NCBI RefSeq assembly: GCF_001412655.1
Contig: NZ_CP012996.1
Coordinates: forward strand, 1,302,001 to 1,366,000
Origin: Pedobacter sp. PACM 27299
GTDB lineage: Bacteria; Bacteroidota; Bacteroidia; Sphingobacteriales; Sphingobacteriaceae
Direction of reading: 5' to 3'
Length of the DNA: 64,000 nt
The position numbers were made by a program, and so were the translations under genes. Shown one piece after another: positions 1 to 64,000 of this stretch (the first letter of the stretch is position 1; each line of letters begins with the position of its first letter). The notes under the pieces are model-generated. The model saw only the letters and a list, made by a program, of their open reading frames with translations. It did not search any database and had not been told where the DNA came from.

Positions 1-2487
1 TATTCTGCCAATGTGGGCTTAACCTCTCCACTTTTACTGCCGCAGATGGCCAACTCTTATGATTTTGCAAAGTTCTTTAATAGTGCGACTTTCAACGCCA
101 CAGGAAGCAAGCAATATTCTGATGAGAAACTGGCTTTATTGCAGCAATACATCAATAATCCTACTGGAATGAACATCTTTCCTGAAGCCAATGATAATTA
201 CTATTCCAACTGGGAAAATACCGCGAATGGAGTGGCCAATACCGATTGGTTTGCTTTTCACTACAAACTTTTTGCAGTACGACAGTCGCACAACGTAAGC
301 GCCAGCGGAGGAAATAAAAATACGCAGTTTTATGTGTCTGGTGCCTATTACAATGAAGGGGGAAGCCTGCGTTATGCGGATATCAATTTCGACAGGTATA
401 ACCTGAATGCCAATATCAGTACGCAATTGGCGAGCTGGGTAAAACTAAAGTTGAATACCAAATTTACACAGTCTACTTATAAATCTCCATTCAGCGGATT
501 TGAAGATTTATTCTTTCATAACCTGGCCAGGATGAGACCAAATATCTCTCCTTACGACCTGAACGGGAATTTCTCTGAGATGTCTAACGTCCCTTACCTT
601 CAATCTGGTTCCAGCGATGTGACCAAAGAAAGAACGCTGGCGATTTTACCGGGCCTGGAATTGGAACCGGTTAAAAACTGGAAGATCATGGCAGATTTTA
701 ACCTTTTGAATAAAAATATCAATGAGGATATTTTAAAATTGCCAGGCCAGATTTATGGGATTGATGGTACGCCTAAATTTGTCAACAGATCAGAATACAA
801 CATCCCATTGCAGGGTGGCTATGAGCGTCACGTGAGGGGAACCAATTATTTTTCCCCAAATGTTTATACTTCTTATAATTTTACCCTGAATGAGGACCAT
901 AACTTTTCTGCGATGCTGGGTTTTCAGCAGGAACTGAATGAATATAACAGGCTGACTTCTTCCGTTCAGGATTTGATCAGCCCGGGCAGACCTGGGTTAT
1001 CCCTGGCCACAGGGAACCAGACCACTACTGAAGAACGCACGCATTGGGGCACACAGGGCTTTTTTGGCAGGTTCAACTACAACTACAAAAGTAAATACCT
1101 GGTAGAGATCAATGGCAGATATGATGGTTCTTCCCGCTTTGCCTCGGACAGCAGATGGGGATTTTTCCCTTCCTTCTCTTTAGGGTATAACATCGCTCAG
1201 GAGAAATTTATGGAGCCGCTGAAGGAACAAATCAGTCTGTTGAAACTTCGTGGATCTTATGGTTTCTTAGGCAATCAATCTGGTGCCGGTTTGTACGCTT
1301 ATGCGCAGACGATGAACATTGTTGTTCCGGGACCATCCGGTGCAGGTGGACCATGGTATTATCAAAATGGCAGAGAAGGTTATATCAAGGCACCAGACCC
1401 TTTTAATCCTGAAATTACCTGGGAAAAGGTGCAGAATGGAAATATCGGATTAGACTTTGAAGCCTTAAAAGGCCACCTTTCCGGAAGTATTGATGTTTAC
1501 CAGAGGAGTACGAAAGATATGTTGGGCCCATCATTGGATGTGGCAGATATGTTTGGGGGCATCCCTCCAAAAAGTAACAATGCCAACCTTAGAACCAGAG
1601 GCTGGGAGCTCTCCCTGAACTGGCGTGATAAGCTGGACAATGGCATCCAATATTCCCTTGGCGTGATGCTGTCAGATAATAAATCTGTGGTGACGAAATA
1701 CCAGAATCCTACCAAAAGCGATCCGGGAGGTGAAAAAAGCTGGTATGAAGGAAAACAAGTGGGAGAAATCTGGGGATATCGGGCTTCCGGTCTGATTCAG
1801 ACGGCAGAAGAAGCTGCAGCCTTTAATAAACTGAACCATTCGTTTCTTTCACCGGTAAACTGGGTGCCTGGAGACGTGAATTACCTGGACCTGAATGTTG
1901 ATGGAAAGATCAATAACGGCGCTAATGTATTGGGAGATATGGGCGATAAAACCATTATAGGAAACAGTACCCCGAGGTATGCTTACTCCTTCAATGGTTC
2001 CATTCAATGGAAAGGGATTTCTGTTTCTGCCTTATTTCAGGGCATAGGAAAAAGAGATTATGCACCGGGATCTGGTGATGTTTATTTCTGGGGAGCAGGA
2101 GCCTTAGCTCAGGTCACCGTATTTAAACAGCACCTGGATTATTGGACACCTGAAAATACAGGCGCATACTATCCGAATCCTTATGCCGCTCCAGCTGGTT
2201 CAATAGGCACTTTTACAAGTAAAACACAGCAGGTTGTAGATCGGTATGTGCAGAATGCCGCTTATTTAAGGCTGAAAAATGCCACCATTAGTTACTCTTT
2301 ACCGGAACAATGGATTAAAAAAGTAAAACTGAGCAAGGTGAATGTATTTGTAACCGGAGAAAACCTATTTACAATCACCAAGCTGGCTAAAATGCTGGAC
2401 CCGGAAACGATCAGCGGAGGATATGCTCCTGGAAAAATTTACCCGCTCAGCAGGGTGTATGCAATGGGCGTAAATGTTGGTTTTTAA
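1..2487 (+). CDS. SusC/RagA-type TonB-linked outer-membrane transporter, 5' partial
   Basis: The frame is open from base 1, so the signal peptide, carboxypeptidase-like domain and much of the plug lie upstream of the window. The visible 829 codons are the C-terminal part: aromatic-rich alternating beta-strands of a 22-strand barrel, repeated YDGSSRF/WGFFPS-type stretches, the NITW-like signature ITWEKVQNGNIGLDFE, and a final strand ending VYAMGVNVGF with a terminal Phe as in outer-membrane barrels. SusC proteins import oligosaccharides or other large ligands with energy from TonB, with a SusD lid. The stop is 11 bp before the susD gene, so they are co-transcribed. The sulfatase downstream suggests a sulfated glycan ligand, but that is inference. 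Confidence 0.95.
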   Translation, partial: YSANVGLTSPLLLPQMANSYDFAKFFNSATFNATGSKQYSDEKLALLQQYINNPTGMNIFPEANDNYYSNWENTANGVANTDWFAFHYKLFAVRQSHNVSASGGNKNTQFYVSGAYYNEGGSLRYADINFDRYNLNANISTQLASWVKLKLNTKFTQSTYKSPFSGFEDLFFHNLARMRPNISPYDLNGNFSEMSNVPYLQSGSSDVTKERTLAILPGLELEPVKNWKIMADFNLLNKNINEDILKLPGQIYGIDGTPKFVNRSEYNIPLQGGYERHVRGTNYFSPNVYTSYNFTLNEDHNFSAMLGFQQELNEYNRLTSSVQDLISPGRPGLSLATGNQTTTEERTHWGTQGFFGRFNYNYKSKYLVEINGRYDGSSRFASDSRWGFFPSFSLGYNIAQEKFMEPLKEQISLLKLRGSYGFLGNQSGAGLYAYAQTMNIVVPGPSGAGGPWYYQNGREGYIKAPDPFNPEITWEKVQNGNIGLDFEALKGHLSGSIDVYQRSTKDMLGPSLDVADMFGGIPPKSNNANLRTRGWELSLNWRDKLDNGIQYSLGVMLSDNKSVVTKYQNPTKSDPGGEKSWYEGKQVGEIWGYRASGLIQTAEEAAAFNKLNHSFLSPVNWVPGDVNYLDLNVDGKINNGANVLGDMGDKTIIGNSTPRYAYSFNGSIQWKGISVSALFQGIGKRDYAPGSGDVYFWGAGALAQVTVFKQHLDYWTPENTGAYYPNPYAAPAGSIGTFTSKTQQVVDRYVQNAAYLRLKNATISYSLPEQWIKKVKLSKVNVFVTGENLFTITKLAKMLDPETISGGYAPGKIYPLSRVYAMGVNVGF

Positions 2488-2498
2488 AAGATAAGAAA

Positions 2499-4373
2499 AT
2501 GAAAAAGAATTTAAATATATGCGTGTTACTAGGCTTGCTGTGTGTCTTTTCTGCTTGTAAGAAAGGCTTTCTTGACCTTGAGCCACTAGATACCTTAAGT
2601 ACCACCAATAGTCTGGCATCTACCAATGAGTTGAGAATGTATATGAACCAGTTTTATCAGGGAACTCAGCTGAATCAGAGTGTTGTGCCGAATGTGGATA
2701 TTTATCCAGAATCTTTTCCGTTACAGCCTAGAGATGTAGGTGGTGCAGGAATTGCCTTTAATGATGCAGGAACTGACAATATGATCTTCTCTGCGGTAAA
2801 CACCCGAACCAGCGGGCTGTTCTCCCTGAGCGCCGCACCTGCGATTAAGGAATATGTGGCGGTAAGGAACCTGAATTATTTCTTCGAAAACTTTAAAAAT
2901 GCAAAGGGAAATGCGACAGAGAATAATAAGTTTTTAGGGGAAGCGAGATTTTTCAGGGCCTACTACTATTTTGCCATGCTGAAAAGAATCGGGCCGGTAA
3001 CCTGGGTAAATAAGGTATTGCCGGGAGAGAGAGAGGTGATGGAAGTGCCGAGAGCCTCCAGAACTTTAATCGTCGATTCTGTATTGGCAGATTTGGATCA
3101 GGCAGTGGCTTTATTGCCTGCAGTAAATAACAGTGCCAGTATGCGCCTGCATAAAGATGTGGCATTGGCTTTTAAATCCAGGGTAGCCCTTTATGAAGCG
3201 ACCTGGCAGAAGTACCATAAAGCTAAAAACGATCCCTTTTTTACTAAAGATATCGGTCCTGAAAAGATTCAAAGCTATTTTGAACAGGCACGTGACGCCG
3301 CATCGGCGGTGATGACCGGTGGTAAATGGTCGATTTATACTACTGGTAAACCGCTGGAAGATTATGGCAACCTTTTTATCACCACAGATCTATCCACCAA
3401 TTCAGAAGTCCTGCTTTGGAAAAAATATAATGCCAATGACAATATTGCCCATAGTGTGAGCAAATATACCTCTACAGGAGGGGCCGATCTGGGCTTAACC
3501 TTATCTCTCGTGGATGATTATTTAACCAGAGATGGCAGGCCATTTGTAGGCACTGAGCGTGCAGAAGCACAAAAAGTATATGCCAAAGAACTGAGCCCTT
3601 CGCTGAGGGACCCACGATTGGGGCAAACCGTAGCGCTTCCGGGAAAACCTTTAAAACCAGCCGTAGTGGTTCCGGGATATCCGCCGATCAACCAGACTGG
3701 CTTTAACAAAAGTACCACGGGTTACCCGTTGTATAAATTCCTGGAATATAACAATGCCGCTGCGGTTGCTGATGACCTTAAAAGTGTGGCCCCGGCAATT
3801 ATTTTCCGTTATGCCGAAGTTCTGTTAAACTATGCAGAAGCAGTTGCCGAGTTAGGTGGCGATCCTGCCGCCATCGCAAATGCGCTGAATCCATTGAGAA
3901 TACGTGCTGGAATGCCTGCTGTCGATTTTAACAGAGAGTACAATACCGATGCTGGTTATCCTTTCCGCAGTTTGAGCAATGTGATTCAGGCAGTAAGAAG
4001 AGAACGAAGGGTAGAGTTCGCCGCTGAAGGAATGCGCTTAGATGACATCCTGCGCTGGGCAGCAGCAGGAGAACTGCTAATTGGAAAACGCCAGTTAGGG
4101 ACGCTTTTTGTAGGTAGCGACATGACCAGCCAGAATGCTGCAGGTGGATTTTACAGCAGTTCATTGCTGTATTATGATACCGCACCAGCAGGGAAATCTG
4201 TCAATCTTTACTTAAATGGCAATGCTGGTGATGCGCAGCGGTACATCGATCCTTATAAAAGTGTGCTGCCAAATGGCGCGGGTTTTAATCCGCAGAGAGA
4301 TTATTTGATGCCGATTCAACAGCGAATGATACAGTTAACAGCAGGTCAATGGGCTCAAAATCCAGGATGGTAA
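2499..4373 (+). CDS. SusD/RagB family nutrient-binding lipoprotein
   Basis: 624 residues, starting with a lipoprotein signal peptide and lipobox FSAC (Cys20) followed by KK, as usual in Bacteroidota outer-membrane lipoproteins. The N-terminal helical TPR-like part contains the SusD hallmark FLGEARFFRAYYYFAMLKRIGPVTW near residues 143-167. The C-terminal half contains YAEVLLNYAEAVAELGG and the RRERRVEFAAEGMRLDDILRW signature. SusD caps the SusC barrel and binds the ligand at the cell surface. Its position right after susC and before a BACON-like lipoprotein and a sulfatase is standard for a glycan utilisation operon. The exact substrate cannot be read from the sequence. Confidence 0.95.
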   Translation: MKKNLNICVLLGLLCVFSACKKGFLDLEPLDTLSTTNSLASTNELRMYMNQFYQGTQLNQSVVPNVDIYPESFPLQPRDVGGAGIAFNDAGTDNMIFSAVNTRTSGLFSLSAAPAIKEYVAVRNLNYFFENFKNAKGNATENNKFLGEARFFRAYYYFAMLKRIGPVTWVNKVLPGEREVMEVPRASRTLIVDSVLADLDQAVALLPAVNNSASMRLHKDVALAFKSRVALYEATWQKYHKAKNDPFFTKDIGPEKIQSYFEQARDAASAVMTGGKWSIYTTGKPLEDYGNLFITTDLSTNSEVLLWKKYNANDNIAHSVSKYTSTGGADLGLTLSLVDDYLTRDGRPFVGTERAEAQKVYAKELSPSLRDPRLGQTVALPGKPLKPAVVVPGYPPINQTGFNKSTTGYPLYKFLEYNNAAAVADDLKSVAPAIIFRYAEVLLNYAEAVAELGGDPAAIANALNPLRIRAGMPAVDFNREYNTDAGYPFRSLSNVIQAVRRERRVEFAAEGMRLDDILRWAAAGELLIGKRQLGTLFVGSDMTSQNAAGGFYSSSLLYYDTAPAGKSVNLYLNGNAGDAQRYIDPYKSVLPNGAGFNPQRDYLMPIQQRMIQLTAGQWAQNPGW

Positions 4374-4394
4374 CCACAATCTAAACTAAAAGAA

Positions 4395-4787
4395 ATGAAG
4401 ACAATCGATTATAAATTGAAAATCAATCCTAAATTGAAATTACTGCTTTATGTGCTGATCATTGGCCTGGCCTCCTCTTGTAAAAAGGAGGTAGGTTCGC
4501 CAAAACCATTACCTACTCCTTTTTCTGCAGTGGTAGAAGGTGGGGGGAGCTCCTTTCCCGCTGCCGGTGGGAAACTGAATATCGTGATCAGCGCTGGCGC
4601 CGACGGCTGGTGGATTACGAGTTCGCAACCCGATTGGCTAACTATTACCAGGATGTACGGCTCGGGGGATTTTAAGCTTCCGGTCACGATAAAAGCAAAT
4701 ACAACTGGACAGGCAAGGGTACTTACTATAAATGTAAATCCTACCTTTAACCTTCCACCTGTTACATTTAATATAAACCAAGATTAA
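4395..4787 (+). CDS. BACON-like domain surface lipoprotein
   Basis: 130 residues. A hydrophobic N-terminus with lipobox ASSC (Cys29) followed by KKE marks it as an SPII lipoprotein. The remaining ~100 residues resemble one BACON/Ig-like beta-sandwich: a GGGSSFPAAGGKLNIVISA strand pair, the WWITSSQPDWLTI stretch typical of BACON folds (W-x-x-S-x-x-x-W-L), and an ending pattern of VTIKANTTGQARVLTINV. BACON domains in this phylum often bind glycans or space catalytic domains from the surface. The gene lies 21 bp after susD and 57 bp before the sulfatase, so it probably acts as a surface glycan-binding accessory. It has no catalytic motif. Assignment to BACON is by pattern, not by a search. Confidence 0.75.
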   Translation: MKTIDYKLKINPKLKLLLYVLIIGLASSCKKEVGSPKPLPTPFSAVVEGGGSSFPAAGGKLNIVISAGADGWWITSSQPDWLTITRMYGSGDFKLPVTIKANTTGQARVLTINVNPTFNLPPVTFNINQD

Positions 4788-4844
4788 TGAAATCTTTCAG
4801 GCGGTAGGTTAGACCGCCTGAATTTTAAACCTAAACACCCTAAA

Positions 4845-6365
4845 ATGAAAAGAATTTCCCTGTTATTTTTATTGCTCTGCGGACACTTAACCCATGCCCA
4901 GCAGCAGCCCAACATCATCATTATTGTTTCCGACGACCATGCTTTTCAATCTATTGGTGCCTATGGCAGTAAACTGATGAAAACACCATCTATTGATAGA
5001 ATTGCGAAGGAAGGAGTCCGTTTTGATAAAGGGTACGTAACCAATTCTATTTGCGGCCCAAGTCGCGCGGTGATCTTAACCGGTAAATACAGCCATAAAA
5101 ATGGCTTTAAAGACAATGAAAATTCCAAATTTGATGGCAGTCAGGATTCTTTTGTGAAACAATTGAGGACTGGCGGTTACCAAACCGCATGGATTGGCAA
5201 ATGGCATTTGGAAACTACGCCGCAAGGATTTGACCATTGGCAGGTATTGCCGGACCAGGGACAATATTATAACCCGGATTTCCTGATGCAGGATGGAACA
5301 AAGAAAAGATATGAAGGTTATGTCACCAATGTGGTAGAAGATGTAGCGGAAGATTGGTTGGATCAGCGTGATCAGTCGAAGCCTTTCTGCCTGGTGATCG
5401 GTCATAAAGCAACCCACCGCGTGTGGTTGCCGGATACTGCAGACATGGGGATGTTCGATAAAGTAAAATTCCCTTTGCCGCATAATTTCTATGATGACTA
5501 TAAAACCCGTGAAGCGGCAAAAATTCAGGACATGAGCATTGCTAAAACCATGGTGATGGGCTATGATTTGAAGATGTTTGGTTCAGAAGCCGAAGCAGAC
5601 AGAGAAGGTTCCGTGAAAAGAATGAACCCTGCGCAAAGGGCGAAATTTAATGCTTATTATGAGCCTATCGCAGCAGATCTAAAAGCCAGGAATTTAACGG
5701 GTAAGGCATTAACGGAATGGAAATTCCAGCATTATATGCAGGATTACCTGAGTACAGCTGCCTCTTTAGACCGTAATATTGGTAGAACACTGGATTACCT
5801 GGATAAAAAAGGGCTGACCAAAAATACCATCGTCATTTATATGTCTGATCAGGGGTTTTACCTGGGTGAGCATGGCTGGTTCGACAAAAGATTCATTTAT
5901 GAAGAGTCTTTCCGTACGCCAATGGTAATGCGTTACCCTGGTGTGATTAAACCTGGTTCAGTTTCTAAAGATTTTGTGATGAATCTGGACATTGCTCCAA
6001 CCATGCTGGACGCAGCAGGTATTGTCATTCCTAAAGATGTACAAGGGAAATCAATGCTTCCTCAGCTAAAAGACAGTAAAAATGCCGGTAGAAAGGTGAT
6101 GTTTTACCATTATTATGAAAATGGAGAACATTCGGTATCGCCTCATTTTGGCATTAGAAACAGCAGGTATAAGCTGATCCGCTTCTATAAACGTGTGAAC
6201 AGCTGGGAGCTTTTTGACTTGCAGAAAGATCCTAATGAGCTGAATAATTTATATGGACAGAAAGGTTATGAAAAGATTACCGATCAAATGAAAAAGGAAC
6301 TGGATGCGCAGATCGCAAATTATGAAGATCAGGATGCTGCAGCTATTCTAGCGAAAGGTATATAA
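4845..6365 (+). CDS. Secreted S1 family sulfatase (formylglycine-dependent)
   Basis: 506 residues with an N-terminal signal peptide ending near THAQ. Metal ligands appear in IIIVSDDH (Asp30, Asp31). The sulfatase signature CGPSR starts at Cys70, the residue converted to formylglycine, and the matching GKWHLE element follows near residue 119. A second metal site is seen in YMSDQGFYLGEHGWFDKR. The C-terminal part has RNSRYKLIRFYKR and ELFDLQKDPNELNNLY, usual for S1 sulfatases. The overall pattern is closest to glycosaminoglycan or mucin-type GlcNAc/hexosamine sulfatases, but the subfamily is not settled. It removes sulfate esters from glycans in the periplasm or at the surface. The maturation enzyme (anSME or FGE) is not in this window. 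Confidence 0.92.
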   Translation: MKRISLLFLLLCGHLTHAQQQPNIIIIVSDDHAFQSIGAYGSKLMKTPSIDRIAKEGVRFDKGYVTNSICGPSRAVILTGKYSHKNGFKDNENSKFDGSQDSFVKQLRTGGYQTAWIGKWHLETTPQGFDHWQVLPDQGQYYNPDFLMQDGTKKRYEGYVTNVVEDVAEDWLDQRDQSKPFCLVIGHKATHRVWLPDTADMGMFDKVKFPLPHNFYDDYKTREAAKIQDMSIAKTMVMGYDLKMFGSEAEADREGSVKRMNPAQRAKFNAYYEPIAADLKARNLTGKALTEWKFQHYMQDYLSTAASLDRNIGRTLDYLDKKGLTKNTIVIYMSDQGFYLGEHGWFDKRFIYEESFRTPMVMRYPGVIKPGSVSKDFVMNLDIAPTMLDAAGIVIPKDVQGKSMLPQLKDSKNAGRKVMFYHYYENGEHSVSPHFGIRNSRYKLIRFYKRVNSWELFDLQKDPNELNNLYGQKGYEKITDQMKKELDAQIANYEDQDAAAILAKGI

Positions 6366-6442
6366 TAGGCTAAGACATGACGTTGCATCTTTATTACCAC
6401 AATAAAATCTAAAGGATCGACCTTTAAAAATCAATTAAATGA

Positions 6443-6450
6443 TATATTTG
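6443..6450 (+). promoter_or_regulatory. Bacteroidota -7 promoter box before FKBP gene
   Basis: TATATTTG matches TAnnTTTG and ends only five bases before the ATG at 6456. Transcription should start at or within a few bases of the start codon, so the mRNA is probably leaderless. A convincing -33 TTTG is not present. Confidence 0.6.
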
Positions 6451-6455
6451 CGGCA

Positions 6456-6929
6456 ATGAAAACGATAAAACACTTATTTCTACTGGTTTGCACAGCGGCA
6501 TGCTTTGCAGGTTGTTCCAAAGATTTTGATCAGGATAAACAAGCTAAACAAGATACAGAGCTGATTAAAAAGTTTATTGCTGAACATAACATTCCTGATG
6601 TAAAAGAAGACGCGTCAGGGATTTTTTACCAAATTATCGACCGTGGTGCTGGTACCGTAATTTACTCTGCTAATACTTCGATTTCGGCGAAATACGTGGG
6701 AAGATTATTGAATGGTAGTGTATTTGATGACGGAAGAGGAGAGACAATTGATTTCAAACTGGGTGGTGTTATTCCAGGATGGCAAATTGGAATTCCTAAG
6801 ATTCAAAAAGGCGGAGAAATCCGGTTATTGATTCCTTCTCATTTGGCTTACGGAAATTCTTCTCCATCAGGTGCAATTCCTAAAAATTCAGTATTAGATT
6901 TTACAGTGAAATTAATTGACGCTAAATAA
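6456..6929 (+). CDS. FKBP-type peptidyl-prolyl isomerase lipoprotein
   Basis: 157 residues. The lipobox FAGC (Cys20) predicts a lipid-anchored periplasmic or outer-membrane protein. The FKBP domain spans about residues 65-156, with the conserved strands VSAKYVGRLLNGSVFDD-like (here ISAKYVGRLLNGSVFDD), VIPGWQIGIPKIQKGGE and LLIPSHLAYG, ending FTVKLIDAK. These enzymes catalyse cis-trans isomerisation of X-Pro bonds and help fold exported proteins. The gene is monocistronic: it has its own promoter box and a perfect terminator follows. It is not obviously linked to the upstream sulfatase operon. Confidence 0.93.
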   Translation: MKTIKHLFLLVCTAACFAGCSKDFDQDKQAKQDTELIKKFIAEHNIPDVKEDASGIFYQIIDRGAGTVIYSANTSISAKYVGRLLNGSVFDDGRGETIDFKLGGVIPGWQIGIPKIQKGGEIRLLIPSHLAYGNSSPSGAIPKNSVLDFTVKLIDAK

Positions 6930-6949
6930 GCGGATCAAATATTTAAAAC

Positions 6950-6987
6950 AAAAAATGTCCTGTAACAGCTGTTACAGGACATTTTTT
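6950..6987. terminator. Perfect 19-bp palindromic terminator after FKBP gene
   Basis: Arms 6950-6968 and 6969-6987 are exact reverse complements with A-run and T-run at the outer ends, so the element can stop transcription from both strands. It lies 20 bp after the FKBP stop. Confidence 0.9.
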
Positions 6988-7176
6988 GTTTTACAAAGCA
7001 CTTGTTTTTAGGCGCTTTCGTAAAGTTTGAAGCTTGTTGATAAAGCCAATTGCTTTCCTTTTTTGTCATTTGCAGCAGCATGATGCTGGTTTTGGCGGGA
7101 AAGACCCCTGTTTTTGTCGCATTTACGGAGCGTTATATCAGAAGCTTCGTGTTATATTTGAATTGCTGAACGGTTG

Positions 7177-7286
7177 TTGGAATTAATTCTATGATCAGTT
7201 GGAATTAATCCGGTGATCAATTGGAAACAATTCGATAAACGACTGGAATTAATTGACTGATCAATTGGAGTCAAATCCACTGATTC
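7177..7286. repeat. Five-unit 22-bp degenerate tandem repeat
   Basis: Units start at 7177, 7199, 7221, 7243 and 7265, each exactly 22 bp with no spacer. The shared frame is TTGGAATTAATT (first 12 bases) followed by four variable bases and TGATCA. Units 1, 2 and 4 are closest; unit 3 (7221-7242) and unit 5 (7265-7286) are more diverged. The array ends 29 bp before the SRPBCC start codon. A period of 22 bp, about two helical turns, would place bound proteins on one DNA face. The rest of the gap, 6988-7176, shows no gene I can support. Confidence 0.85.
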
Positions 7287-7315
7287 CTAAAAGCTATACC
7301 TTAAAAATTGAAATC

Positions 7316-7759
7316 ATGAAAAAGCTGGAATTTAAAACGATGATCAATGCTGCTCCGGAGAAAATATGGGAAGTATTGCTGGGTAAGGATACTTATCCGA
7401 TCTGGACTGCGGTATTTGCGGAAGGCTCCAACGTAAAGACGGACTGGAAGAAGGGAAGTAAAGCGATTTTTCTGGATGGCAAGGGAAATGGAATGGTTTC
7501 TGAGATTGCTGAAAATATCCCGGCCAAATTTTTATCCATCAGACATCTTGGAGATGTGATCAATGGAAAGGAAGACCTGGAAAGCGAGAAAGTAAAAGAA
7601 TGGGCAGGTGCATACGAAAATTACACGCTGACTGAAGTTAATGGGCAAACAGAATGGAGCATCAGCCTTGATATTGTGGAGGACTATGAAGATTATATGA
7701 TGGATACCTGGCCTCAGGCTTTAAAGAAAGTGAAGGAACTGGCAGAAAATAAGGAGTAA
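7316..7759 (+). CDS. SRPBCC / AHSA1-like ligand-binding protein
   Basis: 147 residues from the ATG at 7316. An upstream in-frame ATG at 7253 is rejected because it lies inside the tandem repeat and would add 21 residues with no family match. The sequence begins LEFKTMINAAPEKIWEVLL, the first strand and helix of the START/Bet v1-like SRPBCC fold, and ends with a long C-terminal helix (TWPQALKKVKELAENKE). Such proteins bind hydrophobic ligands, or in the AHSA1 branch assist chaperones, in the cytoplasm. No catalytic residue is evident and no ligand can be inferred. The stop codon sits in the loop of the terminator hairpin. Confidence 0.85.
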   Translation: MKKLEFKTMINAAPEKIWEVLLGKDTYPIWTAVFAEGSNVKTDWKKGSKAIFLDGKGNGMVSEIAENIPAKFLSIRHLGDVINGKEDLESEKVKEWAGAYENYTLTEVNGQTEWSISLDIVEDYEDYMMDTWPQALKKVKELAENKE

Positions 7760-7773
7760 TTCTCCTTATTTTC
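7745..7773. terminator. Bidirectional terminator overlapping a stop codon
   Basis: Perfect 12-bp arms 7745-7756 and 7762-7773 with a 5-base loop that contains the TAA stop (7757-7759) of the SRPBCC gene. A-rich and T-rich flanks let it serve that gene and the convergent PQQ-type gene that ends at 7787. Confidence 0.85.
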
Positions 7774-7786
7774 TTAGGCATAGCAT

Positions 7787-8995
7787 TTATCTTTTTAGCG
7801 CGTAAAAATAGCCATTGGAGTCGCCAAAATAAACCAGGTCTTTATCTACTATTGGTGTAGAGAGGATTGCTCCTAAAGCAAGGATTCTTTTTTCTACTTC
7901 CAAATAGTTCTTTCCATCCGGATCAATATCTTTTCGGACGGCGTCCTTTTCATCGAATAATGCGGAATAGCGCTTTTTGCTTTCTTCGGTTTGAAAAGTC
8001 GCATTCACCTTTCCGGATTCAGGATCTACAAAATACAGTCGGCCATTGAAACAGCCGAAAACCAATTCCTTATCCATAAAAGCAGCAGCGCCATAAACCC
8101 TCATATTGAGTGGTAAAATCCATTTTATATCACCATAAGTGCTGCCCATACTATAAAATCGATGGGTATCCGAAGTGCCCACAAACAGATGCTCATGATT
8201 AAGCAGGGGGGGAGCAATGATCCAGCTGCCACTTTCTTTCCTGTTCCATAACCCAGTTCCGGTTTTTAAGCTGAGCGAATATATATTGAAATCCCGGCTG
8301 CCAAAGAGGACTGCATTTTCGGTTGCCGCTGCCGCTTTCTGTATCTCCCCTTTTGGGAAATACAGATCTCCTACGGTTTTAAATTTCCAGATGAGCGTCC
8401 CTGATTTACTATCCAGGGCATAAAATGACCCATCATAACTACCTACCAGTACTTTGTGGTCTTTAATCAGCGGTGTAGCATGTACAATGCCTCCGGTTTT
8501 AAAAGACCAGTGCTGTTTTCCGCTGGCTACATCAACTGCGTAAATGCTGCTGTCTCCACTGCCAAAATAAACCATCTGATCAGCCACAACGGGAGAGGAG
8601 AGGTAATAATCCCAGGCATCATATTGCTGTTCTCCTTTAGTGGCAAAGCTCCAGATCAGTTTTCCATTTTCATGATCCAATGCGTATACTTTTCCATCGG
8701 CACTGGAGAAAATTACCATATTGCCATGGATCAATGGATCTGAATGTATTGCGCCTTTGGTTTTAAATTTCCACTGGACCTTACCTGAAAGTTTGTTTAA
8801 TGCGTAGAAACTGTGATCGCCGCTTCCAAAATAAACCAGGTTCTGATGAATTGCGGCTGTGCTGTATACTGCCGTATCGGATTTAAATTTCCATAAAACA
8901 CTGGGTTGTGAATTGCCATTCAGACTAAAAAGGAGGAAAGAGATCAGCATGGCTAAACGACTGAATCTGCTGAAAGTTGAGCGCATTATTTTCAT
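7787..8995 (-). CDS. Secreted PQQ-like beta-propeller repeat protein
   Basis: 402 residues. A signal peptide (hydrophobic LAMLISFLLFSLNGNSQ) predicts export. The mature protein is a set of about seven to eight blades carrying the repeat VYFGSGDxSxYALDxxSGKxxWxFKT, the tryptophan-docking motif of PQQ-type propellers (also seen in BamB). It lacks dehydrogenase cofactor residues I could identify, so it is more likely a binding or scaffold propeller than an enzyme. It is convergent with the SRPBCC gene and divergent from the sensor kinase at 9155. Start is the ATG at 8995 or the one at 8986. Substrate or partner unknown. Confidence 0.88.
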   Translation of the reverse strand: MKIMRSTFSRFSRLAMLISFLLFSLNGNSQPSVLWKFKSDTAVYSTAAIHQNLVYFGSGDHSFYALNKLSGKVQWKFKTKGAIHSDPLIHGNMVIFSSADGKVYALDHENGKLIWSFATKGEQQYDAWDYYLSSPVVADQMVYFGSGDSSIYAVDVASGKQHWSFKTGGIVHATPLIKDHKVLVGSYDGSFYALDSKSGTLIWKFKTVGDLYFPKGEIQKAAAATENAVLFGSRDFNIYSLSLKTGTGLWNRKESGSWIIAPPLLNHEHLFVGTSDTHRFYSMGSTYGDIKWILPLNMRVYGAAAFMDKELVFGCFNGRLYFVDPESGKVNATFQTEESKKRYSALFDEKDAVRKDIDPDGKNYLEVEKRILALGAILSTPIVDKDLVYFGDSNGYFYALKR

Positions 8996-9154
8996 AAGAA
9001 TATCCGTTTTAAGAGCCTCACCCCTTTTAAGAGTGTGAAATGATTGAGCATTGAACCTATTTATAAATATATAAAAATAACTTAGCTGTAGAATTATTGC
9101 TTATTTTTAAGGAAAATAATAAGATGCATACAAACGCCCTCTCCATAGCCAATT

Positions 9155-11053
9155 ATGCCTGAACAACCTGTATTCTCCAGTCATAAACGATTGCTGTTTG
9201 CTGTGCTGGTGTTCACTTTGTTGTTCGGCAGTACCAAAGGTTTTTCTCAAATCGCAGAGGTTAGAAAGCTGGAATCTATATTGCCGAAAGTTAAGGACAG
9301 TATCCTCTATACAGATGTACTGAATCGTATTGGCATGCTTTCCCACTTGCAATACCGGGATTCCTGTCTCTATTATGCGCAAAAAGCAGAGGCAATTGCC
9401 CTTAGACATCAGTATGAGAAAGGAGTGTCGGACGCATTTAATTGCCAGGGCATCTATTACATTGCGATTAATAACTACCTCTCTGTCAAGTATTTTAATG
9501 ATGCACTTCAGATTTATAAAAAAATAGATGATCTGGAAGGGATTTGTCAGGTGAAGATGAACATGGCCACACTGATTTCGGTGAATAAATCGGGTGGTAA
9601 TGCCCTGCAATATATTCAGGAAGCCTACGAAAATAGCAAGTCGCTGAAAAATGACTCTATCAGATCCATCCTTATCAGTAAATACCTGGACATCGATACC
9701 AGTTTAAGCAATCCGCAGTTTAAAGCGCTTTTTGACGAAGGGTATGCCATTGCTAAAAAATATCAGGACCATCGAATGATGATTTTATACAATGCCACGG
9801 CTGGTGTGACGCTATATGAGGAAGGCCAGAAACAGGTAGGGCTGGACACGCTGCTGAATGCCTTGAAACAAGCGGATCTGATGGGCTTCGAAAGTGTAAA
9901 AGTTTGGACTTATGCTGCGCTCAGTGATATGATGCTGGATCAGAAAAATGATCAGCTGGGCATCAATTACCTGACCAACGGACTGGAAGCATCTGAAGAA
10001 TTCGGTTATGCGGAATATTATACCACCTTCGCAGAGAAGTTATATCGGTATTATAAATCACATGGACAGCCGGAAAAAGCCTATTATTATGTTTCTCTTT
10101 TATTAGCTAAAAGAGATCAAATTGCAAAGGCTGCGGATCAATCTGGCTATAATTACCTGAATTTCGCCCTGCGCGAAAATGAAAATCTGGAGCTTAAAAG
10201 TAAGGCAGATTCCAGGTCTCGGATGATGGTTTTATTGGGTTGTTTATTTGCACTCAGCGTGGCCTTGCTGTTTTTTGTATACCGCTCGCTGCGGGTAAAA
10301 AAAGAACATGCGGAAGCCCAGCGGAAACTGCATGAATTGACCCTGCGCCAGAATACAGAACTGCAGAAGACAAATCATTTCAATACCATGCTGATTTCTG
10401 TGATTGCACATGATGTCAGACAGCCGTTCAGTACGGTGGTGATGCTCTCCAGTATTTTTAATGAAGAGGTCGATTTGCTGGGAGAAGCTGAAAAGCTGGA
10501 AATCATGAGGGAGCTGAATGGAACCGCGCAAAAAAGCCTTTCCTTTATGGATGGGCTGTTGGAATGGATTAAATCGAAGAAGAATGGCTTTGAATACCAT
10601 CCCGAAAAGCTGATGCTCAAAGCACTTATCCATGAAGGCAATACCTTTTTCCAGATGGGGCAGGTGAAGAAAATGATCCGTTTGGAATTGGAGGTTGCGG
10701 AAGAAGTCAGCGTATGCGCACACAAGCAAATGCTGCTTTTTATCCTGCGTAACATGCTGAACAATGCGACTAAGTTTTCGCCGGTTGGGGGCCTCATTAC
10801 CGTTGCAATCGAGGAGAAAGCAGATGAAATCATCGTGAGCATTAAAGACCAGGGTGGAGGAATAAGCCAGGAAAAAATAGACCACCTTTTTACTTTAGCC
10901 GCTGCTGATGGAGAGGAAAATCACAACCATGGTGCCGGACTTGCCCTAAGTATTTCTTATGAGATGGCCAGTATCATGAATGCGAAAATTTACGCCAAAA
11001 GTGCATTGGGGCAGGGTACTACCTTTTTCTTGGTACTGAAGAAAAAAGTATAG
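9155..11053 (+). CDS. TPR-containing membrane sensor histidine kinase
   Basis: 632 residues. A short hydrophobic N-terminus (residues ~12-30) is followed by a periplasmic region of about 300 residues made of TPR-like helices (for example SCLYYAQKAEAIALRHQY, NYLSVKYFNDALQIYKKI). One membrane helix lies near residues 350-373. The kinase core has the phospho-acceptor His419 in VIAHDVRQPFSTVV, an N box in LRNMLNNATKFS, a G1 box in IKDQGGGIS and a G2-type GAGLALSI. No response regulator gene adjoins it, so it is an orphan kinase in this window. The partner and signal are unknown. The 159-bp gap to the divergent propeller gene probably holds both promoters. Confidence 0.9.
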   Translation: MPEQPVFSSHKRLLFAVLVFTLLFGSTKGFSQIAEVRKLESILPKVKDSILYTDVLNRIGMLSHLQYRDSCLYYAQKAEAIALRHQYEKGVSDAFNCQGIYYIAINNYLSVKYFNDALQIYKKIDDLEGICQVKMNMATLISVNKSGGNALQYIQEAYENSKSLKNDSIRSILISKYLDIDTSLSNPQFKALFDEGYAIAKKYQDHRMMILYNATAGVTLYEEGQKQVGLDTLLNALKQADLMGFESVKVWTYAALSDMMLDQKNDQLGINYLTNGLEASEEFGYAEYYTTFAEKLYRYYKSHGQPEKAYYYVSLLLAKRDQIAKAADQSGYNYLNFALRENENLELKSKADSRSRMMVLLGCLFALSVALLFFVYRSLRVKKEHAEAQRKLHELTLRQNTELQKTNHFNTMLISVIAHDVRQPFSTVVMLSSIFNEEVDLLGEAEKLEIMRELNGTAQKSLSFMDGLLEWIKSKKNGFEYHPEKLMLKALIHEGNTFFQMGQVKKMIRLELEVAEEVSVCAHKQMLLFILRNMLNNATKFSPVGGLITVAIEEKADEIIVSIKDQGGGISQEKIDHLFTLAAADGEENHNHGAGLALSISYEMASIMNAKIYAKSALGQGTTFFLVLKKKV

Positions 11054-11213
11054 TGCTTATTTGTTTGAATTGTGTAATTTTTGTTTTCGAAGTATAGTGT
11101 GATTTAGCTTTTTTACTGCCATTGAAGCGTTTTTTGGTGGAGATCTTCTTTGCTTTAGTTGAATTATGTAATCGCATGTTTGATTCTCATAATTCTCCCT
11201 GCTGGTAAATTGT

Positions 11214-11221
11214 TAATTTTG
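11214..11221 (+). promoter_or_regulatory. -7 promoter box of the MFS exporter gene
   Basis: TAATTTTG matches TAnnTTTG and ends eight bases before the ATG at 11230, so the 5' leader would be only a few bases. No good -33 element at the expected spacing. Confidence 0.5.
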
Positions 11222-11229
11222 CCGCATCT

Positions 11230-12459
11230 ATGATGACGAGTCTTTCTAAAACAAAAACAATAAAAGAAAAACATCAGCAAATCGCTACCTGGCTTGCTTT
11301 TGCTTTACTTCCTTTATCGGGCTTTGCTACCGATATTTATATCCCTTCGCTGCCTACAATGGCTGGCGTTTTGAATGTTTCCAGTATCCAGGTACAGCTT
11401 ACCTTAAGTATTTTCCTGATCAGTTATGGGGTTTCCCAGTTATTTATCGGGAGTGTGCTCGATAGCTTTGGCAGGTATAAAGTTTGTCTGGTTTCTTTGC
11501 TGATCTTTGCAGCAGCGAGTCTGGTGATTGCCCTGACCCATAACATTTACCTGATTTATGCGATGCGTGTGATCCATGGACTTACCGTTGGCGCGATTGT
11601 AGTTGCGAAAAGAGCCTACTTTGTAGATGTTTTCAAAGGCGATGAATTGAAACATTACCTCAGCTTATTTTCTATTATCTGGTCTACCGGACCTATTGTT
11701 GCCCCTTTTGTTGGCGGGTATCTGCAAACAGCTTTCGGCTGGGAATCCAATTTCTATTTTCTGGCTGGCTTTGCCGTAGTTTTTGCGGTACTCGAACTGA
11801 TCTACAGCGGGGAAACACTGGTGCATGTCACTGAGTTTAACTTCAGAAAGATTGTAAATATCTATCTGGAGATGATCAAAACTGCCAGTTTTACCTTGGG
11901 GATTGTGATGCTCGGATTGGCTTACTGTATGGTGATGGTGTACAATATGACCGGTCCATTTATCATAGAACATGAGCTTCATTTCTCTCCGGTGATCGCT
12001 GGTTACAGCTCATTGGTATTGGGTTTTGCCTGGATGGTAGGTGGCTTTATAGGTAAAGCAACAATCAATAAACCTTTCTTCAGCAGGCTAGCCTGGAATG
12101 TTGGCCTGCAGCTGGCATTCGTTGCCGTCATGATTTTGAGCCTGAACTTCATTAGTAACTTATATTCTTTGATCTTCTTTGCATTTATTATTCATGTGGG
12201 TGCAGGGTATACTTTCAACAATTATTTCACTTTCTGTCTGAGTAAATTCCCTAAAAATGCAGGAATTGCCGGCGGACTTACCGGAGGCTTCACTTATGTC
12301 ATTGTTTCATTTTTAAGCTATGGCATTGTAAGTATTGTTCCTGCACAGGATGAAAGAAATCTGAGTTACAGTTATCTCATCCTGATACTATTGTCTATTA
12401 TCATTATGTTTTTTATCTTTAAAATGAATAAGAAGCAACCAGATAGTGTGGCGGCATAG
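11230..12459 (+). CDS. MFS drug-resistance transporter, Bcr/CflA-like
   Basis: 409 residues with twelve predicted membrane helices. The first loop after helix 1 has the Bcr/CflA-type ATDIYIPSLPTMA, and motif A appears as GSVLDSFGRYKV between helices 2 and 3. Helix 4 has the RVIHGLTVGA stretch and helix 5 the GPIVAPFVGGYL motif of 12-helix drug:proton antiporters. These proteins sit in the inner membrane and export small molecules with proton influx. Substrate is not predictable. It is monocistronic with its own promoter box. The start codon could be 11230 or the adjacent ATG at 11233. Confidence 0.9.
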   Translation: MMTSLSKTKTIKEKHQQIATWLAFALLPLSGFATDIYIPSLPTMAGVLNVSSIQVQLTLSIFLISYGVSQLFIGSVLDSFGRYKVCLVSLLIFAAASLVIALTHNIYLIYAMRVIHGLTVGAIVVAKRAYFVDVFKGDELKHYLSLFSIIWSTGPIVAPFVGGYLQTAFGWESNFYFLAGFAVVFAVLELIYSGETLVHVTEFNFRKIVNIYLEMIKTASFTLGIVMLGLAYCMVMVYNMTGPFIIEHELHFSPVIAGYSSLVLGFAWMVGGFIGKATINKPFFSRLAWNVGLQLAFVAVMILSLNFISNLYSLIFFAFIIHVGAGYTFNNYFTFCLSKFPKNAGIAGGLTGGFTYVIVSFLSYGIVSIVPAQDERNLSYSYLILILLSIIIMFFIFKMNKKQPDSVAA

Positions 12460-12509
12460 GTTGATTTTATTTTTGATTTTCCTAAACTTTAGTTAATTTA
12501 GATGTAATC

Positions 12510-12983
12510 ATGCCCAAATCTACCTCTCAGATGATCATAGATCATCCATCCCAAAGCATTCGCTATCTTTATGATCAGCATGCGGGAATGCTATTAGGCT
12601 ATATATTTGAAGTGGTAAAAGACCGAAAGTTAGCCGAAGATTATTTAGTGAAGATATTTTCTGCGCTCTCTCTGAGGGACGAGATTCCGAATCAGGAACA
12701 GGTCAGCAGCTGGTGCAGCCTGCTGAAATTTGCAAAGGCAAAATTACAGTTGTTTCATGCGGGTAACCCTTATGAAACAGCTCATGTCCAGTCAGGAGTT
12801 GCATTGTCTCAGCCAGTCAATACTTATCTTGACCGTTTAAATGAATTGCAAAGAAGTGTTTTTTGTGGGGTTTATCATCATGGAAAGACGATTTCAGCAC
12901 TTTCAACAGCATTAAATACAACTGAAGATTTAACCAGAAAGACTTTAAAAGAGGCTTTCCTAATTATGAGAAGTGATGGTTAA
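12510..12983 (+). CDS. Small, divergent ECF-like sigma factor
   Basis: 157 residues. The N-terminal half resembles sigma region 2 (IRYLYDQHAGMLLGYIFEVVKDRKLAEDYLVKIF) and the C-terminal half a region-4 helix-turn-helix (LDRLNELQRSVFCGVYHHGKTISALSTALNTTEDLTRKTLKEAF). Both regions depart from the consensus: the region-2 aromatic promoter-melting residues are mostly missing. The gene overlaps by 8 bp a membrane-anchored anti-sigma-like gene, the usual arrangement for an ECF pair. It may be a true but diverged sigma factor or a relic with another binding role. Confidence 0.7.
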   Translation: MPKSTSQMIIDHPSQSIRYLYDQHAGMLLGYIFEVVKDRKLAEDYLVKIFSALSLRDEIPNQEQVSSWCSLLKFAKAKLQLFHAGNPYETAHVQSGVALSQPVNTYLDRLNELQRSVFCGVYHHGKTISALSTALNTTEDLTRKTLKEAFLIMRSDG

Positions 12984-13485
12984 GATAAACGAGTACCTGG
13001 AAAGCGGCGCATTAGAGACTTATGTATTAGGTGTTGCTACTGATGACGAAATCAAAGAATTGTTAGCCCTTAAATCGCGCCACCCTCAGATTGAAGAGGC
13101 TCTTGCTATTCTGGAAGCAGATCTGGAGCGTATTGCGGAACACATGGCCATTACGCCGCCACCAAATACCTGGGACAGGATTGAAACCAGTATGAATGAA
13201 TTGGTAAAAAGACCGAAGATGGAACATCCAAAAATGGAATACCTGATTGGCGATGAACCGGTAGAAAGAAGTCGCCCGAGCTCGCGTAAAAGCGAACAGT
13301 TTATAGAGGTAGAAGGGGAATCCGGTCACATGCGCATTCGTAAAGCCTGGCGTTGGGTGTTTGCTGCAGTATTTGTACTGGGCAAAATATTCCTGGCCTT
13401 TGCGATTTATTATTACCTGGAAAACAAACATACGCAGGAAGAGATCCAGCAGCTGAAAATTGAAATGAGGAGCATGCGAAGATAA
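12976..13485 (+). CDS. RskA-like membrane anti-sigma factor
   Basis: 169 residues from the ATG at 12976, overlapping the sigma-like gene by 8 bp, which implies translational coupling. The first ~50 residues (INEYLESGALETYVLGVATDDEIKELLAL) match the zinc-less N-terminal anti-sigma domain of RskA-type proteins, followed by the typical PPPNTWDRIE segment at residues 56-65. One membrane helix lies around residues 117-138, followed by a short coiled-coil-like tail (EEIQQLKIEMRSMR). The C-terminal periplasmic domain found in full-length RskA is almost absent, so signal sensing must differ. Likely role: holding the upstream sigma-like protein at the membrane. Confidence 0.75.
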   Translation: MVKINEYLESGALETYVLGVATDDEIKELLALKSRHPQIEEALAILEADLERIAEHMAITPPPNTWDRIETSMNELVKRPKMEHPKMEYLIGDEPVERSRPSSRKSEQFIEVEGESGHMRIRKAWRWVFAAVFVLGKIFLAFAIYYYLENKHTQEEIQQLKIEMRSMRR

Positions 13486-13506
13486 AATCAAGCATTTGAT
13501 AACTAT

Positions 13507-13547
13507 AAAACCTGGATGATTGCTTAATGCAATTATCCAGGTTTTTT
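13507..13547 (+). terminator. Terminator of the sigma/anti-sigma operon
   Basis: Arms starting at 13507 and ending at 13545 pair over about 16 bp with one bulge and are followed by T residues. It also has an A-rich left flank, so it can serve the convergent HAD gene. Confidence 0.85.
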
Positions 13548-13565
13548 GATTCAAATCAGGCTTGT

Positions 13566-14225
13566 TTATTTGAATAAGCCGATCACCTTGTCGTATGATA
13601 GTTCCTGGTAATCGTTGATGTATAAATCACATTTAGGAAGTTCTTCAATGGCATGTGAGGTCAAAACACCTACCACCCGCATTCCTGCATTTAAAGCAGC
13701 TGAAATTCCTGAATAAGAATCTTCGAATACCAGGCATTGTTCTGGTGTAACACCTAAATTTTTTGCGGAGCTGAGGTATACTTCCGGATCTGGTTTGTGT
13801 TTTTTCACATCTTCACTGGCCAGGATAGAGCCGAGTTTAGACCTGATGTCTACTTTGCTCAGGATCAACTCCAGGTTGGCATAAGGAGCAGAGGTGGCTA
13901 CGCCCAGTTTTACACCATGGTTTTCCAGATCAGAGATGAACTCCACAATTCCGGCAATCGGCTCAATGTGGTCTTTGTAAATTTTGCGGAATAAACCTTC
14001 TTTTTCTGCCTCCAGCTCCAAGAGTTCAGCGCCAGTAATTGGCCTGTTGAAAAAGTGGCTGAAGATATAACTATTGCTTTTTCCATACATGTGCTGGGCA
14101 AATTCAGCTTCGGTAGGGGCGAGGTTTCTAAGTGCAAAGAAATCACGGAAGGCAAGAGAATGATAAGGATTGGTATGGCAGATGACGCCATCCATGTCAA
14201 ATATGACTGCAATTTCTTTATTCAT
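13566..14225 (-). CDS. HAD superfamily phosphatase, beta-phosphoglucomutase-like
   Basis: 219 residues. HAD motif I is DMDGV near residue 10 (nucleophile and acid/base Asp), motif II is ATSA, motif III is the Lys in KKHKPDPEVY, and motif IV is EDSYSG. A helical cap of about 70 residues sits between motifs I and II, as in subfamily IA. Members hydrolyse sugar phosphates or isomerise beta-glucose 1-phosphate in the cytoplasm. The RSxPH-like cap residues typical of true beta-phosphoglucomutases are not evident, so phosphatase activity is more likely. It stands alone on the minus strand. Confidence 0.88.
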   Translation of the reverse strand: MNKEIAVIFDMDGVICHTNPYHSLAFRDFFALRNLAPTEAEFAQHMYGKSNSYIFSHFFNRPITGAELLELEAEKEGLFRKIYKDHIEPIAGIVEFISDLENHGVKLGVATSAPYANLELILSKVDIRSKLGSILASEDVKKHKPDPEVYLSSAKNLGVTPEQCLVFEDSYSGISAALNAGMRVVGVLTSHAIEELPKCDLYINDYQELSYDKVIGLFK

Positions 14226-14287
14226 TCCGTAAAGTTAATGACTATAGGGAAAGATAAAAGCGTATGGAATTTATTCTGACAGTTTTG

Positions 14288-14342
14288 ACAAAAAAACAAC
14301 CGCCTGCATTTTCCGGGGGGAGAAAATACAGACGGTGTTTAA
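14288..14342 (-). terminator. Terminator of the FecI/FecR-controlled import operon
   Basis: On the minus strand a 15-bp stem with two mismatches is followed by a T-rich run (14288-14299 on the plus strand is A-rich). It lies about 30 bp after the stop of the DUF4302 gene, the last gene of the operon. Confidence 0.8.
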
Positions 14343-14370
14343 TTAGCTTTAACTAATTTTTATTAGGGTA

Positions 14371-15294
14371 TTAGAGGAATTTTGGATCAGAGGTTCCGGC
14401 GATTTCGGCAGTGATGTCCCCAATTTTAGAGACGAACTTTTTATTGGTCGCATCCCATTGGAAGAAATAAAAGGTCTTGCCTTCAAACTCAATACCTGGC
14501 ATGATATAAATACCTTTGGTACCATAACCTAAACCTGCTCTTCTGGTCAATGTTTTGGTTACCACCCCAGTAGTTGGATTGGTTGTTTTGGTATATAAGG
14601 TCACAGTTTTAGTGCCGGTTTTCGTCAAGGTAAGGATAGAATCCTTTAGTTTCGTACCTTCACGTGAAGCGCTGAATACATAACCCGGTGCTACAAAATC
14701 AGTTGCCAGAATATTGCTAATCGTAGCATTCATATCTACCCAATCTTCTTTTGTTGCTCTTTCAAACCTCAGCTCCACATGTTTTCTGTTGGTTTGAAAA
14801 ATAAGGTCTCTATCGGCTCTGCCATAGCTTAAAAACTCAAACTCTCCGCCTCTGGCTCTACCACCCATCCCTGGCTCTGCAAAAGAAGCATCTGCGAGGT
14901 CATGAAGGATGCTGTAAGTGCTGAATTCTAATTTCAGTGTAGATCCTAGTTTAAGCGCATACTCGCTGGTTTCCAGTCTGGTTAAGTCTAAGGTAGACTT
15001 CATCTGTACATGCGTGTCGTCTGTGAATTTGAACAGGAAGGAGTAACTTTTGTTTGCCCCAGGTACCACTGTTAGTGCTTCAGTAGACATCGGGAAATAA
15101 ACAAGTTTCCAGCCTTCAGGTGATGATTTTAAATCTGCACGCAGTTCCTGCTTGGCTGTTTCCAGTCTGATCGTCGAGCTTTCCTCGAATATTTTATCGT
15201 CTTTTTTACTGCAGGAGGCCATGAGGATGACTAGTGCCATAGCCGCGGTAGTAAATTTTATTTTAGAAGTGGTCTTCATCTTTGTAAGTTTCAT
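14371..15294 (-). CDS. DUF4302-like lipoprotein
   Basis: 307 residues with lipobox MASC (Cys28 from the first Met) followed by SKKDD, an outer-membrane lipoprotein signal. The start of the mature part (RLETAKQELRADLKSSPEGWKLVYFP) and the YSFLFKFTDDTHVQMKS strand match the DUF4302 pattern. The body is predicted beta-rich. DUF4302 proteins are known from SusC/SusD loci next to HExxH lipoproteins, and sometimes HmuY-like proteins, but have no proven function. The gene ends the operon. An alternative start at 15279 would shorten the signal peptide by five residues and is equally plausible. Confidence 0.75.
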   Translation of the reverse strand: MKLTKMKTTSKIKFTTAAMALVILMASCSKKDDKIFEESSTIRLETAKQELRADLKSSPEGWKLVYFPMSTEALTVVPGANKSYSFLFKFTDDTHVQMKSTLDLTRLETSEYALKLGSTLKLEFSTYSILHDLADASFAEPGMGGRARGGEFEFLSYGRADRDLIFQTNRKHVELRFERATKEDWVDMNATISNILATDFVAPGYVFSASREGTKLKDSILTLTKTGTKTVTLYTKTTNPTTGVVTKTLTRRAGLGYGTKGIYIMPGIEFEGKTFYFFQWDATNKKFVSKIGDITAEIAGTSDPKFL

Positions 15295-15348
15295 TTTCTA
15301 TTAAACAATTTTGAGTGATGGTTCTTCCCGCTTTCCCGGGCTGTACAA

Positions 15349-16239
15349 TTAAGGTTTACTCAAATAAGCGGCTCTTTTCTGCGCTGTTTTTTCCTGTAGT
15401 TTATAGATGTCAATGCCATAAACTTTAGTGAAATAACTCACTACTAAGCCCTCTTTCCTTCTTAGGTCTTCTTTTGCTTTAGTAGCAGTAGTAGATCCTT
15501 CGAAATCCTCAATACTATTGATGAAATTGTCCCATTCCGGGCGGGTCATGGTTAACATGAATTTTACCATTTCAGCAAAATCCTCACCCACATTCATCCT
15601 TGCATAACTCGATACAAAACCTTCCAGATTTGACTCCCAGTCTTCGAAATTCTGCCAGTTGGCGGTATAGCCTGCAGGGGTAATCTGCTTATAGGCGGCC
15701 TCGTCAAAATTTCTGATCTGATTCAAAATATGGGCGTACTCATGGTGAATTAATCCACTGTAGCCGTTATAGATATTTGGGTTTTTCAAACGCTGAGCAG
15801 TGACCTCATTGACACTAAAAAGTGTAATGGTTTTTCCACCGGAAGCTTGTCCCCAGGCACCATTACCACCATTTGTGGTCAAGTCATCACCACCTCTGAA
15901 AATCAGCTCTCTTGGGGCGATCTTTTTCACAAAATCAGGACCTGCAATCTCTGAATAAGATTCAATCCAGGTGTTTTGAAGTACTTCCAGCAAAAGTCTT
16001 ACTTTTTGCGGTTCAGGTGGGATGTTGTACCTTCCGAAGTCGCTCATGTCGCCTTCATCCCATTTGTATTTAATTTTGATATTGTAAGGACTGGTATAGT
16101 TGCTGGTAATCCATTCGTCAAAAGCAGTTTTAACGGGATCACTAACATCCAGCTGACTTTGATCCGGCAGCACTTCTTTTTTAGCGCAAGACGTCAGCAT
16201 TACTATATATAGGGCGAGAAACGGAATTATTCTTTTCAT
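15349..16239 (-). CDS. SusC/D-associated zinc metallohydrolase lipoprotein (HExxH)
   Basis: 296 residues with lipobox LTSC (Cys18). The zinc motif HEYAH is at residues 166-170, preceded by a second His (GLIHHEYAH). A plausible third ligand region follows in NLEGFVSSYARMNVGEDFAEM. The layout matches the TIGR04549-type family, lipoproteins with HExxH encoded beside SusC/SusD. They are assumed to be surface peptidases or hydrolases acting on the imported ligand, though activity is not established. The gene starts 2 bp after the susD stop, so it is translationally linked. It may release peptide, iron or haem from a host or environmental protein; that is inference. Confidence 0.85.
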   Translation of the reverse strand: MKRIIPFLALYIVMLTSCAKKEVLPDQSQLDVSDPVKTAFDEWITSNYTSPYNIKIKYKWDEGDMSDFGRYNIPPEPQKVRLLLEVLQNTWIESYSEIAGPDFVKKIAPRELIFRGGDDLTTNGGNGAWGQASGGKTITLFSVNEVTAQRLKNPNIYNGYSGLIHHEYAHILNQIRNFDEAAYKQITPAGYTANWQNFEDWESNLEGFVSSYARMNVGEDFAEMVKFMLTMTRPEWDNFINSIEDFEGSTTATKAKEDLRRKEGLVVSYFTKVYGIDIYKLQEKTAQKRAAYLSKP

Positions 16240-16241
16240 GA

Positions 16242-17744
16242 TTATCTGTTATTAGGTTCTAAACCAAACTCTAAAGCCACTTGTGGGATCTGAAGTTGTT
16301 TTCTTGGGTCATTTTTGGTCAATACAATGTTTTGTAATCCTGTTAAAGTATGGGTTACTTCCATATTGAACCTTCTATTGTCGAACCACCTCATGCCTTC
16401 AAATGTGAATTCTCTTCTTTTTAACTCCGATACTGCCTGTACCAAACTCGCCTGGATATCTGAAGCAAATGGGTAAGATGGCGTTAGCAAGGTTTTTGCA
16501 TTTGGATAAGTCGTCAATATTCTGGCTTCTGTCAATGGTCTTGTAGCAGGGTTGTAATTCACCAGTTTTTTAGTGTAAAGCAGGGTCAAATCTGCGATAG
16601 CATTGGCATTGTCGCCTTTCATGGCATAAGCTTCTGCACGGTTCATCAACACCTCATCATAAGTCAGGGCCACATAAGCCATATAGTCATTTCCAACTCC
16701 AGCTTCGGCATTGGTATACACGAAATTGTTTCTGAATTTTCTGATCACAATATTTCCACCCACTTCGTACTGCACATAACCATAAGCCCATGAAAGTCCT
16801 AATGGATTGGTTGTTGCAGGAAGAATCACAGTTTGTCCAAGTCTAAGGCTCAAGGAGAAACGGTTGAAAATGCAGAAGTACCAGTACTGACTGCAGTTAC
16901 CACTGGCTACCATCACATTGGCAGGTTCTTCAGTAGAAGAATAAAGTGGCAATACATTGTCAGATCCAAGGGCTCTGTATTTTACAGCCCAGTCTCTCAG
17001 CAGGGTAGCAGGATTTTTCAGAATATCAGAAGAGTACTGAATTACTTTGTCCCAATCTCCTTTATACAGGTAAAATCTGGAAGCAAAAGCTTTGGCTGCT
17101 TCTGGAGAGAACTTGAATTTAGGAGCCGTTGTATTCGTTTGAATAAGTGCCATTCCTTCCAGTAGATCTCTCTCTATCAGGTCGTACACTTCTTGTACCG
17201 AAGCACGTTTGTAACGTTTAAAAGGCTCGTCTTCTACTTCCTGAACATAAGGAACGCCAAGATCTGTTGCCGCAGTAGCAGGATTATAGTGTTTAGCCCA
17301 AAGGTTTACCAGCATGAAATGGTAATAAGCTCTGATGAGTAAAGCTTCTCCTTTTGAGGCTGAAATATCAGCTGTGCCTTGCAATTTCTCGATGCTGGCT
17401 AAGGCCTGATTAGCTACTGCAATGGATTTATAGCAAGCGAGCCAGTAACCGATTGGGCTGGATCCATCTTCATCAATATCATTAGTTTTCCAACGGTAAG
17501 AGAAATCGTTCACCTGGTCGAATGCGGTCACTTTTCCGCCATCTAACACGTTGTCTGACATCGGTTCAGTGAAGGCGAAATGTGCAGGGCCATCATAGGC
17601 ACCTGCCAATAATTTATCCACCTTTTCTTTAGAATTGATGGTTGTTCTGTTATCTGGCATTTCTGACAAATACTTTTTGCAGCCGGATCCGGTGATGCAA
17701 ATCGCTAAGACAGCTAGTGTATATAGTAAGTTCTTATTTTTCAT
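16242..17744 (-). CDS. SusD/RagB family lipoprotein of the second import locus
   Basis: 500 residues with lipobox GSGC (Cys22) followed by KKYLSEMPDNRTTI, a usual SusD start. Helical TPR-like signature GEALLIRAYYHFMLVNLWAKHYNP lies near residues 127-150. The C-terminal signature LKRREFTFEGMRWFDNRRF is near residues 440-460. It should act as the surface lid of the neighbouring SusC. The gene lies 14 bp after susC and 2 bp before the metallohydrolase gene, forming one operon. It has no close resemblance to the first SusD in the window, which suggests a different ligand. Confidence 0.94.
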   Translation of the reverse strand: MKNKNLLYTLAVLAICITGSGCKKYLSEMPDNRTTINSKEKVDKLLAGAYDGPAHFAFTEPMSDNVLDGGKVTAFDQVNDFSYRWKTNDIDEDGSSPIGYWLACYKSIAVANQALASIEKLQGTADISASKGEALLIRAYYHFMLVNLWAKHYNPATAATDLGVPYVQEVEDEPFKRYKRASVQEVYDLIERDLLEGMALIQTNTTAPKFKFSPEAAKAFASRFYLYKGDWDKVIQYSSDILKNPATLLRDWAVKYRALGSDNVLPLYSSTEEPANVMVASGNCSQYWYFCIFNRFSLSLRLGQTVILPATTNPLGLSWAYGYVQYEVGGNIVIRKFRNNFVYTNAEAGVGNDYMAYVALTYDEVLMNRAEAYAMKGDNANAIADLTLLYTKKLVNYNPATRPLTEARILTTYPNAKTLLTPSYPFASDIQASLVQAVSELKRREFTFEGMRWFDNRRFNMEVTHTLTGLQNIVLTKNDPRKQLQIPQVALEFGLEPNNR

Positions 17745-17758
17745 GATAATTTCAGGGA

Positions 17759-20700
17759 TTAAATACCAATGTTCAAGGATAGGATGTATTGTTTAGAAAC
17801 GGGTTGAGCTACCCCACCTACGTTATAAAATTCAGGATCTGCACCGTTAAGTTTTTTATCCGAATAGATTAACCATGGGTTGGTTGCTGCAAGACGTACA
17901 GAAACATTGTTCAAGCCAATTCTTTTCACTAAGTTTTCATTTAATTTGTAAGATAATGCCACATTTCTCAAGCGAAGGAAAGTACCATCAGCTACTTGTG
18001 CAGTAGAGAAATTGTAAGAATTATAGGCTCTTGCCAGGTTTCCATCTTCTGCTAATAAACGCTGATCTGCAATCACAGGCACATTAGTGCGTAGCTCATC
18101 ACCAGCTAACAGCCATCTATTGGCAAAGTCTTTTGTAGGGACAAAGCCTTCTGTATAGCTAGAAGAGAAGATTGGAGTTTTACGGATTTTATTTCCTGTA
18201 GAACCATATAGGAAGAAGCTGAATCCCCAGTTTTTGTATTTAAAATTATTGGATAGACCCATAGTCATGTTTGGATCTACCGAACCTTCATTGATCAGGT
18301 AGCTCAACACGTTATTTCGGTCTTGCATGTTCACATCACTTACCGTGATCAGGTCGCCCTGTGAATCTTTAACTTTGAATTGAGGTAATCCTTTATCATT
18401 TAACCCTACAAAATTCAGGGAGAATAAGGAGCCTCTAGGGTAGCCAATGCTATTGCCGCCATTCTGCTGAACCAGGTCAAATACAGAAGATCTTACCTCT
18501 AGCTGCGTGATTTTTTGTTTGAAATGGTCAAAGTTAAGGGTGGTCTGCCAGCTGAAATCACCATTGGTAATATTGGTCGTTTGGATAGCAACCTCTATAC
18601 CTCTTGTGGTCATATCTGCATTGTTTGCTGTTTTTAACAGCTCACCGCCGATACCACTAGCTTGAAGATCATCAATCAAATCAAAAGATTTTTTCTGATA
18701 AACATCAGTTGATACTGTAATTCTATTGTTTAGGAAACCAAGGTCTAAACCAAGGTTGGCAGAATATTGTTTCTCCCAGGTTAGGTATCTGTTAGCCAGT
18801 TCACTGATATTGATTACTGATTCTCTGTCTGCACCATTCACACGGTTAATGCTGACGTTGTTTTTATAAATCGTATAGGCATTGGTTGCCGGGCCGGTAT
18901 TTGCAGTCAGACCATAAGAAGCACGGAATTGTAAAGCACTCAGGTCAATGCTTTTATTGAAATCCTGCATGAATTTCTCCATATATAGATCCCATTTACC
19001 ACTCACCGTCCAGGTAGGTAACCATCTTGCAGAAGAAGCTTCTCCTTGTCTGTTGGAACCATCATATCTTCCTGAGGCAGAAATCACATACTTGTCCAGG
19101 AATCCGTAAGTTGCTTTACCAAGGAAGGCAACAGAGCGCTCTCTGAACGCTGGTACCTCGAAGTAATTAATCCCTTCATTGAATGCTTTTTTCAAGATCG
19201 AAATGTCCGTGTATGGTACATAACCATCATCAAATTGCATCCCGAAACCAGTGAATGAACTTCCACCACGGTCAATGTAACGCATTTCCTGAGCAGCAAG
19301 GATGTCTAAATCATGTTTTCCATTAAATTTATCATAGTAGTGTAGGGTGTTTCTCAGGTAATAATTGGTCAGAGAGTTGTCGTATTTAGAATAAATACCT
19401 CCGTTTGGAATAGCTACAGTTGGAATATAACCTACTACATCCGGATCTCTATATAAGAACCTGTTATTTTCTCTGATTAAAGCAGTAGAAGCTGATCGGT
19501 AGGCGCCAACTCTGTTCGATTTTTCCAAAGCAAAAACTTCTCTTTCTGAATTCACGAAACGTGCAGAACCGATAGAAGAGAAATCAATTTTATCAGTGAT
19601 TTTGTATTTGAAGTCTGCCTGGAATTGAAAATCTTTTACATTGATGTCCATGTAATTGTTTTCAATCTCATTCAGGATGTTAAAAGGAGCGAAATTTTTA
19701 CGGTAATATTCCAGGTTTCCATTTTCATCATAAGGTCTTAACACACGACTGGTAGATAAGGCATAGCTAAATGGATTGATGTCGAAATCTCTGGTTACTG
19801 TACCGAAATACGAGTCAGGAGAGGAGTTTAATGTTCCTGGTGCTTTTTGCTTCCTGATCGAGCTTAAAGTCGATAAGGTCAGGTTCACTTTATCTGAAAA
19901 ATAGAATGTGTTTTTGAAATTGATCGCCAGCTGATCTACTTTATCTGCTTTTGTCCATCCTGGATCATTCAGGTAACCTACTGAAGCATAGTAACCATTT
20001 TTAGCACCACCACCAGAAAAGGTAAGGGTGTGGTTATTCATCAGTGATGGTCTGAATAAAGTACTGAACCAGTCGGTATTGGCCATTTCATATTTCTGAA
20101 GGAAACGGTTCAGGTCCTGGTCTGTATTGCCCAATTGGAAGGTTTTCGTAATTGGGTCATAAGTATTCATTTTGTCATAAGCCATTCCATAAACACCAGA
20201 ATTACTTACCCCAGCTAAATTGCTCTGGTTCAGGAATCCTTTAGATTTTAATTCTGTTAAAATGCCCATGTTCTCATAAGAATTCAGGATGTCAAACTGG
20301 TTGTAACTTGGGGTTTGACGTACCGAGAATTCTCCAGTATAAGTAACAGCAGTCGGGGTATCTCTTCTTCCTTTTTTTGTGGTGATTACAATCACACCAT
20401 TCATAGCTCTAGCCCCATACAATGAGGTTGCAGAAGCATCTCTAAGGATGTCAATACTCTCAATGTCGTTGGTGTTGATACCGGCTACGGTAGAACCAAT
20501 TAGGGTTTCCGCATTTCCTGAAGTCAGGTCATTTGTAGTTTGTTCTACAATATCTTCCCTTACTACACCGTCAATTACCCATAATGGTGCAGTCTGACCT
20601 TTGATCGAGGAACCACCCCTGATGCTGATCTTTGGTGCAGCACCAAAAGTACCGGAGATATTTTGAACGTTTACCCCAGCAGCACGACCTTGCAGCATAC

Positions 20701-21469
20701 CTGTAATGTCTGTAGCTCCATCCAGTTTGATCTGGTCCATTTTCAGGGTCTGAGTAGCACCGGTAAATAGCTTACGCTTGATGGTCTCCATACCGGTAAC
20801 GACTACGCCTGATAAAAGATTTTCATCTTCTTTCAGGGTTACATTGAGTACGGTTTGACTGCCTACTGCTTTAGCCTGGGTCATGTAGCCGATATAGCTG
20901 AATATCAAGGTGGAACCCTGGTTTTCCAGTTTAATCGAATATTCTCCTTTGGCGTTGGTACGGACTACATTTTTAGTGTCTTTTTCAGAGACGCTGGCAC
21001 CTACTAATGGGCCGGTTGCGTCGGATACTTTACCTGTAATCACCTGCTGCTGAGAACGAATCAGGAAAGCCTGTTCCGCTTTTGGCGACAAAGGATTGAT
21101 CAGAATGATATTCCCTTCAATCTCAAATTGAAAAGGCTGATTGCTCATCGCCTGATAAAGTGTTTCATTGATGGTAGCGTCTTGTACCGAAATACTTACG
21201 GGCCTTGATTTTTGCAAGAGGTCTGTGTTGTATACCAGTTTATAGCCGCTTTGTTTTCTGATTTCCTGCAAGACCTCTCTCAGTGGTGTATTTTTTACGG
21301 ATAAGGTTATCTTTTGAGAGAAAGTTTTAGCTGAAATCTGCAGACTGGCAATGACCATTAAAAATGCTGTCAATTTCATGGTTAGTGAAAGTTTGGTGGT
21401 TAGGTTTTTCGCAAGGATTATATTCCGCCTAAGGCAGAGCAATAGCTTGCGCTGAACATTTAAATTCAT
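17759..21469 (-). CDS. SusC/RagA transporter with STN signalling domain
   Basis: 1236 residues. After a long signal region (second Met at residue 31, hydrophobic LTAFLMVIASLQISAKTFSQ), an STN domain spans about residues 50-128, the segment that contacts FecR in transducing receptors. A carboxypeptidase-like Ig domain follows (~143-225), then the TonB plug (~235-360) with MLQGRAAGVNVQNISG and PLWVIDGVV, then the barrel to the C-terminus. With the FecI and FecR genes immediately upstream this is a ligand-transducing importer: ligand binding signals through STN to FecR and releases the sigma factor. A predicted antisense RNA promoter overlaps its first codons on the other strand. Confidence 0.95.
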   Translation of the reverse strand: MNLNVQRKLLLCLRRNIILAKNLTTKLSLTMKLTAFLMVIASLQISAKTFSQKITLSVKNTPLREVLQEIRKQSGYKLVYNTDLLQKSRPVSISVQDATINETLYQAMSNQPFQFEIEGNIILINPLSPKAEQAFLIRSQQQVITGKVSDATGPLVGASVSEKDTKNVVRTNAKGEYSIKLENQGSTLIFSYIGYMTQAKAVGSQTVLNVTLKEDENLLSGVVVTGMETIKRKLFTGATQTLKMDQIKLDGATDITGMLQGRAAGVNVQNISGTFGAAPKISIRGGSSIKGQTAPLWVIDGVVREDIVEQTTNDLTSGNAETLIGSTVAGINTNDIESIDILRDASATSLYGARAMNGVIVITTKKGRRDTPTAVTYTGEFSVRQTPSYNQFDILNSYENMGILTELKSKGFLNQSNLAGVSNSGVYGMAYDKMNTYDPITKTFQLGNTDQDLNRFLQKYEMANTDWFSTLFRPSLMNNHTLTFSGGGAKNGYYASVGYLNDPGWTKADKVDQLAINFKNTFYFSDKVNLTLSTLSSIRKQKAPGTLNSSPDSYFGTVTRDFDINPFSYALSTSRVLRPYDENGNLEYYRKNFAPFNILNEIENNYMDINVKDFQFQADFKYKITDKIDFSSIGSARFVNSEREVFALEKSNRVGAYRSASTALIRENNRFLYRDPDVVGYIPTVAIPNGGIYSKYDNSLTNYYLRNTLHYYDKFNGKHDLDILAAQEMRYIDRGGSSFTGFGMQFDDGYVPYTDISILKKAFNEGINYFEVPAFRERSVAFLGKATYGFLDKYVISASGRYDGSNRQGEASSARWLPTWTVSGKWDLYMEKFMQDFNKSIDLSALQFRASYGLTANTGPATNAYTIYKNNVSINRVNGADRESVINISELANRYLTWEKQYSANLGLDLGFLNNRITVSTDVYQKKSFDLIDDLQASGIGGELLKTANNADMTTRGIEVAIQTTNITNGDFSWQTTLNFDHFKQKITQLEVRSSVFDLVQQNGGNSIGYPRGSLFSLNFVGLNDKGLPQFKVKDSQGDLITVSDVNMQDRNNVLSYLINEGSVDPNMTMGLSNNFKYKNWGFSFFLYGSTGNKIRKTPIFSSSYTEGFVPTKDFANRWLLAGDELRTNVPVIADQRLLAEDGNLARAYNSYNFSTAQVADGTFLRLRNVALSYKLNENLVKRIGLNNVSVRLAATNPWLIYSDKKLNGADPEFYNVGGVAQPVSKQYILSLNIGI

Positions 21470-21476
21470 AGATTTG
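21446..21476 (+). promoter_or_regulatory. Predicted plus-strand promoter antisense to susC start
   Basis: TTG at 21447-21449 and TAGATTTG at 21469-21476 are 19 bp apart, the usual spacing for the Bacteroidota housekeeping sigma factor. No plus-strand protein gene follows; an intrinsic terminator does, at 21529-21560. Confidence 0.6.
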
Positions 21477-21480
21477 TTTA

Positions 21481-21560
21481 GTTGTAAGGTAATTGGTTAA
21501 TTAATTGTTTTCGGTTGCCTGAATCATCGCCGGTTGCATTGCAGTGCAATCGGCTTTTTT
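21481..21560 (+). ncRNA. Candidate cis-antisense small RNA opposite susC leader
   Basis: A promoter ending at 21476 and a plus-strand intrinsic terminator (stem 21529-21538 with 21545-21554, T run 21555-21560) delimit a transcript of about 80 bases. It is fully antisense to the 5' leader of the minus-strand susC mRNA, between fecR and susC. This is the place where DonS-type antisense RNAs repress utilisation loci in Bacteroides fragilis. The same stem on the minus strand has no T run, so it does not serve fecR. Transcription itself is not shown by sequence. Confidence 0.55.
21529..21560 (+). terminator. Plus-strand terminator in the fecR-susC gap
   Basis: A 10-bp stem with one mismatch, 6-base loop, then six T. 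Its orientation is opposite to all coding genes nearby. Confidence 0.75.
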
Positions 21561-21590
21561 CTTTTGTAGACTTTTACATAAGCATTGGTT

Positions 21591-22790
21591 TTAGTGGTTT
21601 AGTTTGATGGTGTTATTTACAATTTGAAATTTTAGGTTCCCTGTTTTTTCCAGCATTTGAAGCACTTTTAAGAGCGTTTCATTACGGGATACCAGGATGT
21701 TATATCGGGTGTTTGGAATGTCATTGTAATCGACTTCTACATTGTACCATCTGGCGAATTGCTTTAGAATTTCTTTTAAATGCACATCCTCAAACAGGAA
21801 ATTGCCATTCTTCCAGGCGCGGGCACTCTCTGCATTTACTTTCAGGACGGAAAGTTCATGATCAGAATTGAGGATAGATTGCTCCCCAGGGCTCAATGTT
21901 TTGCTGTTATTGCCCGTTTTTCCGCTCACATTTACGATGCCCGACATTAAAGTAGTTTTTACCAATTGGTCATCTTCGTAAGCGCTAATATTGAATTCAG
22001 TGCCCAATACCTGAACTACCTGTCTAGAAGTCTCTACAAAAAATGGCAGACGTTTTCCATCAACTGTTACTTTTTCTACTTCAAAATATCCTTCTCCACT
22101 TAAAGAGACACGTCGCTCATTTTTTGCGAATTTTAAAGGATACCTTAAGGAAGAAGAGGTATTTAGCCATACCCGGGTGCCGTCTGGAAGTAAGACTTCA
22201 TATTGCGCACCTTTAGGCGTCCTCAATTCATTATAGGCAGGAACCTCAGAAGTCACGTTTTTGCTGTCTACTTCATAAACAAGCATGCCGTCTTTAGTTT
22301 TACTGATGGTGATGCCTTTTTGATTCAGCACGGTATCGCTATCGTCAGCACTCAAGGCAATCGTAGAACCATCTTCCAGTACAAGTGTTGCTTTACTGCT
22401 GCCCGGCTGTACATCATGAACGAGGGCTGGAGTATCATTAATAACCCCCTTTTGATACTCCTGAAAAAATAGGTAGGCTGTACCGAGCATTAAACCGGTC
22501 ATCGCTGCTGCAACCAGATATTTTTTATAACGGTATAAGAAGAATTTATTGGTTTCTTTTTCAGGAAAGAGCGTGTTTTTCAGGTAATGGTCTGTTTGCT
22601 CAAATACGGCAATCACCTCTGGCTGAGATTCGAAATTTTCTGGTGCTGCTTTACCCAGTTCTTCCAGAATCAACGATTTTAATTCCGCATCCTCGTGGAT
22701 TTTGCCAAAATAGTTCAGCAATGCTTTCACTTCTTCAGGACTGCATTGATTACTTAGGTAAAGATTAAATAGCTGAGAGACTGGTTTCAT
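21591..22790 (-). CDS. FecR-family anti-sigma/sigma regulator
   Basis: 399 residues. The cytoplasmic N-terminal part (~1-85) would hold the sigma factor. One membrane helix lies near residues 88-109 (YLVAAAMTGLMLGTAYLFF). The periplasmic FecR domain (~130-300) carries TPKGAQYEVLLPDGTRVWLNTSSSLRYP and GEGYFEV, the family hallmarks. A C-terminal DUF4974/STN-like domain starts near residue 330 (FEDVHLKEILKQFARWYNVEV). It receives a signal from the SusC STN domain and regulates the sigma factor encoded 62 bp upstream. Length and order are normal for the family. Confidence 0.94.
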   Translation of the reverse strand: MKPVSQLFNLYLSNQCSPEEVKALLNYFGKIHEDAELKSLILEELGKAAPENFESQPEVIAVFEQTDHYLKNTLFPEKETNKFFLYRYKKYLVAAAMTGLMLGTAYLFFQEYQKGVINDTPALVHDVQPGSSKATLVLEDGSTIALSADDSDTVLNQKGITISKTKDGMLVYEVDSKNVTSEVPAYNELRTPKGAQYEVLLPDGTRVWLNTSSSLRYPLKFAKNERRVSLSGEGYFEVEKVTVDGKRLPFFVETSRQVVQVLGTEFNISAYEDDQLVKTTLMSGIVNVSGKTGNNSKTLSPGEQSILNSDHELSVLKVNAESARAWKNGNFLFEDVHLKEILKQFARWYNVEVDYNDIPNTRYNILVSRNETLLKVLQMLEKTGNLKFQIVNNTIKLNH

Positions 22791-22852
22791 TGTATTCCTC
22801 TTTTAAGCTAATACGCTTGAAAAAGAAAAAGCAACTACTCCAATTGTTGATT

Positions 22853-23446
22853 TTAGTTAAAATAGGTTAAATAAATAATGAACAACACAAAATCTATATG
22901 CGAAAGCTTCTTTTTAATGATGCTGGTAGCCTTTACAATGTGGTTATTTACCGTAGCAGGGGAGATATTTAACATCAGACTTACCTCATTATAACTTTTG
23001 CCATCAATTTTACAAAGTTTAAAAACGGTGCGGCATTTAGGAGGCAATTGTTCTATTTGCTGTTCCAGCAGGTCAAAGTTTTCTTTGAGATGAAAAGCAT
23101 CTTCAATCGGATTGTATTCTTGTCCGATAGTCAGGGCGATCAGCTGCTCTTCCAGTTTTTTATCACGACTCGCTTTTCTGAAAAAATCATAGACTTTATT
23201 CTGAGCTATACGGAAAATATAATGTTCAATGGGTTGTTTGGGATCGATGTAATCCCTGTTGTGCCAAATGGTCACAAACGTTTCCTGAAGCAGGTCGGAA
23301 GCCAATTCCGAAGACTTCACCATTTTTAAAATATTCGCATAAATACGACCTCTGTATTTCTTATAAAAGAAATCAAAAGCACTGCTATCTCCGGTTTTTA
23401 ATCGAACAAGCATTTCCTCATCTACAATCAACTTACTTTTCTCCAT
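22853..23446 (-). CDS. ECF sigma factor, FecI-like
   Basis: 197 residues. Region 2 contains DLLQETFVTIWHNRDYIDPKQPIEHYIFRIAQNKVYDFFRK and region 4 contains LPPKCRTVFKLCKIDGKSYNEVSLMLNISPATVNNHIVKA. This is the usual Bacteroidota sigma-70 family paired with FecR. The C-terminal tail (IDFVLFIIYLTYFN) is unusually hydrophobic, as in several relatives. It should direct transcription of the SusC-SusD-metallohydrolase-DUF4302 genes after signal transduction by FecR. It is first in the minus-strand run; its own promoter is not recognisable. Confidence 0.94.
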   Translation of the reverse strand: MEKSKLIVDEEMLVRLKTGDSSAFDFFYKKYRGRIYANILKMVKSSELASDLLQETFVTIWHNRDYIDPKQPIEHYIFRIAQNKVYDFFRKASRDKKLEEQLIALTIGQEYNPIEDAFHLKENFDLLEQQIEQLPPKCRTVFKLCKIDGKSYNEVSLMLNISPATVNNHIVKATSIIKKKLSHIDFVLFIIYLTYFN

Positions 23447-23747
23447 CCTATGAGTGTAATTCTAGTTCAGTTATACTTTTTGTTGTTTTTATACGTTATG
23501 CTTTTCCTGTTTTTTGTTAGAAAAATGGCTGCATATTGCCCATTTCTCCCTATTAAAGCATGTTTTATTTGTTTTTTGGCTATTATTTCGATCTAGAGTT
23601 AGTCAAAATTTTGATTCAAATTAAGAATTTTTACAACAATAGATTGAAAAATAATAGAATTATATTTTTATTGATTTATTAACTTAGGGTTTAAAGAAGA
23701 TTTTTTTTTATTGTTTTTAAGAGAAATGAAGTAGGATGGAACTCCTG
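23447..23747. other. AT-rich intergenic stretch without recognisable gene
   Basis: About 300 bases of very AT-rich DNA with long A and T runs upstream of the FecI gene. I found no ORF or structured RNA here. It probably holds the sigma gene promoter. Confidence 0.5.
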
Positions 23748-23797
23748 AAAAACAACACAGCCCCTGTAGGATTTTCTACAAGGGCTGTGTTGTTTTT
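23748..23797. terminator. Strong bidirectional terminator
   Basis: A stem of about 21 bp with one mismatch and a 6-base loop, with A5 at the left end and T5 at the right. It lies 28 bp after the stop of the small minus-strand gene at 23826. Confidence 0.88.
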
Positions 23798-23825
23798 AAT
23801 TTTTTAGAGACGATTTAAGGGAATC

Positions 23826-24002
23826 TTATTTATGCGTTCTCTTTCTATCATTGTCTTTGTTGGAAGTCTGATCAGATCGTTGTCCACCACCATTGGTAAT
23901 GCCTACTTTTTTCTTGTCGTCTTTAACATTGTGATGAATGCGATCTGAGGTCGGATTCCCTTGGCTGACGCCACTGTTTTTGGGATGCTGTTCTTTGTTC
24001 AT
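23826..24002 (-). CDS. Small hydrophilic 58-residue protein
   Basis: An ORF of 58 codons plus stop runs from the ATG at 24002-24000 to TAA at 23828-23826. The product starts MNKEQHPKNSGVSQGNP and is rich in Lys, Asp, Asn, Gly and Gln with almost no hydrophobic residues, so it is probably disordered. A purine-rich AAAGGAA lies six bases upstream of the ATG, and a strong terminator follows the stop. It is likely a real independent gene. I do not recognise a family; a stress-type or nucleic-acid-associated small protein is possible but unproven. Confidence 0.6.
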   Translation of the reverse strand: MNKEQHPKNSGVSQGNPTSDRIHHNVKDDKKKVGITNGGGQRSDQTSNKDNDRKRTHK

Positions 24003-24098
24003 GATGATTCCTTTCTTTTGTTATCATTAAAAAACAAGTCTTGCGAACTTTAGTTTTAATCACCTGCTATATTGGGTTAAATAGCTTGGGGTATTAAG

Positions 24099-25193
24099 TT
24101 ACATAACGGTATCCAAAAGATGGGTTAGTTCAGTTTCTTCGAGCACAAAACGTTTGGAGCCAACATCCTTAATAAATTTCCATTTGATCAGGCGGATTTT
24201 TCCATCCCCGATCTCTATGCCGGTGATGTCTCCATCATTAAAACAACAGCATCCGGTATTGAAGTAGGTGTTCTTAGAATATACTTGCCGTGGACTGGTG
24301 TCCCCGCTAATCTTACCGGCAATCAATTCAGCTTCCAGTTTTTGAACCATGTCCTGCTGTCCGTTTTTTCTGGCTTCATCTAATCGGATATAGGTTCTTT
24401 CCAGGTGGGTGAGGGAGTTGAATACCGGTTGATGGGTATGCCCGGTGATTAAAGCCATGTTATTTTGCTGGGCAGTCCAGTCGTACATGATCGCATTGTG
24501 CGCAGATTTTAACTGGTTGTCGAAAGCGGGTGTATTCGGGTTGATGCGGAGATAAGCCTGAAAAGGGGCCCATATATTGGAGACAAACCATTTGCTGAAC
24601 CAGTTGCCGTCACTTTGCAGGTCGCCCTGGTGGCCATGGGTTAAAAAAATAACCAGCTTTCTGGAATCCAGCAGAATGCGGATTATCATGCCCTCATAAA
24701 TTTTCACTTTGCGGCCATATATTTTTTCCAGATGGTATCCAGCCAAAGGGTCATTGTCCCAGTATAAATCATGATTCCCAAAAATCTTAAAAAAAGCATC
24801 CCGTTTTAGAAACTGGGCTTCCTGCTCAAAAGTTGCTTTGTTGTGTTTCAGGACACTCCATACCGGGTATTTCCAAAACTCTTCACTATCTCCTAAACTG
24901 CAGTATAGAAACTGCTCTTCATTGTAGTACTGTAATGCAGCAAGGTAGTTTTTTTCCGATAGAGCGAAATCATCACCTGGATTTCTATTGCCCTTGTGCT
25001 GATCTGAAAATATGATGAGCCTTTGGTCTGAATGGAAATCAAGAATTAAACCCTGCTTCCCCTGATCTTTCAAAATAGTTTTAAATAAAGCACTGAGGGC
25101 CTCGTGTACGCGTTTTGGCGCTGGTCTGGAACTGTATTTATTGGCCAGTTTAATGACCCGTTCTGTGAGTAGCTTTTGTAAAAATACGCGCAT
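24099..25193 (-). CDS. Calcineurin-like metallophosphoesterase
   Basis: 364 residues with all metallophosphatase blocks: FSDQHKGN (first metal ligands) near residue 62, SLGDSEEFW near 98, GNHDLYW near 138, THGHQGD near 186 and ITGHTHQP near 251. These bind two metal ions for phosphoester hydrolysis. There is no signal peptide or membrane helix, so it is cytoplasmic. The GNRNPGDDF insertion after block 1 and a long C-terminal region differ from small UDP-diacylglucosamine hydrolases. Substrate unknown. Divergent from the receptor at 25329. Confidence 0.9.
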   Translation of the reverse strand: MRVFLQKLLTERVIKLANKYSSRPAPKRVHEALSALFKTILKDQGKQGLILDFHSDQRLIIFSDQHKGNRNPGDDFALSEKNYLAALQYYNEEQFLYCSLGDSEEFWKYPVWSVLKHNKATFEQEAQFLKRDAFFKIFGNHDLYWDNDPLAGYHLEKIYGRKVKIYEGMIIRILLDSRKLVIFLTHGHQGDLQSDGNWFSKWFVSNIWAPFQAYLRINPNTPAFDNQLKSAHNAIMYDWTAQQNNMALITGHTHQPVFNSLTHLERTYIRLDEARKNGQQDMVQKLEAELIAGKISGDTSPRQVYSKNTYFNTGCCCFNDGDITGIEIGDGKIRLIKWKFIKDVGSKRFVLEETELTHLLDTVM

Positions 25194-25328
25194 GTTTGTA
25201 AAATATTTTCAATTTTATGTAACCTTCTGTCGATTAGATACATCTTATACATAGAAAACACGATCACCATAACCATTCACCTTACCTGATGATATGCATA
25301 AATGCGTAGGTGGAAAAACTATGTCTAT

Positions 25329-27793
25329 ATGAAAACGAAAATATACTACTTCTTTCCCTTGTTGTTCAGTCTTTTGTTATTTATTTTTAGTACTGCACAA
25401 GCACAAAATGCGGTTGTCATCTCGGGAGAGATCTCAGGGAAAGTCCTTGATGAATCACAAAAAGCATTTCCCTATGCCAGTATCAGTTTGTTGAATGCCA
25501 AAGACTCCAGTTCTGTAAGGGGAACTTTAACCGGTGACAACGGAAACTATGAGTTCAAAAACATTCATCCAGGAAAATACCTGGTTTCCATTTATGTGGT
25601 GGGGTACCGGAAAATAGTAAAAGGTCCTTATCAGATTGGAGCGGATCAACGTTTACATACCATTGCACAGGTTCAAATGGTGGTTGATGCACAGCAATTG
25701 CAAGGTGTTGATATTGTGAAGCAAAAGCCTTTGATAGAAAGACAAATCGATAAAACGGTCTTGAATATAGAAAACAGTATTCTGGCGACTGGTAATACCG
25801 CATTGGAGATTCTACAGAAATCTCCGGGGGTGACGGTAGATAAGGATGGGAAAATTGCCCTGAGGGGGAAACAGGGAGTGACAGTGATGTTAGATGGGAA
25901 ACCAACCTACCTTTCAGCAGAACAGCTGGCCAATTTATTGCGTTCCACAGAAGGCAGTGCCATTCAATCTATTGAGCTGATCACCAATCCTTCTGCTAAG
26001 TATGATGCGGCTGGGAACTCAGGGATCATCAATATTAAACTAAAGAAAAACCGTAATTACGGTACGAATGGCTCCTTATCGGCAGGAGTTGGTTATGGCA
26101 CAAATTATAAATTCAATACCGGCCTGAACCTGAACCATAGAGAGAAGAAGTTCAATATTTTTGGAAATGCAGACTTTGGATTGAACAACCGTTTCCAGGA
26201 AACTGACATTATGAGGGTCAACAATACGGCTACCAATCAGACCTATTTCGACCAGACCGGTCATACGGATGCCAGACGTAGAAACCGGAACTTTAAAGCA
26301 GGAATGGACTATTTTATCAATGACAATAATACCATCGGCTTCTTTGTAAATGGTTACCATAGCAACAGAAAATCTAATGCAGATGTGCTGACTTTAATTG
26401 GCGACAGGCCCGGTAAGACGGATTCTTCAGTAGTGGCGCCAAATACCAGCACTGGAAAGTATACCGGAATTACCTATAATTTAAATTATAAAGGAACATT
26501 GGATACCCTGGGACAGGAGATCAGCATGGATGTCGACTATTCCCGTTACAATGGTGATGAAGACAATGTTTTCAATAATCAATTTAAGAATGCCAATGGA
26601 GCACCTTTAAAACCATCTTATATTTTTAGGAATTCAACCCCCTCAATGGTGAAAATATGGGGCGCAAAAGTAGATTATACCTATCCCATTAACAAAACGA
26701 TGAAGTTAGACCTGGGGGCAAAATCCAGCTTTGTGAGTACAGACAATAGCTTCCTTTTGAGAACTTTGTTCAGGACCAATGGCAGACTGATGGGGTAAAA
26801 AGCAACCAGTTTATATACGATGAAAACATCAATGCGGCCTATGCGAATTTTAAAACTAAATTTAAGCGTACCACAATTCAATTGGGCTTAAGGGCGGAGC
26901 AAACCAATTCTAAAGGAAATTCTATCACGGAAAAGAAAGTGGTGAAAAGAGATTATATCAATTTATTCCCTAGTGTATTTATCAATCAGGAATTGTCAAA
27001 AGACCATGAAATAGGGCTGTCTTATAGCCGCAGGATCGATCGCCCGGATTATAGTTCCTTAAATCCTTTTATTGATTACCTGGATTTATATTCTTACAGA
27101 CAAGGGAATCCTTTCTTAAAACCACAGTTTACCAATGCATTTGAGTTCTCTTATTCCTTCAAAAAGACATTAAATGCGACCATCGGCTATAGCCATACCA
27201 GTGATGTGATGACGGATGTACTGCTCACCGATACCGCAAGGAAAACTATTTTTATCTCTGTGCAAAATCTGGCCAAACAGGATTCTTATAACCTCAACCT
27301 GAGCTATCCAATAGCCATTACAGAATGGTGGAGTACCAATAATAATTTAACTACCTATTACAACCGTTTTCAAACTCCTGATATTTTAGGGAATCCTTAT
27401 AAAAGCGGACGATTGGCTTACAACCTGAATACCACACAAACGCTGACCTTAAATCCGACTACAAAATTTGAATGGTCGGGCTATTTCCAGTCCAAACAAG
27501 TCTATGGAACGCTGTTGATTGCGGCACAGTATGGAATAGATCTGGGCGCCAGTAAGTCCTTTATGGACAATAAACTGAATATTAAATTTGCTGCCAATGA
27601 TGTGTTTAAATTGCAAAAAAGCAAGATTACCAGTGCGTTGGCTGATCAAAATTATGTAGTGAATGAAAGATGGGAAAGTCAGGTATTTCGCCTAACTTGT
27701 ACCTATCGTTTCGGAAGTAAAGATGTTAAGGGGGCCCGTCAGCGCTCAAGTAGTTCCGAAACAGAGGGGAGACGGGTTAAATCCGGCCGTTAA
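25329..27793 (+). pseudogene. Outer-membrane beta-barrel receptor with one-base frameshift
   Basis: Two frames encode one protein. The first part (start 25329, signal peptide to AQAQ) has a carboxypeptidase-like domain (residues ~35-115), a TonB-type plug (LEILQKSPGVTVDKDGKIALRGKQGVTVMLDGKP) and barrel strands, and ends early at 26798. The second part, open through 26882-27793, completes the barrel to the end. Joining them needs one extra T in the T4 run at 26755-26758, restoring SFLFENFVQDQWQTDG. The repaired protein is about 821 residues, normal for this outer-membrane beta-barrel family. It is either a recent pseudogene, a sequencing error, or a rare slippage site. Role: probably uptake of an unknown ligand. 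Confidence 0.85.
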
Positions 27794-27815
27794 GGCCATA
27801 TAAAATGATGGGTAG

Positions 27816-28469
27816 ATGATGTATACTTCTGAAAGAGATTATCATTCAACAAAATTGATTAAAAGAGGAGAGAAGGAATTGGATAGTTCTTTTTCCAAAT
27901 TTGCAGACTGGGTTCTGGAAGAATTTGGATGGCGTCCTATCAATATTATTTACGATAAAATTGACCCGAATGACCGGCCTAAACTCAGCCTGATCTTTGA
28001 ACTTCAAGGACAGGCCTCGGTTTTTCATAATGGCAGTGGTTACGATGAAAAGAAGAGAAAATCAGTGGTCGATAAGTTTAAAACTTTTGCTCATGAAGGC
28101 ATTGGTATCTCTGATAATTCGGATATCTGGGTGATTTTTCAGGAGTTCGAATCTGCAGAGCAGGCTGCTTGTAATGAGCGGATTCCAAAGGAAGAAGTGG
28201 AAGCTTTTAAAGCAAAATACGCGGATCAAAACCTTTGGGAGATTTCCCGTTTTGGCGCTTATACCACCTTTTTCTTTTTAACGAAAGATCAGATGCTGCA
28301 GAGTAAAGACAGCGGAATGCAGTCGGAAATCAGAGCCGAATACCTGAAGCTGCTGAAACCTTACGATGAGTTTAATTATTTCAATCTGGAGAACTTACCG
28401 ATTGTATTTGATAATAAAGAAAATTTTGATGAGCATTACCAGGGAAGCTGGCATCAATTTTACAGATAA
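27816..28469 (+). CDS. Conserved-looking protein of unknown function
   Basis: 217 residues (start ATG 27816 or 27819), no signal peptide or membrane helix, so cytoplasmic. The sequence is rich in aromatic and acidic residues, with features such as DWVLEEFGWRPINIIYDKIDPNDRPKL and ISRFGAYTTFFFLTKDQM. I do not recognise a family and see no catalytic motif. It begins 22 bp after the broken receptor gene and may have been co-transcribed with it. A strong hairpin follows at 28526. Codon use looks like its neighbours. Confidence 0.75.
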   Translation: MMYTSERDYHSTKLIKRGEKELDSSFSKFADWVLEEFGWRPINIIYDKIDPNDRPKLSLIFELQGQASVFHNGSGYDEKKRKSVVDKFKTFAHEGIGISDNSDIWVIFQEFESAEQAACNERIPKEEVEAFKAKYADQNLWEISRFGAYTTFFFLTKDQMLQSKDSGMQSEIRAEYLKLLKPYDEFNYFNLENLPIVFDNKENFDEHYQGSWHQFYR

Positions 28470-28525
28470 GGCTGTTTTCATCTTATTTGATAATGGAACA
28501 CAGATCAGGTTGAAAACCATATTAG

Positions 28526-28558
28526 GTGCTACCTGCGGAACTAATCCGCAGGTAGCAC
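28526..28558. terminator. 14-bp perfect hairpin between convergent genes
   Basis: Arms 28526-28539 and 28545-28558 are exact complements; the TAG stop of the DUF779 gene (28543-28541, minus strand) lies in the 5-base loop. It has no clear T run on either strand, so it may act as a stabilising 3' hairpin more than a classic terminator. Confidence 0.6.
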
Positions 28559-28915
28559 TGGTTCCAGATCTTTCAATTCTTCCTCGGTAAATAACTTGGA
28601 ATGGATTAAAAAGCCCATATCTAGGGTGGATTCAAGAGAAAAGCTCGCTGCTCTTCCAGGAATGACATCCAGTGTCAGTTTCGTATGTTTCCAATACTCA
28701 AACTGATCTCCGGCCATATAAAATTTACAGCCTTCAATTTCGCCAATACACACATCATTGGAGCCAAGCAGGAAACCGCCTTTCTCAAAGCAATGCGGAT
28801 AGGAGCCTTCGCAGCAGCCACCACTTTGGTGAAACATCAGTTCTCCATATTCTTCTTTAAGTTTTGCGATGACGGCTTTGGCTGCTGCTGTTGCCTCAAT
28901 TCTCTTGATTCCCAT
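28541..28915 (-). CDS. DUF779 family protein linked to aldehyde dehydrogenase
   Basis: 124 residues. The pattern IAKLKEEYGELMFHQSGGCCEGSYPHCF, then GDVCIGEIEGCKFYMAGDQFEYWKHTKLTLDVIPGRAASFSLES (here SNDVCIGEIEG), matches DUF779. The conserved GGCCEGSYPHC Cys cluster may bind metal or act in redox chemistry. DUF779 genes are regularly adjacent to aldehyde/alcohol dehydrogenase genes, as here, where it follows adhP by 11 bp. Function unproven; a folding or activation helper of the dehydrogenase is a reasonable guess. Cytoplasmic. Confidence 0.88.
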   Translation of the reverse strand: MGIKRIEATAAAKAVIAKLKEEYGELMFHQSGGCCEGSYPHCFEKGGFLLGSNDVCIGEIEGCKFYMAGDQFEYWKHTKLTLDVIPGRAASFSLESTLDMGFLIHSKLFTEEELKDLEPVLPAD

Positions 28916-28926
28916 TTTCTTGTGAT

Positions 28927-29961
28927 TTATTGATCCGCAATTTGTAAGACCATCCTTCCATCAATCTTTCCTGCTTTCATCTGATCGAACACTTCATTGA
29001 TGTCTTCCAGTTTTGCTGCGGTTACCGTTGCTTTAACTTTTCCTTCTGCTGCAAATTCAATGGCTTCCTGTAAATCTTTTCGGGTACCTACAATGGAGCC
29101 ACGGATTGTGATCCTGTTCAATACAGTATCAAAAATAGAAAGGTCGAAATTTCCAGGAGGAAGTCCGTTTAAAGCCATAGTTCCCTTTCGTCTCAGTGTT
29201 TCCAATCCTTGTTTAAAGGCAATTGGAGAAACAGCAGTGACCAATGCACCATGCATCCCACCAGTTTCTTTTTTGAGGAATTCCCCTGGATTCTGTTTCA
29301 TGGCATTCACCACTAAATCTGCGCCAAGTTTTGTGGCGAGTTCCAGCTTGTCATCAGCTACATCAATTGCGGCCACGTGCATGCCCATCGCTTTTGCATA
29401 TTGAACGGCAACATGGCCCAATCCACCAATTCCAGAAATAGCTACCCATTCCCCAGGTTTTACTTCTGTTTCTTTTAATCCTTTATAAACGGTTACACCG
29501 GCGCATAAAATTGGCGCCATTTCCAGTAAATTGGAATTTGCAGGTAAATGGCCTACGTAACGGGCATCAGCAATCACGTATTCCGCAAAACTGCCGTCTA
29601 CACTGTAACCGCCATTTTGCTGGCTTTCGCAGAGGGTTTCCCATCCGGTGATGCAATGGTCGCATCCGCCGCAGGCACTGTAAAGCCAGGGCACGCCTAC
29701 CAGATCGCCTTCTTTAACATTATTCACTTCTTGGCCAAGGGCTACTACATAACCTACGCCTTCATGACCAGGAATTAAAGGCATTTTCGGTTTTACCGGC
29801 CAATCTCCAGATACGGCATGTAAATCTGTATGGCATACGCCACTGGCAATTACTTTAACCAGGATCTGATTTCTGCCTGGTCTTTTAACTGCTACTTCTT
29901 CAATCTGCAATGGTTTTCCAAATTCGGAAATCACTGCGGCTTTCATCGTTTTAGGGAGCAT
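28927..29961 (-). CDS. adhP: Zinc-dependent alcohol dehydrogenase AdhP
   Basis: 344 residues. Catalytic zinc ligands are Cys43 (GVCHTD) and His66-Glu67 (PGHEGVG); the structural zinc is held by Cys97, Cys100, Cys103 and Cys111. The Rossmann glycine motif [17 protein letters not shown] follows near residue 175. The sequence corresponds to propanol-preferring AdhP, which oxidises short primary alcohols to aldehydes with NAD. It is placed between an aldehyde dehydrogenase gene and DUF779, so alcohol to aldehyde to acid steps are encoded together. Start could also be Met6 at 29946. Confidence 0.94.
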
Positions 29962-30035
29962 AAAATATGGGGGTATAAATGAGAATAAAAAAATCCCGGA
30001 AAACTACCTGCTGTCCGGGATTGAATCATCAACCA

Positions 30036-31541
30036 TTAAAAGAATCCTAATTTATTTTTATCGTAAGAGATCAGCATATTTTTGGTGCTGCGGTAATGAT
30101 CCAGCATCATTTTATGGTTTTCTCTTCCGAAACCTGATTTTTTATAACCTCCGAATGGGGCATGTGCAGGGTAGGCATGGTACTGGTTTACCCAGATTCT
30201 TCCTGCCTGAATCGCGCGCGGCACCTGATATAGTTCATGTGCATCACGGGTCCATACGCCTGCACCCAATCCATATAAGGTATCGTTTGCAATTTCTATC
30301 GCTTCTTCTACCGTTTTAAAGGTAGTCACACAAAGTACAGGACCAAAAATCTCTTCCTGGAAAATGCGCATTTTGTTGTGTCCTTTTAATATCGTAGGCT
30401 CGATGTAATAACCAGTCCCTAATTCTCCTTCCAGCTTGTTGGCCGTACCCCCAATCAGAAGTTCTGCACCTTCTTCTTTACCAATGTTGAGGTAAGAAAG
30501 TATCTTTTGATACTGCTCATTCGAAGTCTGCGCGCCCATCATACTTGTTTTGTCTAATGGATGGCTGATTTTTATCGCTTTAGTACGCTCGATCACGCGG
30601 GCGATAAATTTGTCGTAAATGCTTTCCTGAATCAGGAGACGCGAAGGGCAGGTACAGATCTCTCCCTGGTTTAAGGCAAACATCACGGCACCTTCCACCG
30701 CTTTATCGAAAAAGGCATCGTCTTTATCTGCTACAGATTCAAAGAAAATATTCGGAGATTTTCCACCCAGTTCCATCGTGGAAGGAATGATGTTTTCTGC
30801 TGCATACTGCATGATTAAACGGCCAGAAGTGGTACTGCCGGTAAAGGCGACTTTCGAGATTCTTGAAGAAGTAGCTAAAGGTTTACCCACTTCAATTCCG
30901 TATCCGTTTACAATGTTTAGTACACCTGGAGGCAGGATGTCGCCGATCAATTCCATCAGGATGATGATCGAAACCGGGGTTTGTTCAGCAGGCTTCACTA
31001 CCGTGCAGCAACCTGCAGCCAGTGCTGGTGCGATTTTCCAGGTCGCCATTAATAAGGGGAAGTTCCAGGGGATGATCTGGGCAACTACGCCGATCGGCTC
31101 ATGCAGGGCAATGCTCACCGTATGCTCATCATGCTCTGCTATCGAACCCTCATCAGCTCTGATCACTCCAGCAAAATACCTGAAATGGTCTACTACCAGG
31201 GGTAAATCTGCAGCCAGTGTTTCCCGGATCGCTTTTCCATTGTCTATGGTTTCTATGGTAGCCAGGTATTCTAAATTGTCTTCTATTTTCTGTGCAACCT
31301 TTAACAATATATTGCTTCTGTATACTGCCGAACTTTTGCTCCAGGTTTTGAATGCCTCATGTGCTGCATCTAATGCCAGTTCTACATCTTCTTTACTCGA
31401 CCTCGCGGCTTTCGTAAATACTTTTCCATCTATCGGAGAGATGTTGTCGAAATAAACGCCCTTTACAGGAGCTACAAATTTGCCGCCAATGAAATTGTCG
31501 TAATGCGATTTAAATGACGGTCTTTTTACCAGATTTTCCAT
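30036..31541 (-). CDS. NAD-dependent aldehyde dehydrogenase
   Basis: 501 residues. Active-site residues are visible: Asn160 in IPWNF, Glu257 in MELGGKSP, and catalytic Cys296 in [11 protein letters not shown]. The cofactor site is FTGST near residue 233. The GEICTCPSR version and the length match acetaldehyde-type dehydrogenases (ExaC/AldB/AcoD group). It oxidises short aldehydes to acids in the cytoplasm, probably the product of AdhP encoded 74 bp downstream. The AraC gene lies divergently upstream. A -7 box for this operon lies at 31607-31614. Confidence 0.93.
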
Positions 31542-31606
31542 GAATATGTCGTCTTTTTAATGATTTTTAAAGTACATTGAATTTGAACGGGAAGAACCCG
31601 CTATTA

Positions 31607-31614
31607 CAAACCTA
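31607..31614 (-). promoter_or_regulatory. -7 promoter box of the aldehyde/alcohol dehydrogenase operon
   Basis: On the minus strand this reads TAGGTTTG, matching TAnnTTTG, about 65 bases upstream of the ALDH start. No -33 element is clear, consistent with need for an activator such as the divergent AraC protein. Confidence 0.45.
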
Positions 31615-31735
31615 GGGCAATAGCCCGGGCAGTGGTAGGAGAATTGTTTCATAGTATAGCACTATTGTCTCATTGTACTAACTATTTGCGAGGCAATATG
31701 TTTGAATTAAGAATTGAATAGGTTAAACCAAATTA

Positions 31736-31743
31736 TATTTTTG
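31736..31743 (+). promoter_or_regulatory. -7 promoter box abutting the AraC start codon
   Basis: TATTTTTG ends two bases before the ATG at 31746, so the mRNA would begin at the start codon (leaderless). Confidence 0.45.
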
Positions 31744-31745
31744 AT

Positions 31746-32666
31746 ATGCAGCACAAATTAAATCCATTCGGACTCAGCAGAGCAGAAAGTTTAAAGACAC
31801 TCGTAGAAAATAGAACCGCATATACCTTGCAAAACTGTGAGTTAAATGTCTTTGAGACCTATACAGAATCTTATCGTGTACCGCTTGTATTTAATGATTT
31901 GGTGATCACCAGTATGTTAAGAGGAAAGAAGGTGATGCACTTGTCCGGGAAATCTGAATTTGATTATTATCCTGGGCAAACGGTGATTGTACCGCCATCA
32001 TTGTGCATGAATATCGATTTCCCTGAAGCAACGAGTGACAACCCAACACAATGTATTGCACTGGCGATTGATCCGGATCAAATCAGAAAAACAATCACCT
32101 ATCTCAATGAATTTTTCCCTAAAGAAGCTGCTGCTAGTTTGTGGCAATTGAATTTTGAGGAATGTCATTTTCAGAATAGCGAAGATATTGCAGGCTTAAT
32201 TAATAAAGTAGTCAGAATTTGCTCAGAACGCTCTGGAGCTACAGATATTCTAGCTGATCTGACCTTAAAAGAATTACTAGTACGCATCATGCAAAAACAG
32301 CATCTGAAGAGTTTGGGGGCAGATTTATCGGAGCAGAACCGCAATCCATTGGCTTATGTACTCCATTATATCAAAACTAATCTGAATGAAAAAATAAATA
32401 TCAATAGCTTGTCGGATAAGGCATGTATGAGTAAGGCCACGTTTTATCGCTTATTTAAGCGAGAACTGGGATTAAGTCCGAATGAATTTATTCTCTCTGA
32501 GAAAATTGCAAAAGCAAAACAACTGTTGAGTAATCCAAAAGCCAAGGTAGCTGCCGTTAGTTATGAGCTTGGATTCAGTGATGCAAATTACTTTATACGT
32601 GCATTTAAAAAATTGGTAGGAATGACACCTGGTCATTACCAGCTTCAAGTAAATGCCGGTTTCTAG
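31746..32666 (+). CDS. AraC-family regulator of the adjacent dehydrogenase operon
   Basis: 306 residues. The N-terminal ~190 residues form the AraC_N-type sensor domain seen in YqhC-like regulators (SMLRGKKVMHLSGKSEFDYYPGQTVIVPPS). Two C-terminal helix-turn-helix motifs span residues ~205-300 (INSLSDKACMSKATFYRLFKRELGLSPNEF and VSYELGFSDANYFIRAFKKLVGMTPGHY). It is divergent from the ALDH-AdhP-DUF779 operon with a 204-bp shared region, and YqhC-type relatives respond to aldehydes, so control of that operon is likely. This is inference from context. Confidence 0.88.
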   Translation: MQHKLNPFGLSRAESLKTLVENRTAYTLQNCELNVFETYTESYRVPLVFNDLVITSMLRGKKVMHLSGKSEFDYYPGQTVIVPPSLCMNIDFPEATSDNPTQCIALAIDPDQIRKTITYLNEFFPKEAAASLWQLNFEECHFQNSEDIAGLINKVVRICSERSGATDILADLTLKELLVRIMQKQHLKSLGADLSEQNRNPLAYVLHYIKTNLNEKININSLSDKACMSKATFYRLFKRELGLSPNEFILSEKIAKAKQLLSNPKAKVAAVSYELGFSDANYFIRAFKKLVGMTPGHYQLQVNAGF

Positions 32667-32828
32667 TCATTTTAAAAAAGGATGGAATGTGTTTTTATAA
32701 ATGTTTGATTGTGTTTTCTAGTTTTTAGGAATATAATGAATGAATTGAACGGAGTGAATTTATACATTATTAGTTAGTTTTAACTAAATCCCGCTGTAAA
32801 TAGAAACGTTCCTCATATCCATTTTATG

Positions 32829-32860
32829 AAAAGCTGAAGGTCCTCCTTCAGCTTTTTTTT
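32829..32860 (+). terminator. Intrinsic terminator downstream of AraC gene
   Basis: Perfect 12-bp arms 32829-32840 and 32845-32856 with a 4-base loop and a T8 run. It stands 162 bp after the AraC stop. The rest of the 336-bp gap (32667-33002) is AT-rich with no gene I can support. Confidence 0.88.
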
Positions 32861-33002
32861 GTTACAATCCCTGGTAAAAGGGGAGCAGGTATCCAACCAA
32901 TTGTTTACAAGACCAGTATTTTTTACTGTTTATATTTTATATTTTGTATCATTAACTTAGCGTTTGACCCACAGCTGAAACACCAAATAAACCAAATATA
33001 AA

Positions 33003-35369
33003 ATGAAACAATTAATGCCTGCAAAGCTCTTTTTGGGCTGTTGTCTGCTGTTTACATTAGCTAGCAGCCCAACTTTTGCAAAAGAGCTCTACATTTCTGT
33101 AAAAGGAAATGACAATAATCCAGGGACAAAAGAAAAGCCCTTGGCCAGCTTTAAAAAAGCACAGCTGATGGCACGAAAAATCAATGAAGCGCTGACCGTT
33201 TATGTTCGCGGCGGAACCTATTACCTGACTGCTCCAATAATTTTCACCAGGGAAGATGACAGGTCTGTAAAAACAGCAGTAGTATATAAAGCATTTCCTG
33301 GAGAACAGGTGAAAGTAAGTGCTGGAAAGCCACTGCAATTGACCTGGGAATCATTTTCCGCTGGAATTAAAAAAGCAAAGGTTGCTGATGAAATCGCTTT
33401 TGATCAGTTATTCGTTAACGGAAAACAGCAGCGCATGGCGAGGTATCCAAATTACAATCCGGCAATCCGTTTTTTCGGCGGGGCTTCTGCTGATGCCATT
33501 AGCCCGGAAAGGGTGAAAAGTTGGAAACATCCGGAGGGAGGATTTGTACATGCCCTTCATAAACATGAATGGGGAGGATACCAATACGAGATCATCGGAA
33601 AAGATGAACAAGGTAAATTAGCACTGAATGGCGGCTTTCAGAATAACCGGCAATTAGGAATGCATGATAAATACCGTTTTGTAGAAAATATTTTCGAAGA
33701 ACTGGATACCGCCGGGGAATGGTATTTTGATAAAAAAGATAAAACACTGTATCTGTATCCAGAAAAAGGAGTTGATTTAAGTAAAACACTACTGGAGGTT
33801 GCGCAGTTGAAATCACTTTTTGAGTTCCGTGGAACTGCAGCACAGCCGGTACGAAATATTCGGCTGGAAGGAATGGAGCTTAGCCATACGCTAAGGACTT
33901 TCATGGAAACCAAAGAACCCTTACTACGCAGCGACTGGACGATTTATCGTGGCGGAGCCGTAGTGATGGAAGGTGCAGAAAACTGTGTCATCAGCAATTG
34001 CTTTTTCAATTCAGTTGGTGGAAATGCTGTTTTTATGAGCAATTATAACAGAAATAATGTGGTCACAGGCTGTCATATTCTTAATGCAGGTGCCAGTGGG
34101 GTTTGTTTTGTGGGTGATCCAGCTGCAGTGCGTTCTCCAAGTTTTGAATATGGACAGTTCGTTCCTTTAAAGGATATGGACCTGGAGAAAGGACCTAAAA
34201 CGAATAATTATCCGGCGAATTGCAGTGTTGAAAATACTTTAATGCAAGGACTAGGCAGCGTAGAAAAACAGGTTGCCGGTGTAGAAATTTCTATGTCGAT
34301 GGACATAAAAGTAAGCCACAATACCATTTATGATGTGCCCAGAGCGGGAATAAACATCAGCGAAGGCACCTGGGGCGGACACTTGATTGCCTATAATGAT
34401 GTGTACGATACCGTATTGGAATCAGGAGATCATGGCGCTTTTAATTCCTGGGGCAGAGATCGTTTCTGGCACCCGGATTATGCTTCGATGGCCGAAATTG
34501 CTAAAAATAACCCCGAACTGATTAAGGCTGATGTGATCAAACCGATCGTCATTCATGACAATCGGTTCCGCTGTGACCATGGCTGGGATATTGACCTGGA
34601 CGATGGTTCTGGTAACTACCATATTTATAACAATGTTTGTCTGAATGGCGGACTAAAACTTAGAGAAGGTTTTTTCAGAACCGTAGAAAACAATGTGATC
34701 CTCAACAACTCATTTCACCCTCATGTCTGGTTTAAAAATAGCGGAGATGTTTTTAAACACAACGTAGTGATGCGTCCTTATTATCCGATCCGGGTGGAAG
34801 ATTGGGGTAAAGAAGTGGACTACAATCTTTTTCCTGATCAGGATGCGCTGCTGCAAGCTCAAAAAGCAGGCACAGATGTGCATTCGATATTCGGAGATCC
34901 TCAGTTTATCCATCCTGAAAAAGGAGATTATCGTGTAAAAGCCAGTTCTCCTGCCTTGAAAGTAGGCTTTAAGAATTTTTCAACAGACCAGTTTGGGGTA
35001 ACTAGCGCCAGCTTAAAGGCATTGGTTCGTCCGGTAAAGCTCCCGGTAATCGTTTCCGATGGGAAGTCTGATGAGGTAGTATATTATCACTTCCTTGGCG
35101 CAAAGGTGAAAAATCTAAATACACTGGGAGAACGTTCTGCCACAGGCATGGCTACTGAAACAGGTGTGTTAATCCTGGAAGTCCCAGAGAAAAGTATTTT
35201 GCATGGCTTACTGCAGGAAAATGATGTGCTGCTGATGTGCAGTAATCAGCAAATTAGTAACTGGAATGAGCTGGCTAAGGTACAGGGAGGTTTTAAAGCT
35301 GGACAAAAAGTACCCATCTCGATTTTTAGAAATCAGAGTTTAAAGAAAATGGAGGTCCTGATCAAATAG
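33003..35369 (+). CDS. Secreted right-handed beta-helix protein with C-terminal PDZ domain
   Basis: 788 residues with a signal peptide (cleavage near TFAKE). The start of the mature part (LYISVKGNDNNPGTKEKPLASFKKAQ) is the entry strand of parallel beta-helix carbohydrate enzymes. Coils continue to about residue 650 (repeats such as NCVISNCFFNSVGGNAVFMSNYNRNNVVTGCHILNAGASGV). The final ~90 residues form a PDZ-like domain (LEVPEKSILHGLLQENDVLLMCSNQQISNWNELAKVQGGF). The overall plan resembles GH141/GH120-type glycoside hydrolases, but catalytic residues are not assigned. Likely a periplasmic or surface glycan hydrolase or lyase. Monocistronic. Confidence 0.82.
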   Translation: MKQLMPAKLFLGCCLLFTLASSPTFAKELYISVKGNDNNPGTKEKPLASFKKAQLMARKINEALTVYVRGGTYYLTAPIIFTREDDRSVKTAVVYKAFPGEQVKVSAGKPLQLTWESFSAGIKKAKVADEIAFDQLFVNGKQQRMARYPNYNPAIRFFGGASADAISPERVKSWKHPEGGFVHALHKHEWGGYQYEIIGKDEQGKLALNGGFQNNRQLGMHDKYRFVENIFEELDTAGEWYFDKKDKTLYLYPEKGVDLSKTLLEVAQLKSLFEFRGTAAQPVRNIRLEGMELSHTLRTFMETKEPLLRSDWTIYRGGAVVMEGAENCVISNCFFNSVGGNAVFMSNYNRNNVVTGCHILNAGASGVCFVGDPAAVRSPSFEYGQFVPLKDMDLEKGPKTNNYPANCSVENTLMQGLGSVEKQVAGVEISMSMDIKVSHNTIYDVPRAGINISEGTWGGHLIAYNDVYDTVLESGDHGAFNSWGRDRFWHPDYASMAEIAKNNPELIKADVIKPIVIHDNRFRCDHGWDIDLDDGSGNYHIYNNVCLNGGLKLREGFFRTVENNVILNNSFHPHVWFKNSGDVFKHNVVMRPYYPIRVEDWGKEVDYNLFPDQDALLQAQKAGTDVHSIFGDPQFIHPEKGDYRVKASSPALKVGFKNFSTDQFGVTSASLKALVRPVKLPVIVSDGKSDEVVYYHFLGAKVKNLNTLGERSATGMATETGVLILEVPEKSILHGLLQENDVLLMCSNQQISNWNELAKVQGGFKAGQKVPISIFRNQSLKKMEVLIK

Positions 35370-35380
35370 TGTCTGATGAA

Positions 35381-35409
35381 TAATGAGCAGCTGCTGATGC
35401 TGCTCATTA
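35381..35409. terminator. Hairpin after the beta-helix gene
   Basis: Perfect 11-bp arms 35381-35391 and 35399-35409 with a 7-base loop. It is followed by A residues and lacks a T run, so termination is uncertain. Confidence 0.4.
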
Positions 35410-35435
35410 AAAAAATGGTAACATTATGATACTGT

Positions 35436-35468
35436 TTTGAGGATAATGAATGGGTTTCTTTAAGTTTG
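35436..35468 (+). promoter_or_regulatory. Promoter of the LysR gene
   Basis: TTTG at 35436-35439 and TAAGTTTG at 35461-35468, 21 bp apart, form a full match to the Bacteroidota -33/-7 promoter. The start codon is at 35499. Confidence 0.7.
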
Positions 35469-35498
35469 AATGTTTAACCAAGCCAATAACTGGATCCT

Positions 35499-36395
35499 AT
35501 GTCAGATTTTCGTCTAGAAGTATTCTATACCGTAGCCAAACGTCTTAGCTTTACTAAAGCCGCTGAAAGCTTATTTATTACCCAGCCGGCTGTGACAAAA
35601 CATATCCATGAATTGGAGCATCAGTATAATAATAAGTTATTTATCCGCAAAGGAAATCGGATTGAGCTGACACCTGCTGGTGAATTGTTATTGCAGCATG
35701 CAGAAGAATTATTTGCGATTTATAGAATCATCGATTTTGAGATGAATGCCTTGGTAGACAAGAAAGAAGGGCTCTTAAACCTGGGTGCCAGTACCACGAT
35801 CGCGCATTATGTAGCCGCTCCGCTGCTTGCCGGTTTTAGAAAGAAATTTCCCGACATTCGTTTGAACCTGATCAATGGGAATACAGAACAGATTGAAAAA
35901 GCCCTGATTGACAGAGCAATTGATCTGGGGATCGTAGAGGGCAAATCTAAAAACCAGGAAATCAGTTATACGGAATTTATTAAGGATGAAATTGTGCTGG
36001 TCTGCGGAAAAGATCATCCATTGGCAAAGAAAGACCAGCTGAGTCCAGAAACACTCAAAGATTATGCTTTTGTGCTTCGGGAACAGGGATCTGGAACGAG
36101 AGAAGTGCTCAGCCATGCGCTAAAATCCATAGGCTTAAAAATGTCCGATCTAAAAGTCGAAATCCAGTTGGGCAGTACTGAAAGCATGAAATCGTATTTA
36201 ATGAACTCTTCTTGTTTGGCCTTTATCTCTATTCATGCCCTTAGTAAAGAACTTCAGAATGGTAGTCTGACTGTGATTGATGTCAGCGGATTGAGTATTG
36301 AACGTTATTTCTACTTCATTCATCTTCAAGGAAAACTGGATGGATTATCTGAAGTGTTCTTGCGTCATGTTCAATTGATGTATAACTTAAAGTAA
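35499..36395 (+). CDS. LysR-family transcriptional regulator
   Basis: 298 residues. The N-terminal winged helix-turn-helix (residues 1-62: FYTVAKRLSFTKAAESLFITQPAVTKHIHELE) is followed by a linker helix and a two-lobed periplasmic-binding-like effector domain (~90-295). It is 73 bp upstream of a YeiH-type transporter gene in the same direction. In enterobacteria the LysR protein YeiE and the transporter YeiH are also neighbours, and YeiE responds to sulfite, so sulfite or a related anion is a candidate effector. That link is inferred from context. Confidence 0.9.
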   Translation: MSDFRLEVFYTVAKRLSFTKAAESLFITQPAVTKHIHELEHQYNNKLFIRKGNRIELTPAGELLLQHAEELFAIYRIIDFEMNALVDKKEGLLNLGASTTIAHYVAAPLLAGFRKKFPDIRLNLINGNTEQIEKALIDRAIDLGIVEGKSKNQEISYTEFIKDEIVLVCGKDHPLAKKDQLSPETLKDYAFVLREQGSGTREVLSHALKSIGLKMSDLKVEIQLGSTESMKSYLMNSSCLAFISIHALSKELQNGSLTVIDVSGLSIERYFYFIHLQGKLDGLSEVFLRHVQLMYNLK

Positions 36396-36468
36396 TATCG
36401 GATCAGGTTTTTGTATTTGACCAGTCTTCCCATTCTTCTCAATTTTGTAAGACAAAAGAAGAGAAATT

Positions 36469-37401
36469 ATGGAACTGAGCGAGCGAAAACGGAAGGTTAT
36501 TTTTATCACAGCGGCATTGTTTTGTCTGCTGCCATTTATGTCTGCCCCATTGGCCTTATTATTAGGTTTGGTGATCGCGCAGCTGATGAAACATCCGTTT
36601 CAGGAACTCAACCACAAAGCGACCAATCTCTTATTGAAAGTATCTGTGGTTGGTCTCGGTTTTGGAATGAACGTATTTGCCGCTATGAAAGCTGGAAAAG
36701 AAGGGGTATTGTTTACCATCGCCTCCATTGCAGGGGTGCTGATGCTTGGCTATTTCCTAGGCAAAATCTTCAAAATTGAACGTAAAACTTCTTACCTGAT
36801 CTCTGCCGGAACTGCGATTTGTGGTGGCAGTGCGATTGCCGCATTGTCGCCGGTAATGAAAGCAGAAGAAAAAGATATCTCTGTTTCTTTAGGAATCGTC
36901 TTTATTCTGAACTCTGTAGCCTTATTCCTTTTTCCCATGATTGGACATGCCCTTGATTTAACGCAAAGCCAGTTCGGAATGTGGTGCGCCATTGCCATTC
37001 ATGATACGAGTTCAGTAGTGGGCGCGGCCAGTAAATATGGGGAAGAAGCATTAAAAATTGCGACAACAGTAAAATTAGCCCGTGCGCTATGGATTGTTCC
37101 ACTGGCATTTGGAACGGCTTTTCTCTTTAAAAGCGACCGCTGTAAAGTGCAGCTGCCTTATTTTATCGGCCTGTTTATCCTGGCGATGCTGGCCAACACC
37201 TTCCTGCCTTTTGTAAGCGTATTATCACCTTATGTGGTGAGTATTGCTAAAGCCGGATTGATACTGACACTGTTTCTGATCGGCTCCGGGTTGTCCTTTA
37301 AAGTAGTGCGGGTGGTGGGTATCAAGCCATTTTTGCAAGGACTGATTTTATGGGCAGCGATTTCTGGCGCTTCCCTCTGGGCGATTATGACTTTAATTTA
37401 A
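36469..37401 (+). CDS. YeiH/UPF0324 family membrane transporter
   Basis: 310 residues with about ten membrane helices. Family motifs include VSVVGLGFGMN near residue 58, SAGTAICGGSAIAALSPV near 108 and AIAIHDTSSVVGAA near 173. The family is annotated as putative sulfate or sulfite exporter. Its gene follows a LysR gene, matching the yeiE-yeiH pair of E. coli. A weak hairpin (36434-36462) overlaps the purine-rich region just before the ATG and might affect translation. Inner-membrane location; substrate unproven. Confidence 0.85.
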   Translation: MELSERKRKVIFITAALFCLLPFMSAPLALLLGLVIAQLMKHPFQELNHKATNLLLKVSVVGLGFGMNVFAAMKAGKEGVLFTIASIAGVLMLGYFLGKIFKIERKTSYLISAGTAICGGSAIAALSPVMKAEEKDISVSLGIVFILNSVALFLFPMIGHALDLTQSQFGMWCAIAIHDTSSVVGAASKYGEEALKIATTVKLARALWIVPLAFGTAFLFKSDRCKVQLPYFIGLFILAMLANTFLPFVSVLSPYVVSIAKAGLILTLFLIGSGLSFKVVRVVGIKPFLQGLILWAAISGASLWAIMTLI

Positions 37402-37482
37402 AACTCCGCCATTTTATTTCATTAAAATGAGAATAGATCCTCTGCTTTTCACGATTTTTGAAGACACACCAACCTCATCGTT

Positions 37483-37929
37483 ATGACAAAACAAGATTAT
37501 ATCCATATTTACGAAAGAGATCTTCAAAGATTGATTACGGAAATGGAAGCTTATGGCCAGCAAGAAGAAATTTGGTTAACAGCTCCGGGGATCAGCAATA
37601 CTGCCGGCCACCTGACACAGCACCTGATTGGGAATTTAAGAACCTTCGTTTGCCTGCCAATGGGTGGTTTTCCTTATGAACGCGATCGCGAGGCTGAATT
37701 TAAAGCGGTCAGGTTTACTTACGAAGCATTACTAAAAGAGCTTTACGCTTTAAAAGCAGATGTAAAGACAAGTATTGAAAAGCTTGAAGACCTGGATGCG
37801 GCTTATCCAATTGAAGTAAAAGAAGTATATGAAGGCCAAACGAACGATTTTATGTTGTGTCATTTATTAGCTCATTTGGCCTACCATACTGGTCAGATCA
37901 ATTACCACAGGAGATTGCTGACCAAATAA
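37483..37929 (+). CDS. DinB-like four-helix metal-binding protein
   Basis: 148 residues with four long helices. Conserved His residues occur in GHLTQHLIGNL (~47-51) and CHLLAHLAYHTGQINYHRR (~126-144), the usual metal site of DinB/YfiT-like proteins, some of which act as thiol-dependent transferases or hydrolases. The family fits by pattern and length. It is cytoplasmic and stands alone between the YeiH gene and the convergent WrbA-RidA gene. Function unknown. Confidence 0.8.
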   Translation: MTKQDYIHIYERDLQRLITEMEAYGQQEEIWLTAPGISNTAGHLTQHLIGNLRTFVCLPMGGFPYERDREAEFKAVRFTYEALLKELYALKADVKTSIEKLEDLDAAYPIEVKEVYEGQTNDFMLCHLLAHLAYHTGQINYHRRLLTK

Positions 37930-37943
37930 ATTGTTTCCTGTAT

Positions 37944-39197
37944 TTATTCCAGCTCAAAAATAGCCTGGATTTCAACAGCTGAATTCATTGGGAGAGAGGA
38001 AGCGCCAACAGTAGCCCTGGTGTGCATTCCGCTCTCTCCAAGTATTTCTACGAGTAGATTTGAAGCTTCATTCATTAATACGGCGTGCTTGGTATAGCCA
38101 GCTGCAGTGTAGAAAAATCCGGTTAATTGTACCGCTTGTTTCACCTGGTCTAAATTGCCGCCAGCCGCTTGTTTTAAAACCGCAAGTACGTTTAAAAGCG
38201 TTTGTCGTGTCGCCAGTTTAGCCTGTTCTTCTGTAACCTCAGTACCCACCATTCCTGGATGATCTACTTTCCCTGCATTTAAAGCAATCTGGTTAATGAA
38301 AACCTGTTTGCCGGAAATGCGGAAAGGCTTGTAATTTCCAACGGGTGCAGGAGCTTCGGGTAAAGTGATATTCAATGCTTTCAATCGCGCTTCAATTTTA
38401 CTTATTGTAGCTGTTACTGTGATCGTACTGCTGCCAGTATTGGAATGGGGATTGTTTGTATTTGCAGTGCTTATGGAAGGCATTGGCGCACTTTCTTTAG
38501 TTGCCTGGTAACCTTTAGCGGCCTTCGCCAGGGCGTAGCCTTGAAGTGCTGCCAGGTGTAATTCAGCTGCTGAAGGTCTGGTCACCGCATTTGCACCCGC
38601 TAATGAAGTCGCACCAAATGCCGTGTTTCCCTGTGGGATGGTTTTGTCAATTTCCTGATTTCCCATGATACCGGTAGGAACGATCACCATGCCGTGTACG
38701 GCAAGCGTACTCCAGAATGATAAAATCGCAGCCTCGCGTCCATCACCGCTTCCTGCCGACATAAACACGGTTGCAGGTTTACCTTCCAGCTTACGGGCAG
38801 TCCAGATGCCTACACTCTGGTCCAGAAAATACCGCATATCTGCCGACATATTTCCAAAATGAACCGCAGAGCCAAAAGCAATCCCATCATAATCTGGTAA
38901 TTCATCAATTGCAGCATAAGGAACGTTAGCAAATGCTTGTTTATTCTCATTGGCCAGAGGTTTAATTCTTGGCACCTGCTTCAATACCGCAGTTGCACCT
39001 GGAAATTTTTCTATGCCGGCAGCCATCGCTTCGGCCATTTTATAGGTTCCACCACTTTCTGTATTGAAAAGTATCAGAACTTTTAGAGCTGTAGGTTTTG
39101 TGTTCATTTTACGCTGGGCTTTTAGAGATACGGTGCTCAACAGGCATAATCCGACTAACAAACCTGTTTTTACACGTATTGAATTTATAAAATTCAT
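37944..39197 (-). CDS. Exported flavodoxin (WrbA-like) / RidA fusion protein
   Basis: 417 residues. A signal peptide (residues ~1-28, ending SLKAQ) predicts export. Residues ~38-230 are WrbA/flavodoxin-like: VLILFNTESGGTYKMAEAMAAG, AFGSAVHFGNMSADMRYFLDQ and ATVFMSAGSGDGREAAILSF-type FMN loops. After a Ser/Thr/Asn-rich linker (~235-285), residues ~288-417 are a RidA/YjgF domain ending TRATVGASSLPMNSAVEIQAIFEL, with the conserved Arg and Glu. WrbA proteins reduce quinones by two electrons; RidA removes reactive enamines. Both in one exported chain is unusual. It is divergent from an AraC gene, its probable regulator. Confidence 0.82.
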   Translation of the reverse strand: MNFINSIRVKTGLLVGLCLLSTVSLKAQRKMNTKPTALKVLILFNTESGGTYKMAEAMAAGIEKFPGATAVLKQVPRIKPLANENKQAFANVPYAAIDELPDYDGIAFGSAVHFGNMSADMRYFLDQSVGIWTARKLEGKPATVFMSAGSGDGREAAILSFWSTLAVHGMVIVPTGIMGNQEIDKTIPQGNTAFGATSLAGANAVTRPSAAELHLAALQGYALAKAAKGYQATKESAPMPSISTANTNNPHSNTGSSTITVTATISKIEARLKALNITLPEAPAPVGNYKPFRISGKQVFINQIALNAGKVDHPGMVGTEVTEEQAKLATRQTLLNVLAVLKQAAGGNLDQVKQAVQLTGFFYTAAGYTKHAVLMNEASNLLVEILGESGMHTRATVGASSLPMNSAVEIQAIFELE

Positions 39198-39262
39198 TGA
39201 ATATTGATTTAAAGATGTAATAAGAACACAAAGGTCGCTAAAGCTGCTTGTCTTTAAATGTC

Positions 39263-39270
39263 TATATTTG
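39263..39270 (+). promoter_or_regulatory. -7 promoter box of the AraC gene at 39296
   Basis: TATATTTG, matching TAnnTTTG, 25 bases before the start codon, inside the 98-bp divergent region shared with the WrbA-RidA gene. Confidence 0.5.
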
Positions 39271-39295
39271 CCAATAACATGTCATTTTACGACAC

Positions 39296-40096
39296 ATGAA
39301 TAAAGCAAGATTTTGTCATTTAACCGTTGATTCGGTAAAAAAGGAAGCCTATGTATGGCATGAAGCAGATTGGAAGTTTTCTGACGACTGGCATGCCCAT
39401 CAAATGGGGCAGTTGATTTTTGTAGAAAAGGGACTTCAATACCTACATACGGCAGAAAGAACCTATTTATTGCCTAGTCAGCATTGCGCCTGGATTCCTC
39501 CCGGATTGGCGCACCGGACTTCCAGCCCCTTGAATCAGGTATACCTGCGCTGTATCTTTTTAAATAAAACCAGCGACAGCCCCTTTTTTAAGGAATTGAA
39601 TATTTTTCATACTTCTAAGGTGCTGCGGGAGATGATCCTGTTTACAGAACAATGGTCGAGACTGGAAGAAGAAGAACCCCTGGAACAAGATTTTATAAAG
39701 GCGCTGATTGGCATTTTACCACTTACTTTCAACGCCGCTTTGCCATTGGTACTTCCGGTACCCAGAGATCCCAGGATCACTAAAATGGTAGATTACCTTG
39801 CGGAATGTGTAGATAATGGAGGTGTTCTGGTCAATGAACTCAAAATTCCTGATGTCGCTGCAAAGTTTAACCTCTCTGCAAGAACAATGGAAAGGTTGTT
39901 TAAACAGGATATTGGCATCACCGTGGCCGGATACCTCAAATTGTATAAAATGATCAAGGCTGTAGAATTACTTTCTATCTCTGGAGAAACGGTGAAGGGA
40001 GTATCGATGAAAGTCGGATATGATAGTGTATCTACTTTTAGCAATACCTTTCAGCAGGTGTTAGGACTTCGGCCGCATGAGATGATGGTGCCTTAA
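39296..40096 (+). CDS. AraC-family regulator with cupin sensor
   Basis: 266 residues. The N-terminal ~95 residues are a small cupin-like ligand pocket (DDWHAHQMGQLIFVEKGLQYLHTAERTYLLPSQHCAWIPPGLAHR). The C-terminal ~100 residues hold two helix-turn-helix units (VAAKFNLSARTMERLFKQDIGITVAGYLK and VSMKVGYDSVSTFSNTFQQVLGLRPHEM). It is divergent from the WrbA-RidA fusion gene with only 98 bp between start codons, so control of that gene is likely. Effector unknown. Confidence 0.88.
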   Translation: MNKARFCHLTVDSVKKEAYVWHEADWKFSDDWHAHQMGQLIFVEKGLQYLHTAERTYLLPSQHCAWIPPGLAHRTSSPLNQVYLRCIFLNKTSDSPFFKELNIFHTSKVLREMILFTEQWSRLEEEEPLEQDFIKALIGILPLTFNAALPLVLPVPRDPRITKMVDYLAECVDNGGVLVNELKIPDVAAKFNLSARTMERLFKQDIGITVAGYLKLYKMIKAVELLSISGETVKGVSMKVGYDSVSTFSNTFQQVLGLRPHEMMVP

Positions 40097-40115
40097 TAGA
40101 GGCCATTAAAAAATG

Positions 40116-40146
40116 AAAGGCTCATCAGTGTTTACTGTGAGCCTTT
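40116..40146. terminator. Terminator between convergent AraC and DUF983 genes
   Basis: Nine-bp arms 40116-40124 and 40138-40146; A-rich left flank and T-rich right end. Confidence 0.65.
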
Positions 40147-40188
40147 ATATAAAGGGGGCATTAATAGCATGTGGAAATAAAGGGTAAC

Positions 40189-40605
40189 TTATACTTTAGA
40201 AGGATCATAATGTAATCCCGGCGATAACCAGTATAAAAGCACCATTCTGGAATACCTGTAATTGAATGGGGAGAATAAGAATACACCCACCAATAAGATG
40301 GCCACATAGTACCACAGGTTCTCATAAGTTAAAGGCAGGCCTAAAACATAAGCTGCAACACTTATAGAGATCATTTGCGCTACGTTCATCGCATAACTCA
40401 CAAACATTGCTACATAGAAATAGCCCGGTTCGCGCTCAAATTTTAAACCGCAGTGTGGGCAGAATTCATTCATTTTCTGTACTTTGAAACCGTAGGTCGC
40501 GCCTGTGAAAACATTACCTGTACGACATCTCGGGCATTTAGAATGGGTGATACCATACCATTGGGAAACATGTGGTGTGTGATTTAACTGGTCCGTACTG
40601 CTCAT
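40189..40605 (-). CDS. DUF983 zinc-ribbon membrane protein
   Basis: 138 residues. An N-terminal double-CxxC zinc-ribbon (CPRC at 24-27 and CPHC near 49-52) precedes EREPGYFYVAMFVSYAMN and two to three membrane helices, the layout of DUF983. The family is of unknown function and is widespread in this phylum. The start lies 10 bp after the stop of the AraC gene encoded upstream on the same strand, so the two are probably one transcript. Confidence 0.88.
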   Translation of the reverse strand: MSSTDQLNHTPHVSQWYGITHSKCPRCRTGNVFTGATYGFKVQKMNEFCPHCGLKFEREPGYFYVAMFVSYAMNVAQMISISVAAYVLGLPLTYENLWYYVAILLVGVFLFSPFNYRYSRMVLLYWLSPGLHYDPSKV

Positions 40606-40615
40606 ATCTTGTGTT

Positions 40616-41485
40616 TTATTTATCTTGTTTTCTAAATTTATCTGGGGTTGAACCCACGTGTTTTTTAAAGAATTTTATGAAGTAAGAGGGATCACTAAAA
40701 GCGAGCTTATCTGATATTTCTGCAATGGAAAGCTCCATATTGATCAGTAATCGCTTGGCTTCTAAAATCACCCGATCCCGGATGAGCTGACCTGCAGAGA
40801 TGCCCAAAAGATCATTGCATAGCGCATTTAGATGATTTGGAGTGATGTATAACAGCGCTGCATATTGTTTAGGAAACCTCAATTCTATAAAATTGGTTTC
40901 AATTAATCTTTTAAAACTCTTCAGCAGCGTCTGGTTGTAAGAATTGGTTTGCGGCTGCTGTTTCAAACTCAATCCTCTCGATACCTGAATAAAAATATTC
41001 AGCATCAAAAGCCTTACCAGATCGGCATCAAAGGGCCTGGCTTCTTTTCCTTCATGCAGGATTTCTTCAAAAAGGGAAACCACTTTTTCCATCGTCAATT
41101 CTGGCAATACCAATACTGCATCACCGGAATGCTCGTCAAAGAAGCTGAAATTCTCCAAGTATAGCGGATTGTATAAAAACGACTTGAAGTAATTTTCAGA
41201 GAAGTTGATGATATATCCTTCCACTTCCGATTCAAAAGCCCAGCTGTGCACCTGTCCGGGAGTCATAAAATAGATCATGCCTGGTAATACAGGGTAATTT
41301 TTGAAATCTATCGTCTGGCTGCCGCTTCCTTTTGTGAAGCAGACCATGTGGTAAAAGGAGTGGCGATGCGCCGAATGTAAGTGTAAGTACTGCTTAGAAT
41401 AATGGCCAAACCTGCTCACTAGGATACCCGCATTTTTGTATTCTTCAAAAGTACTGATGTCATAAACAGGGATGTCATTCTTCAT
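40616..41485 (-). CDS. AraC-family regulator upstream of DUF983
   Basis: 289 residues from the ATG at 41485. A TTG two codons upstream is less likely. The N-terminal cupin domain (HRHSFYHMVCFTKGSGSQTIDFKNYPVLPGMIYFMTPGQVHSW) precedes a linker and two C-terminal helix-turn-helix units (YAALLYITPNHLNALCNDLLGISAGQLI; ISDKLAFSDPSYFIKFFKKHVGSTP). A TATCTTTG box ends three bases before the ATG (41496-41489), so the mRNA is probably leaderless. It may autoregulate or control the DUF983 gene just after it. Effector unknown. Confidence 0.88.
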   Translation of the reverse strand: MKNDIPVYDISTFEEYKNAGILVSRFGHYSKQYLHLHSAHRHSFYHMVCFTKGSGSQTIDFKNYPVLPGMIYFMTPGQVHSWAFESEVEGYIINFSENYFKSFLYNPLYLENFSFFDEHSGDAVLVLPELTMEKVVSLFEEILHEGKEARPFDADLVRLLMLNIFIQVSRGLSLKQQPQTNSYNQTLLKSFKRLIETNFIELRFPKQYAALLYITPNHLNALCNDLLGISAGQLIRDRVILEAKRLLINMELSIAEISDKLAFSDPSYFIKFFKKHVGSTPDKFRKQDK

Positions 41486-41488
41486 ATA

Positions 41489-41496
41489 CAAAGATA
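41489..41496 (-). promoter_or_regulatory. -7 promoter box abutting the AraC start
   Basis: Minus-strand TATCTTTG with three bases to the ATG at 41485; supports that start and suggests leaderless translation. Confidence 0.5.
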
Positions 41497-41589
41497 CTGC
41501 TTAAGCTGGATTTTTAAGCGGTACTAATTCTTCATAAAATGGTACTTTTTACTGATTGTGATTTATGTGTTTTGCAGATAATGCCCGCA

Positions 41590-42036
41590 TTAGCCTTTTA
41601 TGTCGGCTGGTTGTGGTGTTTTTGAATCGGTAGTACTTTTTTTAAAGACCCAGTATTTTTGCAGGGTATAATTGAAACCCAGGGAAACGAGGATGTCTAC
41701 CATGATCCTGGTTATTTTATAATCCAGGCGCAATAGGTTGCTGAAAAGATAAGTTCCTGAAGATTTCAGGAGAATACTTCCGGCAACTACAAATACAAAT
41801 TTGACCAGCTGGCTGCCAACCGGCAACTGTGGGGATTTATTCGCATTGAAGGTCCAGTAACGGTTGATGGAAAAATTAACGATGGCGCCAATGACGCCAC
41901 CAATAGCGATGGAAATGGTATAATGAATGTGCAGGAATTCTGTACAGGCGATCATGATCAGGTAGTCGATAATACCACCTGAGAAAGCGGAAACCTGTGC
42001 CTTTGCAAAAACGTATACAGATTTCTTAATGCTCAT
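41590..42036 (-). CDS. GtrA-like membrane protein
   Basis: 148 residues with four membrane helices. The pattern FSGGIIDYLIMIACTEFLHIHYTISIAIGGVIGAIVNFSINRYWTF, then GFNYTLQKYWVFK, is characteristic of GtrA-like proteins, which help move lipid-linked sugars across the inner membrane. Its ATG overlaps by one base the stop of the CDP-alcohol transferase gene, so the two are coupled. A role in making a glycolipid or modified surface polymer together with that enzyme is plausible. Confidence 0.88.
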   Translation of the reverse strand: MSIKKSVYVFAKAQVSAFSGGIIDYLIMIACTEFLHIHYTISIAIGGVIGAIVNFSINRYWTFNANKSPQLPVGSQLVKFVFVVAGSILLKSSGTYLFSNLLRLDYKITRIMVDILVSLGFNYTLQKYWVFKKSTTDSKTPQPADIKG

Positions 42037-42764
42037 TAACGCGCCTTTTGTTGTTTTGCTTCACGCTCTGCATTGTCCCTGATGTCGCCCAGTTTCAATA
42101 GTTTCCTTGTGTCCAGGAAATTGATAATGAATAGTACCAAACAGATTCCAGTAGCAAAATATTCAATTAAATGACCAAAAATAACTTCTAAAATAATGAT
42201 AATGGCAAGAATAATTCTGATCTCAGTAGGACCTACAATCCCTGCATCAATGCTGTAAATGTCAGTAATTTTATAACGAAGCTGAGAAATGATCATCGCC
42301 CAGCCATATAAGGCTACAAATATAAAAGCAATTAGTTCATACTCATTTCGGGCATAAACCAGGTAGCCTAAGCCAATCAGAACGGTACTCGCCCAGTCCA
42401 TAATGATGTCTAATGAAAAACCATACCATTTACGGGGTGTATTTCTATAATAAGCCATTCTTCCATCCAGGGAATCACCAAACCAATTGATCGCTAAACC
42501 TAAGGGGCCTAATAATAAATAGTCTCTGCTGATGTAATTACCCATGATAAAACCTGCTAATACAATTACAGAACCGGTAGTACCGATAAATGTCAGCATG
42601 TCTGAACTGATGAAACTAGGGATACGTTTTACCAGCCAGGAAATTGTGCTTTGCTCTATACCGCTTAAAATATTGGTTCTTTTTCTATCCTGGAATATTC
42701 TTTTTAAAATGCTGTTGTCGCCAGTTACTTGATGCGCCTCTTCTCTCAATTTATTTTCTTCCAT
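42036..42764 (-). CDS. CDP-alcohol phosphatidyltransferase family protein
   Basis: 242 residues with about six membrane helices. The family motif appears at DSLDGRMAYYRNTPRKWYGFSLDIIMD: all four Asp and both Gly are present, but the Arg of the usual DGxxAR element is replaced by Tyr. The enzymes transfer a phospho-group from CDP-linked alcohols in the inner membrane. The acceptor is unknown. It forms a two-gene operon with the GtrA-like gene. A possible -7 box (TATTTTTG, minus strand) lies at 42808-42801. Confidence 0.85.
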   Translation of the reverse strand: MEENKLREEAHQVTGDNSILKRIFQDRKRTNILSGIEQSTISWLVKRIPSFISSDMLTFIGTTGSVIVLAGFIMGNYISRDYLLLGPLGLAINWFGDSLDGRMAYYRNTPRKWYGFSLDIIMDWASTVLIGLGYLVYARNEYELIAFIFVALYGWAMIISQLRYKITDIYSIDAGIVGPTEIRIILAIIIILEVIFGHLIEYFATGICLVLFIINFLDTRKLLKLGDIRDNAEREAKQQKAR

Positions 42765-42912
42765 TCAGGTTGTGTAATTATACTCTTGTAGTATATGCTG
42801 CAAAAATATGGAATTGAAACTTCAATTGAAGGGAAATTCCGTTATTTATTAGGGATTATTAGCAATTATATGACCGAAATTCAAAAATGAATAATTTATT
42901 TAAAAAAGACTA

Positions 42913-42941
42913 TTGATTTAGTAGACTTTATTGTATCTTTG
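42913..42941 (+). promoter_or_regulatory. Promoter of the SAM riboswitch transcript
   Basis: TTG at 42913-42915 and TATCTTTG at 42934-42941, 18 bp apart, match the Bacteroidota promoter. Predicted start near 42946 leaves a short lead-in to the aptamer. Confidence 0.65.
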
Positions 42942-42968
42942 CTGATAGTAAAGTTCATTCATTTATTT

Positions 42969-43070
42969 ACTTATCCAGAAAGACTGAGGGAAAGGCCCTG
43001 TGATGTCTTAGCAACCTGTTATTTTAATAAGGTGCTAATTCCTGTCCGCCATTTGGCGGAAGAGATAAGT
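42969..43070 (+). ncRNA. SAM-I (S-box) riboswitch aptamer
   Basis: P1 is a perfect 7-bp helix (42969-42975 with 43064-43070). Between them are the conserved S-box segments: CTGAGGGAAAGGCCC (P2 region), TTAGCAACC, AGGTGCTAATTCC, and a GC-rich P4 hairpin (43044-43060). The order and sequence agree closely with the SAM-I consensus, so it binds S-adenosylmethionine. It sits about 100 bases upstream of a cysteine desulfurase-like gene. The expression platform is not clear: an imperfect hairpin at 43075-43098 and an AT-only hairpin at 43138-43157 follow, neither with a classic terminator. Confidence 0.92.
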
Positions 43071-43170
43071 TGTTAGAAAACCTGTATTTGGATTTTCTGG
43101 TAAACTCATCCATGCCTTATTCTTGTAAACTGATTAAGTAGATTTTTTTAAATCTATTAAAGCAATTCAC

Positions 43171-44340
43171 ATGAGAATTTATTTAGACAATGCCGCAACC
43201 ACACCGTTAAACAGAGAAGTATTCCTGGCAATGGAGCCCTATTTCTTTGAAAATTTTGGGAACCCATCCTCTTCGCATCACCATGGCAGGGGAGCGAAAG
43301 TAGCCATTGCCCATGCCCGGGGCATTATCGCAGACCTGCTCAATAGCAGTCCGGACCAGATCGTGTTTACTTCAGGAGGTTCCGAAGCGGATAATACGGC
43401 GATCCTTTCCGGGATTCGCAGCAATGGCATCCGACTTGCCATCACTTCTACTTTTGAGCACCATGCCGTACTGCATACCTTGCAAGCTTTAGAGAAAAGC
43501 GGAGAGATTAACCTGGTTTATCTTCAGCATGATGCAGCAGGTAATCTTTCTCTGCCTCATCTGGAAAAATTGCTGAGTACTAATGAAAAGGCATTTGTTT
43601 CTTTAATGCATGGAAATAATGAGATCGGAAACCTAAATGATATTTCCGAAATCGGAGAACTCTGTAAAAGATATGGCGCAGTTTTTCATTCGGATACCGT
43701 ACAGTCTATGGGACAGTACCGTTACGATACCCCTGATTTGAACGTAGATTTTCTGGTGGGTTCTGCACATAAATTCCATGGTCCGAAAGGCGTTGGCTTT
43801 TTATACAGGAGTACCAAACAGAGGCTTTATCCTTTGATTAACGGGGGGGCTCAGGAACAAAAGCAACGTGCAGGTACAGAAAATGTGACCGGCATTGTTG
43901 GATTGGCAAAAGCATTGGAAATCAGTTATAGAAACCGGGATGTTGCTCAGCGGCATTTGATCCAATTAAAAGAACGCCTGATCTATAAGCTAAAAGACAG
44001 GATTGTTGGAGTAACTTTTAATGGGAATTCTGCAAATACTATGCTCAGTTTAAATAGTGTGCTAAGTGTTTCTTTGCCTGATCCGCAGAATGGAATTGAC
44101 CTTTTAAATTATCTGGATCAACAGCAGATTTCAGTTTCTGGCGGCAGTGCCTGTAATAGTCATTCTGGTGCAGGTTCTCATGTGCTTACTGCTTTGGGAC
44201 CTCAGTTTGGCAGATCAACAGTTCGTTTTTCTTTTAGCCGATACAATACCGAGGAAGAGATTGATTATGCCCTGGAGAAACTGGCGAAATGTTATGTGGG
44301 GACAGGGAAAGGGGTTTATACAGCAGAATTTTCGCTTTAG
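43171..44340 (+). CDS. Cysteine desulfurase-like PLP enzyme (class V aminotransferase)
   Basis: 389 residues. NifS/IscS-type features: DNAATTPLN at the start, GNPSSSHHHGRGA, PLP-binding Lys in SAHKFHGPKG near residue 206, RAGTENVTGIVG, and the catalytic Cys in SGGSACNSHSG near residue 330. Cysteine desulfurases take sulfur from cysteine as persulfide for Fe-S clusters or thio-cofactors. No IscU or SufE gene adjoins it. A SAM-I riboswitch in its leader means it is expressed when SAM is low, which points to a role in sulfur/methionine metabolism rather than basal Fe-S assembly. Confidence 0.9.
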   Translation: MRIYLDNAATTPLNREVFLAMEPYFFENFGNPSSSHHHGRGAKVAIAHARGIIADLLNSSPDQIVFTSGGSEADNTAILSGIRSNGIRLAITSTFEHHAVLHTLQALEKSGEINLVYLQHDAAGNLSLPHLEKLLSTNEKAFVSLMHGNNEIGNLNDISEIGELCKRYGAVFHSDTVQSMGQYRYDTPDLNVDFLVGSAHKFHGPKGVGFLYRSTKQRLYPLINGGAQEQKQRAGTENVTGIVGLAKALEISYRNRDVAQRHLIQLKERLIYKLKDRIVGVTFNGNSANTMLSLNSVLSVSLPDPQNGIDLLNYLDQQQISVSGGSACNSHSGAGSHVLTALGPQFGRSTVRFSFSRYNTEEEIDYALEKLAKCYVGTGKGVYTAEFSL

Positions 44341-44389
44341 ACCGTATTTACGTATAAGCTTTATACTGTGTTTGCGTATCAATTGTACT

Positions 44390-44437
44390 AGCAAACCTGC
44401 ATCGGATGATCTGTTATTGATGCTATGCAGGTTTGCT
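44390..44437. terminator. Hairpin between convergent genes
   Basis: Perfect 13-bp arms 44390-44402 and 44425-44437 with a 22-base loop. No T run follows, so the terminator role is tentative. Confidence 0.45.
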
Positions 44438-44474
44438 GATTATAAATATACTTGGTTGGCTGAATAAACTGATC

Positions 44475-45665
44475 TTATCTTCTCGTTTTCTTCAATTCGA
44501 TGACGGTAATTTCCGGCCAGATGCCTACTCTTCCTGAGAAACCAAGAAAGCCAAAACCTCTGTTGATATTCAGGTACCTGCCATTTGCACTGGTAATACC
44601 TGCCCAATGCGCATAGCGATATTTTACAGGACTCCACTTGATGCCAAAGGCTTCGATTCCAAATTGCATCCCATGGGTATGACCGGATAGGGTTAGTTGT
44701 ATTTTTGAAGGCCAGTTTTTTACTTCAGATTCCCAATGGGTAGGATCATGAGAGAGCAAAACCTTAAAATCATCCGGGTTTACGTCTTGCAGTGATTTTT
44801 TCAGATCGCCGCGCTCCCCAAAGCCAATTCCCCAGTTTTCTACTCCTGCAAGGATGATATGCTGTCCATTTTTTTCAATCCGTACATGTTCATCTAACAG
44901 CAGCCGGTAGCCCATTTCGGCATGGTGCCTTTTTAAGCTTTGTAAATTGGTCTGTTTCTCTGTTTCGTTTTCCCATTTGATGTAATCTCCATAATCATGG
45001 TTTCCGAGGATCGAAAATTGACCATGAGGTGCTTTTACCTGTGAAAAGTGCCCCATCCAGGGTACGATTTCCTCTGCTTTGTTGTTCACCAGGTCTCCGG
45101 TAAACACAAAAAGATCGGAGTTTTGTGCTTTGATCAGGTCGATGCCCCTTTGTACTGCTTTCGAATTTTTAAAGCTGCCTGCATGTACATCGGAAATCTG
45201 TGTGATGCGAAAGCCATCAAATTGTTCCGGCAGCTCGTCGAAGAATAAAGTATGTTTGATCACGCGGTAAGCGTATTTACCTTTAATAATACCATATAAG
45301 AAGATCAATACGGTGATTGCAAATAAAGCTAATCCGAATTCTACCCAATACACGCTTCTTGTACCACCAGTAATCACCCGGTAACCGTCGCCAAGAATTA
45401 AAATAATCACAAAGACCAGTTCACTTGTGATCAAGACTAAGAACGTATGTGTAGTGATCTTGAAAAAGATATCCATGCCATTGTCGCGCATGCGCTGAAT
45501 GGAATAGGTAAGGGAAACCAGAATGAAAATTAGGAAGCCCCAGAACACCGGACTCAGCCAACTGCTGTTTGTTAAAGTTTCAATGCCAGAAAGGACATAC
45601 CAGTTGAGTAAAAATACAAAAGTGGCGATAATGGCGAAGGGTAAAAGGTTGATTTTTCTTTTCAT
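44475..45665 (-). CDS. Membrane-anchored metallophosphoesterase
   Basis: 396 residues from the ATG at 45665; an upstream ATG at 45725 would add 20 residues ahead of the first membrane helix and looks spurious. About four membrane helices occupy residues ~1-130. The phosphatase domain follows: RITQISDVHAGSF, FTGDLVNN, ILGNHDYGDY, LLSHDP and LTLSGHTHGMQFG. This is the YkuE/YaeI-like two-metal type, some members of which act on phospholipid-linked substrates. It ends convergent with the desulfurase gene. Substrate unknown. Confidence 0.88.
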   Translation of the reverse strand: MKRKINLLPFAIIATFVFLLNWYVLSGIETLTNSSWLSPVFWGFLIFILVSLTYSIQRMRDNGMDIFFKITTHTFLVLITSELVFVIILILGDGYRVITGGTRSVYWVEFGLALFAITVLIFLYGIIKGKYAYRVIKHTLFFDELPEQFDGFRITQISDVHAGSFKNSKAVQRGIDLIKAQNSDLFVFTGDLVNNKAEEIVPWMGHFSQVKAPHGQFSILGNHDYGDYIKWENETEKQTNLQSLKRHHAEMGYRLLLDEHVRIEKNGQHIILAGVENWGIGFGERGDLKKSLQDVNPDDFKVLLSHDPTHWESEVKNWPSKIQLTLSGHTHGMQFGIEAFGIKWSPVKYRYAHWAGITSANGRYLNINRGFGFLGFSGRVGIWPEITVIELKKTRR

Positions 45666-46037
45666 AAAAGACTTAGTATTATAAAAGTAAGTTTTCAGAT
45701 GGGATTTTGTTTTGATCCTGATCAATTTGACAATTTGCCGATGATTAGGTAGTAGAGGAAATCATGGACAGGTTTGGGGCAGGAGTTAGCGCAATAGGGA
45801 TCTGTTGCAGGTATCAATACATAGCTCAAATGATTTCGGACAGGGCTCGGATAATTCCGGATAGCTGCGTAATGCAAAGAAATCTAATAAAAATAACTCG
45901 CCTTAATTTGCTTATAATCAGTATTATTGGTTTTATTGCAATTAATTCCATAGAATTGGTAGTAAATTAATTAGCTGAAATACAGAAGGTTGCAAATCTT
46001 TTACTAATCTAATGTACTACTAAACCTATATACTTTA
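45666..46037. other. Intergenic region without supported gene
   Basis: About 370 bases between the phosphoesterase and the leader ORF. A 68-codon plus-strand ORF at 45764-45970 has no family resemblance, and no promoter box or terminator supports it. The right end becomes AT-rich and carries the promoter of the sulfur operon. Confidence 0.4.
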
Positions 46038-46045
46038 TATATTTG
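46038..46045 (+). promoter_or_regulatory. -7 promoter box of the sulfate-assimilation operon
   Basis: TATATTTG matches TAnnTTTG and ends four bases before the leader ORF ATG at 46050, so the leader is probably translated from a leaderless mRNA. No clear -33 element, which suggests an activator. Confidence 0.6.
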
Positions 46046-46049
46046 CTTT

Positions 46050-46106
46050 ATGAACCAAACAATTTACAACGGAAATCTAATGTTAACTCACTGCATGTGT
46101 GGGTAA
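46050..46106 (+). CDS. 18-residue Cys-Met-Cys leader peptide (attenuator)
   Basis: The ORF encodes MNQTIYNGNLMLTHCMCG and stop. Cys15 and Cys17 codons are at 46092-46094 and 46098-46100, with Met16 between. It lies between a promoter box and a strong intrinsic terminator, 90 bp upstream of the first gene of the sulfate-reduction operon. This is the layout of amino-acid leader attenuators, here for cysteine (and perhaps methionine): ribosome stalling on scarce Cys-tRNA would favour read-through. Too short for ORF finders. The mechanism is inferred. Confidence 0.72.
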   Translation: MNQTIYNGNLMLTHCMCG

Positions 46107-46136
46107 TGATTTCGGCTGTAAAGAGTAAAAATATTT

Positions 46137-46175
46137 AAAAGCTTCTTCAGTCTCCCCGACAGAAGAAGCTTTTTT
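46137..46175 (+). terminator. Attenuator terminator ahead of sulfite reductase gene
   Basis: Perfect 12-bp arms 46137-46148 and 46162-46173, 13-base loop, T6 tail ending 46175. It lies between the leader ORF and the first operon gene, so it must be bypassed for expression. A possible competing pairing joins TGTGGG at 46098-46103 with the C-rich loop (46153-46161). Confidence 0.88.
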
Positions 46176-46195
46176 CAAATAAGACCAAACGTACT

Positions 46196-48283
46196 ATGCA
46201 AAGTTTTAGAACAGAGTTAGAAAATCCTGTTGTTGAAAAGGATATTATAGATCTTGAGAAAAAGATCAGAGCTTTTCGCGAAGGAAAAATCCATGAGGAG
46301 AAATTTAGAAGCCTGCGCCTTGCCCGTGGTGTTTATGGACAAAGACAGCCTGGCGTACAAATGGTGCGTATTAAATTGCCTTTTGGAAAAGTAACCTTCA
46401 AACAACTGTTACGCATCGCCGATGTTTCTGACGAGTATGGCAGTGGAAACCTCCACTTAACCACTAGGCAGGACATTCAGATTCACTATGTGAGTTTAGA
46501 CAGGACCCCTCAATTGTGGGAGGAACTGGAACGCGATGATGTCACGATCCGTGAAGCTTGTGGTAATACGGTAAGAAACGTCACCTCCTCGCCGGATTCC
46601 GGGATCAATCCAAACGAATTGTTTGATGTTTCTCCTTATGCACATGCGTTTTTCACCTATTTCCTGCGTAACCCGATTTGTCAGGAAATGGGAAGAAAGA
46701 TTAAGTTTTCTTTCTCCTCGGATGAAAAAGATACAGCCTATAGCTATATCCATGACCTTGGTTTTATTCCGAAAATCAATGAAAAAGGAGAACGTGGTTT
46801 TAAAGTGATGCTGGGTGGTGGATTAGGTGCACAGCCTTTCCTGGCCAGTTTAGTACATGATTTCCTGCCGGAAGATCAGATTATTCCTTATGCAGAATCT
46901 GTATTAAGGGTGTTTGACCGTTACGGAGAACGTACCAACAGAAACAAAGCACGTCTTAAATATTTAGTACAGAAATTAGGATTAGAAGAGTTATTGAGAC
47001 TGATTGACGAAGAAAGAATCGCCAATAAATCAAAGTCTTTTAAAATTGATAGAGATGCCGTGCTTTCTCCGGAGCCTCCTGCTTTGCTGGAATATCCGGA
47101 ATTGGAAGTGTCAAAAACCTTGGAATACCAGCATTGGCGCGCTACAAACGTAATTGCTCAAAAACAAGAAGGTTTTTACGGCGTCTACGTAAAGGTGCCG
47201 GTAGGAGATATTAAAACCGACCGCGCCCGTAAATTGGTGGCAGGAATCAGTCCTTATGTGGCTGATGAAATCCGCGTTACTCAAAATCAAGGACTACTTT
47301 TAAAGTTTGTCAGAGCAGGTGCTTTACCAGCTTTATATGAGGCATTGAAGGCTGTAGATTTTGCGACTCCAGGATTTGACAGCATTGGTGATGTGACCAC
47401 CTGCCCGGGAACAGATACCTGCAACCTTGGGATTTCGAACAGTATGTCGCTTTCTGTAGCACTGGAAGAAGTGATCTATGAAGAGTTCCCGGAATTGATT
47501 TACGATAAAGACATTAAAATAAAAATTAGCGGATGTATGAATTCTTGTGGTCAGCATGGTCTGGCACACATTGGATTCCATGGCAGTTCCGTGAAAGCAA
47601 ACGGAAAAGTAGTACCTGCAGTACAGGTGATGCTGGGTGGCGGTACCGTTGGTGATGGCGCAGGACGAGTAGCGGAAAGGGTGATTAAAGCACCTTCTAA
47701 GCGTGCAACCGATGTGTTAAGAACGATATTAAACGATTTTAGTGCAAATCACCAGGAGGAAGAAAGTTTCCATGCTTATTATGACAGACAAGGCAAAGAT
47801 TATTTTTACCAGCTGTTAAAACCACTGGCGGATCTGAGCACCTTGAAAGAGGAAGAATATGTAGACTGGGGGCATGAAGAGATCTTTAATACGGCAATTG
47901 GTGTTGGAGAATGTGCAGGTGTAGTGATTGATTTAGTGGCTACTTTGCTATTGGAAGCAGAAGAGAAATTAGGTTGGGCAAAGGCTTCCTTTGAAGCAAA
48001 AGCTTGGTCTGATGCTATTTATCATACTTATGCAGTATTCGTAAACGCAGCAAAAGCACTGTTACTGGATAAAGCAGTCAACAGCAGTACACAGATCGGT
48101 GTGATCCGTGAGTTTGATACCCATTATGTGGAAACAGGAGAGTTTAAACTGAAAAGTACTTTCAATGAACTGGTGTTACAAATCAATAAGAATGAGCCTA
48201 CAGCAGAATTTGCTGCCGCTTACCTGGCTGATGTCACCGACTTTTTTAATCAGATCAATGCAAAAAGAGAGGAGCAAATCTAA
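46196..48283 (+). CDS. Siroheme sulfite reductase (NirA/Sir type) with C-terminal HEPN-like domain
   Basis: 695 residues. Two ferredoxin-like nitrite/sulfite reductase repeats and two 4Fe-4S/siroheme domains span ~1-545. The cluster ligands are Cys403, Cys409 (CPGTDTC), Cys447 and Cys451 (GCMNSCG). It reduces sulfite to sulfide with six electrons in the cytoplasm. Residues ~565-690 are an extra all-helical domain (LLLEAEEKLGWAKASFEAKAWSDAIYHTYAVFVNAAKALLLD) resembling HEPN domains, not present in typical Sir proteins. Context with CobA, SirC, CysH, CysD and CysN shows sulfite rather than nitrite is the substrate. It overlaps cobA by one base. Confidence 0.93.
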   Translation: MQSFRTELENPVVEKDIIDLEKKIRAFREGKIHEEKFRSLRLARGVYGQRQPGVQMVRIKLPFGKVTFKQLLRIADVSDEYGSGNLHLTTRQDIQIHYVSLDRTPQLWEELERDDVTIREACGNTVRNVTSSPDSGINPNELFDVSPYAHAFFTYFLRNPICQEMGRKIKFSFSSDEKDTAYSYIHDLGFIPKINEKGERGFKVMLGGGLGAQPFLASLVHDFLPEDQIIPYAESVLRVFDRYGERTNRNKARLKYLVQKLGLEELLRLIDEERIANKSKSFKIDRDAVLSPEPPALLEYPELEVSKTLEYQHWRATNVIAQKQEGFYGVYVKVPVGDIKTDRARKLVAGISPYVADEIRVTQNQGLLLKFVRAGALPALYEALKAVDFATPGFDSIGDVTTCPGTDTCNLGISNSMSLSVALEEVIYEEFPELIYDKDIKIKISGCMNSCGQHGLAHIGFHGSSVKANGKVVPAVQVMLGGGTVGDGAGRVAERVIKAPSKRATDVLRTILNDFSANHQEEESFHAYYDRQGKDYFYQLLKPLADLSTLKEEEYVDWGHEEIFNTAIGVGECAGVVIDLVATLLLEAEEKLGWAKASFEAKAWSDAIYHTYAVFVNAAKALLLDKAVNSSTQIGVIREFDTHYVETGEFKLKSTFNELVLQINKNEPTAEFAAAYLADVTDFFNQINAKREEQI

Positions 48284-49071
48284 TGAGTACTAAAAATATA
48301 AACAACAAAGAACCAAAGATTACTTTGGTAGGTGCCGGCCCAGGTGATCCTGAATTGATCACGATGAGAGGCGCAAATGCCTTGAAATCTGCCGATGTAG
48401 TATTGTATGATGCTTTAGTGAATGAAGGTGTATTGGATTATGCCAACCCTGACGCGATCAAAGTATATGTGGGCAAACGTTCTGGCGAACATTCTTATTC
48501 GCAGGATGCTGTGAATAAACTCATGATTGATTATGCCCTGAACTACGGTCACGTGGTACGCTTAAAAGGTGGTGATCCTTTTGTATTTGGCAGAGGCTAC
48601 GAAGAATTGGATTTTGCTGCGGGTTATAGTATTCCGGTCACAGTGATTCCAGGCTTATCAAGCTCTATTTCTGTTCCTGGTTTACAACAAATTCCCGTTA
48701 CTCACAGAGGATTAAGCGAAAGCTTTTGGGTGGTAACAGGTACCACGGCTTCTGGGAAAATCTCTAATGATTTATATGAAGCCGCAAGGTCTAAAGCTAC
48801 GGTAGTCGTATTGATGGGATTGGGGAAACTGAAAGAAATTGTAAAACTTTTCCAAAATGAAGGAAAAGGAAAACTTCCGGTTGCTGCGATTCAAAGCGGT
48901 TCGACACAAAATGAAAAATTGGCGATTGGCCTGGTAGATACGATTGTAGAATCAGTAGAAGAAAAAGGAATTGAAGCACCAGCATTGCTGATCTTTGGTG
49001 AAGTAGTGTCTTTACACCCTTCTTTTCAACCCATCAGAGAATTTTTCAATGCACTTAAAGAAGAACAATAA
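48283..49071 (+). CDS. cobA: Uroporphyrinogen-III C-methyltransferase
   Basis: 262 residues. SAM-dependent methylase motifs: LVGAGPGDPELITMRG, VVLYDALV, VYVGKRSGEHSYSQ, VVRLKGGDPFVFGRGYEE, and PVTHRGLS. It adds two methyl groups to uroporphyrinogen III, making precorrin-2 for siroheme. Its start overlaps the sulfite reductase stop (TAATG), and the next gene begins 5 bp after its stop, so cofactor and enzyme are made together. Confidence 0.95.
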   Translation: MSTKNINNKEPKITLVGAGPGDPELITMRGANALKSADVVLYDALVNEGVLDYANPDAIKVYVGKRSGEHSYSQDAVNKLMIDYALNYGHVVRLKGGDPFVFGRGYEELDFAAGYSIPVTVIPGLSSSISVPGLQQIPVTHRGLSESFWVVTGTTASGKISNDLYEAARSKATVVVLMGLGKLKEIVKLFQNEGKGKLPVAAIQSGSTQNEKLAIGLVDTIVESVEEKGIEAPALLIFGEVVSLHPSFQPIREFFNALKEEQ

Positions 49072-49076
49072 CTAAT

Positions 49077-50738
49077 ATGGAAGGCAATCAATTATTTCCT
49101 GTCTTCATTAAATTGAACACCATTCGCACAGTGCTGATTGGTGCAGGTCCGGTTGGACTGGAGAAATTAGCAGCCATATTATCAAATAGCCCTGAAGCTC
49201 GCATTAGGGTAATTGCAAAGGAGATTTTACCAGAATTCAGGGAATTGGCTGCTGCACATGAAGGGGTGATCATTCTCGAAAGAGAATTTATCACCGGAGA
49301 TCTGGATCATGCCGATCTGGTAGTGGCTGCAACAAATAATAATGCGTTAAACCAGCAGATCAGACTGGAAGCCGATCAGCGGAATCTGCTGGTGAACTTT
49401 GCGGATAAGCCTGACTTGTGTAACTTTTACCTGGGGTCGATCGTGAAAAAAGGAGACCTGAAAATTGCGATTTCTACCAATGGGAAATCACCAACGATTG
49501 CGAAACGTTTAAAAGAAGTGCTGAATGAAAACCTGCCGGAAGCACTGATTGATACTTTAGGAAACATGGAGGCCCTAAGAAATACTTTAAGTGGGGATTT
49601 CGCGGAGAAGGTGACCAGGTTGAATGAAGTGACCTCTATTTTAGTTGCGGAAAAAGGTGCAGCGAAAAATGGTGTTTCAAAAGAGAGTAAGGTCTTAAAT
49701 GATCAGGCGATTTCAAATGAAGCCGGGAACTTTATTGAAAGTCAATCGGCGGTAATTGATGTAATTTCAAATGAGCATACGGGAACAGGAAATGGTATAG
49801 TTTCAAATGAAACTCTGGTAGCCGAGAACAATGCGGTTCCTGAAAAGAACATAGATAAGGTTAAGAAAAACTTCAAATGGCTGATCTGGACCTCTATCGT
49901 GCTTTCTTTTGCTATAGTCATCACTGCTTTCTGGCATAAGGAACCTGAATTTCAGGCTTACCTGACGCATTTAGATCCTATGTTTTACTGGTTTCTGATT
50001 GGCGGCTTTGTATTTGCCATGATTGACGGTGCCATTGGGATGTCGTACGGGGTAACCTCCACTTCATTTTCTCTGGCAATGGGTGTGCCCCCGGCCTCAG
50101 CGAGTATGGGTGTCCATTTATCAGAAATTTTGAGTAACGGGATTGCCGGCTGGATGCATTACCGTTTTGGAAATGTAAACTGGAAGCTGTTCCGCATGCT
50201 GTTGATACCAGGGATTGTAGGGGCCGTAGTAGGCGCCTACCTGTTGTCGTCATTGGAGCACTATAATCATTATACGAAGCCCATCATATCAGTATATACC
50301 CTGATTCTTGGTGGTGTGATTCTTTCCAAAGCCTATAAAATCAACCGCAGGGTGAAAAACCCGAAAGGTAAAATCAAAAAGATCGGTCTTCTAGGCTTAT
50401 TTGGCGGTTTTATCGATGCTGTTGGTGGCGGTGGCTGGGGATCCATTGTTTTGTCCAGCTTAATCGCAGGAGGAAGAAACGCGCGTTTCTCTTTAGGAAC
50501 GGTGAAAATTACCAGGTTCTTTATCGCTCTGATGAGCTCCCTGACTTTTATCACCATGTTAAATGGTGCACATTGGGAAGCTGTTGGTGGTTTGGTGATT
50601 GGTAGTGCATTGGCTTCGCCGATTGCGGCAAGAGTATCCAACAAGATCTCTGTGAAAACAATTATGGTGTCAGTAGGTGTGTTGGTGGTATTGGTGAGCT
50701 TACGCAGCATCATCAACTTTATCCTTAAAGAATTTTAG
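49077..50738 (+). CDS. Precorrin-2 dehydrogenase (SirC/CysG-N) fused to TSUP transporter
   Basis: 553 residues. Residues 1-205 are a siroheme synthase N-terminal part: NAD-binding VLIGAGPVGLEKLAAIL, VVAATNNNALNQQI, and NLPEALIDTLGNMEALR, which oxidises precorrin-2 and inserts iron. A low-complexity acidic linker (~206-262, with several SNE repeats) leads to residues ~265-553, a TauE/SafE (TSUP) domain with about eight helices, VFAMIDGAIGMSYGVTSTSFSLAMG and GFIDAVGGGGWGSI being the two repeats. TSUP proteins move sulfite or related anions. Cofactor synthesis and anion transport are thus in one chain tethered to the membrane. Confidence 0.9.
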   Translation: MEGNQLFPVFIKLNTIRTVLIGAGPVGLEKLAAILSNSPEARIRVIAKEILPEFRELAAAHEGVIILEREFITGDLDHADLVVAATNNNALNQQIRLEADQRNLLVNFADKPDLCNFYLGSIVKKGDLKIAISTNGKSPTIAKRLKEVLNENLPEALIDTLGNMEALRNTLSGDFAEKVTRLNEVTSILVAEKGAAKNGVSKESKVLNDQAISNEAGNFIESQSAVIDVISNEHTGTGNGIVSNETLVAENNAVPEKNIDKVKKNFKWLIWTSIVLSFAIVITAFWHKEPEFQAYLTHLDPMFYWFLIGGFVFAMIDGAIGMSYGVTSTSFSLAMGVPPASASMGVHLSEILSNGIAGWMHYRFGNVNWKLFRMLLIPGIVGAVVGAYLLSSLEHYNHYTKPIISVYTLILGGVILSKAYKINRRVKNPKGKIKKIGLLGLFGGFIDAVGGGGWGSIVLSSLIAGGRNARFSLGTVKITRFFIALMSSLTFITMLNGAHWEAVGGLVIGSALASPIAARVSNKISVKTIMVSVGVLVVLVSLRSIINFILKEF

Positions 50739-50740
50739 TC

Positions 50741-51445
50741 ATGAAAGAAGATTTAACAGCAATAGCTGAACAAATAAAAGATAAAGATCCGGTAGAGGCC
50801 CTGCGTTATTTTGCAGCTGCTTATCCGGAGAAAATAGTATTCTCTACCAGTTTCGGCTGGGAAGATCAGGTGATTACACACCTGATTTTTGCAAATGATA
50901 TTCCCATTGAAGTGTTTACCCTGGAAACAGGCAGGCTATTCCCGGAAACATATTATGTATGGAACAGAACATTAGAGAATTATAAAAAACCGATCCTGGC
51001 CTATTATCCCCAAGCAGAAGCGCTCCAGGAAATGGTGAATGCGAAAGGACCAAATAGTTTTTATGAATCGGTAGATAATAGAAAAGAATGTTGTCATATT
51101 CGTAAGTTAGAGCCATTAAAAAGAGCGATTAGCGGTAAAGATTGCTGGATCACGGGCATCCGTTCTGAGCAATCTTTAAACCGTACAGATATGACCAATC
51201 TGGAATGGGATGAGCAAAATAACCTGCTGAAATTCCACCCTATATTTTACTGGTCACTGGAAGAAGTAAAGGCGTATATTAAGAAACATAACATCGTTTA
51301 TAATACCCTGCACGATAAAGGTTTTCCGAGCATCGGATGTGCTCCCTGTACCAGATCGGTGCAAGAAGGGGAGGATTTCAGAGCCGGACGCTGGTGGTGG
51401 GAAGATCAATCAAAGAAAGAATGTGGTTTACATGCCACTAAGTAA
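50741..51445 (+). CDS. cysH: Adenylyl-sulfate (APS) reductase
   Basis: 234 residues. The N-terminal ATP-PPase-like fold has STSFGWEDQV and LETGRLFPETY. Cys117-Cys118 (KECCHIRK) and Cys200/Cys203 (GCAPCTR) form the 4Fe-4S site that marks APS-type reductases. The catalytic Cys228 lies in ECGLH at the end. It reduces activated sulfate to sulfite with thioredoxin. The lack of an APS kinase (cysC) in the operon agrees with APS as substrate. The start is 2 bp after the transporter stop. Confidence 0.94.
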   Translation: MKEDLTAIAEQIKDKDPVEALRYFAAAYPEKIVFSTSFGWEDQVITHLIFANDIPIEVFTLETGRLFPETYYVWNRTLENYKKPILAYYPQAEALQEMVNAKGPNSFYESVDNRKECCHIRKLEPLKRAISGKDCWITGIRSEQSLNRTDMTNLEWDEQNNLLKFHPIFYWSLEEVKAYIKKHNIVYNTLHDKGFPSIGCAPCTRSVQEGEDFRAGRWWWEDQSKKECGLHATK

Positions 51446-51456
51446 AAGATAAGAAA

Positions 51457-52362
51457 ATGAGTAAGTATAATTTAGATTATTTAGACGAACTGGAAGCCGA
51501 AGCCATTCACATTTTACGTGAAGTGGCCGGGCAATTTGAAAAGCCAGCATTGCTATTCTCCGGAGGAAAAGACTCGATTACCCTGGTACGACTTGCCGAA
51601 AAAGCATTCCGCCCAGGAAAGTTTCCTTTCCCACTGGTACACATCGATACTGGACATAACTTCGAAGAAACCATTTCCTACCGTGATAAAATGGTGGAAC
51701 GCCTGGGTGAAAAACTCATCGTTGGTCATGTACAGGAGTCTATTGATCAAGGAAAAGTAGTAGAACAAACCGGAAAAAGTGCCAGCAGGAATTCCCTGCA
51801 AACGGTCACTTTACTGGACACGATTGCCAAACATGGTTTCGATGCCTGTATTGGTGGTGCACGCCGCGATGAAGAAAAAGCCAGGGCTAAAGAAAGGATT
51901 TTCTCTGTAAGGGATGAATTCGGACAGTGGGATCCTAAGCGCCAGCGCCCCGAACTCTGGAACATCTATAACGGTAAAATCCATAAAGGAGAAAATGTAC
52001 GCGTTTTCCCAATCAGTAACTGGACGGAACTGGATGTCTGGAACTATATCAAAAGAGAAAATATTGATCTTCCTTCTATCTATTTCGCACACCGCAGAGA
52101 TGTGATCACCAGAAATGGTCAGCTGATGGCCGCTTCGCCATTCCTGAATATGGATGCAGAGGATATCGTAGAAAATAAAATGGTTCGTTTCCGTACCGTA
52201 GGTGATATGAGCTGTACCGCAGCCGTAGCATCGGAAGCTGATCAGATCGAAGACATCATCAGTGAAATCAGTGCATCAAAAATTAGTGAACGTGGCGCCC
52301 GCATGGACGATAAGGTATCAGAAGCTGCTATGGAAGACCGCAAAAAAGGAGGGTATTTTTAA
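51457..52362 (+). CDS. cysD: Sulfate adenylyltransferase small subunit
   Basis: 301 residues with the PP-loop SGGKDS at 35-40 and conserved HIDTGHNFEETI, GGARRDEEKARAKER and DMSCTAAV. CysD makes APS from ATP and sulfate, with energy from GTP hydrolysis by CysN. It overlaps cysN by one base. Length and motifs are normal. Confidence 0.96.
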   Translation: MSKYNLDYLDELEAEAIHILREVAGQFEKPALLFSGGKDSITLVRLAEKAFRPGKFPFPLVHIDTGHNFEETISYRDKMVERLGEKLIVGHVQESIDQGKVVEQTGKSASRNSLQTVTLLDTIAKHGFDACIGGARRDEEKARAKERIFSVRDEFGQWDPKRQRPELWNIYNGKIHKGENVRVFPISNWTELDVWNYIKRENIDLPSIYFAHRRDVITRNGQLMAASPFLNMDAEDIVENKMVRFRTVGDMSCTAAVASEADQIEDIISEISASKISERGARMDDKVSEAAMEDRKKGGYF

Positions 52363-53612
52363 TGAATTTATTGAAATTTTTTACAGCAGGAAGTGTAGAC
52401 GACGGAAAGAGTACACTTATCGGAAGACTGCTTTACGATACAGATTCTATTTTGGCGGATCAATTGGAAGCCTTACAGCAATCTAACCGCAAAAATGACG
52501 ATGGTACCATTGATCTGGCCATTTTAACAGACGGTTTAAGAGCGGAAAGAGAACAGGGGATCACCATCGATGTGGCCTATAAATATTTCCAGACAGCGCA
52601 GCGTAAATTTATTATCGCCGATACCCCTGGTCATATTCAATATACCAGAAACATGGTTACCGGTGCTTCGACCGCTAAATTGGCCATTATTTTAATTGAT
52701 GCTAGAAATGGGGTCGTAGAACAAACGATCAGACATTCGTACCTGGTCTCTTTATTGGGAATCGAACATGTAGTGGTAGCCATCAATAAAATGGATATGG
52801 TGGATTATAGCGAAACGGTATTCGATGCGATCACTGAAAAGTATAAAACACTGGCCGAAGAATTGAAACTCAAAGCCGTAACTTTCATCCCTGTAAGTGC
52901 TTTAAAAGGCGATAATATCGTTCATGAGTCTCAAAATATGGTTTGGTACCAGGGACGTAGTCTCCTGCATTTCCTGGAAACAGTAGATGTTGAAGATAAA
53001 CAAAGTTATAACCTCGCCAGAATGCCGGTACAATGGGTAGTGAGGCCTCAAACGGATGCGCTTCATGATTACCGTGGTTATGCGGGCAGAATATTAAGTG
53101 GTTCATTTAAACTGAATGATAAAGTAACCGTATTGCCATCAGGAAGCAGTTCTACTATCGATAGGATCGAAATATTTGACCTCAGACCGGAAGAAGTGCA
53201 TGCCGGACAATCAGTTACGATTCACCTGAAGGACAATATCGACATCAGCAGGGGTGATGTTTTAGTCAATGCAGCTCATTTACCGCAAAACTCGAAGTTG
53301 ATTGAAACAGATGTTTGCTGGATGGATAGCCGCCCGCTTGACGAAAGTATCACTTACCTATTACAGCACAATAGCAAAGTCACAAAAGCAAAGATCAGCG
53401 AAATTATTTATAAGGTAGACATCAATACTTTAGAGAAGCAGGATGCAGTAGATTTCAAATTGAATGATATTGGCAGGATTTTAATTAAAACAGCTGATGA
53501 ATTGGCTTTTGATCTTTATACAGATAATAAGGCTAATGGTGCAGCAATCCTGATCGACAGCAGAACGAATTTAACGGTTGCTGCGCTGATGTTTAGAGCG
53601 GTTGCAGATTAA
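52362..53612 (+). CDS. cysN: Sulfate adenylyltransferase large subunit, GTPase
   Basis: 416 residues. GTPase motifs: GSVDDGKST at 10-18, REQGITIDVAY, DTPGH, and NKMD, followed by EF-Tu-like beta-barrel domains. It powers CysD. There is no fused CysC kinase domain, so the chain stops at the short form. It ends the sulfur operon; tandem hairpins follow. Confidence 0.95.
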   Translation: MNLLKFFTAGSVDDGKSTLIGRLLYDTDSILADQLEALQQSNRKNDDGTIDLAILTDGLRAEREQGITIDVAYKYFQTAQRKFIIADTPGHIQYTRNMVTGASTAKLAIILIDARNGVVEQTIRHSYLVSLLGIEHVVVAINKMDMVDYSETVFDAITEKYKTLAEELKLKAVTFIPVSALKGDNIVHESQNMVWYQGRSLLHFLETVDVEDKQSYNLARMPVQWVVRPQTDALHDYRGYAGRILSGSFKLNDKVTVLPSGSSSTIDRIEIFDLRPEEVHAGQSVTIHLKDNIDISRGDVLVNAAHLPQNSKLIETDVCWMDSRPLDESITYLLQHNSKVTKAKISEIIYKVDINTLEKQDAVDFKLNDIGRILIKTADELAFDLYTDNKANGAAILIDSRTNLTVAALMFRAVAD

Positions 53613-53626
53613 TATTTTATAAGTTT

Positions 53627-53719
53627 AAAAAAGAAGCATTACTAAGAAAAGGTTGAAATCTTTTGCGCTGAAGGGCATAAAACTTTCTATACCTTTTCCT
53701 TAGAACGCTTCTTTTTTTT
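53627..53719 (+). terminator. Long-stem terminator after cysN
   Basis: The left arm (53627-53653) and right arm (53691-53719) pair over about 22 bp with a small internal mismatch region and end in a T8 run. The 37-base loop contains one copy of a 23-bp repeat (53654-53676). Confidence 0.75.
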
Positions 53720-53902
53720 AGCAATCAAGTAAAGAATATTACTTGATTTTCCCTTTTCCCGTTCCCCTTTCCCCACTGTCCAGCTCCCAACTTTCTATTC
53801 TCCCTTTTTCCCTCCACAACTATTCGGCGTTAATTTTGCTTTAAAAATTTATGCTATGGAGAGACCTAGAAAATTTTGCGCCCTTCAGCGCAAAAGATTT
53901 CA
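53654..53902. repeat. 23-bp inverted repeat flanking the cysN-glgA gap
   Basis: 53654-53676 is the exact reverse complement of 53880-53902. The first copy fills the loop of the cysN terminator. The second copy includes its own hairpin, TTTTGCGC and GCGCAAAA around a 6-base loop (53874-53895). The unit may be a REP-like chromosomal repeat or part of an RNA switch. Confidence 0.8.
53723..53750 (+). terminator. Second terminator hairpin after cysN
   Basis: Perfect 10-bp arms 53723-53732 and 53739-53748 with a 6-base loop and short T run, directly after the first terminator. A pyrimidine-rich tract follows (53746-53816). Confidence 0.65.
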
Positions 53903-54002
53903 GACTCGAATAGCTAAATTTTTAATTAAAATTATTTGCAGGAATAATTGCCATTTTACCTTGTATTACCTATTTTATGATACTTTTAACCCTTTGAGAA
54001 TT

Positions 54003-55409
54003 ATGGAGATTATCCACCTGAGTGCAGAATGTTACCCTATTGCTAAAGTAGGTGGTTTAGGCGATGTTGTTGGCGCTTTGCCAAAATACCAGAATAAGCT
54101 TGGCCATGTTGCTAAAGTGGTAATGCCCGCTTATCAGACTAAATTTATGCAGGAAAACGAGTTTGAAGTGGTGTATGATGGATGGGGGAAGTTGGGCTTT
54201 CATGATTTTCCGGTCAGGATATTTAGAGAACTGACCAATAAACTGGGTTTTGATTTATACCTGGTTCATATTTCCGGTTTAATGGATCGACCCAATGTTT
54301 ACGGCTATGACGATGATACAGAGCGTTTTTTAGCTTTTCAGATTGCTGTATTGGACTGGATTGCGCAGTGGGAACATAAGCCAGATGTGATCCATTGTCA
54401 TGACCACCATACGGGATTAGTCCCTTTTATGATGGCGTATGGACATCAGTTTAAAAAGTTAAGTCAGGTGGCTTCGGTATTGACTATTCATAATGCGCAG
54501 TATCAGGGGCAGTTTGGCTGGGATAAATTACACTATTTACCACCATTTGATTTATGGAAATCTGGACAGCTGGACTGGAAAGGATCGATAAATCCATTGG
54601 CTGCGGCCATTAAATGTGCCTGGAGAGTCACTACAGTGTCGCCAAGTTATTTAGAAGAAATTAGTTTTAAAGCCAATGGTCTGGAAGATTTACTCGCGCA
54701 GGAGCGCTCCAAATCTGCGGGCATTTTAAATGGAATTGACAATGAGGTATGGGATCCGCAGCATGACCCTATGCTGGAAAAGAAATATGCAATTCGTACT
54801 TTAGATACCGGGAAAAAAGCAAATAAAGCCGCTTTATGTAAAGTTTTTAACCTGGATCCTGAAAAGCCGTTGTTTACTTTTATCGGGCGATTGGTAGGAG
54901 AGAAGGGGGCAGATTTATTGCCTGAGATTTTTTATAATGCCTTGTTAAAAGGAAATGGCGCGATTAATGTATTGGTTTTAGGATCTGGAGATCCTCAGGT
55001 AGAGGCTAGATTGATGCAGTTGAAAGAGGCTTTTCCAGGAAATTATAATACGTATATTGGGTACAACGAACAGTTGTCACACCAGATTTATGCCGGGGCC
55101 GACTTCCTGCTGATGCCAAGCAGAGTGGAGCCATGTGGACTGAATCAGATGTATGCGCTGCGTTATGGAACCGTTCCTATTGTTCGTAGGATTGGAGGAT
55201 TAAAAGATACGGTGATAGATATTGGAGATGGCGGTTTTGGTATTTGTCATGATCAGACTAGTGTTTGGGATGTAGGGCACGCGATAGGTAGGGCTTATGA
55301 ACTGTATCAGGACCAGCAGAAGCTAAAGGAAATCCGTAAATATATGATGCAATTAGACCACTCATGGGATAGAGCGGCTCAACAATATATTGATTTGTAC
55401 CAAATATAA
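54003..55409 (+). CDS. glgA: Glycogen (starch) synthase
   Basis: 468 residues from the ATG at 54003. An in-frame ATG at 53856 is rejected because the 49-residue extension covers the inverted repeat and lacks family resemblance. ADP-glucose binding is marked by KVGGLGDVVGALPK at 15-28; GT5 motifs include TIHNAQYQGQF, GILNGIDNEVWDP, FIGRLVGEKG and MPSRVEPCGLNQMYALRYG. It extends alpha-1,4-glucan chains with ADP-glucose in the cytoplasm. glgC follows after 11 bp, giving a two-step operon; branching enzyme is not in this window. Confidence 0.95.
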   Translation: MEIIHLSAECYPIAKVGGLGDVVGALPKYQNKLGHVAKVVMPAYQTKFMQENEFEVVYDGWGKLGFHDFPVRIFRELTNKLGFDLYLVHISGLMDRPNVYGYDDDTERFLAFQIAVLDWIAQWEHKPDVIHCHDHHTGLVPFMMAYGHQFKKLSQVASVLTIHNAQYQGQFGWDKLHYLPPFDLWKSGQLDWKGSINPLAAAIKCAWRVTTVSPSYLEEISFKANGLEDLLAQERSKSAGILNGIDNEVWDPQHDPMLEKKYAIRTLDTGKKANKAALCKVFNLDPEKPLFTFIGRLVGEKGADLLPEIFYNALLKGNGAINVLVLGSGDPQVEARLMQLKEAFPGNYNTYIGYNEQLSHQIYAGADFLLMPSRVEPCGLNQMYALRYGTVPIVRRIGGLKDTVIDIGDGGFGICHDQTSVWDVGHAIGRAYELYQDQQKLKEIRKYMMQLDHSWDRAAQQYIDLYQI

Positions 55410-55420
55410 ACTGAATATTT

Positions 55421-56692
55421 ATGACTGATAAAGTATTAGGTGTCATCCTGGGCGGTGGCCAGGGATCTAGGCTTTCCCCACTAACACAAACGCGATCCAA
55501 GCCTGCTGTTCCTATCGCTGGAAAATACAGATTGGTCGATATTCCTATTTCTAACTGCTTAAATTCAGGCATACATCGCATGTTTGTCCTGACGCAGTTT
55601 AATTCCGCATCGCTGAATAAGCACATCAAGAATACCTATCATTTCAGCCATTTCAGTGCTGCTTTTGTAGATATTCTCGCAGCTGAGCAGACTCCAGACA
55701 ACCCGACCTGGTTTCAGGGAACTGCAGATGCCGTTAGACAAGTGATGCACCATTTGCTGAACCATGAGTTTGAGTATGTACTCATCTTATCTGGGGATCA
55801 GCTATACCAGATGGATTTCAACGAAATGGTCAATGCGCATATTGAAAGTGGCCTACACCTGACGCTGGCAACTATTCCGGTAACGGCAAAAGATGCCACT
55901 GATTTCGGGATTCTGAAAACCAATTCCGATAATATTATTACCTCATTTATTGAGAAACCAGCCGCAGAATTATTGAAGGACTGGACTTCTGATACTGGAG
56001 AAGAGATGCGCGCAGAAGGACGTGAACACCTGGCTTCAATGGGGATTTACATCTTCAGCAGAGAATTGCTGATCAAGATTTTTGCGGAAAATGCGGAAGA
56101 GAAAGATTTTGGAAAAGAGATTATCCCAAGGTTACTACAGTCGAACCGTGTGTTGAGCTATCAATATGAAGGATATTGGACCGATATCGGTAACATCTCT
56201 TCCTTCTTTGAAGCAAACTTAGGGCTGACGGATGACCTGCCTAAGTTCAATCTTTTTGATAGTAAGCATAGTATTTTTACCAGGGCACGTATGCTGCCGC
56301 CTTCTAAAATATTAGGTACTACACTGGATAAAACTATTATTGCCGAAGGCTGTATTTTACATGCCAAATGTATCAAGCATTCAGTAATTGGCATCCGGGC
56401 AAGAATTGGTAAAGGAACTACGATAGATAGCTGTTACATTATGGGTAGTGATAAATATCAGACATTGGAGGATTTGGAGATCGATCTGGAAAATAAAAAA
56501 CCATGGATCGGGATCGGCGACAATTGTACCATTACCAATGCCATTCTGGATAAAAATTGCAGGATAGGGAATGACGTGCAGATTAATGGAGGCCCACAGC
56601 TTCCTGATAGCGACCACGCTTTATATACGGTAAAAGATGGTATTGTAGTTGTTAAAAAAGGCGCAATTATTCCTGATGGAACGGTGATTTAA
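55421..56692 (+). CDS. glgC: Glucose-1-phosphate adenylyltransferase
   Basis: 423 residues. The nucleotidyl-transfer motif GGGQGSRLSPLTQTRSKPAVP lies near residues 11-31 (conserved Arg and Lys), with GKYRLVDIPISNC, FQGTADAVRQ, LSGDQLYQMD and SFIEKP later. The C-terminal left-handed beta-helix begins near residue 290. It makes ADP-glucose for GlgA. The gene order synthase then pyrophosphorylase, with an 11-bp gap, indicates co-transcription; a terminator follows. Confidence 0.95.
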   Translation: MTDKVLGVILGGGQGSRLSPLTQTRSKPAVPIAGKYRLVDIPISNCLNSGIHRMFVLTQFNSASLNKHIKNTYHFSHFSAAFVDILAAEQTPDNPTWFQGTADAVRQVMHHLLNHEFEYVLILSGDQLYQMDFNEMVNAHIESGLHLTLATIPVTAKDATDFGILKTNSDNIITSFIEKPAAELLKDWTSDTGEEMRAEGREHLASMGIYIFSRELLIKIFAENAEEKDFGKEIIPRLLQSNRVLSYQYEGYWTDIGNISSFFEANLGLTDDLPKFNLFDSKHSIFTRARMLPPSKILGTTLDKTIIAEGCILHAKCIKHSVIGIRARIGKGTTIDSCYIMGSDKYQTLEDLEIDLENKKPWIGIGDNCTITNAILDKNCRIGNDVQINGGPQLPDSDHALYTVKDGIVVVKKGAIIPDGTVI

Positions 56693-56724
56693 AATTGCAG
56701 GAGTAAAAAAATAGAATTTTTATG

Positions 56725-56766
56725 AAAAGCAGTTGTAGGTGTTTAAGCCTGCAACTGCTTTTTTTT
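56725..56766 (+). terminator. Terminator of the glgA-glgC operon
   Basis: Stem of about 15 bp with one mismatch starting at 56725, followed by T8. It also separates the convergent kinase gene. Confidence 0.88.
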
Positions 56767-56780
56767 GGATGCCCGAAATT

Positions 56781-58142
56781 TTATTGATACCTGAAAATCA
56801 GAGAGAATACCGTTTTCTCATAAGGGATGGAATTTACTTCCAGGTTCCCGTGGTGCATTTTCATAATATTTCTGGTGATGGTAAGCCCAATGCCTGAACC
56901 ATTTTTTCTGGTGGTAAAGAAGGGGACAAAGATCTTTTCAATCAATTCTGTATCAATACCCTTTCCATTGTCGCTCACCTCCAGGTAAAGTTTATTCTGA
57001 TCCATCCGGTAATTGATTTCTATAACCGGGTGTTCTACTCCTTCCAAAGCATAAATACTATTGGTCACCAGGTTGATCAATGCCTGTTCTACCAGTTTCA
57101 AATCAATTTGAATGGTAATCTTGGAAGAGGTTTGCTCCACTTTAAGAATGATGTTTCGGCCGCTGGCAAAAGGCTGCATCAATACTTTAATGTGCTGCAG
57201 GATTTCTCCTATGGTATGGTATTCCAGGTCTGGAGTTGGCAATTCTGCAATTAAGCGATAATCTTTTACGAAGTCCAGCAGCCCCTCAGACCTTCTTTTG
57301 ATAGTTTTTATGGCTGGTTTTAGATCTTCCAGGTCTTCGTAGTTTAAGGACTGCTTATCCGCAATCATACTGTTTACGGTGTCGGATAATGAGCTGATTG
57401 GTGTGATCGAATTTAGGATTTCGTGGGAGATTACGCCAATTAAGCGGTTCCAGGCCTCAGATTCCTTTTGCTCTATCTCATCTTTAATGTTTTGGAAGGA
57501 AATGATGGTGTAATCGGTCAGATATAGGTTTAAAGGAATCACTTCTGTAGAGAGCTGGATTTGTTTATCCTGGATTTTAAGCTCCATAAAGCGTTTTCCT
57601 CCTTTGCCAATATCTTCTATTTCTTTGGCAAATGCGGGACTATGCTGTGCCAGTCGGTGCCAATATTTATAGGCTGGTATCCCCAGTAAACTGGTGGCTG
57701 CCTGATTAAAAAACACGATTTCTGCTTGTTTGGCATCCTGCTCATTGTCTTTCACCACGATGACCCCTACAGGCACTTGCTCCAATATAGTTTTGATCAA
57801 TTGGAACATGGAGTCTTTTTCCAGCTGCATGTCTTTTTGTGTCTGTATGATGTCGTTAAAAGACTCATACAGTTCTGGAAAACTTCCGCTGGTTGCTTTA
57901 TTCCTGAAGTTTAAGGTGCTGTCGCGGGTTTTTACTGCCAGGATGAAACGTTTAATGTCGTCTCTGATTTGATTTATATAGTAATATAAATTTATTAATG
58001 CGGCGATCAAAAGGACACTCAATCCGGAAATGGTAAACCAGAGTTCTGTTCTTTTGATCAAATGATACAGCAGGATCCCCAGCACATTGATTAAAACTAA
58101 TCTGCAGAGCAGTTGGAAGGTGAATCGGTTATAGAACATCAT
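56781..58142 (-). CDS. NtrY-like PAS sensor histidine kinase
   Basis: 453 residues. Two membrane helices (~11-28 and ~33-56) precede a HAMP-like linker and a PAS domain (~115-220). Phospho-acceptor His240 is in IGVISHEILNS, with N box NLVTNSIYALEG and G boxes DNGKGID and GSGIGLTI. The overlapping NtrC-type gene (ATGA overlap) encodes its partner. Together they should control the divergent efflux operon, a layout common for membrane- or drug-stress systems. The signal is unknown; a near absence of periplasmic sequence suggests sensing in the membrane or cytoplasm. Confidence 0.92.
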   Translation of the reverse strand: MMFYNRFTFQLLCRLVLINVLGILLYHLIKRTELWFTISGLSVLLIAALINLYYYINQIRDDIKRFILAVKTRDSTLNFRNKATSGSFPELYESFNDIIQTQKDMQLEKDSMFQLIKTILEQVPVGVIVVKDNEQDAKQAEIVFFNQAATSLLGIPAYKYWHRLAQHSPAFAKEIEDIGKGGKRFMELKIQDKQIQLSTEVIPLNLYLTDYTIISFQNIKDEIEQKESEAWNRLIGVISHEILNSITPISSLSDTVNSMIADKQSLNYEDLEDLKPAIKTIKRRSEGLLDFVKDYRLIAELPTPDLEYHTIGEILQHIKVLMQPFASGRNIILKVEQTSSKITIQIDLKLVEQALINLVTNSIYALEGVEHPVIEINYRMDQNKLYLEVSDNGKGIDTELIEKIFVPFFTTRKNGSGIGLTITRNIMKMHHGNLEVNSIPYEKTVFSLIFRYQ

Positions 58143-59509
58143 AGGTCAAACTTTTCTATGCGTCGGTAGAGTGCAGCACGGGTGAGGCCTAGTTCCAATG
58201 CGGCTCTGGAGATGTTTCCTTTATGTTTATCGATTGCTTTTTGCACCATCAGCTTTTCCATTTCTTCCAATCCCATTTCTGGCTGTATGACGGTACTGCC
58301 TCCAAATTTCTGCGGGCTCAGCTGCAGGTCATGTGCAGAGATCTCTATGCCATCGGCCATAATTACGGCACGCTCAATAACGTGCTGCAATTCTCGCACA
58401 TTTCCCGGCCAGTGGTAACCCAGTAGCAGTGTTTCCGCTTTTGGCTCAAATTTGTACAGGTTTTTATGGTATTTGGTGCTGAAGCTATGCAGAAAGTGGT
58501 TGGCCAGCAGGGTAATGTCTGCTCCACGCTGCGCTAATCCCGGTAATAAAAGTTCTACAGTATTGATGCGGAATAGTAAATCTTGTCGGAAAGTCCCTTT
58601 TGCCACCATATCATTTAAAGGCATGTTAGTGGCGGTGATCAGCCTGACATTTACCTTTCTTTCTTTACTTTCTCCCAATCTGGTGACGGTTCTATTTTGC
58701 AGTACGCTCAATAATTTAGCTTGCAGCGGCTGGGATAAATTGCCGATCTCATCCAGAAATATCGTTCCGCCCTCGGCAAGTTCGAACCTGCCGGGTTTAT
58801 CTTCTTTTGCATCCGTAAAAGCACCTTTAGCATAGCCAAAGAGTTCACTTTCGAAAAGGTTCTCATTGAGGGAGCCTAAATCTACATGCATGAAAATGGC
58901 GTTTTTCCTTAGTGAATGCTTGTGCAATTCGTAAGCAAATACCTGTTTACCTGTTCCGTTTTCGCCCAATATCAATACATTCGCATCGGTAGGGGCCACT
59001 TTTATCAGTGTGTGCTGTAAGTGTTTGATCGGTTCGGAGTTTCCAACAATATGATCAAATTGTCTGGCCTGATCCTTTTGCAGTGAAGAATGGATCTTTT
59101 CCAGTTTCTTCACCTTTTTATTGGATTGCCTTAATCGGGAGGCAGAAGATAGGGTCGCAAATAGTTTTTCATTTTCCCAGGGTTTCAGGATAAAGTCTGT
59201 CGCGCCTTTTTTGATTGCCTGAACAGCAAGTTCTACGTTTCCATAGGCAGTCATCAGAATCACGACATAATCTTTATCAATTGATAAGATGTGCTCCAGC
59301 CAGTACAATCCTTCTCGGCCATCACTAGCCCCTTTCTGATAGTTCATGTCGAGCAAAATGAGGTCTACGTCATTGTGACTCAATAATACATTGATCTCTT
59401 TTGGTGATTTACAGGTGATCACCTGACTGAAGTGCTGCTTTAGAAATAAGCGTGCACTTAATAGGATATCATCGTCATCATCAATTACTAAAACATTTGC
59501 ATCTATCAT
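58139..59509 (-). CDS. NtrC-type sigma-54-dependent response regulator
   Basis: 456 residues: receiver (Asp54 phosphorylation site, 1-120), AAA+ domain (~150-390; Walker A GENGTGK at 183-189, Walker B TIFLDE near 250) and Fis-type helix-turn-helix (~415-456). The sigma-54 contact loop reads GAFTDA at 230-235 instead of the classical GAFTGA. It activates sigma-54 promoters; one lies at 59644-59659, upstream of the divergent efflux genes. A TATTTTTG box for its own transcription is at 59535-59528. Confidence 0.93.
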   Translation of the reverse strand: MIDANVLVIDDDDDILLSARLFLKQHFSQVITCKSPKEINVLLSHNDVDLILLDMNYQKGASDGREGLYWLEHILSIDKDYVVILMTAYGNVELAVQAIKKGATDFILKPWENEKLFATLSSASRLRQSNKKVKKLEKIHSSLQKDQARQFDHIVGNSEPIKHLQHTLIKVAPTDANVLILGENGTGKQVFAYELHKHSLRKNAIFMHVDLGSLNENLFESELFGYAKGAFTDAKEDKPGRFELAEGGTIFLDEIGNLSQPLQAKLLSVLQNRTVTRLGESKERKVNVRLITATNMPLNDMVAKGTFRQDLLFRINTVELLLPGLAQRGADITLLANHFLHSFSTKYHKNLYKFEPKAETLLLGYHWPGNVRELQHVIERAVIMADGIEISAHDLQLSPQKFGGSTVIQPEMGLEEMEKLMVQKAIDKHKGNISRAALELGLTRAALYRRIEKFDL

Positions 59510-59542
59510 TATGGTATGAATTTAAATCAAAAATAAAAGAAA

Positions 59543-59578
59543 CTGTTCGATGATGTACAGCTACTGTCCGATTATGAA
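59543..59578. promoter_or_regulatory. Candidate tandem operator for the NtrC-type regulator
   Basis: Two 15-bp direct repeats, 59543-59557 and 59564-59578, agree at 12 positions (core CTGTyCGATkATG) and are 21 bp apart start to start, about two helical turns. They lie about 70-100 bp upstream of the sigma-54 promoter, the usual enhancer distance. Confidence 0.5.
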
Positions 59579-59643
59579 CGGTTTTTAATATGGTGTTGAT
59601 TTAAGTAATTGATATACAGTAATATAAATGTGTTTATTCTGAT

Positions 59644-59659
59644 TGGCACAGCCTTGGCT
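59644..59659 (+). promoter_or_regulatory. Sigma-54 promoter of the efflux operon
   Basis: TTGGCACA at the -24 region and TGGCT at the -12 region place GG (59645-59646) and GC (59657-59658) exactly ten bases apart, as sigma-54 requires. Predicted start about 59670, 19 bases before the ATG at 59689. Confidence 0.75.
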
Positions 59660-59688
59660 TATGGCTCAGCAATAAGCGTAAGATAAAA

Positions 59689-60933
59689 ATGGATAAGATT
59701 ATACAGAAGAAACGGTTCAATAAGAAAACGATATTAACTATTGTAGGTGTGGTTGTTTTAGTGGGGCTAGTGGCCTATGGGTATAGCTTATCCTTGAATA
59801 AGGTGTACAAAGCAGATGCAGAGAAAATAACCATCAACCAGGTCAGTTTTGGTGATTTCGAAGATGTCGTATTATTGAATGCCAGTGTTGTTCCTTTAAC
59901 TTCTGTGATTGTGAGTTCGCCGGAAGGTGGAACGGTAGCGGAGATTTTTACAGAGAACGGAGCATCCGTCGTAAAAGGAACGCCTTTATTGAGAATCACT
60001 AATCCAAATGCTTTATCTAGCTATACTTCCAGCGAAACCAGCATTACGGAGCAGATCAATCAATTGAGAAAACTAAGATTGGATCTGGAGCAAAACCAAA
60101 GGGTAATGGGGCAGGATATGATGGATATTGAAAACAGTTTGAGAACTGCAACCCGTAAATATAAAATTGACAGTGCTTTGTTCAAGAAGAATGTGATCAC
60201 CAGGGAGGAGTTCAATACCTCCAGTCAGGATTACGAATACTATCAAGGCAGAAGAGGGATATTAAGACAAGCTATCAAACAGGAAAACGAAGGTAGGGTC
60301 ATGCAATTGAAACAAATTGACATTTCAATCGGAAGAATGAATGAGAGCCTGGAAACCATCCGACAAAATATAGAAAACATGACAATTAAGGCTCCTGTAG
60401 CCGGTCGTCTCTCCTCTTACGATCCGGTTATAGGTAAGTCTTATTCTCCTAATGAGATGCTGGGTAAGATTGATGTCATGCAAGGTTATAAATTACAGGC
60501 CAGTGTAGACGAATATTATGTAAACAGAGTGAAAGAAGGGCAAACTGCCAGTGTGGAGTTCAATGGTAATACCTATAAGTTAGTGGTTAGGAAAGTAATT
60601 CCTGAGGTAACTGCCGGACAGTTTCAGGTGGAGCTTGTGTTTGAAGGCAAAGCACCGGAAGACCTGAGAAGAGGTTTGTCTATGCAGGTGAAACTGACCT
60701 TGTCTGACAATAGTAAATCATTGCTGATTGCTCAGGGACAGTTTTTCCAAAGCACTGGAGGTACCTGGGTATTTGTCCTGAAAGATGGGAAAGCAACCAA
60801 GAGAAATGTGAAGATTGGCCGTAAAAACCATAAATATTATGAAGTATTGGAAGGACTGCAAAAAGGAGAGGATGTGATTACTTCATCTTACGATCAGTTT
60901 AATCAATATGATATTGTAGAAGTGAGTAAATAA
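59689..60933 (+). CDS. HlyD-like periplasmic adaptor of an ABC efflux system
   Basis: 414 residues. One N-terminal membrane helix (~13-31) anchors it. The lipoyl/barrel-sandwich halves (VSSPEGGTVAEIFTENGASVVKGTPLLRI and MTIKAPVAGRLSSYDPVIGKSYSPNEM) flank a coiled-coil hairpin (~115-225), then a beta-barrel domain. Such adaptors link an inner-membrane MacB-like pump to an outer-membrane channel. First gene after the sigma-54 promoter. No outer-membrane TolC-like gene is seen here. Confidence 0.9.
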   Translation: MDKIIQKKRFNKKTILTIVGVVVLVGLVAYGYSLSLNKVYKADAEKITINQVSFGDFEDVVLLNASVVPLTSVIVSSPEGGTVAEIFTENGASVVKGTPLLRITNPNALSSYTSSETSITEQINQLRKLRLDLEQNQRVMGQDMMDIENSLRTATRKYKIDSALFKKNVITREEFNTSSQDYEYYQGRRGILRQAIKQENEGRVMQLKQIDISIGRMNESLETIRQNIENMTIKAPVAGRLSSYDPVIGKSYSPNEMLGKIDVMQGYKLQASVDEYYVNRVKEGQTASVEFNGNTYKLVVRKVIPEVTAGQFQVELVFEGKAPEDLRRGLSMQVKLTLSDNSKSLLIAQGQFFQSTGGTWVFVLKDGKATKRNVKIGRKNHKYYEVLEGLQKGEDVITSSYDQFNQYDIVEVSK

Positions 60934-61019
60934 GATAAATTTAGGTTAGTTAGCCCGCGGTTTGCGTTGACCCGGGCGCTCATCTACTAAAAAGAAACCC
61001 TGAAAGAAAAAATATAGCC

Positions 61020-61718
61020 ATGATAAAAATTGAAAACCTGGAGAAAGTTTACAAAACTGAAGAAATTGAAACAACCGCTTTGAATGGAATTAACCTTCAT
61101 GTGAAAGAAGGAGAGTTTGTCTCTATTATGGGACCATCCGGATGCGGTAAATCTACCCTTTTAAATGTGATGGGCTTACTGGATAAACCAGAAAGCGGCA
61201 GCTATAAATTTATAGATACGGAACTGCTGAAACTAAACGATAAAGAACGTTCTAATTTCAGAAAACGCAATATGGGATTTGTGTTTCAGAACTTCAACCT
61301 AATTGATGAACTGACCGTTTTTGAAAATATTGAACTGCCTTTGATTTACAATAAAGTAGCTGCTCCGGAGCGCAAGCGTCTGGTGAATGAAATCATCGAG
61401 AGGATGAATATCGTGAATAGAAGCGGGCACTTTCCTCAGCAGCTTTCCGGTGGACAGCAGCAGCGTGTGGCCGTAGCCAGAGCACTGGTGACTAAACCTA
61501 AATTGGTACTTGCGGATGAGCCAACCGGTAACCTGGATAGTTCTCATGGTAATGAAGTAATGGAATTGCTGTGTGAACTTAACGAAACAGGAACTACCAT
61601 CGTTATGGTGACCCACTCTTCTCATGACGCCAGTTTCTCCAACCGCATCATCAACTTAAAAGATGGTCATGTGATCTCAGAGAAAATTAATAAGACCCGT
61701 ACCGAAGAATTAATTTAA
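61020..61718 (+). CDS. ABC transporter ATPase, MacB/LolD-like
   Basis: 232 residues with Walker A GPSGCGKST near 39, Q-loop FQNFNL, signature LSGGQQQRVAVARAL near 140, Walker B LVLADEPTGNLDS and switch His in VMVTHSSHDA. It belongs to the group that works with FtsX-type permeases for lipoprotein or drug export. It lies between the adaptor and permease genes. Confidence 0.95.
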   Translation: MIKIENLEKVYKTEEIETTALNGINLHVKEGEFVSIMGPSGCGKSTLLNVMGLLDKPESGSYKFIDTELLKLNDKERSNFRKRNMGFVFQNFNLIDELTVFENIELPLIYNKVAAPERKRLVNEIIERMNIVNRSGHFPQQLSGGQQQRVAVARALVTKPKLVLADEPTGNLDSSHGNEVMELLCELNETGTTIVMVTHSSHDASFSNRIINLKDGHVISEKINKTRTEELI

Positions 61719-61732
61719 AATATCAAATCCTG

Positions 61733-64000
61733 ATGTTCCGACTCAACCTCAAAATCGCTATGCGCAACCTTTGGAAAAACAAAGGATATACGCTGATTAA
61801 CATTCTTGGTTTAAGTATCGGTTTGGCCGTTTTTTGTGTCATACTGCTATTTGTAAACCATGAAACCAGTTATGATCGTTTTGATCAGGCTATGGACCGC
61901 GTATATCGTTTAGGCTACCATAAAGGCGAGAAAAAATCGGATTATTTCTCTTATATGGATGCTGGATTGATTAAATCCAATGAGCCGGCGGTAGAAGATT
62001 TTACTGTGATTGAATCGCCAAGGAACGACCAGGAGATGTTGGTAGAAAGTAATCAGCAGGCATTTTACCTGAATAAAATCATTAGAGCAGATGCGAATTT
62101 CTTTAAATTCTTTCCATTTGTTTTGCTGGAAGGAACTAAGCATACGGTGTTCTCAAACACCAATAGTATCGTGTTGAGCAAAGCGCTGACTGAAAAATTG
62201 TTCGCTGGGAAAGAGGCTATTGGACAAACCCTGAAAACTAAAGATATTTTCAATCAAACCACTACTTATACCGTTACCGGAGTTTTAGACGAACAGAAAA
62301 GTGCTTCTCATTTAGATATGAATGCCTGTGTATATACCGCTAAAAGCGATTTTCAGAAAACGGAAGGGTATGGTGTTTACAATATTTATTTCCGTTTGAA
62401 ACCTGGAGCAGATCTGGCATCGGTAGATCAAACGGTAAACAGGCTAATTTCAGATAAATGGGCTAAGAAAGCAGGACTTGCCCTAGCCGGAAAATCAGCA
62501 TCAAGTGATGCAAAGGTGGAAACATCTACTTCAAAAGATAAATCCCTTCCTGAAGGGGCTTTTTTAGAGAAGAGTCAGAACATTCACCTTTATCCTAAAA
62601 TGGATGTGGGCAGCAACCTCCAGGTCATCAATATTCTTGGATTTCTGGCCATATTTATCCTGGTTCTGGTAGGCATTAATTTTACTAATCTATTGGTTGC
62701 AAGATCTTTTAAGCGTGCTAAAGAAGTAGGAATTAGAAAAGTATTGGGCGCGCAGGTACCCGCCATTATGACTCAGTTTTTGGTAGAAGTGATGGTCCAG
62801 CTATTCGCTGCATTTTTAATTGGAATGGTATTGATGGAATTCATGCTGCCCATCTTTAATGGCATGCTCGATTTGTCTTTAACCTTTTGGACCAACCCCT
62901 CCATCTCGGGGATTTTAGCTCAGATTGGCCTGGTTTTACTAGGCACCTTATTGTTTACAGGAGCCTATCCAGCATGGTATCTTTCGCGTTTTGAACCTGC
63001 AAAAGTATTAAAAGGAGACATCAGCAGGAGTCAGGGGGGCAACCGTCTGAGGAATGGCCTATTGGTATTACAGTTCGCTATATCTGTGATATTTTTGGCA
63101 GGAATGCTATTGGTGAAGGAGCAGGTAAATTTCATCAGGAAACAGGATCCCGGTTTTAATGCAGCACAGGTGCTGGCGATAAAAGCACAGACGACGCCAA
63201 CAGCTTATGAAAACTATAACCGATTGAAAAGTCGTTTAGAAGCAGTTCCAGGGGTAACGCTTGTTTCTAAAACTACCTTTTTACCCGGCGCTCAGCTCCC
63301 GATTACGTTAGGGTTAAACCACAATGGAAATGTAGTACAAACGAAAAAAATTGCCGCATCCATTGGATATTTCGACGTGATGAACATTCCAATCCTGCAG
63401 GGCAGAGCCTATACAGGAAAATTTAGCAGCGATACCACGGATGCAATTGTCTTGAATGAGGCAGCGGTGAAAGCTTTAGGTATCAGTGATCCTATTGGTA
63501 AGACTGTCAGTTTTGAAAACAATAAATATGATAAATACACGACCAGGAAAATTATTGGCGTGGTAAAAGATGTGAACATGCAAGGCTTCGAAGTGGGAGT
63601 GGCTCCAGCCTTTTATGTCCCTGATCTAATGATGGGCGGAGGCTGGCAAAATCAGATTCTCGTTCGCTTAAAGGAGGGAGAGATCCAGAAAACGATGGCT
63701 GCGGTAAAAAACGTATGGGCAGAAATAGAACCAGGTTATCCAATGTCTTATGTGTTCGTAGACGAACAATTTAACCTGAGCTATGGAAAGTATATTAGAT
63801 TGAGTGAACTGTTCAGCGCTTTTACCTTTTTATCGGTCTTCATCACCATCATGGGACTGTTGGCATTGGTGGCTTTGATGACCGCTCAGCGAACCAAAGA
63901 AATCGGCATCAGGAAAGTGCTGGGAGCCTCAGAATTGAACATCATCATGATGCTGAATAAGTCATTTGTTAAACTGGTCTTTATTGGCAATATCCTGGCT
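61733..64000 (+). CDS. MacB/FtsX-type ABC permease, 3' partial
   Basis: Open from the ATG at 61733 to the window end, 756 codons with no stop. Residues begin MFRLNLKIAMRNLWKNKGYTLIN, the usual N-terminus of this Bacteroidota permease family. Helix 1 (~20-42), a large MacB-PCD periplasmic domain (~50-290), then an FtsX core (GVNFTNLLVARSFKRAKEVGIRKVLGA, here GINFTNLL), a second PCD-like domain, and a repeated RTKEIGIRKVLGASE before the edge. This two-FtsX version (about 800 residues) is usual in such operons, and further permease genes often follow. It should transport the substrate of the upstream adaptor and ATPase. Confidence 0.92.
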   Translation, partial: MFRLNLKIAMRNLWKNKGYTLINILGLSIGLAVFCVILLFVNHETSYDRFDQAMDRVYRLGYHKGEKKSDYFSYMDAGLIKSNEPAVEDFTVIESPRNDQEMLVESNQQAFYLNKIIRADANFFKFFPFVLLEGTKHTVFSNTNSIVLSKALTEKLFAGKEAIGQTLKTKDIFNQTTTYTVTGVLDEQKSASHLDMNACVYTAKSDFQKTEGYGVYNIYFRLKPGADLASVDQTVNRLISDKWAKKAGLALAGKSASSDAKVETSTSKDKSLPEGAFLEKSQNIHLYPKMDVGSNLQVINILGFLAIFILVLVGINFTNLLVARSFKRAKEVGIRKVLGAQVPAIMTQFLVEVMVQLFAAFLIGMVLMEFMLPIFNGMLDLSLTFWTNPSISGILAQIGLVLLGTLLFTGAYPAWYLSRFEPAKVLKGDISRSQGGNRLRNGLLVLQFAISVIFLAGMLLVKEQVNFIRKQDPGFNAAQVLAIKAQTTPTAYENYNRLKSRLEAVPGVTLVSKTTFLPGAQLPITLGLNHNGNVVQTKKIAASIGYFDVMNIPILQGRAYTGKFSSDTTDAIVLNEAAVKALGISDPIGKTVSFENNKYDKYTTRKIIGVVKDVNMQGFEVGVAPAFYVPDLMMGGGWQNQILVRLKEGEIQKTMAAVKNVWAEIEPGYPMSYVFVDEQFNLSYGKYIRLSELFSAFTFLSVFITIMGLLALVALMTAQRTKEIGIRKVLGASELNIIMMLNKSFVKLVFIGNILA

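Follow-up and report, generated by a model that had tools for sequence, protein, structure and literature searches.

Between a promoter-like box and a sulfite reductase-like gene of the soil bacterium Pedobacter sp. PACM 27299 lie a short open reading frame ending in cysteine codons and a T-tailed hairpin, and the question is whether these two elements together control the operon behind them. The first-pass annotation of the 64,000-nucleotide stretch analysed here (the window) had taken them for a candidate cysteine attenuator, and this reading is supported by the conservation of the ORF and its Cys codons and by the terminator and antiterminator pairings in relatives. We hold it to be highly probable that the element is a ribosome-mediated transcription attenuator which senses aminoacylated tRNA-Cys, possibly also its Met counterpart, and controls the sulfate-assimilation operon. 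The features are the following.

46017-46045, + strand: promoter block CTACTAAACCTATATACTTTATATATTTG, the 3' end of which is the -7 box TATATTTG (46038-46045); read from the sequence.
46050-46106, + strand: leader ORF MNQTIYNGNLMLTHCMCG with its stop codon, 18 codons, predicted to be leaderless (+1 = A of the AUG); from the sequence, and kept in relatives.
46058-46090, + strand: segment 1, in the 5' part of the ORF, which can base-pair with the region that contains segment 2 (candidate protector); from duplex energy and the minimum-free-energy fold.
46092-46100, + strand: putative regulatory codons Cys15-Met16-Cys17 (TGC ATG TGT); from the sequence and the Cys-to-antiterminator spacing in relatives.
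46114-46125, + strand: segment 2, the 5' strand of the antiterminator (GGCUG 46114-46118, AAGAG 46121-46125); from alignment and pairing.
46137-46175, + strand: intrinsic terminator, hairpin 46137-46173 and U6 46170-46175; from the fold and covariation.
46143-46152, + strand: segment 3, the 3' strand of the antiterminator, UUCUUCAGUC, overlapping the 5' arm of the terminator; from alignment and pairing.
46196-53612, + strand: presumed regulated operon for sulfate assimilation with six genes (sulfite reductase-like, uroporphyrinogen-III methyltransferase, siroheme-synthase N-terminal domain fusion, cysH, cysD, cysN); from ORFs and NCBIfam.

Direct reading of the sequence confirmed the box and, behind four bases (CTTT), the 18-codon ORF which starts with the ATG at 46050 and ends Cys-Met-Cys-Gly-stop, the two Cys codons being TGC at 46092-46094 and TGT at 46098-46100. 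The perfect 12-bp hairpin with T6 in front of the sulfite reductase gene was also correctly described: the hairpin at 46137-46173 has 12 uninterrupted outer pairs and an inner 3-bp stem (-17.9 kcal/mol), the T6 lies at 46170-46175 and the gene begins at 46196. The region 46050-46195 folds more stably than 200/200 dinucleotide shuffles (z -4.98). When up to 3 mismatches were allowed, the promoter block was found as a single copy in the 6.15-Mb genome, without any further copy.

Where transcription starts is suggested by a comparison with Flavobacterium psychrophilum, for which the promoter section of a published study places the -7 box at -12 to -5 (PMC9723704). Together with the four-nucleotide spacing this would make the A of the leader AUG the +1 position, and we therefore infer that transcription starts at the AUG and that ribosomes initiate on the leader in the manner of a leaderless mRNA. 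The box thus puts the predicted start at the ATG and not downstream of 46106, where it would have spoken against the attenuator. Counting the leader of the window and the 61 from named loci, 44 of 62 Cys leaders have exactly 4 nt between box and start codon. Leaderless mRNAs are rare in F. psychrophilum, 5.5% according to the corresponding part of that study (PMC9723704).

For the sulfite reductase-like protein several nitrite/sulfite reductase models of NCBIfam match, every one of them below its curated cut-off. In the third gene of the operon (49077-50738, + strand) the siroheme-synthase N-terminal domain (residues 7-177) is fused to a C-terminal region that is long and hydrophobic and, by eye, resembles a permease. 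Upstream, at 42968-43071 (+ strand), a SAM riboswitch (RF00162, 91.3 bits) precedes a cysteine desulfurase-like gene starting at 43171, so that two distinct sulfur-related RNA devices are neighbours at a distance of about 3 kb.

Is the leader ORF conserved? We compared 80 named loci with a gene for this protein, the best 80 of at least 560 matches, which come from Pedobacter, Mucilaginibacter, Parapedobacter, Olivibacter and less precisely named organisms; the named relatives nearest to the window's genome are Pedobacter species. To count as a leader, an ORF had to follow a -7-type box, be 10-40 codons long and contain one or more Cys; the box expression was chosen after viewing the sequences. 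Such an ORF is present in 61 of these 80 loci, and 4000 shuffles gave it in 9.1%. Clustered Cys codons, the expected regulatory codons of a ribosome-mediated attenuator in front of an operon for sulfate assimilation, occur in 48 of the 80 as against 0.8% of shuffles. The loci are related to each other; a chance ORF is excluded by these shuffles. Most of these 80 loci have therefore retained the ORF and its Cys codons, and the terminator stem pairs covary, as an alignment of relatives had been expected to reveal. The CxC ending expected along with them turned out to be confined to the nearest relatives, other leaders having CC, CCC, CM and so on. Cys codon usage is mixed (TGT 104, TGC 70), which indicates that the amino acid and not the DNA is what is kept. 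In 56 leaders in-frame ATG is found in 107/1147 cases, compared with 7/1091 and 4/1091 in the other frames, so the ORF is kept with in-frame Cys and Met codons. These 56 are the nonredundant ones of 69 (<85% identity), by which the relatedness of the leaders is only partly reduced.

An intrinsic terminator lies between the leader ORF and the first gene in 59 of the 61 named loci with a Cys ORF, that is in 59 of all 80. This bears on a first alternative, namely a real terminator that acts constitutively or answers to a protein or metabolite, with a uORF that is incidental or serves only the translation of the next gene. Some other regulation may indeed exist, since a similar promoter block is also seen at loci without a leader, and the SAM riboswitch 3 kb upstream could hint at control by a metabolite. 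With an incidental uORF, however, it is difficult to reconcile that most loci have either both uORF and terminator or neither: of the 80 named loci 19 lack a Cys ORF, and by our own reading a terminator follows the box in only 3 of those (L041, L051, L064), 3/19 as against 59/61. Cys codons are moreover far above chance and recur in a second family (see below), and no Rfam family above threshold matches the leader. We regard this alternative as very improbable and the Cys attenuator as the better account.

Several leaders look decayed. In L025 start codon and terminator are gone, L051 has lost its Cys codons, and L064 has lost the ORF with the terminator being kept. Among 30 genomes of 13 other genera of the same family, hand-picked out of 250, the leader is present in 9 and missing in 21; genus g2 has it in 0/8 genomes. 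On a FastTree tree of 111 sulfite reductases the presence or absence of the leader requires 13 changes of state, so that the leader looks like an old element with several losses. By eye, a block resembling CTACTA..CCTATATACTTTATATATTTG is seen upstream of the gene in many relatives, whether the leader is present or not. The promoter region of some relatives, for example L022 and L023, contains the palindrome TTCTATATAGAA, which could possibly make this region a repressor operator.

An attenuator also needs an alternative pairing that excludes the terminator. For this the first-pass annotation had considered the Cys17-Gly18 codon region together with the terminator loop. The relatives keep a different pairing; in the window its 5' segment begins downstream of the ORF, 10 nt from the first base of the stop codon. 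Seen by eye and then in the alignment, a GRCUG (Pedobacter group) or GGYUR (Mucilaginibacter group) complements CRGUC or YAGCC in the 5' arm of the terminator; in the window GGCUG 46114-46118 pairs with CAGUC 46148-46152 and AAGAG 46121-46125 with UUCUU 46143-46147. The motif was defined after looking and chosen for this very pairing. It is found in 17/17 leaders of the Pedobacter group and 14/19 of the Mucilaginibacter group, and all 5 core pairs are kept in 29 of the 31 leaders with the motif, swapping among G-C, A-U and G-U (30 distinct leaders).

The antiterminator is kept in two of the four clades tested. In the alignment of 13 sequences selected from the Mucilaginibacter group 88.9% of the cells pair (22-53% in slid controls), and the covariation score is matched by 0/500 shuffles. 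The alignment of 14 sequences selected from the Pedobacter group, the clade of the window, gives 91.4% pairing as against 38-54% in slid controls; letter shuffles show no separation here (223/500 as high), with 4 of the 10 pairs invariant. For the 19 Mucilaginibacter-group leaders the own terminator arm pairs better than swapped ones (0/5000 permutations as good), and in swaps between clades the own pairing is the better one for the window's clade and for Mucilaginibacter. In the P. agri-like group the own arm is no better than a foreign one (-8.4 own, -7.5 to -8.3 swapped), and the same holds for Parapedobacter (-11.7 own, -9.1 to -12.2 swapped). Shuffling single sequences of the first family, that of the window, gave p<0.05 for the antiterminator in only 9/57 cases (median p 0.17).

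The competition between these structures also has to be weighed against a translational device, in which a stalled ribosome would open up or mask the start region of the first gene and no premature termination takes place. Precedents come from mycobacteria: their Cys leaders are described without conserved terminator hairpins in the section of the paper devoted to them (PMC1262725), and a later paper uses the term translation attenuation for the mycobacterial mode in the part concerned (PMC13236596). In our leaders, by contrast, a T-tailed hairpin follows the uORF. Measured from the first base of the stop codon, it begins after 22-49 nt in the 56 nonredundant leaders, a set for which the hairpin was required for admission (59/61 named loci have it), and the antiterminator competes with just this hairpin. 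A purely translational device has accordingly little to recommend it in our estimation, and attenuation of transcription remains the preferred reading.

The spacing of the elements is informative as to what the leader responds to. In 16/17 Pedobacter-group leaders the antiterminator segment lies behind the stop codon, beginning 8-10 nt from its first base (3 nt in the remaining one); in 12 of the 14 Mucilaginibacter-group leaders with the motif it already begins 5 nt ahead of that base. The distance between stop codon and segment hence differs by group, whereas in 27/30 distinct leaders the segment follows a Cys codon at 21-23 nt, a count over leaders with the motif and hence outside the 5 of the Mucilaginibacter group that lack it. 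The constant is therefore the distance to the Cys codon. Since a ribosome covers about 12 nt beyond its A site, a ribosome standing at that Cys codon would leave the segment free and one at the stop codon would cover at least part of it. This geometry is what is expected for ribosome-mediated attenuation.

Such a layout would allow the following sequence of events. With ample Cys-tRNA the ribosome would get to the stop codon and cover segment 2, and the terminator would form. When Cys-tRNA is scarce, we infer that the ribosome would stall at Cys15 or Cys17, approximately 22 or 16 nt before segment 2, which would then be free to pair with segment 3, so that the terminator would be blocked and RNA polymerase could enter the operon. 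If the leader is not translated at all, segment 1 would pair with segment 2, making termination the default. This candidate protector duplex has an energy of -16.4 kcal/mol in the window as compared with a shuffled mean of -8.6 kcal/mol (p 0.01) and is present in the minimum-free-energy fold; p<=0.05 is reached in 18/56 leaders (KS p 3e-9), the rows being related. As the layout is kept in many relatives, a ribosome awaiting Cys probably switches on the operon.

Clusters of Cys are in general also thiol- and metal-binding motifs. The leader could accordingly be an arrest peptide, the nascent-chain thiols of which sense redox state, a metal or free cysteine, with the codons mattering only as a source of thiols; redox status is mentioned as a possible signal for mycobacterial Cys uORFs in the relevant passage of Shell et al. 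(PMC4633059). Three observations make such thiol sensing unlikely to a high degree. The last Cys is located 3 codons or less from the stop in 23/56 leaders and would, given the dimensions of the ribosome, still be inside it. The peptide around the cluster is highly variable, with runs of up to 9 Cys, as counting of codons predicts. Finally, the spacing discussed above is fixed to the Cys codon and not to the stop. We thus favor the sensing of charged tRNA-Cys.

The window leader has a Met codon between its two Cys codons, and Met is strikingly frequent beside the Cys cluster in both families. In the first family Met makes up 74/349 of the non-Cys residues within three codons of the Cys cluster and 33/662 elsewhere, mostly at positions -3 to -1 and +1; in the second family, f5, the numbers are 42/201 and 15/490. 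The share is hence 21% near the cluster versus 3-5% elsewhere in both families, and 52/56 peptides of the first family and 26/32 of f5 have a Met near the cluster; the peptides within a family are related, so that p values for this enrichment come out too small. The pattern suggests that the leaders may sense Cys and Met. Joint sensing would make sense because Cys feeds Met synthesis, and a leader for two amino acids has a precedent in the thr operon, where Thr and Ile are sensed. Internal start codons are an alternative account of the upstream Met, but not of the downstream Met.

Does the arrangement occur outside the family of the window? The matching gene is present in 17/118 genomes of a sample of the phylum, and scanning 15-19 kb around it in 9 genomes of the same class outside the first family yielded one genome, of family f5, with a leader of five successive Cys. 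Of the matches of the scan, those inspected singly were the sulfite-reductase leaders of the window and of L173 and a candidate in L184, the last of which was discarded as it runs antisense within a TonB-receptor-like gene. In f5 itself 26/80 genomes have the gene, and 21 of these 26 loci carry uORFs with 3-9 consecutive Cys codons and T-tailed hairpins, the hairpin being weak in L198 (-2.7) and missing in L209 under the stricter of two terminator rules. Of the 5 loci without a Cys run two (L201, L212) are at a contig end or have less than full flanks. The segment after the Cys codons complements the own terminator arm with p<=0.05 in 20/32 units (median p 0.027, KS p 6e-22); these 32 units come from the 21 loci with runs of at least 3 Cys, and the terminator rule was looser than in the locus survey. 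An antiterminator that uses the 5' arm of the terminator and is mutually exclusive with it is found both in Mucilaginibacter and in f5.

Two poly-Cys uORF-terminator units stand in series before the sulfite reductase gene in 11/21 f5 loci with Cys runs (11/26 overall). The loci with double units are:

L189, L191, L192, L193, L194, L195, L196, L200, L204, L205 and L208.

Between the paired Cys runs no TAnn[TC]TTG box is present (0/11 double loci); this box may not be the promoter of f5. Two attenuators in series could give a sharper or a graded response. No resemblance was seen between the leader sequences of f5 and of the first family, which may point to convergence. Tentatively, and with less than even confidence, we propose as an overall picture that in two Bacteroidia families the sulfite reductase operon is preceded by sulfur-amino-acid attenuators of apparently unrelated kinds, that the leaders would count Cys and Met and thus act as two-amino-acid sensors, often serial in one family, and that the Pedobacter leader would be read without a 5' UTR.

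Attenuators of the trp, his and thr type consist of a leader ORF with regulatory codons and of protector, antiterminator and terminator segments. The Pedobacter leader has counterparts of these, the protector as a candidate, and the sole Rfam match at E up to 1 is Phe_leader (RF01859), at 25.5 bits far from the gathering cut-off of 55. Leaderless polycysteine sORFs of mycobacteria have reportedly been treated by Canestrari et al. in 2020. With such sORFs, as characterized in the corresponding section of PMC4633059, our leader shares the Cys clusters near the ORF end and the location upstream of sulfur/cysteine genes; a leaderless start like theirs is predicted for it. For the Actinobacteria, a different phylum, Cys leaders were predicted in 2005; they too have Cys runs near the stop and lie upstream of cys operons, but the section in question describes them without conserved terminator hairpins and suggests Rho-dependent attenuation (PMC1262725), whereas an intrinsic terminator is present here. 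The uORFC-8-2 motif of the Rhodobacterales, for which terminator-type Cys attenuation has been predicted, is similar in its tandem Cys codons in a short uORF, its intrinsic terminator and the proposed ribosome-mediated attenuation, as far as the entry for this motif goes (PMC8632094). It differs in belonging to cysS (cysteinyl-tRNA synthetase) of Alphaproteobacteria, while the Pedobacter leader is predicted to be leaderless and precedes a sulfate-assimilation operon in Bacteroidota; it does not lie upstream of cysS in a member of the Rhodobacterales. Within the phylum, leader-peptide attenuation, the same general mechanism, has been suggested for amino-acid operons of F. psychrophilum, with hisG and pheA among the conserved structured 5' elements; the section dealing with them mentions no cysteine or sulfate operon (PMC9723704).

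In the open-licence literature searched we found no Cys attenuator in Bacteroidota, which does not prove that there is none. The mechanism is already known; within that literature, novelty seems to lie in the phylum and the operon, in a terminator joined to a predicted leaderless start, in double units placed in series and in the distribution of Met. Well-studied bacteria regulate their cysteine supply through proteins (CysB, CymR) or SAM riboswitches. In the present case control of the entire sulfate-assimilation pathway appears to rest with the ribosome, in a phylum of which little regulation has been mapped, through a device that is short, predicted to be leaderless and made of clear parts with a near-constant spacing of 22 nt. 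If this is true, three questions can be put to the test: the way in which RNA polymerase is coupled to a ribosome on a leaderless transcript, the possible sharpening of the response by serial attenuators, and the possible sensing of two amino acids by one leader.

Other loci of the window's genome were viewed by eye. No Cys leader is seen at cysS, and ilvD was dropped as a control leader; this gene appears to lie close behind another one. The region upstream of hisG (L215) has no clear T-tailed terminator by eye. It contains a short ORF, MNQILNHHLHLHHRLSAMYM when translated by eye, which with its five His codons is likely a His leader.
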